Assembly (NCBI RefSeq): GCF_009846525.1
Contig: NZ_CP024621.1
Coordinates: forward strand, 1,302,001-1,366,000
Source of the DNA: Halomonas meridiana
GTDB taxonomy: Bacteria > Pseudomonadota > Gammaproteobacteria > Pseudomonadales > Halomonadaceae
DNA length: 64,000 bases
Direction: 5' to 3'
Shown here: piece after piece, positions 1 to 64,000 of the stretch
Layout: every line of letters begins with the position of its first letter
How positions within the stretch are numbered: position 1 is the stretch's first letter
Position numbers and translations under genes: made by a program
Notes under the pieces: model-generated
What the model was told of the DNA's origin: nothing
Databases searched by the model: none
Seen by the model: the letters and a program-made list of their open reading frames with translations, nothing else

Positions 1-334
1 TGAGCTGGCGGGCGGGCAGGACCTCCACGCCATCCTCGTCTTCGATGGGGGCCAGGTGAATGACCTTCTGTTCCCGATCCAAACCGTTGAGAGAACCGCG
101 CTGGTAACGGTAGTAGTGGGCCGAGGAGTGCCCACGATAATCCACTTCATCCATGCTGGAGTTGAGCACCCCGGTGGCCAGTTCGTGCAGCAGCGGTTTC
201 CATACGTGGGTGGCGTTGCGGTCGAGTAGGACGATCTCGGCACGCTTTTTTTTACCTAGCGTATGTCCAAGACGCGTGGCTAGGGCTAGCCCGCCCGCAC
301 CGCCGCCCACAATCACAATTCGGGGAATGGCCAT
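1..334 (-). CDS. ndh: type II NADH dehydrogenase, N-terminal part (runs off window)
   Basis: Reading back from an ATG preceded by a GGAGAG ribosome site gives 111 codons of an FAD-dependent NAD(P)H:quinone oxidoreductase; the rest lies to the left of the window. Residues 4-15 are the beta strand and GGGAGG loop that bind the FAD ADP moiety. The HYYRYQRGSLNGLD stretch near the end matches the NDH-2 family, which passes electrons from NADH to quinone at the inner membrane without pumping protons. The family is usually about 430 residues, so roughly three quarters is missing. It is divergent from gph. Confidence 0.85.
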   Translation of the reverse strand, partial: MAIPRIVIVGGGAGGLALATRLGHTLGKKKRAEIVLLDRNATHVWKPLLHELATGVLNSSMDEVDYRGHSSAHYYRYQRGSLNGLDREQKVIHLAPIEDEDGVEVLPARQL

Positions 335-469
335 TACTCTCTCCTTGGCAAATATAGCCACAGCATAGAACTTTCTGCAGTGTATGACGAAGGTCTAAGC
401 GGGTAAGATGACTGAATTAATCGACATTATCGTGAACCAGTAGCTTAGACGCATCAGTGAGGCCAGCTC

Positions 470-1138
470 GTGCATACCATGTTGCAAGGAAAGCGGTTAA
501 TTGCCTTTGACCTAGACGGTACGTTAATCGACTCGGTACCGGATTTGGCCGTTGGCGTACAGCGGGCGCTGCACGACGTGGGGCTGGCTCAACCGAGTGA
601 AGCGCAGGTGCGCGACTGGGTGGGCAATGGGGCGCAGGTGCTGGTGGAGCGAGCGCTGACCTGGGCGCTTAGTGCTCCTCCCGAGGCAGCGCTGCAGCAG
701 AGCGCCTATGACGCGTTCATGCGCCATTACGGGGCTGCCCCCAATGCGTTAACCCAACCCTATCCCGATGCCTTTGAAGCGCTTCATGCACTGCATGAGG
801 CGGGTTTTGTGCTGGCCTTGATTACCAATAAACCCGAGCGGTTCATTGAGCCTATTTTAAGCCACTTTGGTGTGCTGGCGCTGTTCACGTCTACCTTGGG
901 CGGCGACTCGCTGGCCGAGAAAAAACCTAGCCCGCTGCCGCTTTTGCACGTTGCCCAGACGCTGGACATTACCCCTTCGGCGAGCGTGATGGTGGGGGAT
1001 TCCCGTCACGATATCGCAGCGGGCAAGGCGGCGGGCTTCACCACCGTGGCACTGCCGTATGGCTATAACCACGGCGAACCTATTGAGCAAAGCCACCCGG
1101 ACCTGCTAGTGGCCTCGCTTCGTGAGCTGGTAAGCTAG
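470..1138 (+). CDS. gph: phosphoglycolate phosphatase (HAD family)
   Basis: A 222-residue HAD-superfamily hydrolase that removes phosphate from 2-phosphoglycolate. The nucleophile motif DLDGTLIDSVPDL lies near residues 15-27, followed by a helical cap, the ITNKP threonine motif, a KPSPLPL lysine motif and the acidic motif VGDSRHDIAAGKAAG. The GTG start sits 7 nt after a GAGG; an ATG three codons later is possible but further from the ribosome site. In Pseudomonas relatives gph lies beside trpE; here a binding-protein gene and a formate dehydrogenase follow instead. The stop is 3 bp from the convergent binding-protein gene. Confidence 0.93.
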   Translation: MHTMLQGKRLIAFDLDGTLIDSVPDLAVGVQRALHDVGLAQPSEAQVRDWVGNGAQVLVERALTWALSAPPEAALQQSAYDAFMRHYGAAPNALTQPYPDAFEALHALHEAGFVLALITNKPERFIEPILSHFGVLALFTSTLGGDSLAEKKPSPLPLLHVAQTLDITPSASVMVGDSRHDIAAGKAAGFTTVALPYGYNHGEPIEQSHPDLLVASLRELVS

Positions 1139-1141
1139 CGG

Positions 1142-2059
1142 CTACTCCCCGGCCCTGGCACCCCCTAGGGCCTCGTGCAGCAGCTCTGCGTTGTAGCGCA
1201 GCATGGCAGGGTAGTTATAAGCGGGGCCGTCGGGTTCGCTCAACGTATCCACGTAAAGCGGGCCTGCCAGTGTCAGGCCGGTCTCACGGGCCAGAGCATC
1301 CATGTGGATATAGGGCGTCGTGCTCTCATAGAAGAGAGCGGGCGGCCGCTTGTCGGCGAGCCGTTTGCTCATGGCAGCCATGGCATCCGCACTGCCCATC
1401 GTTTCGCTATTCATGCCCCAAATGGCAGCGAATTCAAACCCATAAGCGTGGGCGAAATAGCTCAGTGCCGCTTCGCTCGTGGTGAGCAGGCGGTTGGTTT
1501 GAGGAATCCCTTCCAAACGCTCGGTGAGTTGCTGGTCGAGCAGCACCAGCGCCTCTTTGGCTTCGGCTGCGCGGGTTTGGAAGGCCGCGGCCTTCTCTGG
1601 CGAGTGCACGCTGAGCGTTTGAGTAATGACATCGAGATAGGCCGCCGCGCCTTTAGGGTCCATCCACATATGCGGATCAGGACGCCCCTTATGCTGGCCC
1701 TGTTGTAATGCCAGAGTGGGGTAATCGGCGGTTTCGGCCAGGGCCATCAGTGTGAGCGTGTCACTGGCCATCGCTTCGACATGGCGAATCCACGGCTCTA
1801 GCCCATGGCCGTTATAGAACACGATATCGGCCTCTTCCACGGCGAGTACGTTAGGCGGGGTAAGCTCCCAGCGGTGTACGTCTTCACCAATCGGTACGAT
1901 GGTCGTAATGGCGATGTCGTCACCGGCAACGCGTTTGACCAAGTCCTCGATCACTGAAAAAGAGGCAATGATCTTGAGCGACGACGCGGCGAGCGCTGGG
2001 GAGGAGGCGAGGAGTGCTGCTAACAAGAGCGTGATGATCCAAGGGGTTCGCTTATCCAT
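1142..2059 (-). CDS. metal ABC transporter substrate-binding protein (Mn/Zn cluster A-I type)
   Basis: A 305-residue periplasmic binding protein. A signal peptide covers about residues 1-25, ending ALA-A. Likely metal ligands are the His in GEDVH, the His in DPHMWMDP, the Glu in TTSEAAL and the Asp in VDTLSE. A Glu at the third position, where zinc-specific ZnuA has His, is the pattern of manganese/iron-type proteins (MntC, SitA), so Mn is more likely than Zn; this is inference. No ATPase or permease lies on either side, so it must work with a transporter encoded elsewhere or serve another metal-handling role. Confidence 0.85.
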   Translation of the reverse strand: MDKRTPWIITLLLAALLASSPALAASSLKIIASFSVIEDLVKRVAGDDIAITTIVPIGEDVHRWELTPPNVLAVEEADIVFYNGHGLEPWIRHVEAMASDTLTLMALAETADYPTLALQQGQHKGRPDPHMWMDPKGAAAYLDVITQTLSVHSPEKAAAFQTRAAEAKEALVLLDQQLTERLEGIPQTNRLLTTSEAALSYFAHAYGFEFAAIWGMNSETMGSADAMAAMSKRLADKRPPALFYESTTPYIHMDALARETGLTLAGPLYVDTLSEPDGPAYNYPAMLRYNAELLHEALGGARAGE

Positions 2060-2351
2060 GCCACGCTCCTAACTCATTAAAATGACGGCAAATAATAAAG
2101 AGAGTCGCGCCCCGTTGCCAGTTTTGCTCTGCTGGGTGAGCTGCTGTGGCAAGTGGCAAGAGACTGAAGGGCGCGATGGTTTCCCCGCTGACGCTTAACC
2201 TCTATGCTATGAAAAAGCCGTCAACGCAGGCGTCGCTCGTGGCGGGCTGCCCCATCAAGTCGCTTTCGTAACGTTTGGACGCTTCACTGAGCATAGCGGC
2301 TTTGACGGCGGTATTTGTAACGTTCTTTGGCCTAGCTCTGGATGGCGCGTC

Positions 2352-4091
2352 ATGACCTCTCAACCTGTTACGTCTTCTCGCCGCCGTCGCGGCTACCCAA
2401 AAGGGCGCGATGTGGCTCCTGTGGCGCTGGCGGCGCTTCGCGATTTGTTAGGCGATGAGCGCCAAACGCCCCGCTTGAAACGTCGCGACCTACTGATAGA
2501 GCATCTACACGCCATTCAGGATGCCCACGGCTATTTGTCACTCGTGGAACTGCGTGCCCTAGCAGCCTACATGAACCTGCCTATGGCAGCGGTGTACGAG
2601 ACGGCGACGTTCTATGCCCATTTCGATGTGGTGCACGACCACCAAGCGCCCCCGACGGATACCACGATTCGCGTCTGTGATTCTCTTTCCTGCCAATTAG
2701 CGGGGGCCAGTGCGCTACACAAAGCGTTGGAAGCCCGCGTCGATCCTGACTGTGTACGGGTGATTCGTGCGCCCTGCATGGGCCGCTGCGATACCGCGCC
2801 AGTGGCCGAGGTGGGCCATCACCATGTGCTGTATGCCACCGCAGAAGGCGTCGAGGCCGTGGTGGATACCGGCCACTTTCACCCTGAAGCGATTTTGTGG
2901 CAGCGCCTTGACGCCTATCAGCAGGCAGGCGGTTACCAGTTACTGGCCCATGTGCGCAGCGGTAAAATCAGCATTGATGAGGTGCTGCAGGTGCTTGAAG
3001 TCTCGGGCCTGCGAGGCTTGGGGGGTGCAGGCTTCCCTACCTTTAAAAAGTGGCAGGCCGTGCACCAAGCCGCCGGGCCGCGCTACTGCGTGATTAACGC
3101 TGATGAGGGCGAGCCGGGGACGTTTAAAGATCGCTACTATTTAGAGCGCGCGCCGCATCAGTTTCTTGAGGGCGCGCTGGTCAGCGCTTGGGCGATAGAG
3201 GCCGAGGCGCTCTATATCTATCTGCGCGATGAGTATCCTGGCCTGCACCGCGTGCTCCATGAGGTGATTGCAGAGCTTGAGCAGTCGGGCATCGTCGCGC
3301 CTGGATTCATCATCATGCGCCGGGGCGCGGGCGCTTATATCTGCGGTGAGGAGTCGGCGCTGATTGAATCCTTGGAAGGCAAGCCGGGTAAGCCGCGCCA
3401 CCGCCCGCCTTACGTAGCCCAGCAGGGGCTTTTTGGCCGCCCCACGCTGGTCAATAACGTCGAAACCGTTTACTGGATTCCCGCCATTTGGCGCAAAGGG
3501 GCGGAGTGGTTTGCCGGGCATGGGCGCAACGGTAGGCGCGGTTTACGCAGTTTTTCCGTCTCCGGGCGAGTGAACAAGCCCGGCGTGTACTTGGCGCCAG
3601 CAGGCATCACGCTGCGCGAGTTGATAGAGGAGTATGCCGGCGGCATGGCGGAAGGGCATAAGCTTGCCGCTTACCTGCCCGGCGGCGCCTCGGGTGGCAT
3701 TCTGCCCGCCAGCAAAGCCGATGTGCCGCTGGATTTCGACACGCTGCAGGCGCACGGCAGTTTTATTGGGTCGGCGGCGATTATCGTGCTGTCTGATCAG
3801 GATAACCTTCAGGCGGTGGCCACCAATCTGCTGGCTTTTTTTGCCGATGAGTCCTGCGGGCAGTGTACGCCTTGCCGGGTAGGCACCGAGAAAATGCTCA
3901 GCTTGCTAGAGCAACCCACCTGGGATGTGCAGGCGCTCACTCGACTGGCACAAGTGATGCAGGACGCCTCGATTTGCGGCCTGGGGCAAGCGGCTCCAAA
4001 TCCTGTATTGGGGCTACTCAAGAATTTCCGCCATGCGCTCGCCCAGCAGCAGATTATTGTCAGCGATGCCGCTGAAGGGAGTGCACCATGA
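2352..4091 (+). CDS. NAD-dependent formate dehydrogenase, flavoprotein (beta) subunit, NuoE-NuoF fusion
   Basis: A 579-residue diaphorase subunit that takes electrons from the formate-oxidising subunit to NAD+. Residues about 1-165 are a NuoE-like thioredoxin-fold [2Fe-2S] domain with cysteines in RVCDSLSC and APCMGRC. The remainder is NuoF-like: GLRGLGGAGFPT (FMN/NAD binding), INADEGEPGTFKDR, GAGAYICGEESAL, and the [4Fe-4S] motif CGQCTPCRVGTEK with a later SICGLG. The NuoE-NuoF fusion is as in Methylobacterium Fdh1B rather than the separate FdsG and FdsB of Cupriavidus. It overlaps the alpha subunit by 4 nt (ATGA), implying translational coupling. A NuoF of complex I is excluded by length, fusion and partner. 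Confidence 0.92.
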   Translation: MTSQPVTSSRRRRGYPKGRDVAPVALAALRDLLGDERQTPRLKRRDLLIEHLHAIQDAHGYLSLVELRALAAYMNLPMAAVYETATFYAHFDVVHDHQAPPTDTTIRVCDSLSCQLAGASALHKALEARVDPDCVRVIRAPCMGRCDTAPVAEVGHHHVLYATAEGVEAVVDTGHFHPEAILWQRLDAYQQAGGYQLLAHVRSGKISIDEVLQVLEVSGLRGLGGAGFPTFKKWQAVHQAAGPRYCVINADEGEPGTFKDRYYLERAPHQFLEGALVSAWAIEAEALYIYLRDEYPGLHRVLHEVIAELEQSGIVAPGFIIMRRGAGAYICGEESALIESLEGKPGKPRHRPPYVAQQGLFGRPTLVNNVETVYWIPAIWRKGAEWFAGHGRNGRRGLRSFSVSGRVNKPGVYLAPAGITLRELIEEYAGGMAEGHKLAAYLPGGASGGILPASKADVPLDFDTLQAHGSFIGSAAIIVLSDQDNLQAVATNLLAFFADESCGQCTPCRVGTEKMLSLLEQPTWDVQALTRLAQVMQDASICGLGQAAPNPVLGLLKNFRHALAQQQIIVSDAAEGSAP

Positions 4092-6904
4092 CCGCTTCGT
4101 TCACTATTGTCTTGGATGATCAAGAAGTCACTGCCTACCCCGGAGAATCCCTTTGGCAGGTGGCCAAGCGCGCCGGAGAGACTATTCCCCACCTCTGTTT
4201 TAAAGATGCCCCCGGCTACCGCGCCGACGGCAACTGCCGGGCCTGTATGGTGGAGGTGAAAGGCGAGCGAGTGCTGGCGGCAAGCTGTATCCGCGAGGCC
4301 AAACCCGGCATGGTGGTAAGCAGCGCCCACTCGCCCCGTGCCACACAAGCGCGTGAAACGGTATTGGAACTACTGATGGCCGACCAGCCCAGCCGCGCCC
4401 AAAGCCCTAACCGCTCCAGCCACTTCTGGGAAGTAGCCGATCAGTTAGCGGTCGACGAAGCGGCCGTTAAGTCGTGGCTACCGCCACGCCGTAAAGCAGC
4501 CGTCAACCATGCAGCGGCTGCGCCAAAGGTGAGCCAGCCAGATACCAGCCACCCGGCGATGCACGTCAACTTGGACGCCTGCATTACCTGCAACCTGTGC
4601 GTGCGCGCCTGCCGCGGGGTGCAGAGTAACGATGTCATCGGCATGGCGCAGCGGGGCGCCGCCGCCACCGTGGTATTCGATTTTGCTGACCCGATGGGCC
4701 AAAGCACCTGCGTGGGCTGCGGCGAGTGCGTGCAAGCGTGCCCCACCGGGGCGTTAATGCCTGCCACCGTGGTCAATGCCGCAGGTCAGGGCGATTCTCA
4801 AAGCCAGCGGCAGGTGGATTCCGTGTGCCCCTACTGCGGGGTGGGCTGCCAGCTGACGTACCATATTAACGACGACGCCCTGGCCTATGTGGAAGGGCGC
4901 AACGGCCCCGCTAACCAGAACCGCCTGTGCGTGAAAGGCCGGTTTGGGTTTGATTACGTGAGCCACCCGACACGGCTGACCAAGCCGTTGATACGCTTAC
5001 CGGGTATTCCCAAGGCGCTCGACCCTACCTTTGACCCCGCCAATCCTTTCAGCCACTTTCGCGAGGCCAACTGGGACGAAGCGCTGGAAATCGCGGCGGG
5101 CGGCCTAATGGCGATTAAGCAGGCGCAAGGCCCCAAAGCATTGGCGGGCTTTGGCAGCGCCAAGTGCTCTAACGAAGAGGCGTGGCTGTTCCAGAAGCTG
5201 GTGCGTACCGGTTTTGGCAGCAATAACGTGGACCACTGCACGCGGCTTTGCCATGCCAGTTCCGTCGCGGCGCTGATGGAGTGCCTGGGTTCAGGCGCGG
5301 TGACCGCTTCGTTTATGCAGGCGCTGGAGGCCGATGTAGTGATTCTCACCGGCTGCAACCCGGCGGTGAATCACCCCGTGGCGGCGACATTCTTTAAACA
5401 GGCAGCCAAGCAGGGCACCGAGATCATTATTCTCGACCCTCGCGGGCAGGCGTTGGATGCTTACGCCAGTATGAGCGTGCGCTTTACACCGGGGGCAGAC
5501 GTGTCGCTGTTCAACGCGCTGCTCAACGTGATCATCGCGGAAGGCCTGTATAACCAAGCCTACATTGACGCCCACACCGAAGGCTTTGAAGCGCTCAAGC
5601 AGAGCGTGGCTCACAGCACACCGGACGCCATGAGCGCGCTGTGCGGCGTTGCCCCCGACACTATTCGTGAAGTGGCGCGCCGCTACGCCAACGCCGAGAA
5701 AGCGATGATTTTCTGGGGCATGGGTATTTCTCAGCACACCCACGGCACCGACAATGCCCGCTGCCTGATCTCGTTGGCACTGGCCTGCGGCCACACCGGT
5801 CGCCCCGGAACAGGCCTGCACCCGCTGCGCGGCCAGAATAACGTGCAGGGTGCCTCAGATGCGGGGCTGATTCCCATGGTGCTGCCGGACTACCAGCCTG
5901 TGGGCGATAGCCAGCTGCGCGCCGCGTTTGAAGAGCTATGGAACACGCCGCTGAGCGATGAGCCTGGGCTGACGGTGGTGGAAGTGATGAATGCGATTCA
6001 CGCAGGTGAGGTGCGCGGTATGTACATTTTGGGTGAAAACCCAGCGATGTCTGACCCGGATCTTACCCACGCCCGCGCCGCGCTGGGTAAGCTTGAGCAT
6101 TTGGTGGTGCAGGATCTCTTTATCACCGAAACCGCCCAGTTCGCCGACGTGATTCTGCCTGCCTCTGCGTGGCCCGAAAAAGACGGCACCGTGACCAACA
6201 CTAACCGCCAAGTACAGCTGGGCAGGGCGGCATTACCGCTGCCAGGAGACGCTAAGCCGGATTGGTGGATCATCCAAGAGATCGCTAATCGCTTTGGGCT
6301 GGGCTGGCGCTATCAGCACCCGCAAGACGTGTTTGCCGAAATGCAGCAGGGCATGCACTCGTTCAACCACATTAGCTGGGAGCGGCTAGCGCGGGAGAAC
6401 TCCGTCACATACCCCTGCCCAGCCGAGGATGCCCCCGGCCAGGACGTGGTCTTTAGCGACGCCTTTCCGCGCGCTGGCGGGCTGGCTAAATTCGCTCCTA
6501 CGCGCCCACTACCGCCGGACGAGCCGGTGGATGATGATTACCCCACGGTACTGACCACCGGCCGCCAGTTGGAGCATTGGCATACGGGCTCCATGACGCG
6601 GCGTGCCCGGGTGCTCGACGCCCTAGAGCCAGAAGCGGTCGCCAGCCTCTCACCGGGCGAGCTCAGCCGTCTGGGGGTAGTACCGGGCGAGAAGCTCACC
6701 ATTACCACGCGGCGAGGCACAATAACGCTGACCGCCAGAGTGGACGATAAAATCCCCGATGGGATGGTCTTCGTGCCGTTTGCCTACGCCGAGGCCGCCG
6801 CCAATCTGCTCACCAACCCGGCCCTGGACCCCTACGGCAAAATACCCGAGTTCAAGTACGCCGCTTGCCGCTTGAGCAAGGCAGAGCCAGCCTTAGTTTC
6901 CTAA
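4088..6904 (+). CDS. fdhF: NAD-dependent formate dehydrogenase, catalytic (alpha) subunit
   Basis: A 938-residue cytoplasmic Mo/W-bis-MGD enzyme oxidising formate to CO2. In order: an N-terminal [2Fe-2S] ferredoxin domain ([16 protein letters not shown]), a NuoG-like His/Cys region, two [4Fe-4S] clusters ([11 protein letters not shown] and [14 protein letters not shown]), the catalytic-domain cluster motif VCPYCGVGC, and the active site [11 protein letters not shown]. The metal ligand is Cys388 where some formate dehydrogenases carry selenocysteine, so no SECIS element is needed. The C-terminal MopB domain ends with [17 protein letters not shown]. No fdhD, mob or moa gene lies alongside. Whether the metal is Mo or W cannot be told from sequence. 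Confidence 0.94.
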
Positions 6905-6990
6905 GCGCTGGCAAGCCCTGCAATGAGCCCCTCGGTTGGGGTATCATCCTGGTAATGCGGTTTTATTTATGTGATGGAGTAAGCGGGGCG

Positions 6991-7596
6991 ATGGCGCAAG
7001 CGCAGGCAGTGCAACGGGTGTTGATGTTGGATAACTACGACAGCTTCACGTTTAACATCGTCCAGTACCTGGGTGAGCTGGATGCCGAGGTGATGACCTA
7101 TCGCAACGATGAGATTACCCTGGAGCAGATGCACGCCCTGGCGCCTACCCATCTGGTGATTTCGCCCGGCCCGTGTACGCCCAACGAAGCGGGCATTTCG
7201 CTAGCGGCCATCGAGCATTTTGCGGGCAAACTGCCTATTTTGGGCGTTTGCCTGGGGCATCAGGCCATCGGCCAGGTGTACGGCGGCAAGGTGGTGCGGG
7301 CACCCCAGGTGATGCACGGCAAAACCTCGGCCGTGGTACACCGTGGGCAGGGAGTGTTCAGCGGGCTGGAAAACCCGCTGGAAGTGACGCGGTATCACTC
7401 ATTAGTCGTTGAGCATGAGAGCCTGCCCGACTGCCTGGAAGTGACTGCCTGGACCGCCGAGGATGACGTAACGCCCGGGCTGATCATGGGCTTTCGTCAT
7501 CGTACCCTTGATGTGGAGGGGGTACAGTTTCACCCTGAGTCGATACTCACGCGCCAGGGCCATGCGTTATTGGCCAATTTTTTACAACGCGGCTGA
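6991..7596 (+). CDS. trpG: anthranilate synthase component II (glutamine amidotransferase)
   Basis: A 201-residue class I glutamine amidotransferase that supplies ammonia to TrpE for anthranilate synthesis. The class motif [19 protein letters not shown], the nucleophile [11 protein letters not shown] and the catalytic HPESI pair are present. The reading frame is open further upstream, but the ATG after GGAGTAAGCGGGG gives the usual family length. It starts an evident trpGDC operon. The partner trpE is not in this window. The protein may also serve PabB as PabA, since pabB is encoded elsewhere in the window without its own amidotransferase. Confidence 0.93.
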
Positions 7597-7632
7597 TCGC
7601 CAAATTCATACGCTTTAGGGGCTTTCCTGCTC

Positions 7633-8652
7633 ATGCAAATGCGAGACGCAATTAACGCGGTGATGCGCCGCGAAGACCTCTCTTTCAATGCGATGCACGC
7701 ACTGATGCGCCAGATCATGACCGGCGAAGCCTCCGACGCGCAAATTGGCGGCCTGCTGGTGGGGCTGGCCATGAAAGGCGAAAGCGCTGAAGAGATTAGC
7801 GCCGCCGCCCAGGTGATGCGCGATTTAATGAAACGCGTTGAGCTACACACCGAGAACGTGGTGGATATCGTCGGCACCGGCGGCGATGGCGCGAACCTGT
7901 TTAATGTGTCCACGGCGTCTAGTTTTGTGGCCGCCGCTGGCGGTGCCCATGTGGCTAAACATGGCAATCGCAGCGTCTCCTCTTCTTCTGGCAGCGCCGA
8001 TTTATTCGATATTGCCGGCATCTATCTCGACCTCAAGCCTGAACAAGTGGCGCGCTGCATTGAGCAGGTAGGCGTTGGCTTTATGTTCGCACCCAACCAC
8101 CACCCAGCCATGCGCTATGCCATTGGGCCACGGCGGGAAATGGGCGTACGTACGCTGTTCAATATTCTTGGCCCGTTAACCAACCCCGCCAGTGCGCCCA
8201 ATCAAGTGCTGGGCGTGTATTCCGCGGAGCTAGTGCCTCTGATGGCCGAAGTATTGCGCAAGCTGGGTAGCCGCCATGTCATGGTGGTGCATTCTGAAGA
8301 TGGACTGGATGAAATCTCCCTGGCAGCGCCCACTCTGGTGGCAGAGCTAAAAGAGGGCGAGATTACCCAGTACACGATTACGCCGGAATCCATGGGCATT
8401 GAGCGCCAAAGCCTCGCCACCCTTAAAGCGTCCAGCGCGGAAGATAGCCTGCGTTTGGTGAAAGCCGCACTTAGCGGTGAAGGAGCGGCGGCAGATATGG
8501 TGGCGCTCAACGCCGGGGCGGCGCTTTACTGCGCGGGCGTGGCCGATAGCTTGAAAGAGGGCGTGATGGTGGCCCAGGATGCCCAGGCCTCCAAACTACC
8601 GCTTGAGAAGCTCCGAGAGCTTTCGCACTTCACTAGCGTCTTTAAAGGGTAA
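7633..8652 (+). CDS. trpD: anthranilate phosphoribosyltransferase
   Basis: A 339-residue enzyme joining anthranilate to PRPP, the second committed step of tryptophan synthesis. Family signatures include [17 protein letters not shown] (PRPP/Mg site, near residues 78-94), [15 protein letters not shown], the [17 protein letters not shown] stretch with its anthranilate-site arginine, and NILGPLTNP. An alternative ATG two codons in would change nothing important. It lies 36 nt after trpG and 8 nt before trpC, consistent with one transcript. Confidence 0.96.
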
Positions 8653-8660
8653 AACTTCCA

Positions 8661-9464
8661 ATGAGTGACCAGGCAACGCCGACTATTTTAACGCGCATTT
8701 TGGCCCGTAAAGACCAGGAAGTCGCTGAGCGTCAGCAAGCAGTATCTGAGGCTGATCTGCTAGCGCTAGCGGAGAAGCAGAGTGCGCCCCGTGGCTTTAT
8801 TGCTGCATTGAATCAGCGTATTGCGGCAGGCGACGCGGCAGTCATCGCCGAGGTGAAAAAAGCCTCGCCCTCTAAAGGCGTGATGCGGGAAGAGTTTCAC
8901 CCAGCGGATATCGCCAAAAGCTACGCCCAGGGCGGCGCAGCGTGCCTTTCTGTGCTCACCGATGCCGACTTCTTCCAGGGCCATGAGGATTACCTCATTG
9001 CCGCTCGCGATGCCTGCGATCTGCCGGTGATCCGTAAAGACTTTATTACCCACGGCTATCAGGTCACTGAAGCGCGCGCCATCGGTGCGGACTGCATCCT
9101 ATTGATTGTGGCGGCGCTCAATGACGCTCAGCTGCGCGACCTGCACCAGCAGGCCAACGCATTGGGGATGGATGTGCTGGTGGAAGTTCACGATGCAGAG
9201 GAGCTAGAGCGCGCCCTTGCGCTGGATCTAAAGCTGGTGGGTATTAACAACCGCAACCTACACACTTTTGATACCAGCCTGAATACCACTCTGGATCTGC
9301 TGCCGCGTATCCCTGAAGGCGTGACCGTGATCACCGAGTCAGGCATTCACACGCGTGATGACGTAGAGCTAATGCGTGACCACGAGGTCAATGGCTTTTT
9401 GGTCGGTGAAGCGTTTATGCGCGAAGAGGACCCTGGTTTGGCCCTCAAGCGGCTGTTTTTCTAA
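8661..9464 (+). CDS. trpC: indole-3-glycerol phosphate synthase
   Basis: A 267-residue (beta/alpha)8 barrel converting CdRP to indole-3-glycerol phosphate. Motifs include [13 protein letters not shown] with the catalytic lysines, the [12 protein letters not shown] strand, [20 protein letters not shown], and [11 protein letters not shown]. It is monofunctional, with no TrpF domain, as in Pseudomonas and unlike the E. coli TrpCF fusion. It is the last gene of the trpGDC unit; a strong stem-loop follows. Confidence 0.96.
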
Positions 9465-9493
9465 ACGCCCACACGGATATCAGCAAGCCTCAG

Positions 9494-9521
9494 CAGGCCA
9501 GCCGCGTTAGCGGCTGGCCTG
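9494..9521. terminator. bidirectional stem-loop between trpC and the YdiJ-type gene
   Basis: A perfect 12-bp stem (CAGGCCAGCCGC paired with GCGGCTGGCCTG) with a GTTA loop. It lies 29 nt after the trpC stop. The stop codon of the convergent minus-strand gene is in the loop, so half the stem is its last codons. A short T run follows on the plus strand only. Confidence 0.7.
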
Positions 9522-12500
9522 TTTGATACTGGTCAGCAGAGCTTGCAGAGGGTGGGGCAGGGTTTGCGCCGAGTAGCGCTTCACCTGGCTGCGGCAGGAG
9601 TAGCCGGTGGCCAGTAGCTTACCGCTGTTCTCTTCCGCTTCCACCTGGGGCTGCCACGACTGGGCGTAGATCGTTTTCGAGGTAGCGACGTTACGGGTCT
9701 CATGGCCGTAGGTACCGGACATACCGCAGCAGCCCGTGGTGGCCAGCTCTAGCTGCAAACCAAACGCTGCAAATACCTGCTGCCACGCTTTTGGGCTGCC
9801 CGGCGCATTGGTTTTTTCGGTGCAGTGGGAAAGCAGCTTAAAGCCAGGGTCTTTGAGCGTTAGCTGGCCGGGGGCGAGGGTGTTGACGCGGGTGGCTAGC
9901 CACTCCTGCAGCATCAGTACGTTCGGCACTTGCTCAGGGCCCAGCGCTTTGACGTACTCCTGGCGGTAGGTCAGCGTCATGGCAGGGTCGATGCCTACCA
10001 TGGGCACCTCGAACTCACTAAGTGCGCGAAGGCGTTTGGCCTGCTTTTCTGCCGTGCGCTCAAAAGCACCTAAAAAGCCCTGTACGTGCAGCGGCTTGCC
10101 GTTGGCGGAAAACGGCATGACAAACACGCGAAGGTTTAGCCGCGATAGCAGCTCTACCACATCCATCACCAGCTTGGCTTCAAAGTGGGTGGTGAAGGCG
10201 TCTTGCACAATCACGACGCTGTTGGCCCGCTGCTGCTCGGTGAGTAGCGCAAGCGATGTGGGCGTGGCTTCCGCAACGCCCCAGGCGCGCAGCTGTTTTT
10301 TCACGCTAGCGCGAGAGAGCGCGGGGGAGTCGCTAATACCGAGCCCCTTCTGCATCAGCTGCTCTACCCAGCGCTGGCCAAGGGCGGCGTTATACAGCGG
10401 AGCCATCTTGGTTAACGCAGGCAGCATAAATTCGGTGCCGCCAATCACGTAATCCCGCAGCGGGCGCAGATAGCGGCCGTGATACACCTCTAAAAACTGC
10501 GAGCGGAACTGCGGTACGTTGACTTTGATCGGGCACTGGCCCGCGCAGGATTTACACGCCAAGCAGCCCGCCATGGCGTCGTAGACTTCATGGGAGTAGT
10601 CGTGGTGCTGCTGGCGGCTAACGGTGTTCATCACCCGCTTGGGGAAGCTTTTAATAAAGCCCCAGGTGCGCTCGGCTTTCTTTTTGCGCGACTCTTCCAC
10701 CACGTCGATGCCCGCTTGCGACTGCAAGCGCAGCCACTCACGAATCAAGCTGGCGCGGCCTTTAGGGGAGTGGCGGCGGTCGCGGGTGGCCTTCCACGAT
10801 GGGCACATAGGGTCGTCCACATCGTAGTTGTAGCAAGCGCCGTTGCCGTTGCAGTACACCGCTGTGTCATAGGCCTGCCAGGCTCGCTCATCAATGGTGC
10901 GGTCGAGCTGGCCGCGCATGGGCACGCCGTCGACAGTGAGCAGCTCCGGGTCGCTCTCTTTCGCAATCAGCGTGGTACTTTCAGAAGGTGAAGCGATCTT
11001 GCCGGGGTTGAGCTGGTTGTGGGGGTCGAACGCCGCTTTTACCTGCTGCAGGCAGGGGTAAAGCTCACCGAAAAACTTCGGCCCGTACTCGGAGCGCACG
11101 CCTTTACCGTGTTCGCCCCACAGCAGCCCGCCGTACTTCTGGGTGAGCGCAGCGACTTCATCAGAAATCTCGCGAATCAGCGCTTCCTGGGCGGGGTCTT
11201 TCATATCCAGTGCCGGGCGCACATGCAGCACCCCCGCATCCACATGGCCAAACATGCCGTAGGAGAGCTTGCGCGCATCCAGCGCGGCGCGGAACTCGGT
11301 AATGAAGTCGGCCAAGTGTTCCGGCGGAACGGCAGTGTCCTCCACGAACGGCAGCGGACGCTTCTCCCCCTGAACGTTACCGAGCAGACCCACCGAGCGT
11401 TTGCGCATGGCGTAGACTTTCTGGATCTGCGGGCGGCCTTCCGCCAGGGTGTAGCCTAATCGCTCTACGGTGGCATCCTGGCTCAGGTGCTGGGTAAACG
11501 CCGTTACACGCGCTGCGAGCTGTTCGGGGTCATCGTCGTTGAACTCGATCAGGTTGATGCCCTGAATAGGCGTGCTGCCCGCCGGGAAAAATTCTGCCAC
11601 GCTGTCCCAAACGAAGTCTTCCATCGCCAGTTGCAGCACGGTGTCGTCCACGGTTTCAATGGACGTTGGCTTCGCGCTGCTGGCCATCAACGCTTTGGCA
11701 TCCCGCAAGGCATCCATAAAGCTTGGGTAGCGTACGTTGACCAGCGTGGAGTGCTTGGGGATCGGCAAGACGTTGAGCACGGCTTCGTTTAAAAAGCCCA
11801 GGGAGCCTTCCGAACCGCACAGCAGGCTATTCAGGTTAAGCTGGCCCTCTTCGCGCAGATGCGCTAGGTCGTAGCCGGTCAGGCAGCGGTTGAGCGGCGG
11901 GAATGTTGCTTCGATCAGCTCCCGCTGTTGATCGATTATCGTGGCGGCAGTGCGGTGTACATTGCCTAGCACACCCTCTTGCGCCAGCGCCTGCTGCTCC
12001 TCTTCCGCGTTGAGTGGGCGGCTGTGTAAATGCTGCCCGCCGAGCAGAATCGTATCCAGCTCTAGCACGTGGTGGCGGGTTTTGCCGTACTGGCAGCTAC
12101 CCTGGCCACTGGCATCGGTGGAGATCATGCCGCCAATGGTGGCGCGATTCGATGTTGAAAGTTCAGGGGCGAAAAACAGCCCGTGGGGTTTCAGCGCGGC
12201 GTTGAGCTGGTCTTTGACCACGCCTGCTTGTACCCGCACCCGGCGGGCTGCCACATCAATCTCAATGATTTGGTTCATATGGCGGGAGACATCCACCACG
12301 ATGCCATCGGTCAGCGACTGGCCGTTGGTACCGGTGCCGCCACCCCGTGGGGTCAGGACGATATCCCGATGGGGCAGTTCGGAGGCAAGCTTGGCAAGGC
12401 GCTCTAAGTCTTCGGCGTGTTTGGGAAAAACCGCCGCCTGGGGAAGGCGCTGATAAATCGAGTTATCCGTTGCCAGCACGGTGCGGTTGGCGTAATCCGG

Positions 12501-12626
12501 CGCTATTTCACCTTCGAACCCACGCGCGCGGAGGGCTTCGAGAAAACGCACATAGTGGCTGCCAATTCGTTCGAAAGGGGCCGTGCGAGAATCCAGGGAT
12601 GCAATCATAGAGGGTTGAGCCGTCAC
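9507..12626 (-). CDS. ydiJ: FAD/Fe-S oxidoreductase of the YdiJ (D-2-hydroxyglutarate dehydrogenase) type
   Basis: A 1039-residue enzyme close in length to E. coli YdiJ. Order: an FAD-binding PCMH domain near residues 45-280 (TPRGGGTGTNGQSL, ATIGGMISTDASGQGS), an FAD-oxidase C-terminal domain (FGHVDAGVLHVRP, EHGKGVRSEYGPKFFG), then an Fe-S half with CNGNGAC, CLACKSCAGQCP and a CCG-type motif TGCCGMSGTYGHE near the C-terminus. YdiJ oxidises D-2-hydroxyglutarate, a by-product of SerA; the assignment here is by family. The GTG start is assumed; an ATG six codons later is equally possible, as neither has a clear ribosome site. Confidence 0.86.
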   Translation of the reverse strand: MTAQPSMIASLDSRTAPFERIGSHYVRFLEALRARGFEGEIAPDYANRTVLATDNSIYQRLPQAAVFPKHAEDLERLAKLASELPHRDIVLTPRGGGTGTNGQSLTDGIVVDVSRHMNQIIEIDVAARRVRVQAGVVKDQLNAALKPHGLFFAPELSTSNRATIGGMISTDASGQGSCQYGKTRHHVLELDTILLGGQHLHSRPLNAEEEQQALAQEGVLGNVHRTAATIIDQQRELIEATFPPLNRCLTGYDLAHLREEGQLNLNSLLCGSEGSLGFLNEAVLNVLPIPKHSTLVNVRYPSFMDALRDAKALMASSAKPTSIETVDDTVLQLAMEDFVWDSVAEFFPAGSTPIQGINLIEFNDDDPEQLAARVTAFTQHLSQDATVERLGYTLAEGRPQIQKVYAMRKRSVGLLGNVQGEKRPLPFVEDTAVPPEHLADFITEFRAALDARKLSYGMFGHVDAGVLHVRPALDMKDPAQEALIREISDEVAALTQKYGGLLWGEHGKGVRSEYGPKFFGELYPCLQQVKAAFDPHNQLNPGKIASPSESTTLIAKESDPELLTVDGVPMRGQLDRTIDERAWQAYDTAVYCNGNGACYNYDVDDPMCPSWKATRDRRHSPKGRASLIREWLRLQSQAGIDVVEESRKKKAERTWGFIKSFPKRVMNTVSRQQHHDYSHEVYDAMAGCLACKSCAGQCPIKVNVPQFRSQFLEVYHGRYLRPLRDYVIGGTEFMLPALTKMAPLYNAALGQRWVEQLMQKGLGISDSPALSRASVKKQLRAWGVAEATPTSLALLTEQQRANSVVIVQDAFTTHFEAKLVMDVVELLSRLNLRVFVMPFSANGKPLHVQGFLGAFERTAEKQAKRLRALSEFEVPMVGIDPAMTLTYRQEYVKALGPEQVPNVLMLQEWLATRVNTLAPGQLTLKDPGFKLLSHCTEKTNAPGSPKAWQQVFAAFGLQLELATTGCCGMSGTYGHETRNVATSKTIYAQSWQPQVEAEENSGKLLATGYSCRSQVKRYSAQTLPHPLQALLTSIKQASR

Positions 12627-12696
12627 TGCTGGAAGCGGATAGGGGATAGCGTTACTTTACCGCAGCTGCTGCGCCGGTGCATCTCGAGGTGGCGTC

Positions 12697-13287
12697 TCAG
12701 TGGCTGCCTAACGCCTCTTTGACGAGCGCTGAACAGGCGTCGTTCATGGGTAGCGCCAGAGCCAGTGTGTGCGCCTGCGGCGACATCTTGCCCCAGGTCT
12801 TTTGCACAATGCGCACCATATGGTCGTGCTCTACCTTTCGGGAGAAATCGGCGAAGTAGTTTTCCAAGAACACTAAGCAGGCGCAGTCTTCCAGGGCTTG
12901 GACATCGCTATCGCGCCCCAGGCCTTGCTTGCGAATCATGCTGACCACGCGCTTGGCCTCCTCTTGGGAGTAGCCCGCTTCTTCCATGATCGCTGCCGTG
13001 GTATCGCCTGCCTGGGCACTTTGGTCTCGCCGCCAAGTTAAGTAGCCAATGCGGCCTTCTGGGTAATCGCTTCGCGGCAGCTGCCAGCGCTGCAGATGCT
13101 GGGCGCGCACGGCAATGCGCAACAGCTCGCTTGGCGTCTCCTGCAGTCGCTCTAGCCACCGGCTCATGCGCTGGGCATAAGCCAGCTCTTTGGGCTGGGC
13201 GTCACCATTTGGCAGGGTGGTCGTCTGAGGATCTTGGGCGTGCAGCGCATCGATAGCGGCAAGGGTCTTTTCAAAGGTGGACGACAT
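12697..13287 (-). CDS. DUF4202 family protein
   Basis: A 196-residue mainly helical cytoplasmic protein matching the DUF4202 family, whose role is not established. Recognisable stretches are AVRAQHLQRWQLPRSDYPEGRIGYLTWR near the middle and CACLVFLENYFADF towards the end. The start MSSTFEKTLAAIDALHAQDP is chosen because the longer reading frame begins inside the terminator of the symporter gene upstream. It lies downstream of that gene, separated by a strong terminator, so it probably has its own promoter. Confidence 0.8.
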   Translation of the reverse strand: MSSTFEKTLAAIDALHAQDPQTTTLPNGDAQPKELAYAQRMSRWLERLQETPSELLRIAVRAQHLQRWQLPRSDYPEGRIGYLTWRRDQSAQAGDTTAAIMEEAGYSQEEAKRVVSMIRKQGLGRDSDVQALEDCACLVFLENYFADFSRKVEHDHMVRIVQKTWGKMSPQAHTLALALPMNDACSALVKEALGSH

Positions 13288-13343
13288 GGCGGCTCGCTTG
13301 GGGAGAGTGGAAGAGTCGTATCCTAGCAGCTTGCCAGCCACTA

Positions 13344-13376
13344 TAAAAAAACGCCCGCTGCCAAGGGCAGCGGGCG
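13344..13376 (-). terminator. rho-independent terminator of the symporter gene
   Basis: On the minus strand ACGCCCGCTGCC, a short CTT loop and GGCAGCGGGCGT form a 12-bp GC-rich stem followed by seven T. It lies 22 nt after the stop of the dicarboxylate/amino-acid symporter. Confidence 0.93.
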
Positions 13377-13398
13377 TGTGAGGTGGCAGAACCTGGCA

Positions 13399-14652
13399 TC
13401 AAGAACGGCTGGTGTTGTAAATCTCCTCGTTGAGCTCGCCTTCGCTTTTACCTACCAGCGTGGTGACCATCAAATCACCGGCTACGTTCACACTGGTGCG
13501 CGCCATGTCCAGAATACGGTCGATACCCGCCACCACGGCGATGGCTTCCAAGGGCAAGCCAATTTGCGCCATCACGATGGAGAGCATAATCAGCCCTGCA
13601 CCGGGAACGCCCGCTGTGCCAATCGAAGCCAGCGTACCGGTGGCAACGATCATGCCATAGTCCATCATGCTGAGATCGGTGCCGGTCATCTGTGCAATGA
13701 ACAGCACCACCACGCCTTGATACAGTGCCGTGCCATCCATATTGATGGTGGCGCCTACGGGCAGTACAAAGCCGGACACCCCTTCGGAGACGCCCAGGTT
13801 TTTCTGTGCGCAGCGAATCGAGACGGGCAGGGTGCCTGCCGAGGACGCAGAAGAGAAAGCGACGACAATGGCGTCCAGGCTGCCTTTCAGGTAACGCACG
13901 GGATTCAAACGACCCAGCAGGGAGATAAAGCCCGAGTAAATCACCAGAACATGCAGAATGCTGGCCACGTAGACCACGCCGATGAGTTTGGCGAGCGGTA
14001 GCAGGATTTCCAATCCGTATTGGCCGGAGACGTGTGCAATCAAACCAAACACCCCGAACGGGGCGAACGCCATCACGAGGCCGGTGAGTTTGTACATGGC
14101 CTCTGCGAAGCTATCGAAAACCTTCATGACCGGCTCGCCCTTCTCGCCGATCAGGGTAAGCGAGATTCCCAAACCAATGGCAAAGACGATGATCTGCATG
14201 ATATTGCCGTTCGCTAGGGCATCCAGCGGGTTTCGCGGCACGAGGTTGACCAAAATAGAGACCAAAGAGGGCGCTTCATTGGCCGAGACCTCGGCATCGA
14301 AGCTCAGCCCCACTCCCACCCCAGGCTGTAGCAGAGTGGAAAGGACGAGGCCAATGGTGATGGCAAAGGCAGTGGTCACTAGGTAAAGCGTGATGGTGCG
14401 TGCACCGATACGACCCATCTTTTGTGGATCCCGCATGGAGGTGATGCCCACCACCAGGGTGGAAAATACCAGCGGTACGATCAGCATCATGATGGCATTG
14501 ATGAAAATATCGCCCAGAGGCTTGAACACACTCGCTGTTTCACCCAGCAGCGCACCGGCCAAGACCCCAAGGGCTAAACCCGCCAGGATTTTTTTCCACA
14601 GCGCGATACGCCGCCACCAGCCGAATGTTCCTTTCGTTGCGGTTTCCTGCAC
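13399..14652 (-). CDS. dicarboxylate/amino acid:cation symporter (DAACS family)
   Basis: A 417-residue inner-membrane carrier of the GltP/DctA/EAAT fold, with the family motifs FINAIMMLIVPLVFSTLVVGI, a serine-rich re-entrant loop (AFSSASSAGTLPVS), NMDGTALYQG and the AGVPGAG loop followed by DRILDMARTSVNVAGD. The last motif contributes substrate and cation ligands. The family imports glutamate, aspartate or C4-dicarboxylates with Na+ or H+; which of these applies is not decided by the sequence. It is a single-gene unit with its own terminator. Confidence 0.9.
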   Translation of the reverse strand: MQETATKGTFGWWRRIALWKKILAGLALGVLAGALLGETASVFKPLGDIFINAIMMLIVPLVFSTLVVGITSMRDPQKMGRIGARTITLYLVTTAFAITIGLVLSTLLQPGVGVGLSFDAEVSANEAPSLVSILVNLVPRNPLDALANGNIMQIIVFAIGLGISLTLIGEKGEPVMKVFDSFAEAMYKLTGLVMAFAPFGVFGLIAHVSGQYGLEILLPLAKLIGVVYVASILHVLVIYSGFISLLGRLNPVRYLKGSLDAIVVAFSSASSAGTLPVSIRCAQKNLGVSEGVSGFVLPVGATINMDGTALYQGVVVLFIAQMTGTDLSMMDYGMIVATGTLASIGTAGVPGAGLIMLSIVMAQIGLPLEAIAVVAGIDRILDMARTSVNVAGDLMVTTLVGKSEGELNEEIYNTSRS

Positions 14653-14892
14653 AACATTCTCCTTTTCTAAAACCCGTTGTTAGTGGTTCTTGCTATGAAG
14701 CGGCGGGCACTCTATCACTTTTGGCTAATGATTGGGGATGGGTATGTGATGTGCTCATGGCGCATGCCTGCGCTTCCTCTGCGCGTTGCTAAGGCCATGC
14801 ACCATAGCCCCCTGTCTCGCTTTTGCCTACAATAGCCCTCTTTGCCACGGCGTCGATGTGCCGTGTTCCACAGTATTCAGGCCAAGGGATAA

Positions 14893-16945
<2,053 letters not shown>

Positions 16946-17139
16946 TGGTCACTTCCTTGCTGAGAGAGCCAGTACGTTGTGTGCGCTGAATAGCGTGTGA
17001 TGTCGCTGCTTTGAAGGGGGCGTGGCCATAAAGTTCACAGGCTAAGCTTAGACGAAAAACAGTTGCTGAATGTTTGCATGGTTTGTGCAATACCAGCCAA
17101 ACCACCATCATGTATAGATAACATGCTAAGGAAAGGGCT

Positions 17140-18273
17140 ATGTCGAAGTTGTCGGATGAGGATTATCGAAGTATTCCGCTCAATGCCACGCTGGCGCTCG
17201 CTGCGCTGGTGGTGATCATTGCGGGCATGAAAGTAGGGGCTGATTTATTGGTGCCGCTGTTGCTAGCGGTGTTCATTGCCGTGGTATGTACCTCTCCCGT
17301 TCAGTGGCTGCATCACTGCGGCCTCAGCCGACGAATGTCGGCGTTGATTACGCTGTTGGTCTTGGTGGGGTTTCTATCGCTGATTGGCTTACTGGTGGTC
17401 AACAGCTTTAGTACCTTCGTCGAGGCGCTGCCGGACATCGAGTCCAGGCTCTATGAGCACTATTGGGATCTGCTCAATACGTTGGCTTCCCATGGGTTGG
17501 CCATCGATCCCGATCAGCTCAGCTCTATGTTCGCCATGGAAGAGGACGGTTCCTGGGTTGCCACGCTGTTGGGGGAACTTGGTTCGCTGTTCATGCAGGG
17601 CAGTATCGTCGCACTGCTGGTGATCTTCATGCTGTTCGAGACGCTGCACTTCCGCGATAAGGTGTCGCGCGCACTCGAGAATCCCGCGCCAAGCCTCAAG
17701 CGGTTCAGCGAGTTCAGTTTGACGTTGAAACGCTATTTGGCGGTGAAAACCGTGATTAGTCTGGCGACCGGCGTGCTGGTATGGCTCTCATGCCTGATGG
17801 TGGGGGTGGAATTCCCGCTGCTCTGGGGGGTGCTGGCCTTTGCGCTCAATTTCATCCCCAACATCGGTTCGGCACTGGCAGCGATTCCTCCGGTGCTGCT
17901 GCTCTTGGTCTCCCAGGATGGCGGTTTGCTACAGGCATTTTTGTTGGCCTCTGCGTATCTCGTCATCAATTTCATTTTGGGTAACTTGATCGAGCCGCGA
18001 GTGATGGGCCAAGCGCTGGGGTTATCCACTTTCGTGGCGTTTCTTTCGCTAGTGGTATGGGGGTGGATCTTTGGTGCAGCGGGTATGTTGCTATCGGTGG
18101 TGCTCACCATGACGCTGAAAATCGCGCTGGATAGTCATCCACAAACGCGCTGGATTGCCCACTTGCTGGGGCCTGGCAGGCAACGAAACGTGCAGGTAAG
18201 ACGACCTGGCGATGCGCGCCGACCGCCATGGCGGCGTGGCGTGTGGTCTAAGCGTGAAGAGAGCGACGTTTGA
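17140..18273 (+). CDS. AI-2E family transporter
   Basis: A 377-residue integral membrane protein of the AI-2E/PerM/TqsA family. Hydrophobic segments fall near residues 13-31, 33-52, 65-90 and 150-170, with a dense C-terminal cluster containing FALNFIPNIGSALAAIPPVLL and NLIEPRVMGQALGLS, the two most conserved stretches. Some members export autoinducer-2 or act as cation/H+ antiporters; the substrate here cannot be assigned. The C-terminal 35 residues are basic and cytoplasmic. It is monocistronic, ending shortly before a stem-loop shared with trxA. Confidence 0.88.
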   Translation: MSKLSDEDYRSIPLNATLALAALVVIIAGMKVGADLLVPLLLAVFIAVVCTSPVQWLHHCGLSRRMSALITLLVLVGFLSLIGLLVVNSFSTFVEALPDIESRLYEHYWDLLNTLASHGLAIDPDQLSSMFAMEEDGSWVATLLGELGSLFMQGSIVALLVIFMLFETLHFRDKVSRALENPAPSLKRFSEFSLTLKRYLAVKTVISLATGVLVWLSCLMVGVEFPLLWGVLAFALNFIPNIGSALAAIPPVLLLLVSQDGGLLQAFLLASAYLVINFILGNLIEPRVMGQALGLSTFVAFLSLVVWGWIFGAAGMLLSVVLTMTLKIALDSHPQTRWIAHLLGPGRQRNVQVRRPGDARRPPWRRGVWSKREESDV

Positions 18274-18324
18274 TGACTAGGCGCGGCGCTGGTGAAAGAG
18301 AGACGTGAGGAAAGGGGGGAGCGG

Positions 18325-18353
18325 CGTTACCGCTGGCAGTGCCAGCGGTAACG
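18325..18353. terminator. stem-loop between AI-2E gene and trxA
   Basis: A perfect 13-bp inverted repeat, CGTTACCGCTGGC and GCCAGCGGTAACG, with a 3-nt loop. It lies between two convergent genes, 8 nt from the trxA stop. There is no T run on either side, so it may act with Rho or protect 3' ends. Confidence 0.6.
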
Positions 18354-18361
18354 TGAACGGC

Positions 18362-18685
18362 TTAGGCGTTCTGGTCGATGAACTGCGTCAGCTGAGACTT
18401 GGATTGCGCACCGACCAGAGAGGCAACCTTGGTGCCCGACTTGAACAGCATCACGGTCGGTACACCGCGGACGCCCTGTTCGGCGGCGATTTCCGGGGCA
18501 TCGTCAACGTTCACGCTGACGACTTTCAGATTGTCGCCACGCTCTGCGGCCACTTCATCGACAACAGGTGCCATGACTTTACACGGGCCGCACCAGGGGG
18601 CCCAGAATTTCAGCAGGACAGGCTGTTCGGCGTTGAGGACTTCTTGCTCAAAATTGGCGTTGGTGACATCAACATTGGTAGCCAT
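18362..18685 (-). CDS. trxA: thioredoxin 1
   Basis: A 107-residue cytoplasmic disulfide reductase. The active site WAPWCGPCK (CGPC near residues 32-35), the buried Asp region and the cis-proline in RGVPTV are intact. The start is set at the ATG behind GGGAGAAG, giving MATNVDVTNANFEQ; the longer open frame upstream has no thioredoxin-like sequence. It keeps ribonucleotide reductase, PAPS reductase and others reduced, so the nearby cysH product is a likely client. Confidence 0.96.
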   Translation of the reverse strand: MATNVDVTNANFEQEVLNAEQPVLLKFWAPWCGPCKVMAPVVDEVAAERGDNLKVVSVNVDDAPEIAAEQGVRGVPTVMLFKSGTKVASLVGAQSKSQLTQFIDQNA

Positions 18686-19012
18686 TTGCTTCTCCCGTTT
18701 GCGTTGCTCTTGCTGTTTCGTTGCCTCAAATGGAGCAACGGTCATTACGCGATATATTAGCGCACTTTCACCGCGCCAAGTTGCCAGATGTTAGCGGGCG
18801 AGAAGGGTGCTGGCAAATTCCTGATGCGATTTGTCCTTAAATAGAAAAAATTAATAGATGTCCATAGTCTCTATTTTTTATACTATAAGGGAATTATAAG
18901 CCGGTTTTTTATTCAAAAATGTGCTCATTGAGCCATGGTAACCGGGCGCTTGGCCAAGCACAGAGTTGCAGCGCGAGGATGCGCTTTTACGTGCTTCCTG
19001 CATAGATAATAA

Positions 19013-19996
<984 letters not shown>

Positions 19997-20011
19997 CTAC
20001 TATTTCATTTT

Positions 20012-20036
20012 AAGCCCAGGCGGTGAGCCTGGGTTT
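20012..20036. terminator. bidirectional terminator between cysB and cysH
   Basis: Inverted repeat AAGCCCAGGC / GCCTGGGTTT around a GGTGA loop; ten pairs including one G-U, with T on the plus side and A-rich sequence before it. It sits 15 nt after the cysB stop and about 20 nt from the cysH stop. Confidence 0.75.
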
Positions 20037-20055
20037 CGTGCTGGGTATTGGTAGC

Positions 20056-20676
20056 TTAGTGCTGAAGGTGTAGCCCGCATTCGCGTTTCTCTTCTACCTT
20101 GGTGGGGTCAAAGTAGTCGAAGTTGTTGGGTAGGTCGTGGGCCTCTAAGTAGTAGTACATATCTTTAGCGGTCCACTGCAGCAGTGGGGCGACTTTTAGT
20201 AAGCCGTCGCTATTGCGGCTAACCACCTGCATTTTAGCCCGTTCGGGCGTGTCTTCGGCACGTAGTGCGGTAAACCACACATCGGGTTGCATCTCGCGTA
20301 GTGCGCGCTCAAATGGTTCAAGCTTCACTTCTTGAGTAAAGGCATCATGGCGCGGGTCATCAATGCCGGGCATGGGACCTTCCAGCGCTTCGCGGTGGGC
20401 GCGAGTGCGCTTTGGTAAAAAGCTGACAATGTTTAAGTTGAGGCGCTGGATCAGCGCATCGGCGAACTGGTAAGTCGCCTCGGTGTTGTAACCGCTATCC
20501 ATCCAGACAATGGGGATATCAGGGCGTACTTGCGTCACCATATGCAGAATGACCGCTTCGAAGGGGCGGAAGTTGGTGGTGCAGATAGGGCGTTCGCCCT
20601 GGCTGAACGCCCACTCAATCAGTTCTTGAGGGTTGTTGGCAAAGTCGCGATTAATCTGTTCAAGCGTTGAGGACAT
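20056..20676 (-). CDS. cysH: phosphoadenosine phosphosulfate reductase-like protein (CysH family), short form
   Basis: A 206-residue member of the PAPS/APS reductase family, which reduces activated sulfate to sulfite using thioredoxin. The C-terminal KRECGLH with the single catalytic Cys is intact, and the paired Cys of [4Fe-4S] APS reductases are absent, favouring PAPS. MDSGYNTEATYQFAD and WFTALRAEDTPERA align with the E. coli core. Two oddities: the nucleotide loop SSSFGxxAAVSLHL is TTNFRPFEAVILHM here, without the Gly, and the protein is about 40 residues shorter than E. coli CysH, mostly before the catalytic Cys. Position beside cysB supports the role. Confidence 0.85.
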   Translation of the reverse strand: MSSTLEQINRDFANNPQELIEWAFSQGERPICTTNFRPFEAVILHMVTQVRPDIPIVWMDSGYNTEATYQFADALIQRLNLNIVSFLPKRTRAHREALEGPMPGIDDPRHDAFTQEVKLEPFERALREMQPDVWFTALRAEDTPERAKMQVVSRNSDGLLKVAPLLQWTAKDMYYYLEAHDLPNNFDYFDPTKVEEKRECGLHLQH

Positions 20677-20794
20677 GCGGCCTCCTAAGTGAAAAAGTGT
20701 GCAATGCCCCTAGGCTACCAAAGGCGGGGGGCTTCTCCCCAATACCGTTTGGTTAGGCTTTTATATTTCTTTTTGATGTAAGAACGTTGATCGC

Positions 20795-22153
20795 TTATTC
20801 CAAAGCGTCTATTAAGTGGCGGATCTTATCCAGCGTTTCGGTGTACTCTTCATCTGCTTTTGAATCCGCCACCAGCCCGCCGCCACCCCACACGTGGAGA
20901 GCGCCATCGTCAGCCACCATTGTGCGTATGGCAATGGAGGTGTCCATGCTGCCGCGAACATCGATATAACCTAGGCTGCCACAGTAAACGCTGCGCTGGC
21001 AGGGTTCCAGCTCATCAATAATCTGCATCGCCCGTATTTTTGGCGCGCCGGTAATCGAGCCGCCAGGAAACGCGGCGGTGAGCAGCGAAAGCGGTGAGTG
21101 CTGGGCAGCAAGTTGGCCCTGTACCACGCTGACTAAGTGGTGCACGTTGGGATAGCTCTCAAGCTGGCACAGCTGCGGCACGCGAATAGAGCCAGGTGTG
21201 CATACGCGCCCTAGGTCATTACGCAGCAAGTCCACAATCATCACGTTCTCCGCGCGATCTTTAGTACTGCTGAGCAGCTCGTCCGACAGGGCACGATCCT
21301 CTTCTGGGGTTCTTCCTCGTGGGCGGGTGCCTTTTATCGGGCGGGTTTCCACCAAGCCGTCACGGCACTGGATAAAGCGCTCAGGGGAGAGTGATAAAAC
21401 AGCTTGGCTACCCCATGCCATAAAGCCTGAAAAGGGCGTAGGCGTCGCTTCACGCAGTTTAAGGTATGCCTGCCACTCGTCTCCTTGATAGCGGGCCGAA
21501 AAGCGCTGGGCCAAATTGATTTGGTAGCAGTCCCCCGCAAGGATATAGCGCTGTACCGCCGCAAAACGCTCGGTATATTCTGCCTGGCTAAGTTCGGCTA
21601 TAAACGGCTGTGTGAGCCGAAAGGCGTGGCTAGGTGTTGCTGGTTCGTTTAACCACTCCATTACCTGCTTGCGCCGCTGTTCGCTGCCTACCAGCCACGC
21701 TTGTTCGGTGACGTGGTCAAATGTGATACACCAATCAAACAGCCCTAAACGCGCTAAAGGTAACTGGGTGACGGGCGGGTGCTGGCTGGGTATGTCTGCA
21801 TGGTTGCGGCCAAGGTCATAGCTCCAGTAACCCATCAGGCCACCTAAAAAGGGGAGCTCGCTCTTGAGGTTGGCTGTGGGTAGCTGCTCTAAAAGCCACT
21901 GCTGCTGTGCATGGCTGTTGCCCATCAACGATGGGGGGAGTGTCAGCGTGTCAGACTCAAACGCTGTGTGGCCATCTGGCGATATTTTTAGCGTAGCGAG
22001 GGGGTCACTGCTAAGGATGTCGTAACGCCCGGTTGTGGCCTTCGGACGGCCGCTATCGAGCAACACCGCACCGGGGCGTTGCCTGAGTTTGGCAAACAGT
22101 GCCAAAGGGTCGGAAGAGTAGGGCAGGGCTGTAATCGTCAACGCCGTTGTCAT
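20795..22153 (-). CDS. pabB: aminodeoxychorismate synthase component I
   Basis: A 452-residue chorismate-utilising enzyme making 4-amino-4-deoxychorismate for folate. The TrpE/PabB core carries AGDCYQINLAQRFSA, PERFIQCRDGLVETRPIKGTRPRG, DRAENVMIVDLLRNDLGRVC, FPGGSITGAPKIRAMQIIDELE and IAIRTMV near the end. PIKGT is the PabB form of the motif, whereas TrpE has PIAGT, so this is PabB and not the missing TrpE. The amidotransferase partner is not adjacent; TrpG may serve both. Confidence 0.93.
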   Translation of the reverse strand: MTTALTITALPYSSDPLALFAKLRQRPGAVLLDSGRPKATTGRYDILSSDPLATLKISPDGHTAFESDTLTLPPSLMGNSHAQQQWLLEQLPTANLKSELPFLGGLMGYWSYDLGRNHADIPSQHPPVTQLPLARLGLFDWCITFDHVTEQAWLVGSEQRRKQVMEWLNEPATPSHAFRLTQPFIAELSQAEYTERFAAVQRYILAGDCYQINLAQRFSARYQGDEWQAYLKLREATPTPFSGFMAWGSQAVLSLSPERFIQCRDGLVETRPIKGTRPRGRTPEEDRALSDELLSSTKDRAENVMIVDLLRNDLGRVCTPGSIRVPQLCQLESYPNVHHLVSVVQGQLAAQHSPLSLLTAAFPGGSITGAPKIRAMQIIDELEPCQRSVYCGSLGYIDVRGSMDTSIAIRTMVADDGALHVWGGGGLVADSKADEEYTETLDKIRHLIDALE

Positions 22154-22270
22154 GAAGCAAACGCCAGGCCAGTGAGGGCGCCATATTTTATAGGTCGTAC
22201 CACCATCGCACCAGCAGAAGCCATCGACGACTTTCTCACGCTTGAGGTGCGAGCTATTCTAATTTATTTG

Positions 22271-22282
22271 ATTGTTGACAGT
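22271..22282. promoter_or_regulatory. candidate operator for the GntR regulator, upstream copy
   Basis: ATTGTTGACAGT matches the perfect palindrome 105 bp downstream at 10 of 12 positions and contains a TTGACA that could be a -35 element. Between pabB and the GntR gene, it may control the prp operon. Confidence 0.45.
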
Positions 22283-22386
22283 TGCTTCCCGGGTCCATAC
22301 CCGCTTGCAACGAAAGACGTATAAAAACGCCTATTTTGCATGGTTGACGAGGGAAATAGAGAGGGATAAAGTTCCTCTATTCCTTG

Positions 22387-22398
22387 ATTGTCGACAAT
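22387..22398. promoter_or_regulatory. candidate operator for the GntR regulator, palindromic copy
   Basis: ATTGTCGACAAT is a perfect 12-bp palindrome 5 nt before the regulator's start codon. FadR-type GntR proteins bind palindromes of this kind, and a TTGTCGACAA core is what I recall for GntR-type propionate regulators. It covers the space where a ribosome site would be, suggesting tight autorepression. Confidence 0.65.
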
Positions 22399-22403
22399 AA
22401 GCC

Positions 22404-23147
22404 ATGACGTTACTTGCTACAACCTCCTCGCCTTCCGATGAAGCCACGTCCGAGCCGGTCTCACCTGAGGTGCGTACGCTCGCAGAGCGCGTGTTTCATC
22501 AGCTGCAAAGCGCCATTGTGCGCGGCGAGCTAGCGCCAGGCAGTAAAATTACCGAGCCAGGGCTATCCAAAACCTACGGTATCTCCCGTGGGCCGCTGCG
22601 TGAAGCCATGCGACGCCTGGAAGCTCACCGCTTGATTGAACGCGTGCCCCACGTAGGCGCGCGGGTGGTCAAACTCTCCATGAAAGAGCTGCTGGAGCTC
22701 TTCGACGTACGCGAAGCCTTAGAGAGCATGGCTGCCCGCTTGGCCGCCGAGCATATGTCACCTGAGGAGATTCAGGGCTTACGCGATGTACTGGCGGTGC
22801 ATGAAAGCCAGGGCGACTTAAAGCGCGGTGAAGCCTATTACCAGCGTGAAGGCGACCTGGATTTCCATTATTGCATTGTTCAAGGCAGCCACAACAAGAT
22901 GCTGATGAACCTGCTTTGCGATGACCTTTACTACCTAGTGCGCCTCTATCGTACCCAGTTTAGCGCCAGCGGTACGCGCCCCCAGCGGGCATTTGTAGAG
23001 CACCACCGTATTGTGGACGCTATTGAAGCCGGTGACGCTGAGCTTGCCGAGCTATTGATGCGCCGCCATGTCAGCGCTTCTCGTGCCAATGTCGCTGACC
23101 GCTATGCCGCCATTCTCGAACAACAATCAACAACATCTGCCGACTAA
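22404..23147 (+). CDS. GntR family regulator (FadR/FCD subfamily) of the methylcitrate operon
   Basis: A 247-residue regulator with an N-terminal winged helix (about residues 25-90; [43 protein letters not shown]) and a C-terminal helical FCD domain with metal/ligand residues in [17 protein letters not shown] and [15 protein letters not shown]. It is the first gene of the prp cluster, 14 nt before prpB, so it is almost certainly the local repressor, with 2-methylcitrate or a related acid as the likely effector. This differs from the sigma-54 activator PrpR of E. coli. No clear Shine-Dalgarno precedes the ATG. Confidence 0.88.
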
Positions 23148-23161
23148 AGGAGCTAACGCCC

Positions 23162-24064
23162 ATGTCTACGACACCATCATCCAAGCTTACCCCTGGGGCA
23201 CGGTTTCGTGCCGCGCTTGAAGCCAATCGCCCGCTGCCGATTTTAGGCACCATCAACGCCTATACGGCCATGATGGCTGAGCGTGTAGGTCATCAAGCCA
23301 TTTATCTTTCGGGTGGTGGTGTGGCGAATGCATCGTTTGGCCTGCCGGATCTAGGTATGACCACCATGAACGACGTAGTGGAAGATGCACACCGCATCTG
23401 TGGCGCCACTGAGTTGCCGCTGCTGGTGGATATCGATACAGGGTGGGGCGGTGCGTTTAATATTGCCCGCACTGTGAAAGAGATGCAGCGGGCAGGCGTG
23501 GCGGCTGTTCACTTGGAAGACCAAGTAGCGCAAAAGCGCTGCGGCCACCGGCCGAACAAAGCCATTGTCTCGCAGCAGGAAATGGTAGACCGCATCAAAG
23601 CCGCCGCCGATGCCAAGCTAGACCCAGATTTTTACCTGATTGCCCGCACCGATGCGTTCCAAAAAGAGGGGCTGGATGCGGCCATCGAGCGGGCGAACGC
23701 CTGCGTGGAAGCAGGTGCCGACGCTATCTTTGCCGAAGCGGTACATACGCTGGATGACTATAATGCGTTCTGCCAGCGAGTAAATGCTCCCATTTTGGCC
23801 AACATTACCGAGTTCGGCGCGACGCCGTTGTTTAGTCAGCAGGAGCTGGGCGAGGTTGGCTGTCGTATGGTGCTCTACCCGCTCTCGGCGTTCCGGGCCA
23901 TGAATGCCGCCGCGTTGAAGGTTTACCAAAGCATCCTAGATAACGGTCATCAACGTGAGGTGGTTGACACCATGCAGACCCGCGATGAACTGTACGACTT
24001 TTTGAATTACCACGACTTTGAGCAAAAGCTTGACGCGCTGTTTGCCGAGCAAAAAGACGCTTAA
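23162..24064 (+). CDS. prpB: 2-methylisocitrate lyase
   Basis: A 300-residue PEP mutase/isocitrate lyase family enzyme splitting 2-methylisocitrate into pyruvate and succinate, the last step of the methylcitrate cycle. Signature stretches are [27 protein letters not shown] (Mg ligands) and the catalytic loop [18 protein letters not shown] site lies just before the ATG. Length and order match gammaproteobacterial PrpB. Confidence 0.96.
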
Positions 24065-24143
24065 CGAAAGCGAGCTCTTTAGCTAACAGCGCTAATTTAC
24101 TAACAACACTTATAAAATTAATAAGTACGTCAGGAGAGATAAC

Positions 24144-25271
24144 ATGGCTGATAAACCGCTAGCAGGCGCAGGACTTCGGGGGCAGAGCGCAGGCGTGACA
24201 GCTCTATGTACCGTGGGTAAAACCGGTTCCGGTCTGACCTATCGTGGTTTCGATATCAAAGAGCTGGCCGAAAAAGCCAAATTTGAAGAAGTTGCTTACC
24301 TGCTGTTGAAAGGCAAGCTGCCCAACCAAGCGGAGCTTGACCACTACATTACTAAGTTAAAAGGCCTGCGTGGCCTGCCTGATGCGCTGAAAACCGTGCT
24401 GGAGCAGATTCCCAAAGACGCTCACCCGATGGACGTGATGCGTACGGGGGCCTCCATGCTGGGTAACCTGGAAACTGAAGAGAGCTTTGACGAGCAGCAG
24501 GACGTGGCGGATCGCCTGCTAGCGGTGCTGCCCTCTATTATTTGCTACTGGTATCGCTTCAGCCATGACGGCGTGCGTATTGATACCGAAACCGATGATG
24601 CCTCGGTAGGTGGCCACTTCCTACATATGCTACGCGGCGAGCCCGCCTCCGAACTGCATGCCCGGGTGATGAACGTCTCGCTGATTCTGTATGCCGAGCA
24701 CGAGTTCAACGCCTCTACCTTCACTGCCAGAGTGTGCGCGTCGACGCTGTCCGACATGCACTCCTGCGTGACCGGTGCGATTGGCTCACTGCGCGGCCCG
24801 CTGCACGGTGGCGCCAACGAAGCGGCCATGGCGATGATCGAGAACTGGGCATCGCCAGAGGAAGCAGAGCGGGAAATGCTCGGTATGCTGGAGCGTAAAG
24901 AGAAAATCATGGGCTTTGGCCATGCGATCTATCGGGAGTCGGATCCGCGTAATGCCATTATCAAAGAGTGGTCGAAGAAGCTGGCGGATGATGTTGGCGA
25001 CACCGTGCTCTATCCGGTGTCCGTTCGCTGTGAGGAGGTGATGTGGCGTGAGAAGAAACTGTTCTGCAACGCCGATTTCTTCCATGCCAGCGCCTACCAC
25101 TTCATGGATATTCCTACCAAGCTGTTCACGCCGATTTTCGTCATGTCACGGGTGACCGGCTGGGCTGCGCACGTGTTCGAGCAGCGCGCCAATAATCGAA
25201 TTATTCGCCCCAGTGCTGATTACATCGGCCCTGAGAAGAACGAATGGGTACCCATCGAAGCGCGCGACTGA
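24144..25271 (+). CDS. prpC: 2-methylcitrate synthase
   Basis: A 375-residue citrate synthase family enzyme condensing propionyl-CoA with oxaloacetate. The opening AGLRGQSAGVTALCTVGK and LTYRGFDIKELAE are typical of PrpC. Catalytic residues are in GPLHGGANEAAM and MGFGHAIYRESDPRN, with the Asp in the late FFHASAYHFM region; it ends NRIIRPSADYIGPE. An AT-rich 79-nt gap and GGAGAG precede the start. Confidence 0.96.
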   Translation: MADKPLAGAGLRGQSAGVTALCTVGKTGSGLTYRGFDIKELAEKAKFEEVAYLLLKGKLPNQAELDHYITKLKGLRGLPDALKTVLEQIPKDAHPMDVMRTGASMLGNLETEESFDEQQDVADRLLAVLPSIICYWYRFSHDGVRIDTETDDASVGGHFLHMLRGEPASELHARVMNVSLILYAEHEFNASTFTARVCASTLSDMHSCVTGAIGSLRGPLHGGANEAAMAMIENWASPEEAEREMLGMLERKEKIMGFGHAIYRESDPRNAIIKEWSKKLADDVGDTVLYPVSVRCEEVMWREKKLFCNADFFHASAYHFMDIPTKLFTPIFVMSRVTGWAAHVFEQRANNRIIRPSADYIGPEKNEWVPIEARD

Positions 25272-25302
25272 TCGGTTGCGAGGTGACTAAGTGAGAGGCG
25301 TT

Positions 25303-27942
25303 ATGAACACGAATTATCGCAAGCCGCTACCGGGCGTTCTGGTAGAGGGCGAGCCGGTAGAGTTCTTCGATGCACGCCAAGCGGTCGAGGATATCCAGCA
25401 CGGCGCCTATGCCAAACTGCCCTACACTTCGCGTGTATTGGCCGAACAGCTGGTACGTCGCTGTGACCCTGAGCTGCTCACCGATGCTCTAAAACAGCTC
25501 ATTGAGCGCAAGCAGGATTTAGATTTTCCCTGGTACCCGGCACGGGTGGTATGTCACGACATTCTTGGCCAAACCGCGCTGGTAGATTTAGCTGGTCTGC
25601 GTGATGCCATTGCCGACAAAGGCGGTGATCCGGCCAAGGTCAACCCGGTTGTGCCCACTCAGCTTATCGTCGACCACTCGCTGGCCGTCGAACATGCGGG
25701 CTTTGAGAAGGATGCCTTCGAGAAAAACCGCCAAGTAGAGGATCGTCGTAACGACGACCGCTTCCACTTTATTAACTGGACCAAGCTGGCATTTGAAAAC
25801 GTCGATGTGATTCCCCCCGGCAACGGCATCATGCACCAGATCAACCTGGAGAAGATGTCCCCAGTGGTGCAGTGCCGCCCCGATGAGCAGGGTATGCGTA
25901 TCGCCTACCCGGATACCTGCGTGGGCACCGATAGCCATACGCCGATGGTGGATGCATTAGGGGTAATCTCCGTGGGGGTCGGCGGCTTGGAAGCGGAAAG
26001 CGTCATGCTTGGCCGCGCCTCCATGATGCGCCTGCCGGATATTGTCGGGGTCGAGCTTACCGGCAAACTGCAGCCGGGGATTACCGGCACGGATATGGTG
26101 CTGGCGATTACTGAGTTTCTGCGTAAAGAGCGGGTCGTGGGCGCTTACTTGGAGTTTTTCGGGGAAGGGGCCGATGCCTTGACCGTGGGCGACCGCGCCA
26201 CGATTTCCAATATGACGCCGGAGTATGGTGCCACGGCGGCGATGTTCTACATCGATAACCAAACCATTGAGTATCTCAAGCTTACTGGTCGTGAAGATGA
26301 ACAAGTCGCGCTGGTGGAAGCCTACGCTAAGCATACTGGGCTGTGGGCAGATGATCTCAAGAGTGCCTACTATGAGCGAGTGCTAACGTTTGATCTCTCA
26401 AGCGTGGCGCGCACGTTGGCTGGCCCCTCTAATCCCCATGCCCACCTGCCTACGTCCGAGCTGGCAAAGCGGGGTATCGCCATCGACTTGAATAAAGCCC
26501 GGGCCGATGAGCAGGCAGGCAAAATGCCGGATGGCGCGGTGATTATTGCCGCCATCACCAGCTGCACCAATACGTCTAACCCGCGCAATATGGTGGCGGC
26601 GGGGTTGATTGCTCGCAACGCCAACCGGTTAGGGCTGACCCGCAAACCGTGGGTGAAGTCGTCGCTGGCCCCTGGCTCGAAAACCGTCAAGATGTATTTA
26701 GAAGAAGCGCACTTGATGGACGAGTTAGAGAATCTTGGCTTTGGGGTGGTGGCCTACGCCTGTACCACCTGTAACGGGATGTCTGGTGCGCTGGAGCCGC
26801 ACATTCAGCAAGAAATCATTGACCGCGACCTGTACGCCACGGCGGTGCTTTCCGGTAACCGTAACTTCGATGGGCGTATTCACCCCTACGCCAAGCAGGC
26901 GTTTTTGGCCTCACCGCCGCTGGTCGTGGCGTATGCCATTGCGGGTACCATCCGCTTTGATATCGAAAAAGACGTGCTGGGGTATGACACGCAGGGCAAT
27001 CCGGTCACGCTTAAGGACATCTGGCCCGACGATAGTGAAATCGATGCTATCGTGAAGTCGGCGGTGAAGCCCGAGCAGTTCCGCCAAACCTACATCCCGA
27101 TGTTCGATCTGGATAAAAGTGCGCGTACGCAGGTAAGCCCGCTGTATGAATGGCGACCCCAGAGTACCTACATTCGCCGCCCGCCCTACTGGGAAGGCAA
27201 CATGGCGAAAGAGCGTGGGCTGAAGGGCATGCGCCCGCTGGCGATTCTGCCGGACAACATCACCACCGACCACCTCTCGCCTTCCAATGCCATCATGCTC
27301 GATAGCGCGGCGGGGGAGTACCTGCACAAAATGGGCCTGCCGGAGGAGGACTTTAACTCCTACGCCACCCACCGCGGGGATCACCTGACCGCTCAGCGGG
27401 CCACCCTGGCGAATCCGAAACTGTTCAACGAAATGGTCCACGACGAGCAGGGCAAGGTGCTGCAGGGGTCGCTGGCGCGGATCGAGCCGGAGGGCAAGGT
27501 GACCCGCATGTGGGAAGCCATCGAGACCTACATGGCCCGCAAGCAGCCGCTGATCATTATCGCCGGTGCGGATTATGGCCAAGGCTCGTCTCGTGACTGG
27601 GCCGCCAAAGGCGTCGCGCTCGCAGGGGTGGAAGCCATTGTCGCCGAAGGCTTCGAGCGCATCCACCGCACGAACTTGATTGGTATGGGCGTCATGCCCT
27701 TGCAGTTCGAGGAGGGCACCACGCGGAAAACCCTTGAGCTGGACGGCACGGAGGTCTTCGATGTGGAAGGCACGCCCGATCCGCGCGCCATGCTCACGCT
27801 GGTTATCCACCGCACCAGTGGCAGCACCGAGCGCGTGCCGGTGGTTTGCCGATTGGATACGGCTGAAGAAGTGACCATCTATTCAGCCGGTGGCGTACTG
27901 CAGCGGTTTGCTCAGGACTTTTTGGAATCCTCCGTTGCCTAG
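25303..27942 (+). CDS. acnD: Fe/S-dependent 2-methylcitrate dehydratase
   Basis: An 879-residue aconitase A-like enzyme that dehydrates 2-methylcitrate to methylaconitate; it replaces the iron-independent PrpD. Cluster cysteines lie in ITSCTNTSNP and ACTTCNGMSG; other aconitase motifs are DTCVGTDSHTPMVDALG, PDNITTDHLSPSNAI and ADYGQGSSRDWAAKG. The start is set at MNTNYRKPLPG behind GAGAGG, matching the family; an upstream GTG would add four residues. It works with PrpF. Confidence 0.95.
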   Translation: MNTNYRKPLPGVLVEGEPVEFFDARQAVEDIQHGAYAKLPYTSRVLAEQLVRRCDPELLTDALKQLIERKQDLDFPWYPARVVCHDILGQTALVDLAGLRDAIADKGGDPAKVNPVVPTQLIVDHSLAVEHAGFEKDAFEKNRQVEDRRNDDRFHFINWTKLAFENVDVIPPGNGIMHQINLEKMSPVVQCRPDEQGMRIAYPDTCVGTDSHTPMVDALGVISVGVGGLEAESVMLGRASMMRLPDIVGVELTGKLQPGITGTDMVLAITEFLRKERVVGAYLEFFGEGADALTVGDRATISNMTPEYGATAAMFYIDNQTIEYLKLTGREDEQVALVEAYAKHTGLWADDLKSAYYERVLTFDLSSVARTLAGPSNPHAHLPTSELAKRGIAIDLNKARADEQAGKMPDGAVIIAAITSCTNTSNPRNMVAAGLIARNANRLGLTRKPWVKSSLAPGSKTVKMYLEEAHLMDELENLGFGVVAYACTTCNGMSGALEPHIQQEIIDRDLYATAVLSGNRNFDGRIHPYAKQAFLASPPLVVAYAIAGTIRFDIEKDVLGYDTQGNPVTLKDIWPDDSEIDAIVKSAVKPEQFRQTYIPMFDLDKSARTQVSPLYEWRPQSTYIRRPPYWEGNMAKERGLKGMRPLAILPDNITTDHLSPSNAIMLDSAAGEYLHKMGLPEEDFNSYATHRGDHLTAQRATLANPKLFNEMVHDEQGKVLQGSLARIEPEGKVTRMWEAIETYMARKQPLIIIAGADYGQGSSRDWAAKGVALAGVEAIVAEGFERIHRTNLIGMGVMPLQFEEGTTRKTLELDGTEVFDVEGTPDPRAMLTLVIHRTSGSTERVPVVCRLDTAEEVTIYSAGGVLQRFAQDFLESSVA

Positions 27943-27979
27943 TGGCTACCGCGCGATGGTAAGGGTGTGATGGATAACG

Positions 27980-28005
27980 AATAGCCTGGCAGTTGCCAGG
28001 CTATT
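27980..28005 (+). terminator. stem-loop between acnD and prpF
   Basis: AATAGCCTGGC and GCCAGGCTATT form an 11-bp perfect stem with an AGTT loop, followed by GTTT. It sits between two genes that must be co-expressed, so it is more likely a partial terminator or an mRNA-processing/stability element than a full stop. Confidence 0.6.
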
Positions 28006-28021
28006 GTTTAAGAGGTGCGTC

Positions 28022-29200
28022 ATGGCTCATAAAGCACAAATCCGTATTCCCGCCACCTATATGCGGGGCGGTACTAGTAAGGGCGTTTTTTTTACCCTGA
28101 GCGACCTACCCTCCGCCGCTCAGGTGCCGGGTGAGGCGCGGGATAAGCTGCTGCTGCGGGTAATAGGCAGCCCCGACCCTTATGAAAAACAAATTGATGG
28201 CATGGGGGGCGCCACGTCCAGCACCAGCAAAACGGTGATTCTCTCGAAGAGTGAATTGCCCGATCACGATGTGGATTACCTATTCGGCCAAGTCTCCATC
28301 GATAAGCCCTTCGTGGACTGGAGCGGTAACTGCGGCAATCTATCCGCAGCGGTAGGGCCTTACGCTATCGCCAACGGCTTAGTGGACCCTGCCAAGGTGC
28401 CGCAAAACGGCATCGCAGAAGTGCGTATTTGGCAGGTCAATATTCAGAAAACCATTGTTGCCCAAGTGCCTATGACCGATGGTGAGGTACAAGAGACCGG
28501 CGATTTTGAGTTGGATGGCGTCACCTTTCCGGCGGCAGAAATCCCCGTCGCGTTTATGGACCCTGCCGACGGCGAGGGCGCGATTTTCCCCACTGGCAAC
28601 GTGGTCGATGACCTAGAGGTGCCGGGCGTTGGTGTCCTGAAAGCAACGTTGATTAACGCCGGAATCCCAACGGTGTTCGTCAATGCCGAGGCGTTGGGTT
28701 ATACCGGATGTGAGCTTCAAGAAGCGATCAATGGAGATGCCAAGGCGCTGGCAATGTTTGAGACGATTCGCGCCCATGGGGCCGTCCGCATGGGGCTGAT
28801 TAACCATGTGGAAGAGGCCGCCAGCCGTCAGCACACCCCTAAAGTGGCGTTTGTAGGCCCCCCGGCCAGTTATACGGCGTCGAGTGGTAAAGCCGTCCAT
28901 GCGGACGATATTGACCTTGTAGTGCGGGCGCTCTCCATGGGCAAGCTACACCATGCCATGATGGGCACGGCGGCAGTGGCGATTGGCGCAGCAGCGGCGA
29001 TTCAAGGCACGTTGGTGAATATGGCCGCAGGAAGCGTCGAGCGTGACGCGGTGACGTTTGGGCATCCGTCTGGATCACTGCGGGTTGGGGCGAAAGCCAG
29101 TTTGGTCGATGGGCGTTGGCAGATCGATCAGGCGCTGATGAGCCGCAGTGCACGGGTATTGATGGAGGGTGAGGTCCGTATCCCCAGCGATACCATCTGA
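28022..29200 (+). CDS. prpF: 2-methylaconitate cis-trans isomerase
   Basis: A 392-residue DapF-fold isomerase that converts the AcnD product into the 2-methyl-cis-aconitate usable by the next hydration. Motifs include IPATYMRGGTSKGVFF, DGMGGATSSTSKTVIL, DWSGNCGNLSAAVGPYAI with the catalytic Cys, and FGHPSGSLRVG. The start is MAHKAQIRIPATYMRGG after AAGAGGTG; an upstream TTG lies inside the preceding stem-loop and is rejected. The acnD-prpF pair is the standard alternative to prpD. Confidence 0.95.
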   Translation: MAHKAQIRIPATYMRGGTSKGVFFTLSDLPSAAQVPGEARDKLLLRVIGSPDPYEKQIDGMGGATSSTSKTVILSKSELPDHDVDYLFGQVSIDKPFVDWSGNCGNLSAAVGPYAIANGLVDPAKVPQNGIAEVRIWQVNIQKTIVAQVPMTDGEVQETGDFELDGVTFPAAEIPVAFMDPADGEGAIFPTGNVVDDLEVPGVGVLKATLINAGIPTVFVNAEALGYTGCELQEAINGDAKALAMFETIRAHGAVRMGLINHVEEAASRQHTPKVAFVGPPASYTASSGKAVHADDIDLVVRALSMGKLHHAMMGTAAVAIGAAAAIQGTLVNMAAGSVERDAVTFGHPSGSLRVGAKASLVDGRWQIDQALMSRSARVLMEGEVRIPSDTI

Positions 29201-29213
29201 TCGGTGGAGGCAT

Positions 29214-29248
29214 TCTGCCGCCGCTGGCTAGTGCCAAGCGGCGGCAGA
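29214..29248. terminator. stem-loop between prpF and comEA-like gene
   Basis: TCTGCCGCCGCT pairs with AGCGGCGGCAGA (12 bp), extended by GGC/GCC past a one-base bulge, with a TAGT loop. It lies between convergent genes; no T run follows on either strand. Confidence 0.65.
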
Positions 29249-29266
29249 GCACGGCGATGGCTCACG

Positions 29267-29551
29267 TTACTCGTCGAACGTGACCTGATCGCGCATGCGG
29301 TCCACCGTGGCAGGCCCAATGCCATTGACGCGAGTCAGATCATCGGCGTCGGTGAAAGCACCGTTGGTTTCGCGCTCTTCAATGATGGCGGCGGCGCGGC
29401 TGGGGCCGATACCCGGTAGTTCGGTCAACAGCTCTTCATCGGCGCTATTGACGTTAATGGGGGCAACGGTTTGCGCTAACGTGGCACTGGACAAGCCCAG
29501 GCTTAGGCTGATGAGCAGTGCGATAACAAAGCGTTTGACGGTTGTTGGCAT
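29267..29551 (-). CDS. ComEA-like helix-hairpin-helix protein, exported
   Basis: A 94-residue protein with a signal peptide (cleavage near residue 26, LAQ) and one ComEA-type double HhH DNA-binding module: INVNSADEELLTELPGIGPSRAAAIIEER followed by LTRVNGIGPATVDRMRDQV. Periplasmic ComEA binds incoming DNA during natural transformation; stand-alone short forms like this are common in gammaproteobacteria that are not known to be competent. No other competence gene is in the window. Confidence 0.88.
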   Translation of the reverse strand: MPTTVKRFVIALLISLSLGLSSATLAQTVAPINVNSADEELLTELPGIGPSRAAAIIEERETNGAFTDADDLTRVNGIGPATVDRMRDQVTFDE

Positions 29552-29824
29552 GATTCATGTCCCTTTTTTGGTGCTTCGGAGCCAGCCACGTGCTCAACGT
29601 GATGGCGAGTAAACGCGGTCACCTTCATGGTCGCCGCCTTAATGAACTTAATCTTTTCAAAACGTAAGCGCTGTAAGCGATCAACGATAGCATTTGTAAG
29701 TCTTTTGCTACGGGAAGATGGCGAATCGCTTACACAGCTCCCTTAGTGAGACTGGTACACTTAGCGCGTATCACCCGTCAAAGACGTCGTTGTCCACCAG
29801 CGTTCACGAACACGGAGTAAGCGC

Positions 29825-30526
29825 GTGCCCACCGATTCCCCCCTGATTATTGCCTTGGATTACCCTTCACTCGATGCGGCGCTCTGCATGGCCGACCAGC
29901 TCGACCCGGCCCGTTGCCGCGTCAAAGTCGGTAAAGAGCTATTTACCCGGAGTGGCCCAGCCGTGCTGGAAGCGCTTCATGGTCGCGGCTTTGAGGTGTT
30001 TCTGGACCTGAAATTTCATGACATTCCAAACACGGTAGCCAGTGCCGTACAAGCGGCGGCGGAGCAGGGCGTGTGGATGGTGAACGTACACGCTTCGGGT
30101 GGGCGCAAAATGATGGAAGCGGCCGCCAAGCGGCTTGCCGACCATCGGCTCACCACGCATCTGATTGCGGTCACGGTGTTGACCAGTATGCAGTCGGAGG
30201 ACTTGGCAGAGGCCGGCGTTACGGCAAGCCTCGCCGAGCAGGTCATGCGACTGGCCACCCTGACGCAGCAGAGTGGCTTGGATGGAGTGGTCTGTTCGGC
30301 ACAAGAGGCGGCGCACATTCAGGCGCAGTGTGGCAACGCTTTTTTGAAAGTCACCCCTGGCATTCGGCCACGCTTTGCCGCGGCGAACGACCAGCAGCGC
30401 ATCATGACACCCGCTGACGCGATGCAGGCGGGCAGCACTCACTTGGTAGTAGGGCGTCCGGTGACGCAGGCCGAAGACCCCATGGCCGCGCTGGCAGCCA
30501 TCGAGTCAGAGCTTGCCGGCGTGTGA
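29825..30526 (+). CDS. pyrF: orotidine 5'-phosphate decarboxylase
   Basis: A 233-residue (beta/alpha)8 barrel catalysing the last step of UMP synthesis. Catalytic residues are in [33 protein letters not shown] and [13 protein letters not shown] complete the family pattern. The GTG start follows CGGAGT. In E. coli pyrF follows lapB on the same strand; here it faces lapB, and the two stop codons touch with no base between. Confidence 0.96.
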
Positions 30527-31720
30527 TTATTCGCCCTCGACGCCAGTGATCGGTTTGATCGTTCCCCAGCGGCGACAGCTCGGGCATTGCCATGCCAGGC
30601 TGTCGCTGCTGAAACCGCAGCGTCGGCATCGGTGGCGAGGCCTGCCGGTCAGCAGGGCGTGAGTGTGGTGCTTCAGTAGCAACAGTCGCGTATCCGGTGT
30701 GTCTTTACCTGCGAGTCGTTCACTCTCGAGGTAAAGGTCCACTAGGTAATCTAGCCCGCCCAAACTCGGTGCCTCGCCCAGCCATTCACCGGTGCGTTCG
30801 ATGGCACTGTCCACTCCTTCTCGTTGATGCACTAGGGCTCCCAACGCCACGATGACGCTGGTATAGGGGGCTTCCCCTAGCAGTTTGTACAGATGGGTTT
30901 CCAGGCCGGGCAGGTCATCGTTGCGAGTGTAAGCACGCTGCAGCGCGGGCAGCATGGTCGGAATGTGGGCAATGTCCTGCTGTGGAATGTGGTCGAGCCG
31001 CTCGATGGCTTTGGCGTAGTGGCCATTATCCATCTCCAGCTCGGCCAGCATCAGGGTGGCACGCACACAGCGTTCATCCAACTGTAGTGCTTTCTTGAGG
31101 TGTTTACGCGCAAGTGCGCGGCTGGACTGGTCGATCTCTTGCTGCGCAAGTTCGCACAGCCAGTGAGAAGCGGGGCGACGCATGGCCGGTTGCTGTTTCA
31201 TCAGTGGCTGGACGACCTCTAACGCGTCCTGCCACTCTTTTTCCCGTTCGAGGAGGTCGATCAACAGCCGTTTGGCCTCTAGGCGCAGCCCTTCATGATG
31301 GGTGTGTTCCAGCAGAGTGCGCAGTAATCGTTGCGCTCTGTCATGCACGCCTAGGGCGATAAAATCACGTGCGAGTTCGAGCTGAATGGTTTCGTTGGTC
31401 GTAGTCGAGAGGGCGGGGCGGGCGAGCAGGTTCTGATGGATGCTCACGGCTTTGTCCGCTTCACCCCGTGAACGAAACAGTTTACCCAAAGCAATGTGGG
31501 TGTCGACGGTATCGCTGTTGACATCCAATGCATGGATGAAGGTCTTGATGGCTTCGTCGGGCTGCTCGTTCAATAAGTAGTTGAGCCCGACGAAATACTC
31601 CCGAGAGAGGCCTGGAGGGCGAGCGGGGCGCTGAGGGCGGCGGTGGGCGTAGCGTATCCCCAGGCCAAAGCCGATGGCTATGGCTGCCAAGAGAACGCCT
31701 AGCAGCACCGCATCCTGCAT
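30527..31720 (-). CDS. lapB: lipopolysaccharide assembly protein B (TPR and rubredoxin-like)
   Basis: A 397-residue protein with an N-terminal membrane anchor (residues about 3-20), a cytoplasmic TPR array and a C-terminal zinc/iron rubredoxin-type knuckle CRRCGFSSDSLAWQCPSC. LapB (YciM) hands LpxC to FtsH for degradation and so sets lipopolysaccharide output. Its ATG directly abuts the lapA stop (TAAATG), so the two are translated together. The gene ends flush against pyrF. Confidence 0.95.
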   Translation of the reverse strand: MQDAVLLGVLLAAIAIGFGLGIRYAHRRPQRPARPPGLSREYFVGLNYLLNEQPDEAIKTFIHALDVNSDTVDTHIALGKLFRSRGEADKAVSIHQNLLARPALSTTTNETIQLELARDFIALGVHDRAQRLLRTLLEHTHHEGLRLEAKRLLIDLLEREKEWQDALEVVQPLMKQQPAMRRPASHWLCELAQQEIDQSSRALARKHLKKALQLDERCVRATLMLAELEMDNGHYAKAIERLDHIPQQDIAHIPTMLPALQRAYTRNDDLPGLETHLYKLLGEAPYTSVIVALGALVHQREGVDSAIERTGEWLGEAPSLGGLDYLVDLYLESERLAGKDTPDTRLLLLKHHTHALLTGRPRHRCRRCGFSSDSLAWQCPSCRRWGTIKPITGVEGE

Positions 31721-32026
31721 TTACGCCAGTTCCTTAAACCCCTGGGTACGTAAACGATCGAGCTCTTTACGCTGCTGTTTGTTGTGACGCTCGCTGCGAG
31801 CGAGCTGCGCCTTCAGGCGCACGTAAACGCCCAGCATGGCCAACATGCCCACGATGACGCCGACCGCTAACGTGGCCAGCAACCACACGGACAGCGATAC
31901 GGCGGGCAGCTCGGCCCAGATCAGGTTCAAGGGAATCGCCTGCTGGTTATTGACGGCAAACAGAATGCCGACCAGCAGCACTACCAATAAAATAACGGCC
32001 AGAATCAGCCCTTTGATCCAACGCAT
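31721..32026 (-). CDS. lapA: lipopolysaccharide assembly protein A
   Basis: A 101-residue inner-membrane protein with two transmembrane helices (about residues 5-24 and 43-67) and a basic coiled-coil tail (LKAQLARSERHNKQQRKELDRL). FAVNNQQAIPLNLIWAELPAVSLSVW is the conserved DUF1049 stretch. It partners LapB in control of lipopolysaccharide synthesis. Order ihfB-lapA-lapB is as in other gammaproteobacteria. Confidence 0.93.
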   Translation of the reverse strand: MRWIKGLILAVILLVVLLVGILFAVNNQQAIPLNLIWAELPAVSLSVWLLATLAVGVIVGMLAMLGVYVRLKAQLARSERHNKQQRKELDRLRTQGFKELA

Positions 32027-32124
32027 GAGAGTTTCCTAGTCAGTGACGTTCACGATGCTGCTATTGTGTCTGAGTCTGGGCGTGGCGTCATCCCGCAGAA
32101 GGTCGGATAGCGCTATTCGGACGC

Positions 32125-32421
32125 TTAATAGCCTAGCGCACGGCTGGCATCGACTTGCTCACGCAGCTCCTTACCCGGTTTGAAGTGCGGCACGTACTTG
32201 CCGTCCAGGTCGACCGGATCACCGGTTTTGGGGTTACGCCCCGTGCGTGGCTCGCGATAGTGGAGTGAGAAACTACCAAAACCACGGATCTCCACTCGCC
32301 CTCCGTTGGCGAGCGCATCGGTCATATCATCTAAAATAATACGCACCGCCGTTTCGACTTCTTTGGCGGATAGCTCCGGTTGACGCATCGCAATTTGTTC
32401 GATTAGTTCAGATTTGGTCAT
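32125..32421 (-). CDS. ihfB: integration host factor subunit beta
   Basis: A 98-residue HU/IHF-fold protein that bends DNA with Ihf[37 protein letters not shown] (the DNA-contacting beta arm with its Pro) and [12 protein letters not shown] are diagnostic of the beta subunit. GGGAGCC lies before the ATG. In most relatives rpsA lies immediately upstream; here the divergent sdhE does. Confidence 0.96.
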
Positions 32422-32643
32422 CGGTTGGCTCCCTGCGAACTTTAAAGGCCGTAACGCGCATGCGACCTCGATAACTTCGAAATCAGCATACTGCGCATAA
32501 CCGCATAAAACAATTCAGATAAAACAAGGTACTAGGTAAGTAAGTACGAAGCTGAATAACAGCATAGGCGATGCTCGGCGCTGGCGCGACCCAACAGCTT
32601 CGGTATACTGGCTTTTCATTTCATTTACTCGGAGAGGCTAACG

Positions 32644-32937
32644 TTGAGTGACGATACTTCCCCTGCTGCCGTTCTGCGAAAGCGGCTTTATTGGCACTCC
32701 CGGCGCGGTATGTGGGAGCTGGATCTGCTGTTGATCCCTTTTTTGGAGCAACGCTTCGATACGCTGAGCGAGCAGGAGCAACAGACTTACCAGCGGTTGA
32801 TCGACGAGGAGGATCAAGATTTGTTCGTGTGGTTGATGCACCGTGAGTGGCCTGAAGATCCGGCGCTGCGCCACCTCGTGCAGATGATCGTTGAACATGC
32901 TGAAACCACCGACAACGCTGCATATCGCACGCTCTAA
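32644..32937 (+). CDS. sdhE: FAD assembly factor SdhE (succinate dehydrogenase assembly factor 2)
   Basis: A 97-residue helical protein with the conserved RRGMWELD (RGxxE) motif required for covalent FAD attachment to SdhA and FrdA. LIDEEDQDLFVWLM is the second conserved block. The start is a TTG behind GGAGAGG; no ATG gives a full-length protein. It overlaps the start of ygfX. This pair was once proposed as a toxin-antitoxin system; the flavinylation role is better supported for the family. Confidence 0.9.
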   Translation: MSDDTSPAAVLRKRLYWHSRRGMWELDLLLIPFLEQRFDTLSEQEQQTYQRLIDEEDQDLFVWLMHREWPEDPALRHLVQMIVEHAETTDNAAYRTL

Positions 32938-33295
32938 AATGGCTATGGGCGTACAAAGCGCCCTGGTGTCGGGCTTGGTGTTACTCGCCGCGTGGACGTT
33001 AGGCGTTTGGCTAGGTGCAATGGTGCTCGCCGCCGGTGTCTGGCTGACCATCAAGGCGTATCGAGCTCAGCCGAGCGGTGAGCTTCGTTTGGTTCAGCGT
33101 GGCGGTCAGTGGGAAGGTAGTTGGCTGCAGAGCACAGGAGAGGCAGGGGTGGTGCTGGGTGTCAGCTGCGACTATTTAGGACCCTGGCTGGTGGGTCTGC
33201 GCATCGGTTCCCAGCGCCTGTGGGTGTGGCCCGACTCTTCGGCGACTGCCAATCAACGCGCGCTGCGCCGCTGTTTTCATCGGCCGGGTCGCTGA
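32897..33295 (+). CDS. ygfX: YgfX family membrane protein
   Basis: A 132-residue protein with two transmembrane helices (about residues 18-52), then a soluble part with LRLVQRGGQWEGSW, as in the YgfX (DUF1434/CptA) family. It overlaps sdhE by 41 nt in another frame, the usual arrangement, and the ATG start retains the LHIARSKMAM stretch that precedes the first helix in the family. Its biochemical role is uncertain. The stop is only 4 bp from the convergent nadB stop. Confidence 0.78.
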   Translation: MLKPPTTLHIARSKMAMGVQSALVSGLVLLAAWTLGVWLGAMVLAAGVWLTIKAYRAQPSGELRLVQRGGQWEGSWLQSTGEAGVVLGVSCDYLGPWLVGLRIGSQRLWVWPDSSATANQRALRRCFHRPGR

Positions 33296-33299
33296 GGCG

Positions 33300-34886
33300 T
33301 CAGTCCAACTGATCCAGTGTTAATTGCGAGGGGCGTGTATCCACGGCACGGTTGGGCCAGTCGGTCGAGTAGTGCAATCCTCGCGATTCGTGGCGCTGTG
33401 CGGCAGCCATGACCGTCATTTTGGCCAGCGTCAGTGCCTGCTTGAAACGCACGCTCTCCGGGTGGTTCTTCGTTGAGTTGCTCGTTTCCCACTCCTTCGT
33501 TAGTGCGGCCAGTGCTTCATTGGCGGCCGCCAGCCCATGATCGCTTCTGACGATGGAGACGTAGTGGCTCATGATGCCACGCATCGCGCGCCGCCACTCC
33601 AGTAGTTGGTGAGTGTTCAGAGGAGCGTCAGGGCGTAGAAGAGTCGCCTTGACGACGTCAGTCGACAGTGTCTTGGGCGGGTGTGATAAAGAAGCGCATA
33701 AGTGCTGCGCACAGCTGCGTGCGTATACCAAGCATTCGAGTAGCGAATTGCTAGCCATTCGGTTGGCGCCATGTAAGCCGGTGTAGGCGGTTTCGCCAAT
33801 CGCATAGAGATTGGCGACCTGCGTGGCCCCCACATGGTTCGTGGCAACGCCGCCGCAGCTATAGTGGGCGGCTGGCACGACGGGGATCGGTTGACGAATG
33901 ATGTCGATCCCTCGAGTGGCGCAGTGGGCCAAAATCGTTGGGAAGTGATGGCGTATGGCGGCTTCACCCAAGTGGCGAATATCTAGCCAAACGTGCCCGA
34001 GTGTGCCCCGTTGAATTTGCGCATCGATGGCTCGGGCCACCACGTCTCTTGGTGCTAACTCGGCGCGGGCATCCAGGTCGGGCATGAAGCGGTGGCCTGC
34101 TTCATTGAGCAGGTGTCCCCCTTCGCCGCGCACGGCTTCGCTGATGAGAAAGGCGGGGCCATCGGGGTCGAAGAGGCAGGTTGGGTGGAACTGCTGGAAC
34201 TCCAGATTGCAGAGCGTTGCACCAAGCTCTGCGGCCATCATCATTCCTTCGCCGCTACTGGGCGAGGGCGTTGTCGTATGACGATAGAGCCCGCTGGCTC
34301 CGCCGGTCGCTAGTATCGTCCGGTGGGCGAAAAGCCGTTGTACCCGTTGGGCGCTGTCCACGCCTTGGGCGCCAATGCAGCGGCCGTCAGCATCCTGAAG
34401 CAAGTTCACAATGGTGATGTCACTGCGCTGAGTGATGCGAGGGTGCGCCGCGACCTTGCTCACCAGGGTATTGACGACGGCGCGGCCCGTCGCATCGTCG
34501 GCGTGAATGATACGACGGGCATTGTGTCCGCCTTCACGGGTGAGGTGATAGGGATAGCGGGCATTCGGATCGGGGTCGGGAGTAAATGGCACGCCGTTGT
34601 CGATGAGCCACTGAATCGCATTCGGCCCGTGCGTCACGGTGAAGCGAACGGCGTCTTCGTCACACAGGCCGTCACCGGCAATCAACGTGTCCTTTATATG
34701 ATCGTCCAAGCGGTCATCTGGTGATAGTACGGCAGCGATGCCCCCTTGTGCCCAGCGACTGGCGCCTTGGTCATCCTGGGCAGGGCGAACCAGGGTAACT
34801 GACAAATGATCAGCAACTTCTAACGCTAAGGTCAGTCCAGCGACGCCGCCACCAATAATCACGATGTCAGATGTTAGCGTGCTCAT
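33300..34886 (-). CDS. nadB: L-aspartate oxidase
   Basis: A 528-residue flavoenzyme making iminoaspartate, first step of NAD synthesis, usually with NadA. The FAD site DIVIIGGGVAGLTLALEV lies at the N-terminus; SRWAQGGIAAVLSPDD, THGPNAIQWLIDNGVPF, EGGHNARRIIHADDATGRAV, QFHPTCLF, SEAVRGEGGHLLN and HYSCGGVATN are family blocks. The start at MSTLTSDIVIIG follows GGAAGGAGC; the longer frame adds only six residues. Unlike E. coli and Pseudomonas it is not next to rpoE. Confidence 0.95.
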   Translation of the reverse strand: MSTLTSDIVIIGGGVAGLTLALEVADHLSVTLVRPAQDDQGASRWAQGGIAAVLSPDDRLDDHIKDTLIAGDGLCDEDAVRFTVTHGPNAIQWLIDNGVPFTPDPDPNARYPYHLTREGGHNARRIIHADDATGRAVVNTLVSKVAAHPRITQRSDITIVNLLQDADGRCIGAQGVDSAQRVQRLFAHRTILATGGASGLYRHTTTPSPSSGEGMMMAAELGATLCNLEFQQFHPTCLFDPDGPAFLISEAVRGEGGHLLNEAGHRFMPDLDARAELAPRDVVARAIDAQIQRGTLGHVWLDIRHLGEAAIRHHFPTILAHCATRGIDIIRQPIPVVPAAHYSCGGVATNHVGATQVANLYAIGETAYTGLHGANRMASNSLLECLVYARSCAQHLCASLSHPPKTLSTDVVKATLLRPDAPLNTHQLLEWRRAMRGIMSHYVSIVRSDHGLAAANEALAALTKEWETSNSTKNHPESVRFKQALTLAKMTVMAAAQRHESRGLHYSTDWPNRAVDTRPSQLTLDQLD

Positions 34887-35011
34887 TCGGCCCGCTCCTT
34901 CCAATCACGAATAGAGTAAGAAGAGGCATCATAGCGTGACGACATAGCCCAAGCGATGCGTTTGCGCAAAAAAATCAGCGGGTTGGTAGGCAGTGAGGGG
35001 AGAATAGACAC

Positions 35012-35045
35012 AAAAAAAGCCGCGTCGATGTAAACATCTCGCAGC
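35012..35045 (-). terminator. rho-independent terminator after the tRNA cluster
   Basis: On the minus strand GCTGCGAGATGT, a short loop and ACATCGACGCGGC form an imperfect stem followed by seven T. It lies about 34 nt past the leucine tRNA and ends the uvrY-to-leuZ transcription unit. Confidence 0.75.
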
Positions 35046-35078
35046 GTCATCTATTCATTATTTCGAGTCAGTCATCAA

Positions 35079-35165
35079 TGGTGCCCGGAGCCGGACTTGA
35101 ACCGGCACGGAGTTACCTCCGAGAGATTTTAAGTCTCTTGCGTCTACCAATTTCGCCATCCGGGC
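35079..35165 (-). tRNA. leuZ: tRNA-Leu (anticodon UAA)
   Basis: An 87-nt gene including an encoded CCA. The acceptor GCCCGGA pairs with TCCGGGC. The anticodon loop ACTTAAAAT reads UAA, and a long variable arm (CTCGGAGGTAACTCCG) marks a class II leucine tRNA. It is last in a Gly-Cys-Leu row identical in order to E. coli glyW-cysT-leuZ behind pgsA. Confidence 0.97.
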
Positions 35166-35204
35166 AGTGTATCGGTGCCATGAGAGTCATCGCTACACTG
35201 AAAA

Positions 35205-35278
35205 TGGAGGCTGGAGTCGGAATCGAACCGGCGTACACGGAGTTGCAGTCCGCTGCATAACCACTCTGCCATCCAGCC
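35205..35278 (-). tRNA. cysT: tRNA-Cys (anticodon GCA)
   Basis: A 74-nt gene with encoded CCA. The acceptor GGCTGGA pairs with TCCAGCC and the anticodon loop ACTGCAAC reads GCA. U73 before CCA, the cysteine discriminator, is present. Middle gene of the three-tRNA cluster. Confidence 0.97.
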
Positions 35279-35304
35279 TAACAAGTCATTGGTATCAACC
35301 AAAT

Positions 35305-35379
35305 TGGAGCGGGAAAAGAGATTCGAACTCTCGACCCTCGCCTTGGCAAGGCGATGCTCTACCACTGAGCTATTCCCGC
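35305..35379 (-). tRNA. glyW: tRNA-Gly (anticodon GCC)
   Basis: A 75-nt gene with encoded CCA. The acceptor GCGGGAA pairs with TTCCCGC; the anticodon loop TTGCCAA reads GCC. It follows pgsA by about 100 nt and is first in the tRNA row. Confidence 0.97.
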
Positions 35380-35478
35380 TCGACTCGAGGGCGAATTATA
35401 CGCATCGCCACGCGCTTGTCAAACAATCAATTTATCAATGGGTTCAAAGAGCTACTTTGCGACTCTGAATCAAGCCGC

Positions 35479-36027
35479 TCACATGGAGCGGCTCAGGTGT
35501 GGCCAAGCGGCCTTTAGGTACTGGGCCATGGACCACAGCGTCAGCGCGGCGGCGACGTACAGAACGACAACGCCTAAGAGGGCAACCTGGTGCCCCGGTG
35601 GGAAAGCCAAAAGCACCAAAATGGCGATCATCTGTAGCGTGGTTTTCAGTTTACCGATCCAGGAGACCGCAACCATGCCACGTTTGCCCATTTCGGCCAT
35701 CCACTCGCGCAGCGCCGAAATGACGATTTCACGCCCGATGATGACCAGAGCGGGAAGCGTAAGGACTAGCGTATCGAAGCGCTCGATAAGCAGGGCAAGG
35801 GCCACGGCGACCATCAGTTTATCCGCCACGGGATCCAAGAAGGCGCCGAAGGGCGTAGATTGATTCCAGCGACGGGCGAGGTAGCCGTCCAGCCAGTCCG
35901 TCACGGAGGCAAGGGCAAACAAGCCCGCAGCCACTGGCATGCTCCAACTAAACGGTAGATAGAAAAGCACGACCAGTAGTGGAATAAAGACGATTCTTGC
36001 CAGTGTTAGTATGTTGGGTATATTCAT
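35479..36027 (-). CDS. pgsA: CDP-diacylglycerol-glycerol-3-phosphate 3-phosphatidyltransferase
   Basis: A 182-residue inner-membrane enzyme making phosphatidylglycerophosphate. The CDP-alcohol phosphotransferase motif is complete: [10 protein letters not shown] through [10 protein letters not shown] (DG-x2-AR-x8-G-x3-D-x3-D). Start [12 protein letters not shown] is taken by family agreement; a further upstream ATG adds ten residues unlike the family. It sits between uvrC and three tRNA genes as in E. coli. Confidence 0.95.
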
Positions 36028-36126
36028 CGCAGGGCGCGATCCTTGCCGGAGAATCATGAAAGTCGGAGTGTAATGTGCGGGTTATTCTATCCCCCTTAGC
36101 GCATTGCATCCATGTTAAGAACAAGT

Positions 36127-37941
36127 TTATCCGTTCAATGCCGTATAAATGGCTTCTGCGAGCGAGGCGTTGATGCCGGGTACCCTGGCCAGTTCATCGC
36201 GGCTCGCCTTTTGTACGCCCTGTAGGCCGCCGAAGAAGCGCAAAAGTTCACGCCGTCGTTTGGGGCCGATGCCTGGAATGTCTTGCAAGGTAGAGGTGCG
36301 TCTCGCTTTGTCTCGTGCGGCTCGGTGCCCTGCGATGGCAAAGCGATGCGACTCGTCGCGAATGTGCTGAATCAAATGCAGCGCTGGCGACGCTGGGTCC
36401 ATTGGCAGTGGATTGTCGCTACTCTCGAGAAAAAGCGTTTCCAGCCCTGCTTTGCGGGTAGTGCCTTTGGCAACGCCCAGAAGCACGATATTGGTGACCG
36501 CCAAATCGTTCAGCACGCCGCGTGCCATGTTGAGCTGCCCTTTGCCGCCGTCCACGATGAGGATATCGGGCGCCACGGCTTCGCCACTTTTGACCCGTTT
36601 CAACCGCCGGGTGAGTGCTTGCTGCATGGCCGCGTAGTCATCACCGGCGGCAACGCCCTCGATGCGAAAATGGCGATAGTCGCTCTTGCGTGGGCCTTGA
36701 TGGTCGAAGACGACGCACGAAGCCACCGTCGCCTCGCCTTGACTGTGGCTGATATCGAAGCACTCCAGGCGTTCTGGCACGTGTTCGAGGCCGAGGGCGT
36801 TTTGCAACGCTTCGAAGCGTTGCGTCAACTGAGTCTTGTTGGCTAACTGCGACGCGAGCTGCTGCTCGGCGTTGGTCATGGCCAAATGCTGCCACTGAGC
36901 GCGGTGCCCGCGGACTTGGCTGGCGACTCTGACTTTTTTGCCCGCCTGTTGAGATAGAGCCTCTGCAATCAGCGCGCTATCCTCCAGCGGATGGCTGGTA
37001 ATGACTTCGCCAGGGACGTTATGGGGTTGCCCGAAATAGTACTGGCTGACCACTTCGGTCAGTAGCATGTCTGGCGGTAGGTCGAGATCGTTTTTCGGCG
37101 TATGGTGCCGGGCGCCTAGAAGGCGGCCATCGCGCACGCTCAGAATGGAGATGCCGAGCGCGCCAGGTCGCTGGGCCAAGGCAAACACATCGGCGTCGCC
37201 GCTTTCATTATCGACGAACTGGCGCTGCTGAAGCTGGCGCAACTGCTGGATTTGGTCGCGTAGGCGGGCGGCTTCTTCGAAGTCGAGCGCTTGGCTGGCG
37301 GTCTCCATCTCTTGGGTCAGTAACTGCGTAACGTGCTCGCTCTTACCCTCAAGGCACATCACGGCATGCTCTACATCCCGCCGGTACTCCTCCTCGGAGA
37401 TATAGTCGACACAAGGAGCGCTGCAGCGCTGGATTTGGTACTGCAAACAGGGGCGAGAGCGGTGGGCGAAAACGCTGTCCTCGCAGTTACGGATGCGGAA
37501 GATTTTCTGCATCAGCGTGAGGCTCTCTTTGACCGCGCCGCTGCTTGGGTAGGGGCCTAGATAGCGGCCATCGTCACGCCGCTGACGTGCGCGCTTGTAC
37601 TCAAGGGCAGGGTAGGGGTGGCGGTCAGTGACGAACACGAAGGGGTAGGACTTGTCGTCACGCAGCAGAATGTTGTACGGCGGACGAAGCTCTTTGATCA
37701 GCGTCTGTTCGAGCAATAGGGCTTCGGTTTCGCTGCGGGTAACGGTGATTTGGATGTCGGCAATACGCGCCACCATGGCCTGAGTTTTAGCGTTGAGCTG
37801 GCCACGGAAGTAGCTTGCCAGCCGTGCTTTCAGGCGCTTCGCCTTGCCCACGTAAAGCGTGTTTTGCTCCTCGTCCAGCATGCGATAAACGCCCGGCGAA
37901 GAGCTGACGGAGCTTAAAAACTGCTTGGCATCAAAAGTCAT
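36127..37941 (-). CDS. uvrC: excinuclease ABC subunit C
   Basis: A 604-residue nucleotide-excision repair nuclease. An N-terminal GIY-YIG domain (SSPGVYRMLDEEQNTLYVGKAKRLKARLASYF) makes the 3' cut; a Cys-rich stretch (CLQYQIQRCSAPCVDYIS) and UVR motif (LDFEEAARLRDQIQQLRQLQQRQ) bind UvrB; an RNase H-like domain (FDISHSQGEATVASCVVF, LIVDGGKGQL) makes the 5' cut; tandem HhH motifs close the protein. It follows uvrY by 46 nt. Confidence 0.97.
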   Translation of the reverse strand: MTFDAKQFLSSVSSSPGVYRMLDEEQNTLYVGKAKRLKARLASYFRGQLNAKTQAMVARIADIQITVTRSETEALLLEQTLIKELRPPYNILLRDDKSYPFVFVTDRHPYPALEYKRARQRRDDGRYLGPYPSSGAVKESLTLMQKIFRIRNCEDSVFAHRSRPCLQYQIQRCSAPCVDYISEEEYRRDVEHAVMCLEGKSEHVTQLLTQEMETASQALDFEEAARLRDQIQQLRQLQQRQFVDNESGDADVFALAQRPGALGISILSVRDGRLLGARHHTPKNDLDLPPDMLLTEVVSQYYFGQPHNVPGEVITSHPLEDSALIAEALSQQAGKKVRVASQVRGHRAQWQHLAMTNAEQQLASQLANKTQLTQRFEALQNALGLEHVPERLECFDISHSQGEATVASCVVFDHQGPRKSDYRHFRIEGVAAGDDYAAMQQALTRRLKRVKSGEAVAPDILIVDGGKGQLNMARGVLNDLAVTNIVLLGVAKGTTRKAGLETLFLESSDNPLPMDPASPALHLIQHIRDESHRFAIAGHRAARDKARRTSTLQDIPGIGPKRRRELLRFFGGLQGVQKASRDELARVPGINASLAEAIYTALNG

Positions 37942-37987
37942 GGCTGGGCATCGGCGCTCTCAAACATCAGAAGAGGCGATGGTAGGT

Positions 37988-38638
37988 CTATCCCAAGATG
38001 GCGTCAAAGCCCTCGACCAGTCCATGGCGTAATGCCAAGTGAGTGAGCTCGACGTCCGTCGCGACCTGTAGCTTGTCAAACAGGCGATAGCGGTATGTGT
38101 TTACGGTCTTCGGGCTCAAGTGCAAGCGGTCGGAAATGTCTTGAACGCGTTGGCAGTTGACGATCATCAGCGCGATTTGTAACTCGCGATGTGAAAGGTG
38201 GCTGAAAGGGTTGTCTTCGTCGGTGAAGTGCGCCAAGGCGAGGCGCTGGGCAATCTCTTGGCTGACATAGCGGCGGCCATGAAAGACTTGACGGATGGCT
38301 TCGGTCATCTCGACGGCATCGGCCCCTTTGCTGAGAAAACCTGAGGCGCCGGCCTCGAGCATCCGTCGTAGTACGCTATCTTCCAAATGCGCAGTGAGAA
38401 TGATGACTTTGACATCGGCCAAGGTGCGGTGAATGCGCCGTGTGGCTTCGAGTCCACCGATTCCTGGCATGCGAATGTCCATGAGTACGATGTCGGGCTT
38501 TAACTGGCGGCACTGGGTGACGGCGCTTTCACCGTCATCGACCTCACCGACGATTTTGATATCGCACTCTTCATTGAGCAGGTGAGCAATACTGGTTCTC
38601 ACCAGGTGGTGATCATCGGCAATTAAAACGTTGATCAA
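37988..38638 (-). CDS. uvrY: GacA/UvrY-type response regulator
   Basis: A 216-residue NarL-family regulator. The receiver has acidic residues in IADDHH, the phospho-acceptor Asp in DIVLMDIRMPG (about residue 54) and Lys in GFLSKGAD; the C-terminal LuxR helix-turn-helix contains LSHRELQIALMIVNC and LHLSPKTVNTYRYRLFDKL. Partnered with BarA/GacS, it drives small RNAs that sequester CsrA. Immediately upstream of uvrC as in E. coli and Pseudomonas. Confidence 0.94.
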   Translation of the reverse strand: MINVLIADDHHLVRTSIAHLLNEECDIKIVGEVDDGESAVTQCRQLKPDIVLMDIRMPGIGGLEATRRIHRTLADVKVIILTAHLEDSVLRRMLEAGASGFLSKGADAVEMTEAIRQVFHGRRYVSQEIAQRLALAHFTDEDNPFSHLSHRELQIALMIVNCQRVQDISDRLHLSPKTVNTYRYRLFDKLQVATDVELTHLALRHGLVEGFDAILG

Positions 38639-38812
38639 GGGTCTGGCTCCTGCAGGTAATCATCGTTGGCTCGGGCGATACGCACGCTGCGAATCCATAG
38701 AGTGCCACAGCTCTTGGCAAAGGAGAATTAGTTGATGCTTGTTTACTTTAAACCTTGACCTCGTACAGATTGTCACTTACTATTCGCCCCGCTGCAGGCT
38801 ACTGCAGTTCGT

Positions 38813-38888
38813 GGGGCCTTAGCTCAGCTGGGAGAGCGCAACACTGGCAGTGTTGAGGTCAGCGGTTCGATCCCGCTAGGCTCCACCA
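38813..38888 (+). tRNA. tRNA-Ala (anticodon GGC)
   Basis: A 76-nt gene with encoded CCA. The acceptor GGGGCCT pairs with AGGCTCC and includes the G3-U70 wobble that identifies alanine tRNAs. The anticodon loop CTGGCAG reads GGC. It stands alone and is followed by its own terminator. Confidence 0.97.
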
Positions 38889-38894
38889 AATTCT

Positions 38895-38929
38895 AAAACG
38901 CCGCGTTATACACGACGCGGCGTTTTTTT
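38895..38929 (+). terminator. rho-independent terminator of tRNA-Ala
   Basis: AAAACGCCGCGT and ACGCGGCGTTTT pair across an 8-nt loop, followed by further T (seven in all). Six nt after the tRNA CCA. Confidence 0.95.
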
Positions 38930-38950
38930 GTGTTCGTTTTTTATGCGAAG

Positions 38951-38977
38951 CCCCCACCCTGCATGGCAGGGTGGGGG
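38951..38977 (-). terminator. terminator stem of argF
   Basis: CCCCCACCCTGC and GCAGGGTGGGGG form a perfect 12-bp stem with a 3-nt loop, 4 nt past the argF stop. The minus-strand sequence after it is CTTCGCATAAAA, so the T run is poor. Confidence 0.7.
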
Positions 38978-38981
38978 AGTG

Positions 38982-39902
38982 CTACGCGTCGACTTTGCCG
39001 AGCAGCAAAAACTCGATTAATGCCTTTTGGGCGTGTAAGCGGTTCCCGGCTTCCTGCCAAACCACCGCCCGCGGGTCGTCTAGCAGCGTGTGGCTGATCT
39101 CTTCGCCGCGGTGGGCTGGCAGACAGTGCAGGAAGAGAGCGTCGGGTTTGGCAGTATCGAGCATGGCTTCGGTGACTTGGAATCCAGCGAAGTCCGCTTC
39201 GCGCTTGGCTTGTTCTGCCTCTTGGCCCATCGATGCCCACACGTCGGTGGTGATGAGGTCAGCGTCTTTGGCAGCGTCTTTGGGGTCGTGGAGTAGCGTG
39301 ACGCAGTCGCCAGCCGCTTCCATGATGTCAGCGCGTGGCTCGTATCCTTTCGGGCAACATACCCGCAAATGGAAGCCGAACTGGCGAGCGGCGTTGATCC
39401 AGGAGTGGCACATGTTGTTGCCATCGCCCACCCATACGGCCGTACGTCCTTTCACGCTGCCACGAAGCTCGGTCCAGGTCATCACGTCTGCCAGCAGTTG
39501 GCAGGGGTGATAGTCGTCGCTGAGCGCGTTGATCACTGGCACGCTGCTGGCGCTGGCGTACGTTTCCAAACCTTCATGGGAGAACGTACGAATCATCACG
39601 GCGTCGACCATTTCAGACAGCACACGAGCGGTATCTTCGATCGGCTCGCCGCGACCCAGCTGCGTATCGCGAGGAGAGAGAAACAGTGCATGGCCGCCAA
39701 ACTGCGCCATCCCTGTCTCGAAAGAGACACGGGTGCGCGTGGAGGATTTTTCAAAGATCATTGCCAGCGTGCGATTAGGCAGGGGCGTATAAACGGGGCC
39801 GTTGGCTTTCAAGTCCGTTTTGATCTTGATGGCACGCTGGATCAGGTAAGCCAGCTCATCTGGGGATAAATCCAGCAGGGTAAGGAAATGGCGTGTCGCC
39901 AT
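38982..39902 (-). CDS. argF: ornithine carbamoyltransferase
   Basis: A 306-residue enzyme making citrulline for arginine synthesis. The carbamoyl-phosphate loop [49 protein letters not shown] (HPCQ) and [12 protein letters not shown] are all present. It is monocistronic between tRNA-Ala and the divergent grxD. Confidence 0.96.
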
Positions 39903-40119
39903 GATGACTGCTCTCCGCGCAAAAACACCATCCTAGCGATGCGGCGGGGGATGCGCAACGCGAGTAGCATGCGTAGAATGGCGGCCACGCGTTAAGGCCG
40001 AGTAGTTTGCTCAGGTATTGGCGTTGGCCGCCATACCTTGCAATGCTGGCCATGGGGTTAAAGCCAGTGGACGAATTGCGTAGACTGGCTTGGATCACAT
40101 CACTTGTTAGGAGCACATC

Positions 40120-40470
40120 ATGAGCACCACTGCCGAAAATATTCAGCGTCAAATCAGCGAAAACCCCATTCTGATCTACATGAAAGGCACGCCTCAGCTG
40201 CCCCAGTGTGGTTTCTCTGCTCAAACCGTCCAGGCATTGATGAGCTGTGGCGAGCGCTTCGCCTTCGTCAACGTTCTGGACAACCCGGATATCCGCGCAG
40301 AACTGCCGAAAATTGCCAACTGGCCGACCTTCCCACAGCTGTGGGTCGAAGGCGAGCTGGTGGGCGGCTGCGATATCGTGATGGAGATGCACCAAAACGG
40401 CGAGCTGGAAAAGCTGGTGAAAGAAGCCGCTCAGCGTGCTGCGGCCGCTGAAGGTGGCGAAAACGCCTAA
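40120..40470 (+). CDS. grxD: monothiol glutaredoxin (Grx4 type)
   Basis: A 116-residue CGFS glutaredoxin that carries [2Fe-2S] clusters with glutathione and BolA. The MKGTPQLPQCGFSAQTVQAL motif, the WPTFPQLWV cis-proline loop and GGCDIVMEM are intact. AGGAG precedes the ATG. The C-terminal 15 residues are Ala/Glu-rich and longer than needed for the fold. Confidence 0.95.
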   Translation: MSTTAENIQRQISENPILIYMKGTPQLPQCGFSAQTVQALMSCGERFAFVNVLDNPDIRAELPKIANWPTFPQLWVEGELVGGCDIVMEMHQNGELEKLVKEAAQRAAAAEGGENA

Positions 40471-40630
40471 GCGTGACGCCACAAGTCGCCTGAGCATCGC
40501 CGGGCGGTTGGCGGGCTGCGGTGCAGCCGCTAGAATGGTGCGCAATCACTAAGCGCTTACTCTTAGCAAACGCGGCTCACGATGGGCCGCGTCGCATCGA
40601 ACGTCAGCCCGCCAAAGGAAGTTTTGCTCA

Positions 40631-42511
40631 ATGAGCTATCAGGTTCTGGCCCGCAAGTGGCGGCCACGTACATTCCACGAGCTCGTGGGCCAGGCCCATG
40701 TTCAACGCGCCCTGGTCAATGCCCTTGATCAGGGCCGTTTGCACCATGCCTATCTCTTTACCGGCACGCGAGGTGTCGGCAAAACCACCTTGGCGCGGAT
40801 TTTGGCAAAGTGCCTCAACTGCACGGCGAATGGGCGCGGCGACGAAGGCATCACCTCGACCCCCTGTGGTCAGTGTGATAGCTGCCAAGCCATCGACGAG
40901 GGGCGCTTCGTCGACCTGATCGAAGTCGATGCTGCCTCGCGTACCAAAGTGGAAGACACCCGCGAGCTGCTCGATAATGTCCAGTACGCGCCTACACAAG
41001 GGCGCTATAAAGTGTATCTCATCGACGAGGTACACATGCTGTCCACCAGCAGCTTCAACGCGCTGCTGAAAACGCTGGAAGAACCCCCGCCCCACGTCAA
41101 GTTCTTGCTGGCGACGACCGACCCGCAGAAACTCCCTGCAACCGTTCTATCCCGCTGTCTGCAGTTTACGCTCAAGCATATGCCGCCTGAGCGTGTCGTC
41201 GAGCATTTGACCTTCGTGCTGGGGCAGGAGGGCGTCGATTACGACGAGAGCGCGCTGTGGCTACTGGGCAAAGCCGCCGAGGGCTCCATGCGCGATGCCA
41301 TGAGTCTGACCGACCAAGCCATTGCGTTTGGCCAAGGCGCCGTTCGCCATGCCGATGTGGCTGCCATGCTCGGCACGCTAGACCATCGCCATGTGCTCGC
41401 GCTCGTCGATGCGCTGGCGGACGTGGATGTGCAGAAGCTGTTGGCGGAAGTGGCTCAGCTGGCCGAGCAGGGGCCGGATTTTGCTGCCGTGCTGGATGAG
41501 TTGACGGCCATCCTCCACCGTTTGGCCGTCGCGCAGATGGTGCCCGATGCAGTGGACAACAGCCATGGAGATCGGGCGCAGATTCAGCAGTTGGCCAGCC
41601 GGTTTACCGCCGAGGACATCCAGCTCTATTACCAGATTGGTATTCAAGGGCGTGGCGATATGGTGCATGCCCCGGATTTGCGCAGTGCCTTGGAAATGAC
41701 GCTGTTGCGTATGCTGGCGTTCCGCCCCCAGGGCGTGCCGAAACCGCCGGCGACGCCGCTACCTCTGCGCCGCGAAACCGCCGCAGAGGCAAGCGCGCCA
41801 GCCGACGCCGCGACCGACACCGTTTACTCGGTGGATGAGTCAAGCGCAAAAAAGCCTGAGCCTGTACCCGCAGCCGCCGAGGACGAGCCTCCAGCGCCCG
41901 CTGAGGTGCAGGCCGCCACGTCACCCAACGATACGCACGTCGAGGTGGCTGAGCAGCATCGACCAGAGCTCAGCAGTGAAGCGCCGCCGCCCTGGTCGCT
42001 TGAAGACGTAGAAAGTGCCGCTACCCTCTCGCCAGAGCCAGAGCCAGAGCCTCCAGCTCCCCCTTCGACAGCGATGACGCCCAGTGCCGACCCCGTGTCC
42101 GAGCATGGCCGTTGGGACCATGCGGCATGGTTAGCCCATTTTGACGCGCTGGGTTTGGGTGGCCTAACGCGGAATTTGGCCGCGCACTGTCAACTGCAGA
42201 GCGATGATGGGCAGACCGTGATACTGCGACTCGATCCCAGCCAATCGGCCATGCAAGCCGATGTGCATAACGGTCGAATCGAGCGAGCGCTCAAGGCCCT
42301 GGGCATGGCGAGAAACGTTCAGTTCAGTGTGGCCGAGCTGGATACAGCGCTCGAGACGCCCCGTCAGCAGGAAGAGCGTCAGCAGCAGGAGCGTCACGCA
42401 CAGGCGGTTGATCTATTGCATCACGACCCCAATATTCAGAAGTTACAGCAGGCGTTTGGGGCTACGCTAATTGAGTCCAGTGTCAAACCCACGCCAGCGT
42501 CGCGTTCGTAA
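40631..42511 (+). CDS. dnaX: DNA polymerase III subunits tau and gamma
   Basis: A 626-residue clamp-loader ATPase (tau). The AAA+ core has Walker A GTRGVGKTT, a zinc module (CLNC, CGQCDSC), Walker B LIDEVHML and sensor residues; domain III ends near residue 370. A Pro/Ala/Glu-rich linker (about 375-490) precedes the C-terminal domains that bind DnaB and polymerase alpha. Codons 406-408 hold an A AAA AAG slippery site with a -1 stop two codons later, so a gamma form of about 409 residues is expected. It heads dnaX-ybaB-recR. Confidence 0.95.
   Translation: MSYQVLARKWRPRTFHELVGQAHVQRALVNALDQGRLHHAYLFTGTRGVGKTTLARILAKCLNCTANGRGDEGITSTPCGQCDSCQAIDEGRFVDLIEVDAASRTKVEDTRELLDNVQYAPTQGRYKVYLIDEVHMLSTSSFNALLKTLEEPPPHVKFLLATTDPQKLPATVLSRCLQFTLKHMPPERVVEHLTFVLGQEGVDYDESALWLLGKAAEGSMRDAMSLTDQAIAFGQGAVRHADVAAMLGTLDHRHVLALVDALADVDVQKLLAEVAQLAEQGPDFAAVLDELTAILHRLAVAQMVPDAVDNSHGDRAQIQQLASRFTAEDIQLYYQIGIQGRGDMVHAPDLRSALEMTLLRMLAFRPQGVPKPPATPLPLRRETAAEASAPADAATDTVYSVDESSAKKPEPVPAAAEDEPPAPAEVQAATSPNDTHVEVAEQHRPELSSEAPPPWSLEDVESAATLSPEPEPEPPAPPSTAMTPSADPVSEHGRWDHAAWLAHFDALGLGGLTRNLAAHCQLQSDDGQTVILRLDPSQSAMQADVHNGRIERALKALGMARNVQFSVAELDTALETPRQQEERQQQERHAQAVDLLHHDPNIQKLQQAFGATLIESSVKPTPASRS
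41848..41859 (+). promoter_or_regulatory. dnaX: programmed -1 ribosomal frameshift site in dnaX
   Basis: The heptamer AAAAAAG lies in phase as A AAA AAG, identical to the E. coli dnaX slippery site. Slipping back one base reads GCC then TGA, ending the product at once. A weak purine-rich GGTGG lies upstream; I did not find a convincing stem right after it. Confidence 0.8.
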
Positions 42512-42560
42512 CGGCTAACGGCGATCCAATATTCGTTTCAATATTTGAGGAGAACACCGC

Positions 42561-42887
42561 ATGTTCAAAGGCGGAATGGGCAACATCATGAAGCAAGCCC
42601 AAGAGATGCAGGAAAAGATGCAGCGCGTGCAGGAAGAAGTCGCCAAAGCGGAAGTGCATGGCGAAGCGGGCGCTGGCATGGTGAAGATTACAATGAACGG
42701 TCGCCATGACGTCAGCGATGTCACCATCGATCCGAGCGTACTGGAAGAAGATAAAGAGCTACTGGAAGACCTGTTAGCGGCCGCCGTCAACGACGCCGTT
42801 CGCAAGGTGGAGGCCAATTCCAAGGCGAAGATGGAAGAAGCAACGGCTGGCCTGAACCTGCCACCCGGCTTTAAGATGCCCTTCTAA
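42561..42887 (+). CDS. ybaB: nucleoid-associated protein, YbaB/EbfC family
   Basis: A 108-residue dimeric DNA-binding protein. [26 protein letters not shown] is the family N-terminal helix; [21 protein letters not shown] forms the sheet; it ends [11 protein letters not shown] as usual. Lies 49 nt after dnaX and 3 nt before recR. The family is linked to recombination and replication by this conserved neighbourhood. Confidence 0.95.
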
Positions 42888-42890
42888 ATC

Positions 42891-43496
42891 ATGCGATTTT
42901 CCCCGCTTGTCGAGCAATTGATGGACGCGTTTCGCGTGCTGCCAGGAGTTGGGCCGAAAACGGCCCAACGCATGGCCATGCATTTGTTAGAGCGCGAGCG
43001 CCCAGGCGGCCAGCGCCTGGCAGCGGTGATCCAGCAGGCGATTGAAGAGGTCGGTTATTGCCAACGCTGTCGAACGCTGACCGAGGCAGAGATCTGTGCG
43101 CTGTGTGAGAGTCCGCGCCGAGACGACGCTTTGCTCTGCGTCGTCGAATCCCCCGCAGACCAGCTAGCGGTCGAAGAGGCCGGCGGTTTCCAAGGTCGCT
43201 ATTTCGTGCTGCATGGCCATCTTTCGCCGCTCGACGGTATCGGACCCGAGGCCATCGGCCTCGATGTGCTCGAAGGCATCGTCGCAGAGGGCACCGTCCG
43301 TGAAGTGGTATTGGCCACCAATCCCACCGTAGAGGGCGAGGCCACGGCCCACTACATCGCTTCACAGCTCGCGCATTACGGTGTCTCTTTCTCGCGCCTC
43401 GCCTACGGTGTCCCCATGGGCGGCGAGCTGGAGTATGTCGATGGCGGCACGCTTAGCCGCGCCTTTAACGGTCGCCAACCCTTTGCTGGCGACTAA
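42891..43496 (+). CDS. recR: recombination protein RecR
   Basis: A 201-residue RecFOR-pathway protein that helps load RecA at gaps. An HhH ([21 protein letters not shown]), a four-Cys zinc finger (CQRC ... CALC), a Toprim domain ([36 protein letters not shown]) and the late [14 protein letters not shown] and [16 protein letters not shown] stretches are intact. Confidence 0.97.
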
Positions 43497-43528
43497 CACT
43501 GATAAGAAACGCAAGCGCTGATGCGGTT

Positions 43529-44683
43529 GTGCCAACCCGGAAAACTGCTTTGTCCTCTTCAAGCTCTTCTTTATATCAATGGATTGATAATGCCGAGGCA
43601 TTGGACGCCGCCTGCGAAAAGGTGGCCGGTGCCCGCGTCATTGCCCTCGATACCGAGTTTTTCCGCGAGAATACCTTCTTCCCGGTACCTGCGCTGATCC
43701 AGTTCGCCAGCGACGACGTCGCCTATTTGGTCGATCCGCTCGCCACCCCCTGTACGGCATCGTTCAAAGCGCTGTTGCAAAATAGCGCGGTGAAACTACT
43801 GCATGCCTGCAGTGAAGATTTGGAGGTGTTCCAGCACTGGGCAGGCGTGCTGCCCACGCCGCTGGTAGACACCCAAGTAGCGCAGGCCTTTTTGGGTGAA
43901 AACCCGGGGATGGGCTACCAAAAGCTGGTTGAACATTGGATGGGAGAAACGCTTCCCAAGGAAGAGACGCGCTCCAATTGGTTGGAACGTCCGTTGACGC
44001 CCTCTCAATGTGAATACGCCGCCCTCGATGTGATTTACTTGCTCAAAGTGTGGCAGCGTCAAGCGGAACAGCTTGACGCATTGGGGCGTCGTGACTGGCT
44101 GGAGAGTGAATGCGCAAGCCTGATCGAACAGGCTGGTCGCAGCGTCGAAAGCGATGGTCAGTGGTATACTCGCCAGCGTCAGCTGTGGCGGCTGTCGCCC
44201 CGCCAGCTCGAAGCGTACCGGTTGATGACCATCTGGCGAGAAGGCGAAACGCGCCGCCGCGACCTGCCGCGTAACTGGTTAGTGAGCGATAAGCTGCTGT
44301 TTGCCGTGGCGGAAAAGATGCCGAAAAACCGCTATGAGTTGGCCGAGGTCGAGGGTGTCAAACCGCCGCTGGTCAAGAAAGAGGGCGACGCCTTGCTGGC
44401 CCTCGTTAAGCAGGCGCAACTCTGCCCTGAGAGTGACTTGCCTGCGCGCTGGCCGGACCCCATGCAGCCTGCGTTCAAGCGCCGCTTCAAGGCCATCAAA
44501 GGGGTCGTGACCGAACAGGCGTCCGCGTTGAATATTGCCCCGGAAATGTTGCTGCGACGCCGGGATATCGAAGTGCTCGTGATGCAGCGGCTCGCCGAGC
44601 AGCCGCTGACGGAGCTCGGCGGCTGGCGTGGCCACTGCCTCACCCAGGCGATTCACCAAGCGCTCGAGGAGGCCTCTTTATGA
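43529..44683 (+). CDS. rnd: ribonuclease D
   Basis: A 384-residue 3'-5' exoribonuclease acting on tRNA and other stable RNA ends. DEDD motifs: IALDTEFFRENTFFP (Exo I), LLHACSEDLEVFQHW (Exo II) and YAALDVIYL (Exo III); an HRDC domain follows (residues about 215-295). The GTG start is assumed; a TTG seven codons later is possible and neither has a strong ribosome site. It overlaps ycgL by 4 nt (ATGA). Confidence 0.93.
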   Translation: MPTRKTALSSSSSSLYQWIDNAEALDAACEKVAGARVIALDTEFFRENTFFPVPALIQFASDDVAYLVDPLATPCTASFKALLQNSAVKLLHACSEDLEVFQHWAGVLPTPLVDTQVAQAFLGENPGMGYQKLVEHWMGETLPKEETRSNWLERPLTPSQCEYAALDVIYLLKVWQRQAEQLDALGRRDWLESECASLIEQAGRSVESDGQWYTRQRQLWRLSPRQLEAYRLMTIWREGETRRRDLPRNWLVSDKLLFAVAEKMPKNRYELAEVEGVKPPLVKKEGDALLALVKQAQLCPESDLPARWPDPMQPAFKRRFKAIKGVVTEQASALNIAPEMLLRRRDIEVLVMQRLAEQPLTELGGWRGHCLTQAIHQALEEASL

Positions 44684-44973
44684 GCGACAAGTTACTTTGT
44701 GAGATTTTCAAAAGCTCACGCAAAGACGAAATGTACCTGTACGTGGACAAGCGTAAGGGCATAGAGAGCGTGCCGGATGCGCTGATGGACACCTTTGGTG
44801 AGCCGGTGCCTGTGCTGACCATGATCCTGACCGAGGACAAGACGCTTGCCCGCGTCAAGGCGGCGGATGTCATGGCGGCCATTGACGAGCAGGGCTTTTA
44901 CCTGCAAATGCCGCCTGCCAAAGAGCCCTATTTACTCGACATTCATCGGGCGCAGTCCGCAGACCGCTCGTGA
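44680..44973 (+). CDS. ycgL: YcgL domain protein
   Basis: A 97-residue protein of the YcgL (UPF0745) family; CEIFKSSRKDEMYLYVDK and GFYLQMPP are the conserved blocks. Its role is unknown. It is translationally coupled to rnd, an association shared with Pseudomonas, where ycgN is also near. Confidence 0.9.
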   Translation: MSDKLLCEIFKSSRKDEMYLYVDKRKGIESVPDALMDTFGEPVPVLTMILTEDKTLARVKAADVMAAIDEQGFYLQMPPAKEPYLLDIHRAQSADRS

Positions 44974-45003
44974 ACGGACGAAGGCGCCGTCGGGGGCTTT
45001 ACC

Positions 45004-45576
45004 ATGAATTTTCTGGCCCACGCATGGCTGGCACAGCCAGGAAACGATGGTTTTTTGTACGGTAACTTGATCGCCGATGGGGTGAAGGGCAGTGATCTCT
45101 CGGCGTGGTCGCCCAGCGTCGCAAGCGGTATTCGCCATCATCGACGGGTCGATGCCTGGGTAGATCAGCACCCTAGTGTCCTGTTGGCCAAGCGGCGCGC
45201 CCCGAAGATGCAACGGCGTTACGCGGGTATTGCACTGGATATCGTTTGGGACCACTTTATTGCCCGCCAGCATGCAGGCACAGAGCAACACGCCTTGGTC
45301 GAGCGCTGCTATCGCCTACTGACTGCTTGGCCCGCACCACAGCGCCTGTCGACGATGATGCCGATCCTGATCGAGCAGGACTGGCTACGCCGCTATGCGG
45401 ATTTCGACTTTACGTGCCGCGCGGTATCGGGGATTGGGCAGCGGCTATCAGGCGCTAATCGCTTGGCCGAGCTCGTCCCTTGGCTGCGCGAAGATTACGC
45501 CGCGTTGGAACAAGATTTCAGTCGACTATGGAGCGAATGTCGTGCCGAGCTCACCAGTCAGGGTGACGCACGCTGA
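45004..45576 (+). CDS. acpH: acyl carrier protein phosphodiesterase (AcpH, DUF479 family)
   Basis: A 190-residue HD-like hydrolase that removes phosphopantetheine from acyl carrier protein. MNFLAHAWLA, GNLIADGVKGSDL, GIRHHRRVDAWVDQHP and LDIVWDHFIARQ, the metal-binding blocks, are all present. It follows ycgL by 30 nt and probably shares its transcript. The family also contains proteins not tested for this activity, so the function is by similarity. Confidence 0.87.
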   Translation: MNFLAHAWLAQPGNDGFLYGNLIADGVKGSDLSAWSPSVASGIRHHRRVDAWVDQHPSVLLAKRRAPKMQRRYAGIALDIVWDHFIARQHAGTEQHALVERCYRLLTAWPAPQRLSTMMPILIEQDWLRRYADFDFTCRAVSGIGQRLSGANRLAELVPWLREDYAALEQDFSRLWSECRAELTSQGDAR

Positions 45577-45615
45577 CACCTTCAACGATGCTATGGTTAA
45601 CCGAGGTGACGAGAG

Positions 45616-46074
45616 ATGGAAACCGCGCTACGCGAGCGCTTCTGGGAACGCTATCCCCTGGAAGAACTCACCCAGCCCGAATGGGAGGCGCTGTGTGACG
45701 GCTGCGGCCAGTGCTGCTTGCTCAAGCTGCACGATGAAGAGACGCAAGAGCTGGCCATTCTGAATGTGGCTTGCAGACTGTTGGATACTCATAGCTGTCA
45801 GTGCAGTGATTATGAGAACCGCTTTGACAGCGTGCCGGATTGTACGCAGCTAACCCCCGCGCTGGTCAAGGAGTTTACTTGGCTGCCCCACACCTGCGGT
45901 TATCGACGCGTAGCGGAAGGGCGTAAGCTGGCAGGTTGGCACCCCTTGTTGAGTAACGATGCCGAGCGGGTGCACCGTAAAGGGGTCAGCGTACGTGGAT
46001 TTGCCGTGTCGCAAGATGAGGTGTCAGAAAAATACCTCGAAGAGCACATCATTGCCGTGATTCCGATGACGTGA
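45616..46074 (+). CDS. ycgN: YcgN family cysteine-cluster protein
   Basis: A 152-residue protein of the UPF0260/YcgN family. A cysteine-rich pattern DGCGQCCLLKL, ACRLLDTHSCQCSDYENR, PDC and HTCGYR suggests a metal or Fe-S site (CxxCxxCC-type zinc/iron-chelating domain). The function is not known. Last of the rnd-ycgL-acpH-ycgN run. Confidence 0.9.
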   Translation: METALRERFWERYPLEELTQPEWEALCDGCGQCCLLKLHDEETQELAILNVACRLLDTHSCQCSDYENRFDSVPDCTQLTPALVKEFTWLPHTCGYRRVAEGRKLAGWHPLLSNDAERVHRKGVSVRGFAVSQDEVSEKYLEEHIIAVIPMT

Positions 46075-46132
46075 TGGGACGCCCGTGTGGCATTGCCATC
46101 CTTGGCCATGAAGCCGCTCGCTGCCCTCTGGG

Positions 46133-46303
46133 TTAGCTGGCGGCTTTACTTTTGGTGCTGTCCCAAATCGTCAAGAACGCTTCTTTCAGCGTCGAGGGCT
46201 GCGGTGTGTTGGAACGTTGCTGAACGTTTTGCTTGGCCTTTTTTTGCGCCGCGTTGGTGGCCGGTGCGTCCCAGATGGTCAGAAACTTCTCTTCATAGCT
46301 CAT
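46133..46303 (-). CDS. small protein with duplicated FLTIWD motif
   Basis: A 56-residue protein I do not recognise. It starts MSYEEKFLTIWDAP behind a good GAGG site 6 nt from the ATG. The motif KE-x-FLTIWD occurs twice, near residues 5-12 and 40-46, joined by a Lys/Gln/Asn-rich linker. Four of the six FLTIWD codons differ synonymously between copies (TTT/TTC, CTG/TTG, ACC/ACG, ATC/ATT), indicating selection on the peptide rather than a recent DNA duplication. No signal peptide or membrane helix. A longer open frame upstream crosses the neighbouring terminator and is rejected. Confidence 0.65.
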   Translation of the reverse strand: MSYEEKFLTIWDAPATNAAQKKAKQNVQQRSNTPQPSTLKEAFLTIWDSTKSKAAS

Positions 46304-46384
46304 GATGTGCCTCGTCAAAATGGTTAGACGTTGGTATATACAACTTATGGCTAGTATGGCGTAAAAAAGGCACGCTGTGAAGTT

Positions 46385-46407
46385 TTTATGGAAAATGTTT
46401 TCATAAA
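46385..46407. promoter_or_regulatory. near-palindrome upstream of the FLTIWD gene
   Basis: TTTATG and CATAAA flank GAAAATGTTTT, giving an almost perfect AT-rich dyad about 85 nt before the small gene's start. It resembles an operator but matches no regulator I can name. Confidence 0.3.
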
Positions 46408-46432
46408 ATATGGTGGGGCCGTGCTCGCCAAC

Positions 46433-46457
46433 AAAAAAGCAGCGCCTAGGCGCTGCT
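46433..46457 (-). terminator. rho-independent terminator of the LOV-GGDEF-EAL gene
   Basis: AGCAGCGC and GCGCTGCT pair across a CTAG loop; on the minus strand the stem is followed by six T. It lies 20 nt after the stop codon. Confidence 0.9.
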
Positions 46458-46476
46458 CGTTCACCGGTGTCATCGC

Positions 46477-49400
46477 TTAATGTTGGCGGGTGCCACGCTC
46501 GGTTAGCCAGTGGGTGAGGGCGTCGAACGGCATGGGCTTGGCGAACAAATACCCTTGTAGCACGTCGCACTCCAGCGAAAGGAGCTGCTGCTCCTGTTGG
46601 CGGGTTTCTACCCCCTCGGCAACCACGTTGAGTTCCAGATGGTGCGCCAGGGCGATGATGCCTTGCACGACGGCGGCATCTTTGCTGTTGTCTTCGATAT
46701 TAAGGATAAAGCTGCGATCGATTTTGATTTTGTCGATGGGGAGATGGCGCAGATAGCTAAGGCTTGAGAACCCCGTGCCAAAATCGTCGATCGCAATACT
46801 GATGCCCATGCCGCGCAAGGCGTGCAGCGTATCGATGGCGGCGTCGGTGTCGTTCATCAAAATGCCCTCGGTCAGCTCTAGCTCAAGGGCGGTCGGCGGT
46901 AATCCCGTGACCTCCAGCGTTTTGCGTAGCGAGCTTAAAAAGCTAGGACGATGAAACTGCATGGGAGAGAGGTTGACCGCCATGCGACAGTCGCTCGATA
47001 GCAGCGGCTGCAGCTGTAAGAAATCCTTGGCGGCGCGCTCCATGACCCACTGGCTCAAGCCAATGATCTGTCCTGTCTCTTCGGCAATGGGAATGAACAG
47101 CGCAGGCGATATCGGCCCTTTGACGGGGTGGTTCCAGCGCACGAGCGCTTCGAACCCTCGGATATCGCCCGCTCGACCCAGCAGCGGCTGATAGTGGAGT
47201 TCGAACTGCTCCTGTGTGATGGCCTCTTGCAGGTCGTTTCTCAGCGTGACGCGCTGCGTCAGCTTTTGATTAATGTCGTGGGTGAAAGTTTGTAGCGTGT
47301 TGCGCCCTTGCTGTTTGGCTTTGTACATCGCCATGTCCGCTTGTTGCAGGAGCGCTGCAGGGTTTTCCAGGCCCTCATCGCTCAATGCGATACCAATGCT
47401 GGCGGAGAGGTAGAGTTCATGGCGATCAATACGATAGGGCTGGGCCAGCTCCAGGAGCAAGCGCTCGGCCACCTCTTGGGCCTGATGCGGCGCGTCCAAG
47501 TCGGGCAGCAGCAGTACGAACTCATCGCCGCCGAAGCGGCAGAGCGTATCCGAGGGGCGAATCACCTCTTCCAAGCGCCGTGCGACGCTGATCAATACTT
47601 GGTCGCCCACCGCATGGCCCAGCGTGTCATTGATCGGCTTGAACTCGTCCAGATCGATGAACAGCACCGCTAGCTGCTGACGGTGGCGTTTGGCGAGATC
47701 GACGTCATGGCGCAAACGGTCTTCGAATAGCGCTCGGTTGCCAAGCCCGGTGAGCGCGTCGTGCGTTGCATGAAAGGCCAGTTCGTTTTCGTGATCTTTG
47801 CGCTCGGAGATGTCGTTGATGATGCCGACGAAATGCGTGGCCTGCCCGTCTTGCGCCCGTACCGGAGAAATAAAGACGTTGTTCCAGAAGGCGCGACCAT
47901 CCTTGCGGTAGTTGCGAATCGTCAAGCTGATGTCCCGCTGCTGAAGAAGCGCGTCACAAATCTCCTGCACTTGTTTGGGGTCGGTATCCGGCCCCTGTAA
48001 AAAGCGGCAGTTTCGGTGCCGCACGTCATCAAAGTCGTAGCCGGTGATCTCTACGAACGCTGGGTTGACGTAAATGATCGGGAAATCGTCGTTTTGCGCC
48101 TCACAAATCAAGACGCCGTTACTGCTCGCCTCTAGGCTGCGTTGAAAAATGCGCAGCTGCGCTTCATTGAAGCGCAGTGCGGTCATCTCTTTCACCACCC
48201 CATACACGCCGACCACCGTTTCCATGACCACGGTCGGCAGAAACGAGATATCGACGAAATGTAGCTCGCCCGTTTGGCTGGGCAGTTCGATCTCGAAGCG
48301 CTGTGATACGCCGGTGAGGGCTTGGCTAAAAACCTCATTGATCGGCTCGCGCTGTTCAGTCGGCAGCAGACTGTACAGGTGTTGGCCGATAATATCGGCT
48401 TCGCTCATGGACAGCAGGGTCAGCAGCGACTGGTTCACGCTGAGGAAGTAGCCGTCGACATCCAGCGAAAACACGCCGTCCGGGTTTTGGGTAAACAGTG
48501 AACGAAAGCGCTGCTCGCTGTCTTGTAGCGTTTGCTGATGGTTATAGCGCTCGATGGCCAGACGCATTAGCCGCAGCGCGCTAGGTAGCAGCGATGACTC
48601 TACCTCGAGTGCGCGGTGGCCTGATAAGGGCTGGTCCTGTTTCGACAGCAAGACTACCGCCCCTAACGGCAGCGCCTCTCCGCTGCTTAGTATATGAACG
48701 GTGGCGCTAACGTAGCCGTACTGGGCGGCCATCTGGCTAAACGCCGTCGACGCGCTGGGGGTTATCGGCAAGTTCGCCGCCATCTCTCCTTGCTGATGCA
48801 GCTCGGTCGCCAAGGTGATGAGGCTCTCGTTGAAGGGCATGGATTCCTGCAAGGCAAAGGGAAGGCTGCAGGAGAGCAGCTCCACTCGGTAGGCCGCAGC
48901 GTTGTCCAGTCGCCATATCGCGGTGTGGCAATGGGGGCTTTGTTGCTCCAACAGTCGGCAAATCTGTAATAGCGTGGCGCTGCACGGCTCGTCGCGGGCA
49001 ATCATGGCCTGAATGCGGTGCTGGTCCTCCAGTGCCTCTTTGGCTTTGGCAAGTTCCAGCGTGCGCTGTGCCCGTGCGGCAATCAACGCCAGGCTCAGGA
49101 CTAGCTGGTAGGTGAGCAGCAGGCCCGCCACGCCAATACCGGCGGCAATGAAATTGGCCAGCTCGAACACGGAGGAAGGGGGCGGCCAAAGGCTCAAATG
49201 CAGCGCAGCTCCGCCGGGTAACCCCAGGTGCTGCTCACTGAGCGGTGTGCTCTCCTGTAACGCTGCTGGCACTCCAGGCGCGATGCCTGGAGCGAGGATA
49301 TGCCCATCGGGATGGCTGATCGAAAGCGTGAAGGCTTGATCTGCAATCTGGGTCTCTTTGGCCAGCAGATAAGCGATATCGATGACTGCCACGAGTTGGT

Positions 49401-50454
49401 AGCGCTGCTCGACGGAAGGCTTCAACGCCAGCAGGGCGATATTGGGACGCTCGGGATCAGGAAAGAGCCACTGGACGGATTGCTGCTGTTGATTGAGCCA
49501 GCGTAATACCGGCAGGCTAACGAGCTGATCATCCAGCCATAAAAGATCGCGGCCCTGCTGAGCGCGGCGCCAAACGTCCCGGGCCAAGGGGGTGAAATAG
49601 GCCAGCGCCAGGATGCTGGGATAGTCGTTCCAGTAGCGAGCGACTTCCCGTTGGCGGGACGCCTCGTCTTCGAAAACGTCTTGCCAGCGTTCGGCGAGAC
49701 GCTCGAGTACGATGGTGCGAGAGTTGAACGTTCGTTCGATACTGGTCGTTACGCTGGCGAGCGTATTGTGTGCTTCGGCTCGGGTCGTTTCGTGTTGATT
49801 CCAACTGATCAAAAACCACGCGCTCATACTCAGCGCCACCCCCACGATGCCTGCGGCGACAGCGGCTTTGCTCAGGGAGGTCGCCAAATGCGGCACGTGT
49901 CGGCTGACCATGATCATGGCCAAACCAAACGAGAAGCACAGTAGCCCCGGTAACAGCGCACTGGCACGGGGGAACCATCTAGGCAGTGGAAGGCCCGCCT
50001 GATAGAGCAGCGTCAAGCTGCCAATGCCCCACAGCACGATGCCACCCACTTGCCATACGCGACGCTGCCAAGTGCCCTGGGGGCCTACCCACAAACAGAA
50101 GGCCGCCAGCAGTAAGGTCGGCGCGGCTTGAGTGGGAAGTCTGGGCTGGCCGGTGAGCCAGGAGACGCCGGTGTTGCCTGCGATGACGTTATGCACTGCC
50201 GTGTAAAACGCCAATATCAATAGGGCAAGGCCTGCGATGCGCCGCCAGCGCGGAGCGTTGGCCATGACGGCACTCAAGCCAAGGCCTGAGAGCAGAATGA
50301 CCAGCGAGCTGTCGGGCAGGACGGCCAGCGCCTGAGGCTGAGGCAAGCTGGGAACGACGCCGAATACTAGGCTAGCGCCACCGATGATAACGGTGGTGGT
50401 TAGCAGCATGAGTAGGCCCGTTTGTAACGCTAGCTCACGGTTGTTTACATCCAT
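46477..50454 (-). CDS. membrane PAS-LOV-GGDEF-EAL protein (putative blue-light c-di-GMP enzyme)
   Basis: A 1325-residue protein. Order: about seven transmembrane helices (residues 8-215), an extracytoplasmic sensor region (217-425), another helix (430-455), a GAF-like region (470-630), a PAS (645-755), a LOV domain (768-888), GGDEF (about 895-1055) and EAL (1065-1320). LOV has the photoactive Cys816 in HRNCRFLQGPDTD and flavin ligands N848 and N858, but Ile879 replaces the usual Gln. GGDEF is intact with an RPSD inhibitory site five residues before it. The EAL site is complete (EALVRW, NLSPMQF, ELTE, DDFGTG, KIKID, AEGVE). It could both make and degrade c-di-GMP. Confidence 0.9.
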   Translation of the reverse strand: MDVNNRELALQTGLLMLLTTTVIIGGASLVFGVVPSLPQPQALAVLPDSSLVILLSGLGLSAVMANAPRWRRIAGLALLILAFYTAVHNVIAGNTGVSWLTGQPRLPTQAAPTLLLAAFCLWVGPQGTWQRRVWQVGGIVLWGIGSLTLLYQAGLPLPRWFPRASALLPGLLCFSFGLAMIMVSRHVPHLATSLSKAAVAAGIVGVALSMSAWFLISWNQHETTRAEAHNTLASVTTSIERTFNSRTIVLERLAERWQDVFEDEASRQREVARYWNDYPSILALAYFTPLARDVWRRAQQGRDLLWLDDQLVSLPVLRWLNQQQQSVQWLFPDPERPNIALLALKPSVEQRYQLVAVIDIAYLLAKETQIADQAFTLSISHPDGHILAPGIAPGVPAALQESTPLSEQHLGLPGGAALHLSLWPPPSSVFELANFIAAGIGVAGLLLTYQLVLSLALIAARAQRTLELAKAKEALEDQHRIQAMIARDEPCSATLLQICRLLEQQSPHCHTAIWRLDNAAAYRVELLSCSLPFALQESMPFNESLITLATELHQQGEMAANLPITPSASTAFSQMAAQYGYVSATVHILSSGEALPLGAVVLLSKQDQPLSGHRALEVESSLLPSALRLMRLAIERYNHQQTLQDSEQRFRSLFTQNPDGVFSLDVDGYFLSVNQSLLTLLSMSEADIIGQHLYSLLPTEQREPINEVFSQALTGVSQRFEIELPSQTGELHFVDISFLPTVVMETVVGVYGVVKEMTALRFNEAQLRIFQRSLEASSNGVLICEAQNDDFPIIYVNPAFVEITGYDFDDVRHRNCRFLQGPDTDPKQVQEICDALLQQRDISLTIRNYRKDGRAFWNNVFISPVRAQDGQATHFVGIINDISERKDHENELAFHATHDALTGLGNRALFEDRLRHDVDLAKRHRQQLAVLFIDLDEFKPINDTLGHAVGDQVLISVARRLEEVIRPSDTLCRFGGDEFVLLLPDLDAPHQAQEVAERLLLELAQPYRIDRHELYLSASIGIALSDEGLENPAALLQQADMAMYKAKQQGRNTLQTFTHDINQKLTQRVTLRNDLQEAITQEQFELHYQPLLGRAGDIRGFEALVRWNHPVKGPISPALFIPIAEETGQIIGLSQWVMERAAKDFLQLQPLLSSDCRMAVNLSPMQFHRPSFLSSLRKTLEVTGLPPTALELELTEGILMNDTDAAIDTLHALRGMGISIAIDDFGTGFSSLSYLRHLPIDKIKIDRSFILNIEDNSKDAAVVQGIIALAHHLELNVVAEGVETRQQEQQLLSLECDVLQGYLFAKPMPFDALTHWLTERGTRQH

Positions 50455-50769
50455 TAGGCAGGAATCATCTAAAGCAGGGAGAGAATCAGACTGGCTGTCG
50501 CCAAGCCGGGTGGCGTTCGAATAATCTCAGCGAAGTAAGGGGCTGGCAAGGCGCATTAGGTCGTAACCCGCCATATTTTAACGACAGCGTTAAAAAGAGG
50601 CAGGCCATGTTAAGGGGTGTAACGACCTTGTCGCCTAGGTCGGCGAAAAGACCTGGCTCATAAATGATAAACAGCGGTCAGGCGGGCAGTTTATCGAGCG
50701 AGAACATATAGCTTTGCTATCGAGCTGTGTAGACTGGGGAAAAGACCTATCGATTCGTAAGGGAACCTC
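50455..50769. promoter_or_regulatory. divergent control region of two c-di-GMP genes, with palindrome
   Basis: This 315-bp gap separates two divergent c-di-GMP enzymes and must hold both promoters. The clearest feature is TTTTAACGACAGCGTTAAAA at 50576-50595, an 8-bp inverted repeat with a 4-nt spacer, which could be an operator. I see no small gene or convincing sigma-70 pair; the last 60 bp before the plus gene are AT-richer. Confidence 0.45.
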
Positions 50770-53700
50770 ATGACGGCTGCAACCTCTGCTCCTCTCTCGC
50801 CTATAGTGGTGGGTATTGGTGCCTCGGCGGGCGGGCTCGAAGCCATTTCGAAATTGATCCGCTCGCTTGATCCTGCCTTGCCCATGGCGTTTGTCGTGCT
50901 GCAGCATGTCTCCCCTACCCACAAGAGCATGCTGGTGGATATTCTCAGCCGCGAAACGCGCCTAAGGGTGACGCGGCTCGAAAACCTGCAGCGCCCCGAA
51001 CCGGGGGTGATCTATGTCGTGCCCGCCAATACCAATGCCACGATTAAAGACGGCGTGTTTTACACCACGGCGGCATTGCCCCATGTGGTGCCCAAGCCGT
51101 CGGTGAACGATTTCTTCTCCTCGTTGGCCAGTGATGCCCACGAAGCCTCTGTCGGCATCGTGTTGTCAGGCACGGGGTCTGACGGTACCGCCGGGCTGCG
51201 GGCGATCTTGGCCGCAGGTGGCATTACCATGGTGCAAACGCCCGGCAGCGCCAAGTATGAGGGAATGCCCCAATCGGCGATCGATGCTGGGGTCATCGAT
51301 TATATCCTCGACGTCGAAGAGATGGCCCCACGATTGGCAGAGCTGGCGAGGTTGGAGTGCGCGAGTCTTGAAGGCAACCAAGTCGCGGTGCCGCAGCGCT
51401 TACTGACGCTATTGAAAGAGCGCCGCCAGCTCGATTTTTCAGGCTATAAACCGGGCACTATCAGCCGTCGGCTTCGCCGCCGTATGGTGGCGACCCAGGT
51501 CGCCGACATGCAGCAGTACGTCGCGCTGGTGGAGCAGGACCCCGCTGAGTTGGAGCAGCTTGGGCGCGATATTCTTATCTCCGTCACCGCCTTTTTTCGC
51601 GATGCCAGTGCCTTTGACGCGCTCAAGAAAGTCATCCATCCCATGGTGGAGCAAGTCGATAAGGGGCCGCTGCGCATCTGGGTGGCGGGCTGTGCCACTG
51701 GCGAGGAGGCTTACTCCATCGCACTGTTGGTGGCCGAGTCGAAACGTGTGCTCGATAGCGAGGCGGTGGTGCAAGTCTTTGCCACGGATATCGACGAGGA
51801 AGCGTTGGAAATCGCCCGGCGTGGGCGCTACCTAGGGGCCGCGTTGGAGGCGTTACCCCAACCGCTGTTGGCGCGCTACTTCACGGCCCATGAGCACTTC
51901 TATGAAGTGAATAAAACGCTGCGCGACATGATCGTGTTTGCCAAGCACAATTTGGTCGATGACCCGCCGTTTTTGCGCTTGAACCTGATTACTTGTCGTA
52001 ACGTTTTGATCTATTTCGATAATGAGCTCCAGTCTAAAGTTCTGCAGCGGTTTCATTTCGGTCTCAAAGTCAAGGGCGCGCTGTTTCTGGGGCGCTCTGA
52101 GAGCATTGGCCACTCCGAGGCGCTGTTCACGCCTATCGATCGACGTGAACGGCTGTTTGCCAAGCAGGGCGAAAGTCGCGACGTGCTGGATAACGCACCG
52201 ACCTCTAGGCGGACAAACTCTCCTCTAAAGCGCAGAGACCGCGATATGCAGCAGCTGCTGGATGCACTGGTAGCGCACATGGGCGCTACCGTGGCCTTGT
52301 GTGATGCGCAAGGCAACGTGCAGCACACGGCGGGCGACGTGAAGCGGTTCTTGCGTTTTCCCGCCGGGCGCACCCAAGTGGGCATTCAGGATGTCATGAT
52401 CGATCCTTTTCGCGGCGAGCTGATGTCGCTACTGCACCAGTTCAACAAGCAGCGGGAGCCCCAGGTGGGGCGGCGTCGACGATTTGACGACGAGTGGATG
52501 CGGCTCAGCGTGCGCGGGCTCACCGAACAGGAGGACGACCGGCGTATCCTGATCGTGTTGGCACCACTGGCTGAGATCGAAAAGCCTGCCAGCCTGCCGC
52601 TCGATCAGTTGATGGAGCCACCTCTGCTCGATGGTGCCGATAGCTTGGAAGATGAATTAGAAGCCACCCGGGAACATCTTCAATCACTCATCGAAGAGTT
52701 GGCGACCGCCAATGAGGAGATGCAGTCGCTCAACGAAGAAGCTCAGGCCTCCAACGAGGAGCTTCAGGCTACGAACGAGGAATTAGAGGCCTCTAACGAG
52801 GAGCTCCAAGCGACCAACGAAGAGCTGATCAGCCTAAACGAAGAGCTCAACGTCAAAACGGGCGAATTGACCAAGCTCAACGATGAGTATACCTACCTCT
52901 ACGACGCGCTCGATTTTCCGCTCATGGTGTTCGATAGCGAGCTGTGTCTCAAACGCTATAACGCCCCCGCCGCGCGCTCGTTCAGCGTCCGCCCAACGGC
53001 GCTATTGCGCCATGTGTCGGGGCTACGTCTACCCACCGTCTTCAACGACCTGGAAGAGGCGCTGACAAACGTCTCTCGACAGGCCTCGCCGGTGGAGAAC
53101 GTCGTCGAGCTAGAGGGGCGGTTACTACAGCGACTGATCACCCCCGGCGTGAACCAGCAAGGGGAGGTGGAGCTGCTCGTGGTGACGCTGATGGACGTGA
53201 CCGACCTCAGTCAGGTGCAAGCGAAGCTCCGGCAGTCCCAGGCGCAAATGCAGGCGTTGATGGAAAACAGCACGGTAATGATTGCGCTGAAAGACCTCAA
53301 CGGGCGCTATACCTTTGCCAACCCGCAGTTTCTCACTGCCTTTGGTCTCACCCAAGAGCAACTGATCGGGCGCAACGTGTTCGAGGTGTTTCCCGACGTT
53401 TACGCGGGCTCGGTATGGGCGAGGGACATGGACGCGGTGCGTTTTCAGCGGATCGTGGAGGCCGAGCACACGCTGCCCAGCGAGCACGGCACTACGCGGA
53501 TCCTTTCCTGTGTGCATCAGGTGCTGCGCGACGAGCAGGGTCACCCCTACCTCATTTTGACCGAGTCCGAAGACATCACCGCGCGCAAACACGCCGAGCG
53601 AGACATGCTGGTCGCCTCCAAAGTGTTCGAACAAGCGGGCGAGGCCATCGTCGTGATCAATGCGCTCGGTGACATTCAATCGGTCAACAACGCCTTTAGC

Positions 53701-55326
53701 CGTATTACCGGGTACCCCGCCAGCGCCGTCGAGGGACAGCCAGCGCTGCCTTTGCTGTATTGCGAAGACGAAAACCAGGGCGGGGGGCAGACGCCAGACA
53801 CCTGCTACGTGCTGTGGGAGATCGTCAAACAGCACGGTTACTGGCAAGGCGAGGTGTTCAACAAGCGCCGAGACGGCACACTGTTTTCCCAGTGGCTAAC
53901 GCTCAACATGATCGCCCCGGACAGCCAAGACGATGGGCTGTGTGTGGCGGTCTTTTCAGATATTACGCATATCAAGGAGTCTCAGCGCCAGGCTGAGTAT
54001 CTGGCCACTCACGATGCGCTGACCGGTTTGCCCAATCGCACGCTGTTTCAGGACCGGCTTCAAGTGGCGATTGCCCATGCCAAACGCAGCGAGCAGCTCA
54101 GCGCGCTGATGTTTTTGGATTTGGATAACTTCAAGAGTATTAACGATACCTTGGGGCATGACGTGGGGGATGAGCTTCTCATCCAAGTGGCCAACCGGCT
54201 CAAAGAGTTGGTACGCGATATGGACACCGTTGCCCGACTGGGAGGCGACGAGTTCACGATCATCCTCGTGGATACCTCTATCGAAGGTGCAGAGCAGGTC
54301 GCCAAGCGTATTGTCGAGGCGCTTTCCAAGCCCTTCGAAGTACGCCGTCATGCACTGTTCGTGACGTCCAGTATTGGGCTGGCGTTCTGTCCGGACGATG
54401 GTGACGACGTGGCAGGGCTCACCAAAGCCGCCGATACGGCAATGTACCGAGCCAAAGAGAACGGCCGTGACCGCTTCGAGCTGTTCAAACCCGAGTTGCA
54501 GGCGCGCTTGATGCGCGATGTCGCTATCGAGCATGCGCTGCGTGAGGGCATGGAGCGCGGCCGTTTGCAGCTGGTGTATCAGCCGAAGTTCGTCTGCGTC
54601 GACCAGGGCCCGCTATGCGGGGCGGAAGCGCTGCTTCGCTGGACGGATCCCCATTTGGGGCAGGTCAGTCCCGCCGACTTCATCCCGGTGGCCGAGGCGA
54701 CCGGACTGATTCTGGAGTTGGACCGCTACGTAGCTTTGCAGTTGATCCGCCAACTGGCCAAGTGGCGTGACGAGGGGCTGACGCCGCCGCCGATCGCCAT
54801 GAACGTGTCGGCGCGCAGCTTTCAGGAAGAGCGCTTCATCACACACCTGTTCAGCTGCTTGAAGCAGTACCGAGTGCCTTACTCACTGGTTCAGGTAGAA
54901 ATTACCGAAAGCACGCTGGTGGACCGGTCTAGCTCGGCGCTGGGTAACATTGAAAAACTGCGCGAAGCGGGCATCAAGCTGGCGGTGGATGATTTCGGTA
55001 CCGGCTACTCGTCGCTGGCCTATTTGAAGCGGCTGCCGCTGGCCGAGCTAAAAATCGATAAGAGCTTCGTGGACGGTTTGGGTGGCAACGATGAGGGGGA
55101 TCAAGCCATTGCGCTGGCTATTTTGGGGATGGCCAAGGCCTTGGGAATTCGCACCGTAGGAGAAGGGATGGAAACGTCGGCACAATTAACGTGGTTGATT
55201 GAAAATGGCTGTGACTTTGTTCAAGGTTACCTGCTTTCGATGCCGCTAACGCTGGCCGAATTTACGACATTGATCGGCGCCAGCGCCTCTTCTAACGACG
55301 ACCCCTCCCAGGATGCCTTGTCATGA
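50770..55326 (+). CDS. CheB-CheR-PAS-GGDEF-EAL fusion protein
   Basis: A 1518-residue soluble protein. Residues about 10-195 are a CheB methylesterase without receiver (triad Ser19 in GASAGG, His46 in LQHVSP, Asp in SGTGSDGTAG); about 205-475 a CheR methyltransferase (SVTAFFRD, AGCATGEEAYS, NLITCRNVLIYF); then a PAS-like stretch, a long coiled coil (about 626-700, repeating NEELQATNEELEAS), three PAS domains (about 704-1070), GGDEF (ARLGGDEF near 1157, with RDMD inhibitory site) and EAL (AEALLRW, MNVSARSF, EITEST, DDFGTG, LKIDKSF, GEGMET). All catalytic motifs look intact. It overlaps the phytochrome gene by 4 nt (ATGA). No chemoreceptor or CheA is nearby. Confidence 0.92.
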   Translation: MTAATSAPLSPIVVGIGASAGGLEAISKLIRSLDPALPMAFVVLQHVSPTHKSMLVDILSRETRLRVTRLENLQRPEPGVIYVVPANTNATIKDGVFYTTAALPHVVPKPSVNDFFSSLASDAHEASVGIVLSGTGSDGTAGLRAILAAGGITMVQTPGSAKYEGMPQSAIDAGVIDYILDVEEMAPRLAELARLECASLEGNQVAVPQRLLTLLKERRQLDFSGYKPGTISRRLRRRMVATQVADMQQYVALVEQDPAELEQLGRDILISVTAFFRDASAFDALKKVIHPMVEQVDKGPLRIWVAGCATGEEAYSIALLVAESKRVLDSEAVVQVFATDIDEEALEIARRGRYLGAALEALPQPLLARYFTAHEHFYEVNKTLRDMIVFAKHNLVDDPPFLRLNLITCRNVLIYFDNELQSKVLQRFHFGLKVKGALFLGRSESIGHSEALFTPIDRRERLFAKQGESRDVLDNAPTSRRTNSPLKRRDRDMQQLLDALVAHMGATVALCDAQGNVQHTAGDVKRFLRFPAGRTQVGIQDVMIDPFRGELMSLLHQFNKQREPQVGRRRRFDDEWMRLSVRGLTEQEDDRRILIVLAPLAEIEKPASLPLDQLMEPPLLDGADSLEDELEATREHLQSLIEELATANEEMQSLNEEAQASNEELQATNEELEASNEELQATNEELISLNEELNVKTGELTKLNDEYTYLYDALDFPLMVFDSELCLKRYNAPAARSFSVRPTALLRHVSGLRLPTVFNDLEEALTNVSRQASPVENVVELEGRLLQRLITPGVNQQGEVELLVVTLMDVTDLSQVQAKLRQSQAQMQALMENSTVMIALKDLNGRYTFANPQFLTAFGLTQEQLIGRNVFEVFPDVYAGSVWARDMDAVRFQRIVEAEHTLPSEHGTTRILSCVHQVLRDEQGHPYLILTESEDITARKHAERDMLVASKVFEQAGEAIVVINALGDIQSVNNAFSRITGYPASAVEGQPALPLLYCEDENQGGGQTPDTCYVLWEIVKQHGYWQGEVFNKRRDGTLFSQWLTLNMIAPDSQDDGLCVAVFSDITHIKESQRQAEYLATHDALTGLPNRTLFQDRLQVAIAHAKRSEQLSALMFLDLDNFKSINDTLGHDVGDELLIQVANRLKELVRDMDTVARLGGDEFTIILVDTSIEGAEQVAKRIVEALSKPFEVRRHALFVTSSIGLAFCPDDGDDVAGLTKAADTAMYRAKENGRDRFELFKPELQARLMRDVAIEHALREGMERGRLQLVYQPKFVCVDQGPLCGAEALLRWTDPHLGQVSPADFIPVAEATGLILELDRYVALQLIRQLAKWRDEGLTPPPIAMNVSARSFQEERFITHLFSCLKQYRVPYSLVQVEITESTLVDRSSSALGNIEKLREAGIKLAVDDFGTGYSSLAYLKRLPLAELKIDKSFVDGLGGNDEGDQAIALAILGMAKALGIRTVGEGMETSAQLTWLIENGCDFVQGYLLSMPLTLAEFTTLIGASASSNDDPSQDALS

Positions 55327-56117
55327 CCCAACCCCGTGGCTTTATCCATCAGTGTGAGCAGGAGGAGCTGCACCTCTCAGGCGCCATTCAGCCGCATGGC
55401 GTACTGCTGATCACCGATGCCCAAGGCGTGGTATCTCACTGCTCGGCCAACGCCGAGACCCTGTTGAGCGACGTCGAGCCTCCTGTCGGACTCGGTCAGC
55501 CGCTGCCGGATTGTCTGCACGATGTGACCGCTGCGCTGCCTGAACTCGGCCCAGGCGAGCGCTATATTGGCCAGTGCGATACGCCTAAACAGGAGTTCGA
55601 TGTGGTGGTCACCAGCCATCACGGTAACGGTTGGATCTACGAGCTGTACCCTGTCGATGCCCATGCTGCGCCGATGGCGGCCAGCAGCCATGTGGCTGCC
55701 GTGCCCGAGAGTGGGGAGGAGCTGGCGACCCAGTGTCAGGCGTTGATGGAGAACTTGCTGGCGCTCAGTGGCTTTGATCGGGTGCTGTACTACCGCTTCA
55801 TGCCGGAGGGCGATGGGGAAGTGCTGGCCGAGGCGCGTCGCGAAGGCGTGACGGGCAGCTATCAGGGACTGCGTTTTCCAGCCAGCGATATTCCCTACAT
55901 TGCGCGTCAGCTCTATTTGAAAAACCCTTGGCGCACGATTCCTGATGCCACCGCCGCCCCCGTGCCGATTTACGCGGCGCAGGCCGATGCCACACCCGAT
56001 TTAAGCTTCGTCGATTTGCGCAGCGCTTCGCCGGTGCATTTGGAGTACATGGCCAACATGGGCGTGGGCGGTGCTATTTCGCTACCCATTATTCAAGGGG
56101 GGAGCTGGATGCGTTGA
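55323..56117 (+). CDS. bphP: bacteriophytochrome, PAS-GAF part (frame ends at G6 tract)
   Basis: A 264-residue frame holding the first two domains of a biliverdin phytochrome. Cys11 in CEQEELHLSGAIQPHG is the bilin-attachment Cys of bacterial phytochromes. GAF has FPASDIPYIARQLYLKNPWR and LRSASPVHLEYMANMGVGG. The frame breaks after IIQGG: with one more G in the G6 tract it would continue GELDALISCHAAEPKQL into the PHY frame that follows. The break is thus a one-base deletion, a slippage site or a sequencing error. Start overlaps the preceding stop (ATGA). Confidence 0.88.
   Translation: MTQPRGFIHQCEQEELHLSGAIQPHGVLLITDAQGVVSHCSANAETLLSDVEPPVGLGQPLPDCLHDVTAALPELGPGERYIGQCDTPKQEFDVVVTSHHGNGWIYELYPVDAHAAPMAASSHVAAVPESGEELATQCQALMENLLALSGFDRVLYYRFMPEGDGEVLAEARREGVTGSYQGLRFPASDIPYIARQLYLKNPWRTIPDATAAPVPIYAAQADATPDLSFVDLRSASPVHLEYMANMGVGGAISLPIIQGGSWMR
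56097..56102 (+). repeat. G6 homopolymer at the phytochrome frame break
   Basis: Six G where seven (or four) would join the PAS-GAF and PHY frames into one phytochrome. Such a run is prone to replication slippage and to sequencing error. Confidence 0.8.
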
Positions 56118-56812
56118 TCTCCTGCCACGCCGCAGAGCCCAAGCAGCTCACGGTCAGCCAGTTGGATTCCATGCGTGCTCTGAGCGAGGGCTTCAACCTT
56201 CGCCTGCGTGACTTCAAGGCGCGGCGGCGCCAGCAGGTGATCGACGGTCTTCAGCGCCATTTTGACCACGCCAAAACGGTACTGATGCGGCACGGCGAGC
56301 TGGAAAGCGCTTGGGAAGAGTTGAGTGACTGGCTCATGGAGACCTTCGCTGCGGATGGGGTAATGTTGCAGATGGGCGAGGAGTACTACCAGCACGGTGT
56401 GGGCTTGACGCCTCACGTCATGAGCATGGTGGCGCAGCAGGCAGCGGCCGAGGCTACCCATGTCTGGCTTAGCGACTCTTTGCAGCGTGACTGTCCTGGC
56501 ATGCCGCTCAGTGAGGTGGCTGGCGTCGCTTTGATCAGCGATCTCCCTCTTGATCAGCACCACACTGTCAATCTCTACTTGTGTCGTGTGGAGCATATTT
56601 ACGACGTCACGTGGGGGGGCAATCCCGATAAGCCAGTGGACTACCGTGATGGCGGGAGCGTGGTCTCGCCGCGTCGCTCCTTCGAAGCATGGGTCGAGCA
56701 GCGCTTGGGCCACAGCCGCCCTTGGACGGCCAGTACCCGCCTTTATCTATTGAAGCTGCGTGCGCTTCTTCAGCAGGCCAAAAGCATGCCCTGGCGTCAC
56801 GATGGCGAGTGA
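56114..56812 (+). CDS. bphP: bacteriophytochrome, PHY part (separate frame)
   Basis: A 232-residue frame, opening at a TTG that overlaps the previous TGA, which continues the end of GAF (LISCHAAEPKQL) and a complete PHY domain. The PHY tongue is intact: WGGNPDKP and PRRSFEAW. The frame ends about 30 residues after the tongue, with RLYLLKLRALLQQAK, so there is no histidine kinase, GGDEF or other output. Joined, the two frames make a photosensory module of about 496 residues. Preservation of PHY argues that the break is recent, reversible or an artefact. It lies directly before the heme oxygenase gene. Confidence 0.82.
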   Translation: MISCHAAEPKQLTVSQLDSMRALSEGFNLRLRDFKARRRQQVIDGLQRHFDHAKTVLMRHGELESAWEELSDWLMETFAADGVMLQMGEEYYQHGVGLTPHVMSMVAQQAAAEATHVWLSDSLQRDCPGMPLSEVAGVALISDLPLDQHHTVNLYLCRVEHIYDVTWGGNPDKPVDYRDGGSVVSPRRSFEAWVEQRLGHSRPWTASTRLYLLKLRALLQQAKSMPWRHDGE

Positions 56813-56822
56813 GGCAGCGCCC

Positions 56823-57413
56823 ATGACACTGGCCCGGCGGCTCCGGCAGGCAACGAAAGCCGACCATCACCGCGTCGATCATCACCCGGCGCTGGCGTCG
56901 CTGCTGAGCCCCCGGCTGGACATGGCACGCTACGGCGTCGGGCTTGCCGCGCTCTATCCCGCCATTGCCGGGCTAGAGCGGGCGCTGACTCATACGGTGG
57001 GTGGTGACCCAGGCCACTACGCATTGACCCTGCGTGAGCCGCTGCTGCGCCATGACATCAGGCGGCTGGGCCAAACAGTGCCTTCAGCGTGGGCGTTCAC
57101 CGCGCCTGTCAATACGCATGAGCGGGTAGGCATGCTCTACGTGCTGGAAGGCTCGCGGCTGGGCGGCCACTTTATAGGGCGCCATGCTCAGCGCATGCTG
57201 GGGGAGCAGGTGCCATGCCGTTTTTTTACCGACATGCCGCTGACTCCCCACGCCTGGGCTGCTTTTTGGCACTATGCAGAGGTTGCGTGTCCTGAGCACG
57301 CATGGCCTGACGCCGTGAGAGGCGCTCGGCAGGCCTTCGGAGAGTTCATCCAAGCACTCACAGCGGCGCTGCCCGCCGACCACGTTACACCAACCCCAGC
57401 GCCCATAGAATGA
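56823..57413 (+). CDS. bphO: heme oxygenase, BphO type (biliverdin-producing)
   Basis: A 196-residue heme oxygenase expected to open heme to biliverdin, the chromophore of the phytochrome just upstream. LRQATKADHHRVDHHPAL carries the proximal His region and YVLEGSRLGGHFIGRH the distal-helix glycines of the family. The ATG behind GAGG, 8 nt away, is chosen; an ATG seven codons earlier overlapping the phytochrome stop is possible. The 3' end overlaps the convergent peptidase gene by 29 bp. Pairing of bphO with bphP is typical. Confidence 0.88.
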   Translation: MTLARRLRQATKADHHRVDHHPALASLLSPRLDMARYGVGLAALYPAIAGLERALTHTVGGDPGHYALTLREPLLRHDIRRLGQTVPSAWAFTAPVNTHERVGMLYVLEGSRLGGHFIGRHAQRMLGEQVPCRFFTDMPLTPHAWAAFWHYAEVACPEHAWPDAVRGARQAFGEFIQALTAALPADHVTPTPAPIE

Positions 57414-59451
57414 ACGCATCCTGGCGCGCGGCATCTCGCCAGGCTTTGAACCTTCCCGAAGCGCCGCCATGACCACTGCTCATGTCGGTATGCAGCAGAA
57501 TGGGCGCGTCTCCTTGCTGTGCTTGCGTGACACGGGCGTAGAACTTGGCAGGCTCCCAGTAGCTCACCCGGGTATCGAACCAGCTGCCTTCGATCCACAG
57601 CGCTGGGTAGTGGCGCGGTTGGATGTTGTCGATAGGCGAGTAGCCCGCGATACGCTGGGCGACCTCTGGCGCTTCCGGGTTTCCCCACTCCGTGTACTCG
57701 GCGGTGGTGAGCGGCAGCTCTGGGTTTTGCATGGTGCGCAGCACATCCAGAAAAGGGACATCCAGCACGGCGGCACAGAACGCCTCGGGGGCGCGGTTGA
57801 GGCACGTGCCCACCAGTAGCCCACCGGCGCTGGCACCATAGGCGACCATTCGCTCAGGCTGACTGATATTGGCGGTGACAAGGGCGTCACGGGCGGCTAA
57901 AAAGTCGTGAAAGCTGTTCTCTTTGTGGGCCATTTTGCCTTTCAAGTACCACGGTTCGCCGCGCTCGCCGCCGCCCCGCACATGGGCCACGGCAAACGCG
58001 ACGCCGCGCTCCAGAAGCTCCAGTCGGGCAATCGAAAACCAGGGGTCCAGCGCTTCTCCGTAGGCGCCGTAGCCGTATAACAGGGTGGGCAGTGGCTGGC
58101 CTGCCAAATCTGCTCGCATGACGACCGAGACTGGGACCTGCTCGCCATCATGGCTGGTGGCCCAGACTCGGCGGCTGACTAGCTGCTCTGGGGCGAGGCT
58201 GCCATGAACGGGCACCTGTTTTAAGAGCGTGCGTACACCGTTATCTAGGTTTAAGGCATACCAGCTCGGAGGGCGGGTAAACGACTCTTCGCGCAGGTGC
58301 AGCGTGCGCGCGTTAAAGTGTGGCGAGTCTTCCAGCAGCTGTGAACAGGGCGTTTCGGGCAGGTCAATGTAGCTATCAAGCAGCGTTTGGTGATGACTAT
58401 CCAGCTCCAAACGTCGCAGCAGTACCTGCGCATCCTGATGGCTTCGCTCAGCGAGTATCAAGCCCCACTCAAACGCATCGACCCCCTCCAGCGTTGCGTC
58501 ATCGCGATGCGCAATCAGCGGTAGCCAACTAGCGTTATCGCCTTCGGCGCGCATATCCAGTTGAAAGTGGGGGCCTGCCTGGTTATGTAGGCGGTAAAAC
58601 GTGTCTGGCCGATGGTCGATGCTCACCTCGACGCCCGGTTGGCGAGCATGCAAGCACATGGGCTGGGCGCTGGGCTGATCGGCAGGGAGGGCGAGCACTT
58701 CCGTGGTCTCTTTCGAGCCCGTCTCGATCATTAACCACGCTTTTGAGCGCGTTTTGCCCACGCCGACCCAGAATTCGGCATCGGCTTCGCGATAGATCAC
58801 TTCAGGGACTGGCTGTTTCTCTTCCTCGTCAAACGCTACCCATAGCCGCCATAAGCTATCCGGGCGCTGAGTGTCATCGAAGCGAGTGAACAGTAGCGTG
58901 GCCCCCTCTGCGCGCTGATCTTCCGCCCAACAAACGCTGGGGCCGATATCACTGAGTAGCTGGCGGGGCGTTCCGCTGGGCAAGGCTTTCAACCATAGCG
59001 TAAAGCGCTCGTCGCCCTGAGTATCCTCCGTCCAGGCCAACCACTGCTCGTCGGGGGAGAGCGCCATGTCCCCCACGTCAAAGAAGGGCTGGTCAGCGGC
59101 GCGCTCGCGGACGTCGAGAAAACAGGTTTTTTGCTCAGGCTGGCCGTTGGGGTGACGCCACCAGCAGGGGTAATCATCTTCCGCGCCGGTCTCGCTCCAG
59201 AACGTAAAGTGGTCAAGCGCTGTCTCTAGACTCTTGACCGCTAACTCTCTGCGTGCCAAATGCGAGCGGTAGAGCGTGTCCGCCAGGGGCGAGAGAGGAG
59301 CAAACCAGTTGGCATGCTGCTGGTTGGCCGCCGCGATGAAATCGCTGACCTCAGCGCTATCGCGATTTTCTAACCAGTGCCATTCAGGGTCATCGGCGCG
59401 ATAATAGCGCGCTACGGGCGAGCCTTCGTGCATACCAGGCTGTGCTTTCAT
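57385..59451 (-). CDS. ptrB: oligopeptidase B (prolyl oligopeptidase family S9A)
   Basis: A 688-residue cytosolic serine peptidase cutting short peptides after basic residues. An N-terminal beta propeller gates a C-terminal alpha/beta hydrolase with Ser in YGASAGGLLVG, Asp in DTRVSYWEPAKF and His in SGHGGASGR. AHVRGGGERGEPWYLKGK is a family block. The start MKAQPGMHEG is the first ATG; a TTG ten codons before and an ATG six codons after are alternatives without clear ribosome sites. The stop lies inside the end of bphO. Confidence 0.92.
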   Translation of the reverse strand: MKAQPGMHEGSPVARYYRADDPEWHWLENRDSAEVSDFIAAANQQHANWFAPLSPLADTLYRSHLARRELAVKSLETALDHFTFWSETGAEDDYPCWWRHPNGQPEQKTCFLDVRERAADQPFFDVGDMALSPDEQWLAWTEDTQGDERFTLWLKALPSGTPRQLLSDIGPSVCWAEDQRAEGATLLFTRFDDTQRPDSLWRLWVAFDEEEKQPVPEVIYREADAEFWVGVGKTRSKAWLMIETGSKETTEVLALPADQPSAQPMCLHARQPGVEVSIDHRPDTFYRLHNQAGPHFQLDMRAEGDNASWLPLIAHRDDATLEGVDAFEWGLILAERSHQDAQVLLRRLELDSHHQTLLDSYIDLPETPCSQLLEDSPHFNARTLHLREESFTRPPSWYALNLDNGVRTLLKQVPVHGSLAPEQLVSRRVWATSHDGEQVPVSVVMRADLAGQPLPTLLYGYGAYGEALDPWFSIARLELLERGVAFAVAHVRGGGERGEPWYLKGKMAHKENSFHDFLAARDALVTANISQPERMVAYGASAGGLLVGTCLNRAPEAFCAAVLDVPFLDVLRTMQNPELPLTTAEYTEWGNPEAPEVAQRIAGYSPIDNIQPRHYPALWIEGSWFDTRVSYWEPAKFYARVTQAQQGDAPILLHTDMSSGHGGASGRFKAWRDAARQDAFILWALGLV

Positions 59452-59513
59452 AAATTGATAGGTACCATAACGGGAAATCAACGTCGGGTGCTTCCACCCA
59501 CATGAGGGGTATT

Positions 59514-59936
59514 ATGCTGTTTGCAGACTCAATGTCACTGCTGTGGTTCAGTTATTACGGTCTTTCACTGCTGGTCCTGCTGGCGGTCTATTTTGCGCTG
59601 TCCTTTTTGCCGCGCCTACCAAGATTAGTGATGACGTGGTGCGTGGCGGGGGCCATGTGGATGCCGGCCAACTACCGCTTACCGCTGGTCGACGAGGGTG
59701 AGTTCTACACCGGCTGGGCACCTTCGGCGATGGTCGCCGCCGTTGGCTTCTTCGAGCACAGCGCCAGCGCCATGCGTAACGGCCTGCTGTGGGCCGTATT
59801 GGGCGTGGCGCTCGGCGCCGGCATCGGCATTGCGCTGTGGTGGCGACGCCGTCCGTCTGCCGTCGAGCCCGCGCCGCGTCGCCAAGCGGAGGAGGAGCCT
59901 CAGCCCACGCGTCGCCGCGAACCGGTCATCCGCTAA
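59514..59936 (+). CDS. small inner-membrane protein of unknown function
   Basis: A 140-residue protein I cannot assign to a named family. Hydrophobic helices fall near residues 8-28, 32-50 and 85-107, the last after a loop containing VDEGEFYTGWAPSAMVAAVGFFEHSASAMRNG. The C-terminal 30 residues are Arg/Pro/Glu-rich and probably cytoplasmic. The ATG used is 6 nt after a GAGG; an earlier in-frame ATG would add four residues. Divergent from ptrB and just upstream of the YafJ-type gene. Confidence 0.7.
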   Translation: MLFADSMSLLWFSYYGLSLLVLLAVYFALSFLPRLPRLVMTWCVAGAMWMPANYRLPLVDEGEFYTGWAPSAMVAAVGFFEHSASAMRNGLLWAVLGVALGAGIGIALWWRRRPSAVEPAPRRQAEEEPQPTRRREPVIR

Positions 59937-59963
59937 TGCGAGGGACTGCCAAGGAGTGGGCCC

Positions 59964-60758
59964 ATGTGTGAACTGTTGGGCATGAGCGCCAATGTGCCAA
60001 CCGATATCTGCTTCAGTTTCTCTGGCTTCTTGCATCGCGGTGGGGGCACTGGTCCTCACCGCGATGGCTGGGGCATCGCCTTTTATGAAGAGGGCGGCTA
60101 TCGTGAATTTAGAGACCCTCACCCCTCCGTGGATTCGCCGATTGCCCGCTTGATTTGTGAGTATCCGATCAAATCCAACGTCGTCATCAGCCACATTCGC
60201 CAAGCCAACGTGGGCGGCGTGCGACTGGCCAACACGCACCCGTTTACCCGTGAAATGTGGGGGCGGCCCTGGTGTTATGCTCACAATGGTCAACTCAGCG
60301 ACTGGCAGACGCTACCTTTAGGGGTCTATACCCCCGTTGGCAACACCGATAGTGAGCACGCGTTTTGTTGGATCATGGGCGAACTGCGCAGTGCGTTTCC
60401 TACCCCACCGGCTGCACCGGAGGCGCTATGGGAAATGCTTCACGCACTGTGTGAACAGCTGAGAGGCCAGGGAGTGTTTAATTTACTCCTCTCCGACGGC
60501 GTCTATCTTTATAGCTACTGCTCCACCAAGTTGGCGCATATTACTCGGCGCGCCCCCTTTGGTGAGGCGGAGCTATCCGATGCAGAGATGACGGTCAACT
60601 TCATCGAGCATACGACGCCCAACGATATCGTGTCGGTGATTGCTACCGAGCCGCTGACCCAAAACGAGGCGTGGCAGCGTATGGAGCCGGGGGAACTATT
60701 GGTATGGCGAGAAGGAGAAATCAACGCGCGATACTGTCCAACCCCTAAACCCGCATGA
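59964..60758 (+). CDS. yafJ: class II glutamine amidotransferase, YafJ type
   Basis: A 264-residue Ntn-hydrolase. MCELLGM places the catalytic Cys at residue 2, exposed after Met removal; GTGPHRDGWGIAFYE, HIRQANVG, NTHPF and YAHNGQL match the glutaminase fold of the YafJ group. There is no synthase domain, so the acceptor of the ammonia, if any, is unknown. AAGGAG precedes the start. Confidence 0.88.
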   Translation: MCELLGMSANVPTDICFSFSGFLHRGGGTGPHRDGWGIAFYEEGGYREFRDPHPSVDSPIARLICEYPIKSNVVISHIRQANVGGVRLANTHPFTREMWGRPWCYAHNGQLSDWQTLPLGVYTPVGNTDSEHAFCWIMGELRSAFPTPPAAPEALWEMLHALCEQLRGQGVFNLLLSDGVYLYSYCSTKLAHITRRAPFGEAELSDAEMTVNFIEHTTPNDIVSVIATEPLTQNEAWQRMEPGELLVWREGEINARYCPTPKPA

Positions 60759-60775
60759 CAGGGCATAAGCTAAAG

Positions 60776-60793
60776 TTGAAACGCAAGTTTCAA
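60776..60793. promoter_or_regulatory. PsrA-type operator upstream of fadD
   Basis: TTGAAACGCAAGTTTCAA is a perfect 7-bp inverted repeat with a 4-nt spacer, and its core GAAAC-N4-GTTTC fits the PsrA consensus (G/C)AAAC-N2-4-GTTT(G/C). PsrA is a TetR repressor of fatty-acid degradation released by long-chain acyl ligands. It lies 115 bp before the fadD start. Confidence 0.7.
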
Positions 60794-60908
60794 TCGATCG
60801 TTTTACAGTATCATAAACGTCGTATATCGTTGGCGTTTAGTCTCTTTATACAACCACACCACAATAACAAGGTCGGTCTCACATCGACACGGATAGCGGA
60901 GATAGCCC

Positions 60909-62582
60909 ATGAGCGAACACGCCAACACCCCTATTTTGAGCGGGCCAGCGCTTGAGGGGTTGGAACACTACCACTCTATTACGGACGTTTTTCACTCGGC
61001 CGTCTCGCGCTTTAACAGCAAGCCCGCGTTTACCTGCATGGGCAAAACGCTGAGCTTTTCCGACCTTGATCGTCTCTCGGCCCACTTTGCGGCTTGGCTG
61101 CAACATGAAACCGACTTGGTGCCGGGCGACAGAATCGCCATTCAGCTGCCGAACGTTTTGCAGTTTCCCGTGGCGGTGTTCGGTGCCTTACGGGCAGGAC
61201 TGGTGGTGGTCAACACCAATCCGCTGTATACCGAGAGGGAGATGGCGCATCAGTTCAAAGACTCCAACGCCAAAGCCATCGTGATTCTGGCCAACATGGC
61301 CGACAAACTGGAAAAAGTGCTTGATAAAACGGACATCAAGCATGTGTTGGTGACACAGCTTGCCGACCTGCACGACGCCCCCAAGCGCTGGCTGATCAAT
61401 GCGGTAGTGAAGCACGTCAAGAAAATGGTGCCTGCGTACTCGCTGCCGAGTGCCGTCGGTTTCCGAGATGCGCTGAAGAAGGGCGCGTCGCTGAAACACA
61501 CGCCGGTCGAGCGCAACATGGACGATCTCGCGGCGCTGCAGTACACCGGCGGAACTACGGGTATGCCCAAAGGGGCGATGCTGACCCACCGCAACCTGGT
61601 GGCCAACATGCTTCAAGCGCGCTCGGCCATCGGCGAGCACCTGACCGACGGCGAAGAGCTAGTGATCGCACCGCTGCCCGTGTATCACATCTACACCTTT
61701 ACCGTGAACTGCCTGTTCCTGATGGAAACCGGCAACCACTCGCTGCTGATCACCAATCCTCGCGATCTGCCCAATTTCGTCAAAGAACTCAAAGGGCTGC
61801 CGTTCACGGGGTTTATCGGTCTCAACACGCTGTTTAACGCGCTGTGTAATCGGGACGACTTCAAGCAGCTCGACTTCTCTAAATTGAAGCTGACCATTTC
61901 AGGCGGTATGGCGCTGACCAAAGCGGCTGCCCAGCGCTGGGAAGAGACGACCGGCTGCCCGATCGCCGAGGGCTACGGCCTGACCGAAACGTCCCCCATC
62001 GTCAGCTTCAACCCCAACGATGCCATTCAACTGGGCACCATTGGTAAGCCGGTCGCGGGCACGTCGGTGAAAGTCGTCGATGCTGATGGTAACGATGTAC
62101 CGTTTGGCGAGCCGGGCGAACTTTGCGTGCAAGGCCCGCAGGTCATGAAAGGGTACTGGCAGCGTGAAGAAGAGACGCGCAACGCCATTGATGAAAACGG
62201 CTGGTTCCATACCGGCGATATCGCCGTGCTCCAGAGTGACGGCTACATCAAAATCGTTGATCGTAAAAAAGACATGATTTTGGTGTCGGGCTTCAACGTC
62301 TATCCCAATGAAGTGGAAGATGTCGTCGCTGCCCACCCTGACGTCTTGGAAGCGGCGGCCGTCGGCGTGGCCGATGAAAACGCGGGCGAAGCCATCAAGC
62401 TGTTTGTGGTCTCCAAAAACAGCCAGCTTGACGCTGACACGCTGCGCGCTTGGTGCAAGAAAGAACTCACGGCCTATAAAGTGCCGAAATACATCGAGTT
62501 CCGCGACGAGCTGCCGAAAACCAATGTCGGTAAGGTGCTGCGTCGCCAACTGCGCGACCAGGAAGCGACCCCTGCGCCCTAA
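60909..62582 (+). CDS. fadD: long-chain fatty acid-CoA ligase
   Basis: A 557-residue ANL-superfamily enzyme activating long-chain fatty acids at the inner membrane. AMP-binding motif YTGGTTGMPKGAMLTHRN, the linker GYGLTETSP, the D in WFHTGDIAV, the hinge DRKKDMILVSGFNVYPNE and the catalytic Lys in TNVGKVLRR are intact. GGAGATAG precedes the ATG. The PsrA-type operator upstream fits a role in fatty-acid uptake and beta-oxidation. Followed by a strong terminator. Confidence 0.95.
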   Translation: MSEHANTPILSGPALEGLEHYHSITDVFHSAVSRFNSKPAFTCMGKTLSFSDLDRLSAHFAAWLQHETDLVPGDRIAIQLPNVLQFPVAVFGALRAGLVVVNTNPLYTEREMAHQFKDSNAKAIVILANMADKLEKVLDKTDIKHVLVTQLADLHDAPKRWLINAVVKHVKKMVPAYSLPSAVGFRDALKKGASLKHTPVERNMDDLAALQYTGGTTGMPKGAMLTHRNLVANMLQARSAIGEHLTDGEELVIAPLPVYHIYTFTVNCLFLMETGNHSLLITNPRDLPNFVKELKGLPFTGFIGLNTLFNALCNRDDFKQLDFSKLKLTISGGMALTKAAAQRWEETTGCPIAEGYGLTETSPIVSFNPNDAIQLGTIGKPVAGTSVKVVDADGNDVPFGEPGELCVQGPQVMKGYWQREEETRNAIDENGWFHTGDIAVLQSDGYIKIVDRKKDMILVSGFNVYPNEVEDVVAAHPDVLEAAAVGVADENAGEAIKLFVVSKNSQLDADTLRAWCKKELTAYKVPKYIEFRDELPKTNVGKVLRRQLRDQEATPAP

Positions 62583-62640
62583 GGGTTGAACACTCGGTCA
62601 AGCGGGCGTTAGGCGTCTCGTTCGCGAAAGCGTTACAATG

Positions 62641-62666
62641 GTCGGCCCACTTACGAGTGGGCCGAC
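62641..62666 (+). terminator. terminator of fadD
   Basis: GTCGGCCCACT and AGTGGGCCGAC form a perfect 11-bp stem with a TACG loop, followed by GTTTATT. It lies 58 nt past the fadD stop. Confidence 0.8.
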
Positions 62667-62695
62667 GTTTATTCTGAGATGGAACCGAGCCTAAC

Positions 62696-64000
62696 GTGAC
62701 CACCGACACGCACTCATCCCGTATCGATACCCCACAAGACAACGCCCCTTCACTCACAGCGCTCCAGGAGTCGCTGGGTCACGTGATGCTGCGTGATCAG
62801 GAGCGGCTCTCGCGTCGGGTGGCGGGCCTGCGGCGTCGGCAGCGAGAGAACAAACCGATCGACCGCGGCTTGAACGAGGTGGAACGGGAGGTCGACAAAG
62901 CCAAGCAACTGCTGGCCCAGCGGGAAAGCCTCCGCGTGACGCTGGATTACCCGGCAGAGCTGCCGGTGGTAGAGCGACGTGAGGATATTCTCACTGCGAT
63001 TCGTGACCACCAGGTGGTGGTGGTGGCGGGGGAAACCGGCTCGGGTAAAACCACGCAGCTGCCCAAAATGTGCCTGGAGCTGGGCCGTGGCCGAAAAGGG
63101 CTGATTGGCCATACGCAGCCACGGCGTCTGGCGGCGCGCAGCGTCGCGGGGCGGCTGGCGGAAGAGCTAAGCGTGCCGCTTGGCGAGCAGGTGGGCTATC
63201 AGGTGCGCTTTAACGACCAAAGCTCGCCGAGCACCCTCGTTAAGCTGATGACCGACGGCATACTGCTGGCTGAGACGCAGCACGACCCGCTGCTGCTGCG
63301 CTACGATACGCTGATCATCGACGAAGCCCACGAACGCAGCCTCAACATCGATTTCTTGCTGGGTTACCTCAAGCGGCTGCTGCCCAAGCGCCCAGATCTG
63401 AAAGTCATCATCACCTCCGCCACGATCGACGTAGAGCGCTTTGCGGCCCATTTCGGCTCGCCTAACACGCCTGCGCCGGTGGTCGAGGTATCTGGCCGCA
63501 CGTTCCCGGTAGATGTCCACTACCGCCCGCTGGTGCGCAGCGAAGAGGACGAGGATGACCGCACGCTGCAGGAGGGGATTTTGCATGCCGTGCGTGAGAT
63601 CGAAACAATCGAGCGTGAAAAAGGCTGGCTGCATGGCCCCCGCGATGTGCTGGTGTTTCTACCCGGCGAGCGGGAGATCCGCGAAACCGCCGATACGCTG
63701 CGCCGCGCGGATTTCAAGGGCACCGAGATTCTGCCGCTGTACGCGCGCCTCTCTAACGAGGAGCAGAACCGGGTGTTTGCTCCCCACCGGGGACGGCGTA
63801 TCGTGCTGGCGACTAACGTGGCTGAAACCTCACTCACCGTGCCGGGAATTCGCTATGTCATCGACCCTGGCCTTGTACGCATTAGCCGCTACAGCTACCG
63901 AGCGAAAATCCAGCGGCTGCCCATCGAGCCGGTCAGTCAGGCCAGTGCCAACCAGCGCAAGGGTCGCTGTGGGCGGATTGCGGAAGGCGTGTGTATCCGC
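62696..64000 (+). CDS. hrpA: ATP-dependent RNA helicase HrpA, N-terminal part (runs off window)
   Basis: An open frame from a GTG to the last base of the window, 435 codons. DEAH-box motifs appear in order: GETGSGKTTQLPK (I), TQPRRLAARSVA (Ia), DEAHERSLNIDFLLG (II), TSATID (III), FLPGEREI, ATNVAETSLTVPGIRYVIDPG (V) and NQRKGRCGRI (VI, QRxGRxGR). HrpA acts on mRNA and on stalled or collided ribosomes in the cytoplasm; full length is about 1300 residues, so roughly a third is here. The GTG is by family agreement; the ribosome site is weak. Confidence 0.93.
   Translation, partial: MTTDTHSSRIDTPQDNAPSLTALQESLGHVMLRDQERLSRRVAGLRRRQRENKPIDRGLNEVEREVDKAKQLLAQRESLRVTLDYPAELPVVERREDILTAIRDHQVVVVAGETGSGKTTQLPKMCLELGRGRKGLIGHTQPRRLAARSVAGRLAEELSVPLGEQVGYQVRFNDQSSPSTLVKLMTDGILLAETQHDPLLLRYDTLIIDEAHERSLNIDFLLGYLKRLLPKRPDLKVIITSATIDVERFAAHFGSPNTPAPVVEVSGRTFPVDVHYRPLVRSEEDEDDRTLQEGILHAVREIETIEREKGWLHGPRDVLVFLPGEREIRETADTLRRADFKGTEILPLYARLSNEEQNRVFAPHRGRRIVLATNVAETSLTVPGIRYVIDPGLVRISRYSYRAKIQRLPIEPVSQASANQRKGRCGRIAEGVCIR

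Follow-up and report, generated by a model that had tools for sequence, protein, structure and literature searches.

The three overlapping genes of the conserved unit in Table 1 probably encode a two-protein red/far-red light receptor, a reading of the sequence to which we assign a probability of about two in three. In the proposed mechanism, the heme oxygenase would produce biliverdin, the output-less PAS-GAF-PHY phytochrome would bind it and switch with light, and the CheB-CheR-coil-PAS-GGDEF-EAL protein, as the output partner, would alter c-di-GMP. Because the phytochrome carries no output domain, the CheB-CheR protein is likely to be its output. Gene content, gene order, overlaps, co-occurrence, an output swap, and conserved chromophore and catalytic residues were observed directly in the window (the whole 64,000-nucleotide stretch of Halomonas meridiana DNA analyzed here) and its relatives. 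The initial annotation had grouped a sensor for red light, the enzyme that makes its chromophore, and a c-di-GMP enzyme bearing CheB and CheR domains, and gene content across relatives bears these out as one conserved unit.

Table 1. Positions of the features discussed, numbered from the first letter of the window.
Feature	Position	Strand	Remarks
Membrane PAS-LOV-GGDEF-EAL protein	46477..50454	-	1325 aa; outside the conserved unit
LOV domain of the 1325-aa protein	about 47803-48120	-	adduct Cys kept, Gln replaced by Ile
Divergent intergenic region, LOV gene to unit	50455..50769	.	315 bp
Conserved unit: cheB-cheR-PAS-GGDEF-EAL, output-less phytochrome, heme oxygenase	50770-57413	+	overlapping genes
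CheB-CheR-coil-PAS-GGDEF-EAL fusion	50770..55326	+	first gene of the unit; 1518 aa
CheB domain of the fusion	about 50809-51336	+	
CheR domain of the fusion	about 51394-52140	+	
Glu-rich coil of the fusion	52648..52869	+	between CheR and PAS domains; four EExxA[S/T] motifs
GGDEF domain of the fusion	about 54004-54474	+	
EAL domain of the fusion	about 54535-55245	+	
Phytochrome, whole span	55323-56812	+	PAS_2, GAF, PHY
Phytochrome frame 1	55323..56117	+	N-terminal biliverdin Cys, PAS, most of GAF, PASDIP motif
G run	56097..56102	+	site of the phytochrome frame break, inside GAF
Phytochrome frame 2	56114..56812	+	end of GAF, PHY with PRRSF tongue motif; no output domain after
Heme oxygenase (bphO-like)	56802..57413	+	likely ATG 56802; tool ORF from GTG 56760

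Genes of the conserved unit

The domains named in the initial annotation are all present, but the phytochrome is split into two ORFs and the LOV gene lies outside the unit. In the fusion protein, the order is CheB, CheR_N, CheR, PAS domains, GGDEF, and EAL, and the catalytic motifs of CheB, CheR, GGDEF, and EAL are kept, including the CheB Ser-His-Asp and the CheR SAM motif, which we take to be the catalytic residues. The CheB triad is retained in 36 of the 37 readable unit-linked proteins (41 given) and the GGDEF/EAL motifs in nearly all relatives. One genome (G081) has lost the CheB catalytic residues while retaining the phytochrome, and at another locus (L133, a draft with frame problems) the CheB-CheR and PAS-GGDEF-EAL parts are separate ORFs.

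The phytochrome ATG and the CheB-CheR stop codon overlap, and the ATG of the heme oxygenase overlaps the phytochrome stop. Matches to PF08446 and PF00360 lie above their cut-offs, while GAF, the domain in which the frame is interrupted, scores 22.3 (cut-off 22.4); most close intact relatives show all three domains. The initial annotation had read a PAS-GAF-PHY module, which stands, without mentioning that its frame is broken. An intact, 99%-identical copy (P0003) has the N-terminal biliverdin Cys, PASDIP, the conserved His, and the PRxSF tongue, and the same motifs occur in the window spread over two frames. Across 50 standalone phytochrome rows, a set that includes some genomes twice, the Cys that holds the chromophore, the PASD[I/V]P motif, the His, and PRxSF are almost always conserved. 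The window protein is a candidate red/far-red sensor, for which bilin binding and photoconversion are predicted. An attached output domain is usual for bacteriophytochromes, if not universal. Here it is absent: the other 13 same-genus orthologues are open frames of 463-558 aa. The initial annotation was silent on the missing domain, which no same-genus relative has.

The two phytochrome ORFs overlap each other, leaving no single intact reading frame in this genome, whereas in all 13 remaining same-genus orthologues the frame stays open across the break site. An assembly error seems at least as likely as a strain pseudogene, because intact copies exist that are 99% identical to both window halves and because another gene is likewise split at a shortened G/C run. 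That run lies at one of the two frame splits found among 226 genes tested in 400 kb of this genome (1 of 233 in relative G033), a check that left out the phytochrome itself, whose reference gene spans the fetch boundary. The script used for this check also marked 15 and 19 genes as having an in-alignment stop. Programmed frameshifting is unsupported, since relatives keep one frame.

The heme oxygenase matches PF01126 at 37.9 bits (cut-off 23) and is the only match to this family in the whole genome (E 1e-3); its nearest solved HemO is 1j77 (E 1e-6). It adjoins the phytochrome/CheB-CheR pair in all 14 unit-bearing same-genus genomes. Outside the genus it does not always accompany the pair: across 21 Bacteroidota loci, within the stretch covered, only L139 gave a weak match (E 2e-5), and a Burkholderiales locus (L180) gave none at E 0.1.

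Pairing of the phytochrome with CheB-CheR proteins

Among 82 same-genus genomes, 14 carry the phytochrome (E of 4.1e-65 or below), and exactly these 14 also carry the CheB-CheR-GGDEF-EAL protein. The two genes, with the heme oxygenase adjoining in every case, cluster far beyond chance. The clustering in relatives that the initial annotation proposed as a check holds for three genes; for the LOV gene it is only loose. A search for plasmid carriage gave no match.

For a wider comparison, we collected 53 loci by phytochrome similarity, one of them truncated (L016) and left out of the count. A standalone phytochrome adjoined a CheB-CheR fusion in 28/28 cases, including one contig (L008) visible from the CheR part onward, and an output-bearing phytochrome in 0/24. 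Fresh samples of 369, 345, 385, and 349 genomes, the first and last of which may overlap, gave 8/8 for further standalone loci (L131-L133, L138, L139, L180-L182; L180 and L181 matched on the CheR side only) and 1/56 for output-bearing regions, the lone exception (L169) having its CheB-CheR gene about 2.8 kb away. Three candidates of standalone length (L178 and L179, from G1311:C59 and C28, and L134, from G059) were judged by eye to be frame-broken phytochromes with an output and were removed before this count; no CheB-CheR match was found in their stretches. The tree needs two changes of state, and the two standalone clades are compatible with a single origin (AU p 0.491), so the tree does not establish several independent origins. 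Since these clades could share one origin, the 28/28 pairing represents no more than two independent events.

The partner's output is swapped between phyla, with HisKA-HATPase in the 4/4 Bacteroidota partners scanned and GGDEF-EAL in Pseudomonadota, and the gene order of the Bacteroidota pair is reversed relative to the window unit. Because Bacteroidota pair the same phytochrome type with a CheB-CheR-PAS-histidine kinase, the contact point is likely the CheB-CheR-coil-PAS part rather than the catalytic tail. We infer, rather than have directly seen, this contact, the light control of the partner, and the direction of the c-di-GMP change, and such fusion proteins themselves contain multiple PAS domains, which leaves room for the genes to be neighbors only, with the phytochrome acting elsewhere and the CheB-CheR protein sensing another cue through its PAS domains. 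Exact co-occurrence across 82 genomes, the overlap of the genes, and the recurrence of the pairing in another phylum with output swapped and gene order reversed make such independence quite improbable.

The neighboring LOV gene

We find the LOV gene to be a separate, partly decaying neighbor of the red-light unit. Its product has six hydrophobic stretches within the first 450 residues and perhaps a seventh at 736-754, and its LOV-like PAS domain matches a YtvA-family model (E 7.6e-39, residues 770-893), under that model's own cut-off for whole YtvA. The adduct Cys (NCRFLQ) is present and the active-site Gln position in the last strand is Ile; the domain may be a blue-light receptor with flavin binding and a photocycle. 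LOV receptors lacking the Gln can still function, the residue not being strictly required, according to the excerpted text of PMC9098866, where Ile, as found here, is a common natural substitution; unlike there, some orthologues here have additionally lost the adduct Cys.

The initial annotation had proposed a single evolved circuit in which the LOV protein, responding to blue light, and the phytochrome, responding to red, act on a common c-di-GMP pool. GGDEF, EAL, and DDFGTG motifs are indeed intact in both window proteins, 10 of the 12 judgeable unit-bearing genomes have the LOV gene beside the unit (with a chemoreceptor gene in between in three: L002, L205, and L206), and an interplay of phytochrome and LOV protein in Pseudomonas syringae swarming is on record (as cited in the excerpt of PMC8508746). 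But the LOV gene, transcribed separately and divergently, occupies the same position in 5/5 regions read from genomes that lack the unit (L198-L201, L207; seven such genomes found, five fetched), and G001, although it has the unit, retains only a remnant of the LOV gene. Nor is its light chemistry conserved: the Gln is missing in 17/17 orthologue rows (13 genomes), and the Cys is gone in 3/13 genomes (G033, G028, and G046). Unconserved LOV residues and the uncoupling of gene and unit lead us to reject a two-color unit as the unit of evolution, and we regard a joint circuit as very doubtful.

Possible roles of the CheB and CheR domains

As in chemotaxis, CheB and CheR might act on membrane chemoreceptors, whose methylation, and with it motility, would be set by light while c-di-GMP formed a second arm. 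In 3 of 14 unit-bearing genomes (G023/L002, from Vreelandella lutescens, G026/L205, and G040/L206; G017 and G045 stop at contig edges there), the gene immediately upstream of the CheB-CheR gene, on the same strand, encodes a chemoreceptor (MCP), and a search with this MCP yields 27 matches (27-41% identity) in the genome that contains the window. Against this, the MCP gene is nowhere in the 64-kb window, the same gene stands without the unit in G076/L201, and 17 of 21 pair-bearing Bacteroidota genomes, a Pedobacter among them, whose completeness is not given, show no MCPsignal match (E 1e-5). Because these 17 show no chemoreceptor, chemoreceptor methylation is probably not the general role of the CheB-CheR partner, and we consider this explanation unlikely.

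Alternatively, the CheB-CheR protein could methylate and demethylate its own Glu-rich coil under phytochrome control, yielding a light receptor with built-in adaptation. The catalytic residues of both enzymes are kept, partner genomes without MCPs exist, and the window coil contains four strict EExxA[S/T] motifs, which we liken to the methylation-site consensus of chemoreceptors, and five relaxed ones (shuffled mean 0.38, maximum 3). Yet the strict motif is missing from 5/5 Bacteroidota coils tested, which have 3-4 relaxed motifs against a shuffled maximum of 3, and the CheB residues are lost in one lineage. The coil is also not special to light-linked fusions, because the light-unlinked L169 protein has a similar one (one strict and four relaxed motifs, shuffled maximum 5). 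We treat self-methylation as a tentative and somewhat unlikely proposal. Its extension to a two-phylum class, in which an output-less phytochrome would control the fusion's carboxyl methylation of its own coil and so tune the gain of a swappable output, has about the same low probability.

Discussion

In the usual description, a phytochrome and its output share one chain. The nearest solved chains to the window phytochrome, 6g1y and 3g6o/3c2w, are listed as bacteriophytochromes. With bacteriophytochromes accompanied by bphO, which we take to be the BphP-BphO type, it shares PAS-GAF-PHY, the N-terminal Cys, PASDIP, PRxSF, and an adjoining heme oxygenase gene; it differs in having no histidine kinase or other output and a CheB-CheR fusion as its neighbor. 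Red light acting on c-di-GMP would be common to the window unit and PadC, a phytochrome-activated diguanylate cyclase, but PadC consists of a single chain that includes a coiled-coil linker (PMC9587094), whereas sensor and c-di-GMP enzyme are encoded here by separate genes, and the enzyme differs further by its CheB and CheR domains. A separate protein with PAS-GAF-PHY-GGDEF on one chain is encoded in the same genome (G000:C1, about 136781-138790).

A cheBR fusion appears in a gene-table footnote in the part of PMC8396549 consulted, and CheB and methyltransferase domains are included among counted histidine-kinase input domains in an excerpt of PMC4618731. As in the window protein, CheB-CheR is followed by a Glu-rich coil and PAS domains in the relatives that we examined; the window protein differs by its GGDEF-EAL end and its tie to a phytochrome. 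Among the listings and excerpts returned by searches of an open-licence literature collection, none describes a phytochrome paired with a CheB-CheR fusion.

The standalone phytochrome and CheB-CheR protein of Pseudomonadota and Bacteroidota would represent a natural split receptor whose output was swapped in evolution. They also raise the question of which function CheB and CheR domains serve in bacteria without an apparent chemoreceptor. If self-methylation were true, it would give a light receptor chemotaxis-style adaptation in which no chemoreceptor takes part, setting the gain of a swappable output, either a c-di-GMP enzyme or a histidine kinase.

Locus organization

All the parts named by the initial annotation were found at the locus: a membrane PAS-LOV-GGDEF-EAL gene, divergent from plus-strand genes for a CheB-CheR-PAS-GGDEF-EAL protein, a phytochrome (PAS-GAF-PHY) and a heme oxygenase (see table). 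Neighbouring plus-strand genes overlap, the phytochrome ATG with the CheB-CheR stop (55323-55326) and a heme oxygenase ATG (56802) with the phytochrome stop (56812), so that by sequence all three appear to form one transcription unit.

The window phytochrome is split over two frames, which part at a G run inside GAF. All 13 other same-genus orthologues pass this place in a single frame (463-558 aa), that of G021, a draft with several frame breaks, being cut later, at the tongue, and an intact protein cluster (P0003; 496 aa, 51 member sequences) is 99% identical to both window halves. Upon comparing 400 kb of the window's genome (G000) with the relative G033 to check assembly quality, we counted 2 frame-split genes in 226 versus 1 in 233, one of the two in the window's genome also lying at a shortened G/C run. 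There are hints of homopolymer errors in the window assembly, and the frame break is probably, if by no wide measure, an assembly error.

Features of the locus and of compared genomes (G, genomes; C, contigs; L, fetched regions; plain numbers, window positions)
Feature	Position	Strand
Membrane PAS-LOV-GGDEF-EAL gene	46477-50454	minus
CheB-CheR-PAS-GGDEF-EAL gene	50770-55326	plus
Phytochrome, then heme oxygenase	3' of CheB-CheR gene	plus
G run at frame break	56097-56102	
tRNA matches (four; three clustered)	35082-35379; 38813-38885	minus; plus
Second phytochrome, window's genome	G000:C1:136781-138790 (L135:4782-6791)	
Split gene at G/C run, by eye ABC-transporter ATPase	G000:C1, near 1469344	
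MCP gene between LOV and CheB-CheR genes	L002:3840-5342; L205:11703-13145; L206:11418-12851	
MCP gene, same site, without unit	L201:4735-6237	
LOV-gene remnant	L202:12208-12381	
LOV-gene orthologue, apparently V. hamiltonii	G017:C6:217566-220781 (L004)	
Degenerate-CheB partner	L204:7787-12211	
Split-ORF layout	L133:6459-13284	minus

Standalone phytochromes adjoin CheB-CheR fusions

Of 82 same-genus genomes, 14 have a phytochrome orthologue (E of at most 4.1e-65), and the same 14 carry the CheB-CheR-GGDEF-EAL protein (E 1e-200). In these relatives the phytochrome ends straight after PHY, without an output domain; all but one of the 120 best database matches listed measure 469-516 aa, in a search restricted to lengths 0.55-1.75 times that of the query, which favours like-sized relatives. 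Scanning contigs with the PAS-GAF part as query gave 53 loci, in which standalone (output-less) status was assigned by frame length and the truncated L016 was excluded. In this similarity-found set, the next gene was a CheB-CheR fusion for 28 of 28 standalone phytochromes, 9 in Pseudomonadota (GGDEF-EAL partner, upstream) and 19 in Bacteroidota (partner downstream); at L008, the contig shows the partner from CheR onward only. Of the 24 loci whose frames leave room for an output domain, none had a CheB-CheR neighbour.

Because this set was selected by similarity, we drew four genome samples, in which PF00360 matches occurred in 15/369 Gammaproteobacteria, 31/345 Bacteroidota, 32/385 Alphaproteobacteria and 37/349 Burkholderiales genomes, the first and last samples possibly overlapping. 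Leaving out the window's own phytochrome and the already counted centre G449, all eight further standalone phytochromes adjoin CheB-CheR sequence (L131-L133, L138, L139, L180-L182), with only the CheR side matched at L180 and at L181, the latter at a contig end with one stop in its frame. The 38 phytochrome matches in the 385-genome Alphaproteobacteria sample included no standalone frame. On visual inspection, three short frames (L134, L178, L179) were taken for output-bearing phytochromes with a broken frame, not for standalone ones. For output-bearing phytochromes (frames of at least 643 aa), CheB-CheR appeared in 1 of 56 fetched stretches (L169, ~2.8 kb from the phytochrome, heme oxygenase between), the regions covering 12/12 matches in Gammaproteobacteria, 30/37 in Bacteroidota (29 regions), 6/38 in Alphaproteobacteria and 9/44 in Burkholderiales. 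Fisher p values for the association were 2e-15 and 2e-9, relatedness being ignored. The passages and listings consulted in the open-licence literature (PMC5812497, PMC9098866, PMC8846402, PMC4618731, PMC8508746, PMC8396549, PMC7288161, PMC9587094) give no description of this pairing; an earlier one elsewhere is possible.

Nearly every one of 50 standalone rows, in which several genomes are represented twice, retains the chromophore Cys, PASD[I/V]P, His and PRxSF; the exceptions are L133, whose start falls in a different frame, L003/L058, truncated at the tongue, L182 (PDSDIP) and L039 (SCNH). Standalone rows form two clades, one each for Pseudomonadota and Bacteroidota (support 100* and 99* in the full tree, 100* each in the reduced set). 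As the AU test does not reject a single origin (p 0.491), the two clades may share one, and the tree supports no more than long conservation of the pairing with changed output.

The heme oxygenase follows the phytochrome in 14/14 same-genus unit-bearing genomes and was matched beside it in L131-L133, L181 and L182. The stretches searched around 21 Bacteroidota loci gave one weak match (L139, E 2e-5), and that fetched for L180 gave none at E 0.1. CheB-CheR protein and phytochrome make up the unit, joined in Pseudomonadota by heme oxygenase, an inconstant member of the pairing. A second, PadC-like phytochrome of the window's genome (PAS-GAF-PHY-GGDEF) presumably shares the unit's heme oxygenase, the only PF01126 match in that genome at E 1e-3.

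The partner protein and its possible substrates

The partner ends in HisKA-HATPase in 4/4 Bacteroidota proteins scanned and in GGDEF-EAL in Nitrincola and the window, and gene order is reversed between Pseudomonadota and Bacteroidota. The window protein and nearly all relatives retain the GGDEF and EAL motifs (exceptions: SGDEF in L133, KALLRW in L003). CheB Ser, His and Asp are kept in 36 of the 37 readable among 41 unit-linked rows (L004, L008, L180 and L181 are cut); in L204 of G081, CheB is degenerate and has lost its catalytic residues, with CheR, GGDEF-EAL tail and phytochrome kept. In L133, a draft whose frame problems bear on this layout, CheB-CheR and PAS-GGDEF-EAL appear to be separate adjacent ORFs, their order swapped, ahead of the phytochrome and heme oxygenase genes.

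Chemoreceptors are one possible target of CheB and CheR. Immediately 5' of the CheB-CheR gene, 3 of 14 unit-bearing genomes (G023, G026, G040) carry a membrane chemoreceptor (MCP) gene, the contig stopping at this point in two of the 14, and MCP matches in the window's genome number 27. That MCP gene is missing from the 64-kb window. In Pseudomonas aeruginosa, a c-di-GMP receptor is reported to inhibit a CheR (PMC7288161), which shows that coupling between CheR and c-di-GMP can occur. Alternatively, the two domains act elsewhere, as 17/21 Bacteroidota genomes with the pair gave no MCPsignal match, a control set having matches in 7/14. The Glu-rich coil between CheR and PAS carries four EExxA[S/T] motifs in the window, the form of chemoreceptor methylation sites. 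Strict motifs number 2-4 in each of 10/10 Pseudomonadota coils tested; five Bacteroidota coils have none (3-4 relaxed), and the unlinked L169 coil has one strict and four relaxed. From these counts, self-methylation of the coil is conceivable if unlikely, and such a coil is not confined to light-linked fusions.

The LOV gene as a separate neighbour

LOV-gene orthologues (at least 64% identity) occur in seven same-genus genomes without the unit. In 5/5 fetched unit-less regions (L198-L201, L207), the LOV gene adjoins the S9 peptidase gene found at the flank of the unit in the window, an MCP gene lying between the two in L201; a fixed site thus either holds the unit or lacks it. G001 (L202) keeps the unit intact beside a short LOV-gene remnant, neither LOV gene nor flanks were seen beside the unit in G081, and contig edges fall at the site in G017 and G045. 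In the G017 orthologue, the match covers only residues 1-643 and 892-1322, and the PAS-LOV part is apparently absent.

The active-site Gln is replaced by Ile in 17/17 orthologue rows listed (13 genomes), and G033, G028 and G046 have another residue in place of the adduct Cys; a paralogous group keeps both (18/18 rows). Since LOV receptors without Gln can still signal (PMC9098866), the window LOV may sense blue light. As a conserved input of the locus, blue light is contradicted by the unit-less LOV sites, the G001 remnant and the Gln/Cys losses: the LOV gene is a neighbour of separate fate.

Overall reading

Of the two-colour c-di-GMP locus proposed in the initial annotation, the red sensor, its partner and the chromophore enzyme held as conserved, and the LOV gene proved not to belong to the unit. 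The best reading, with a probability of roughly 0.67, is a red-light receptor built from two proteins and acting through c-di-GMP, the inconstancy of heme oxygenase weighing slightly against it. What is conserved is a sensor and its partner, together with the enzyme for the chromophore, as a variant on phytochromes and CheB-CheR proteins of known kinds.
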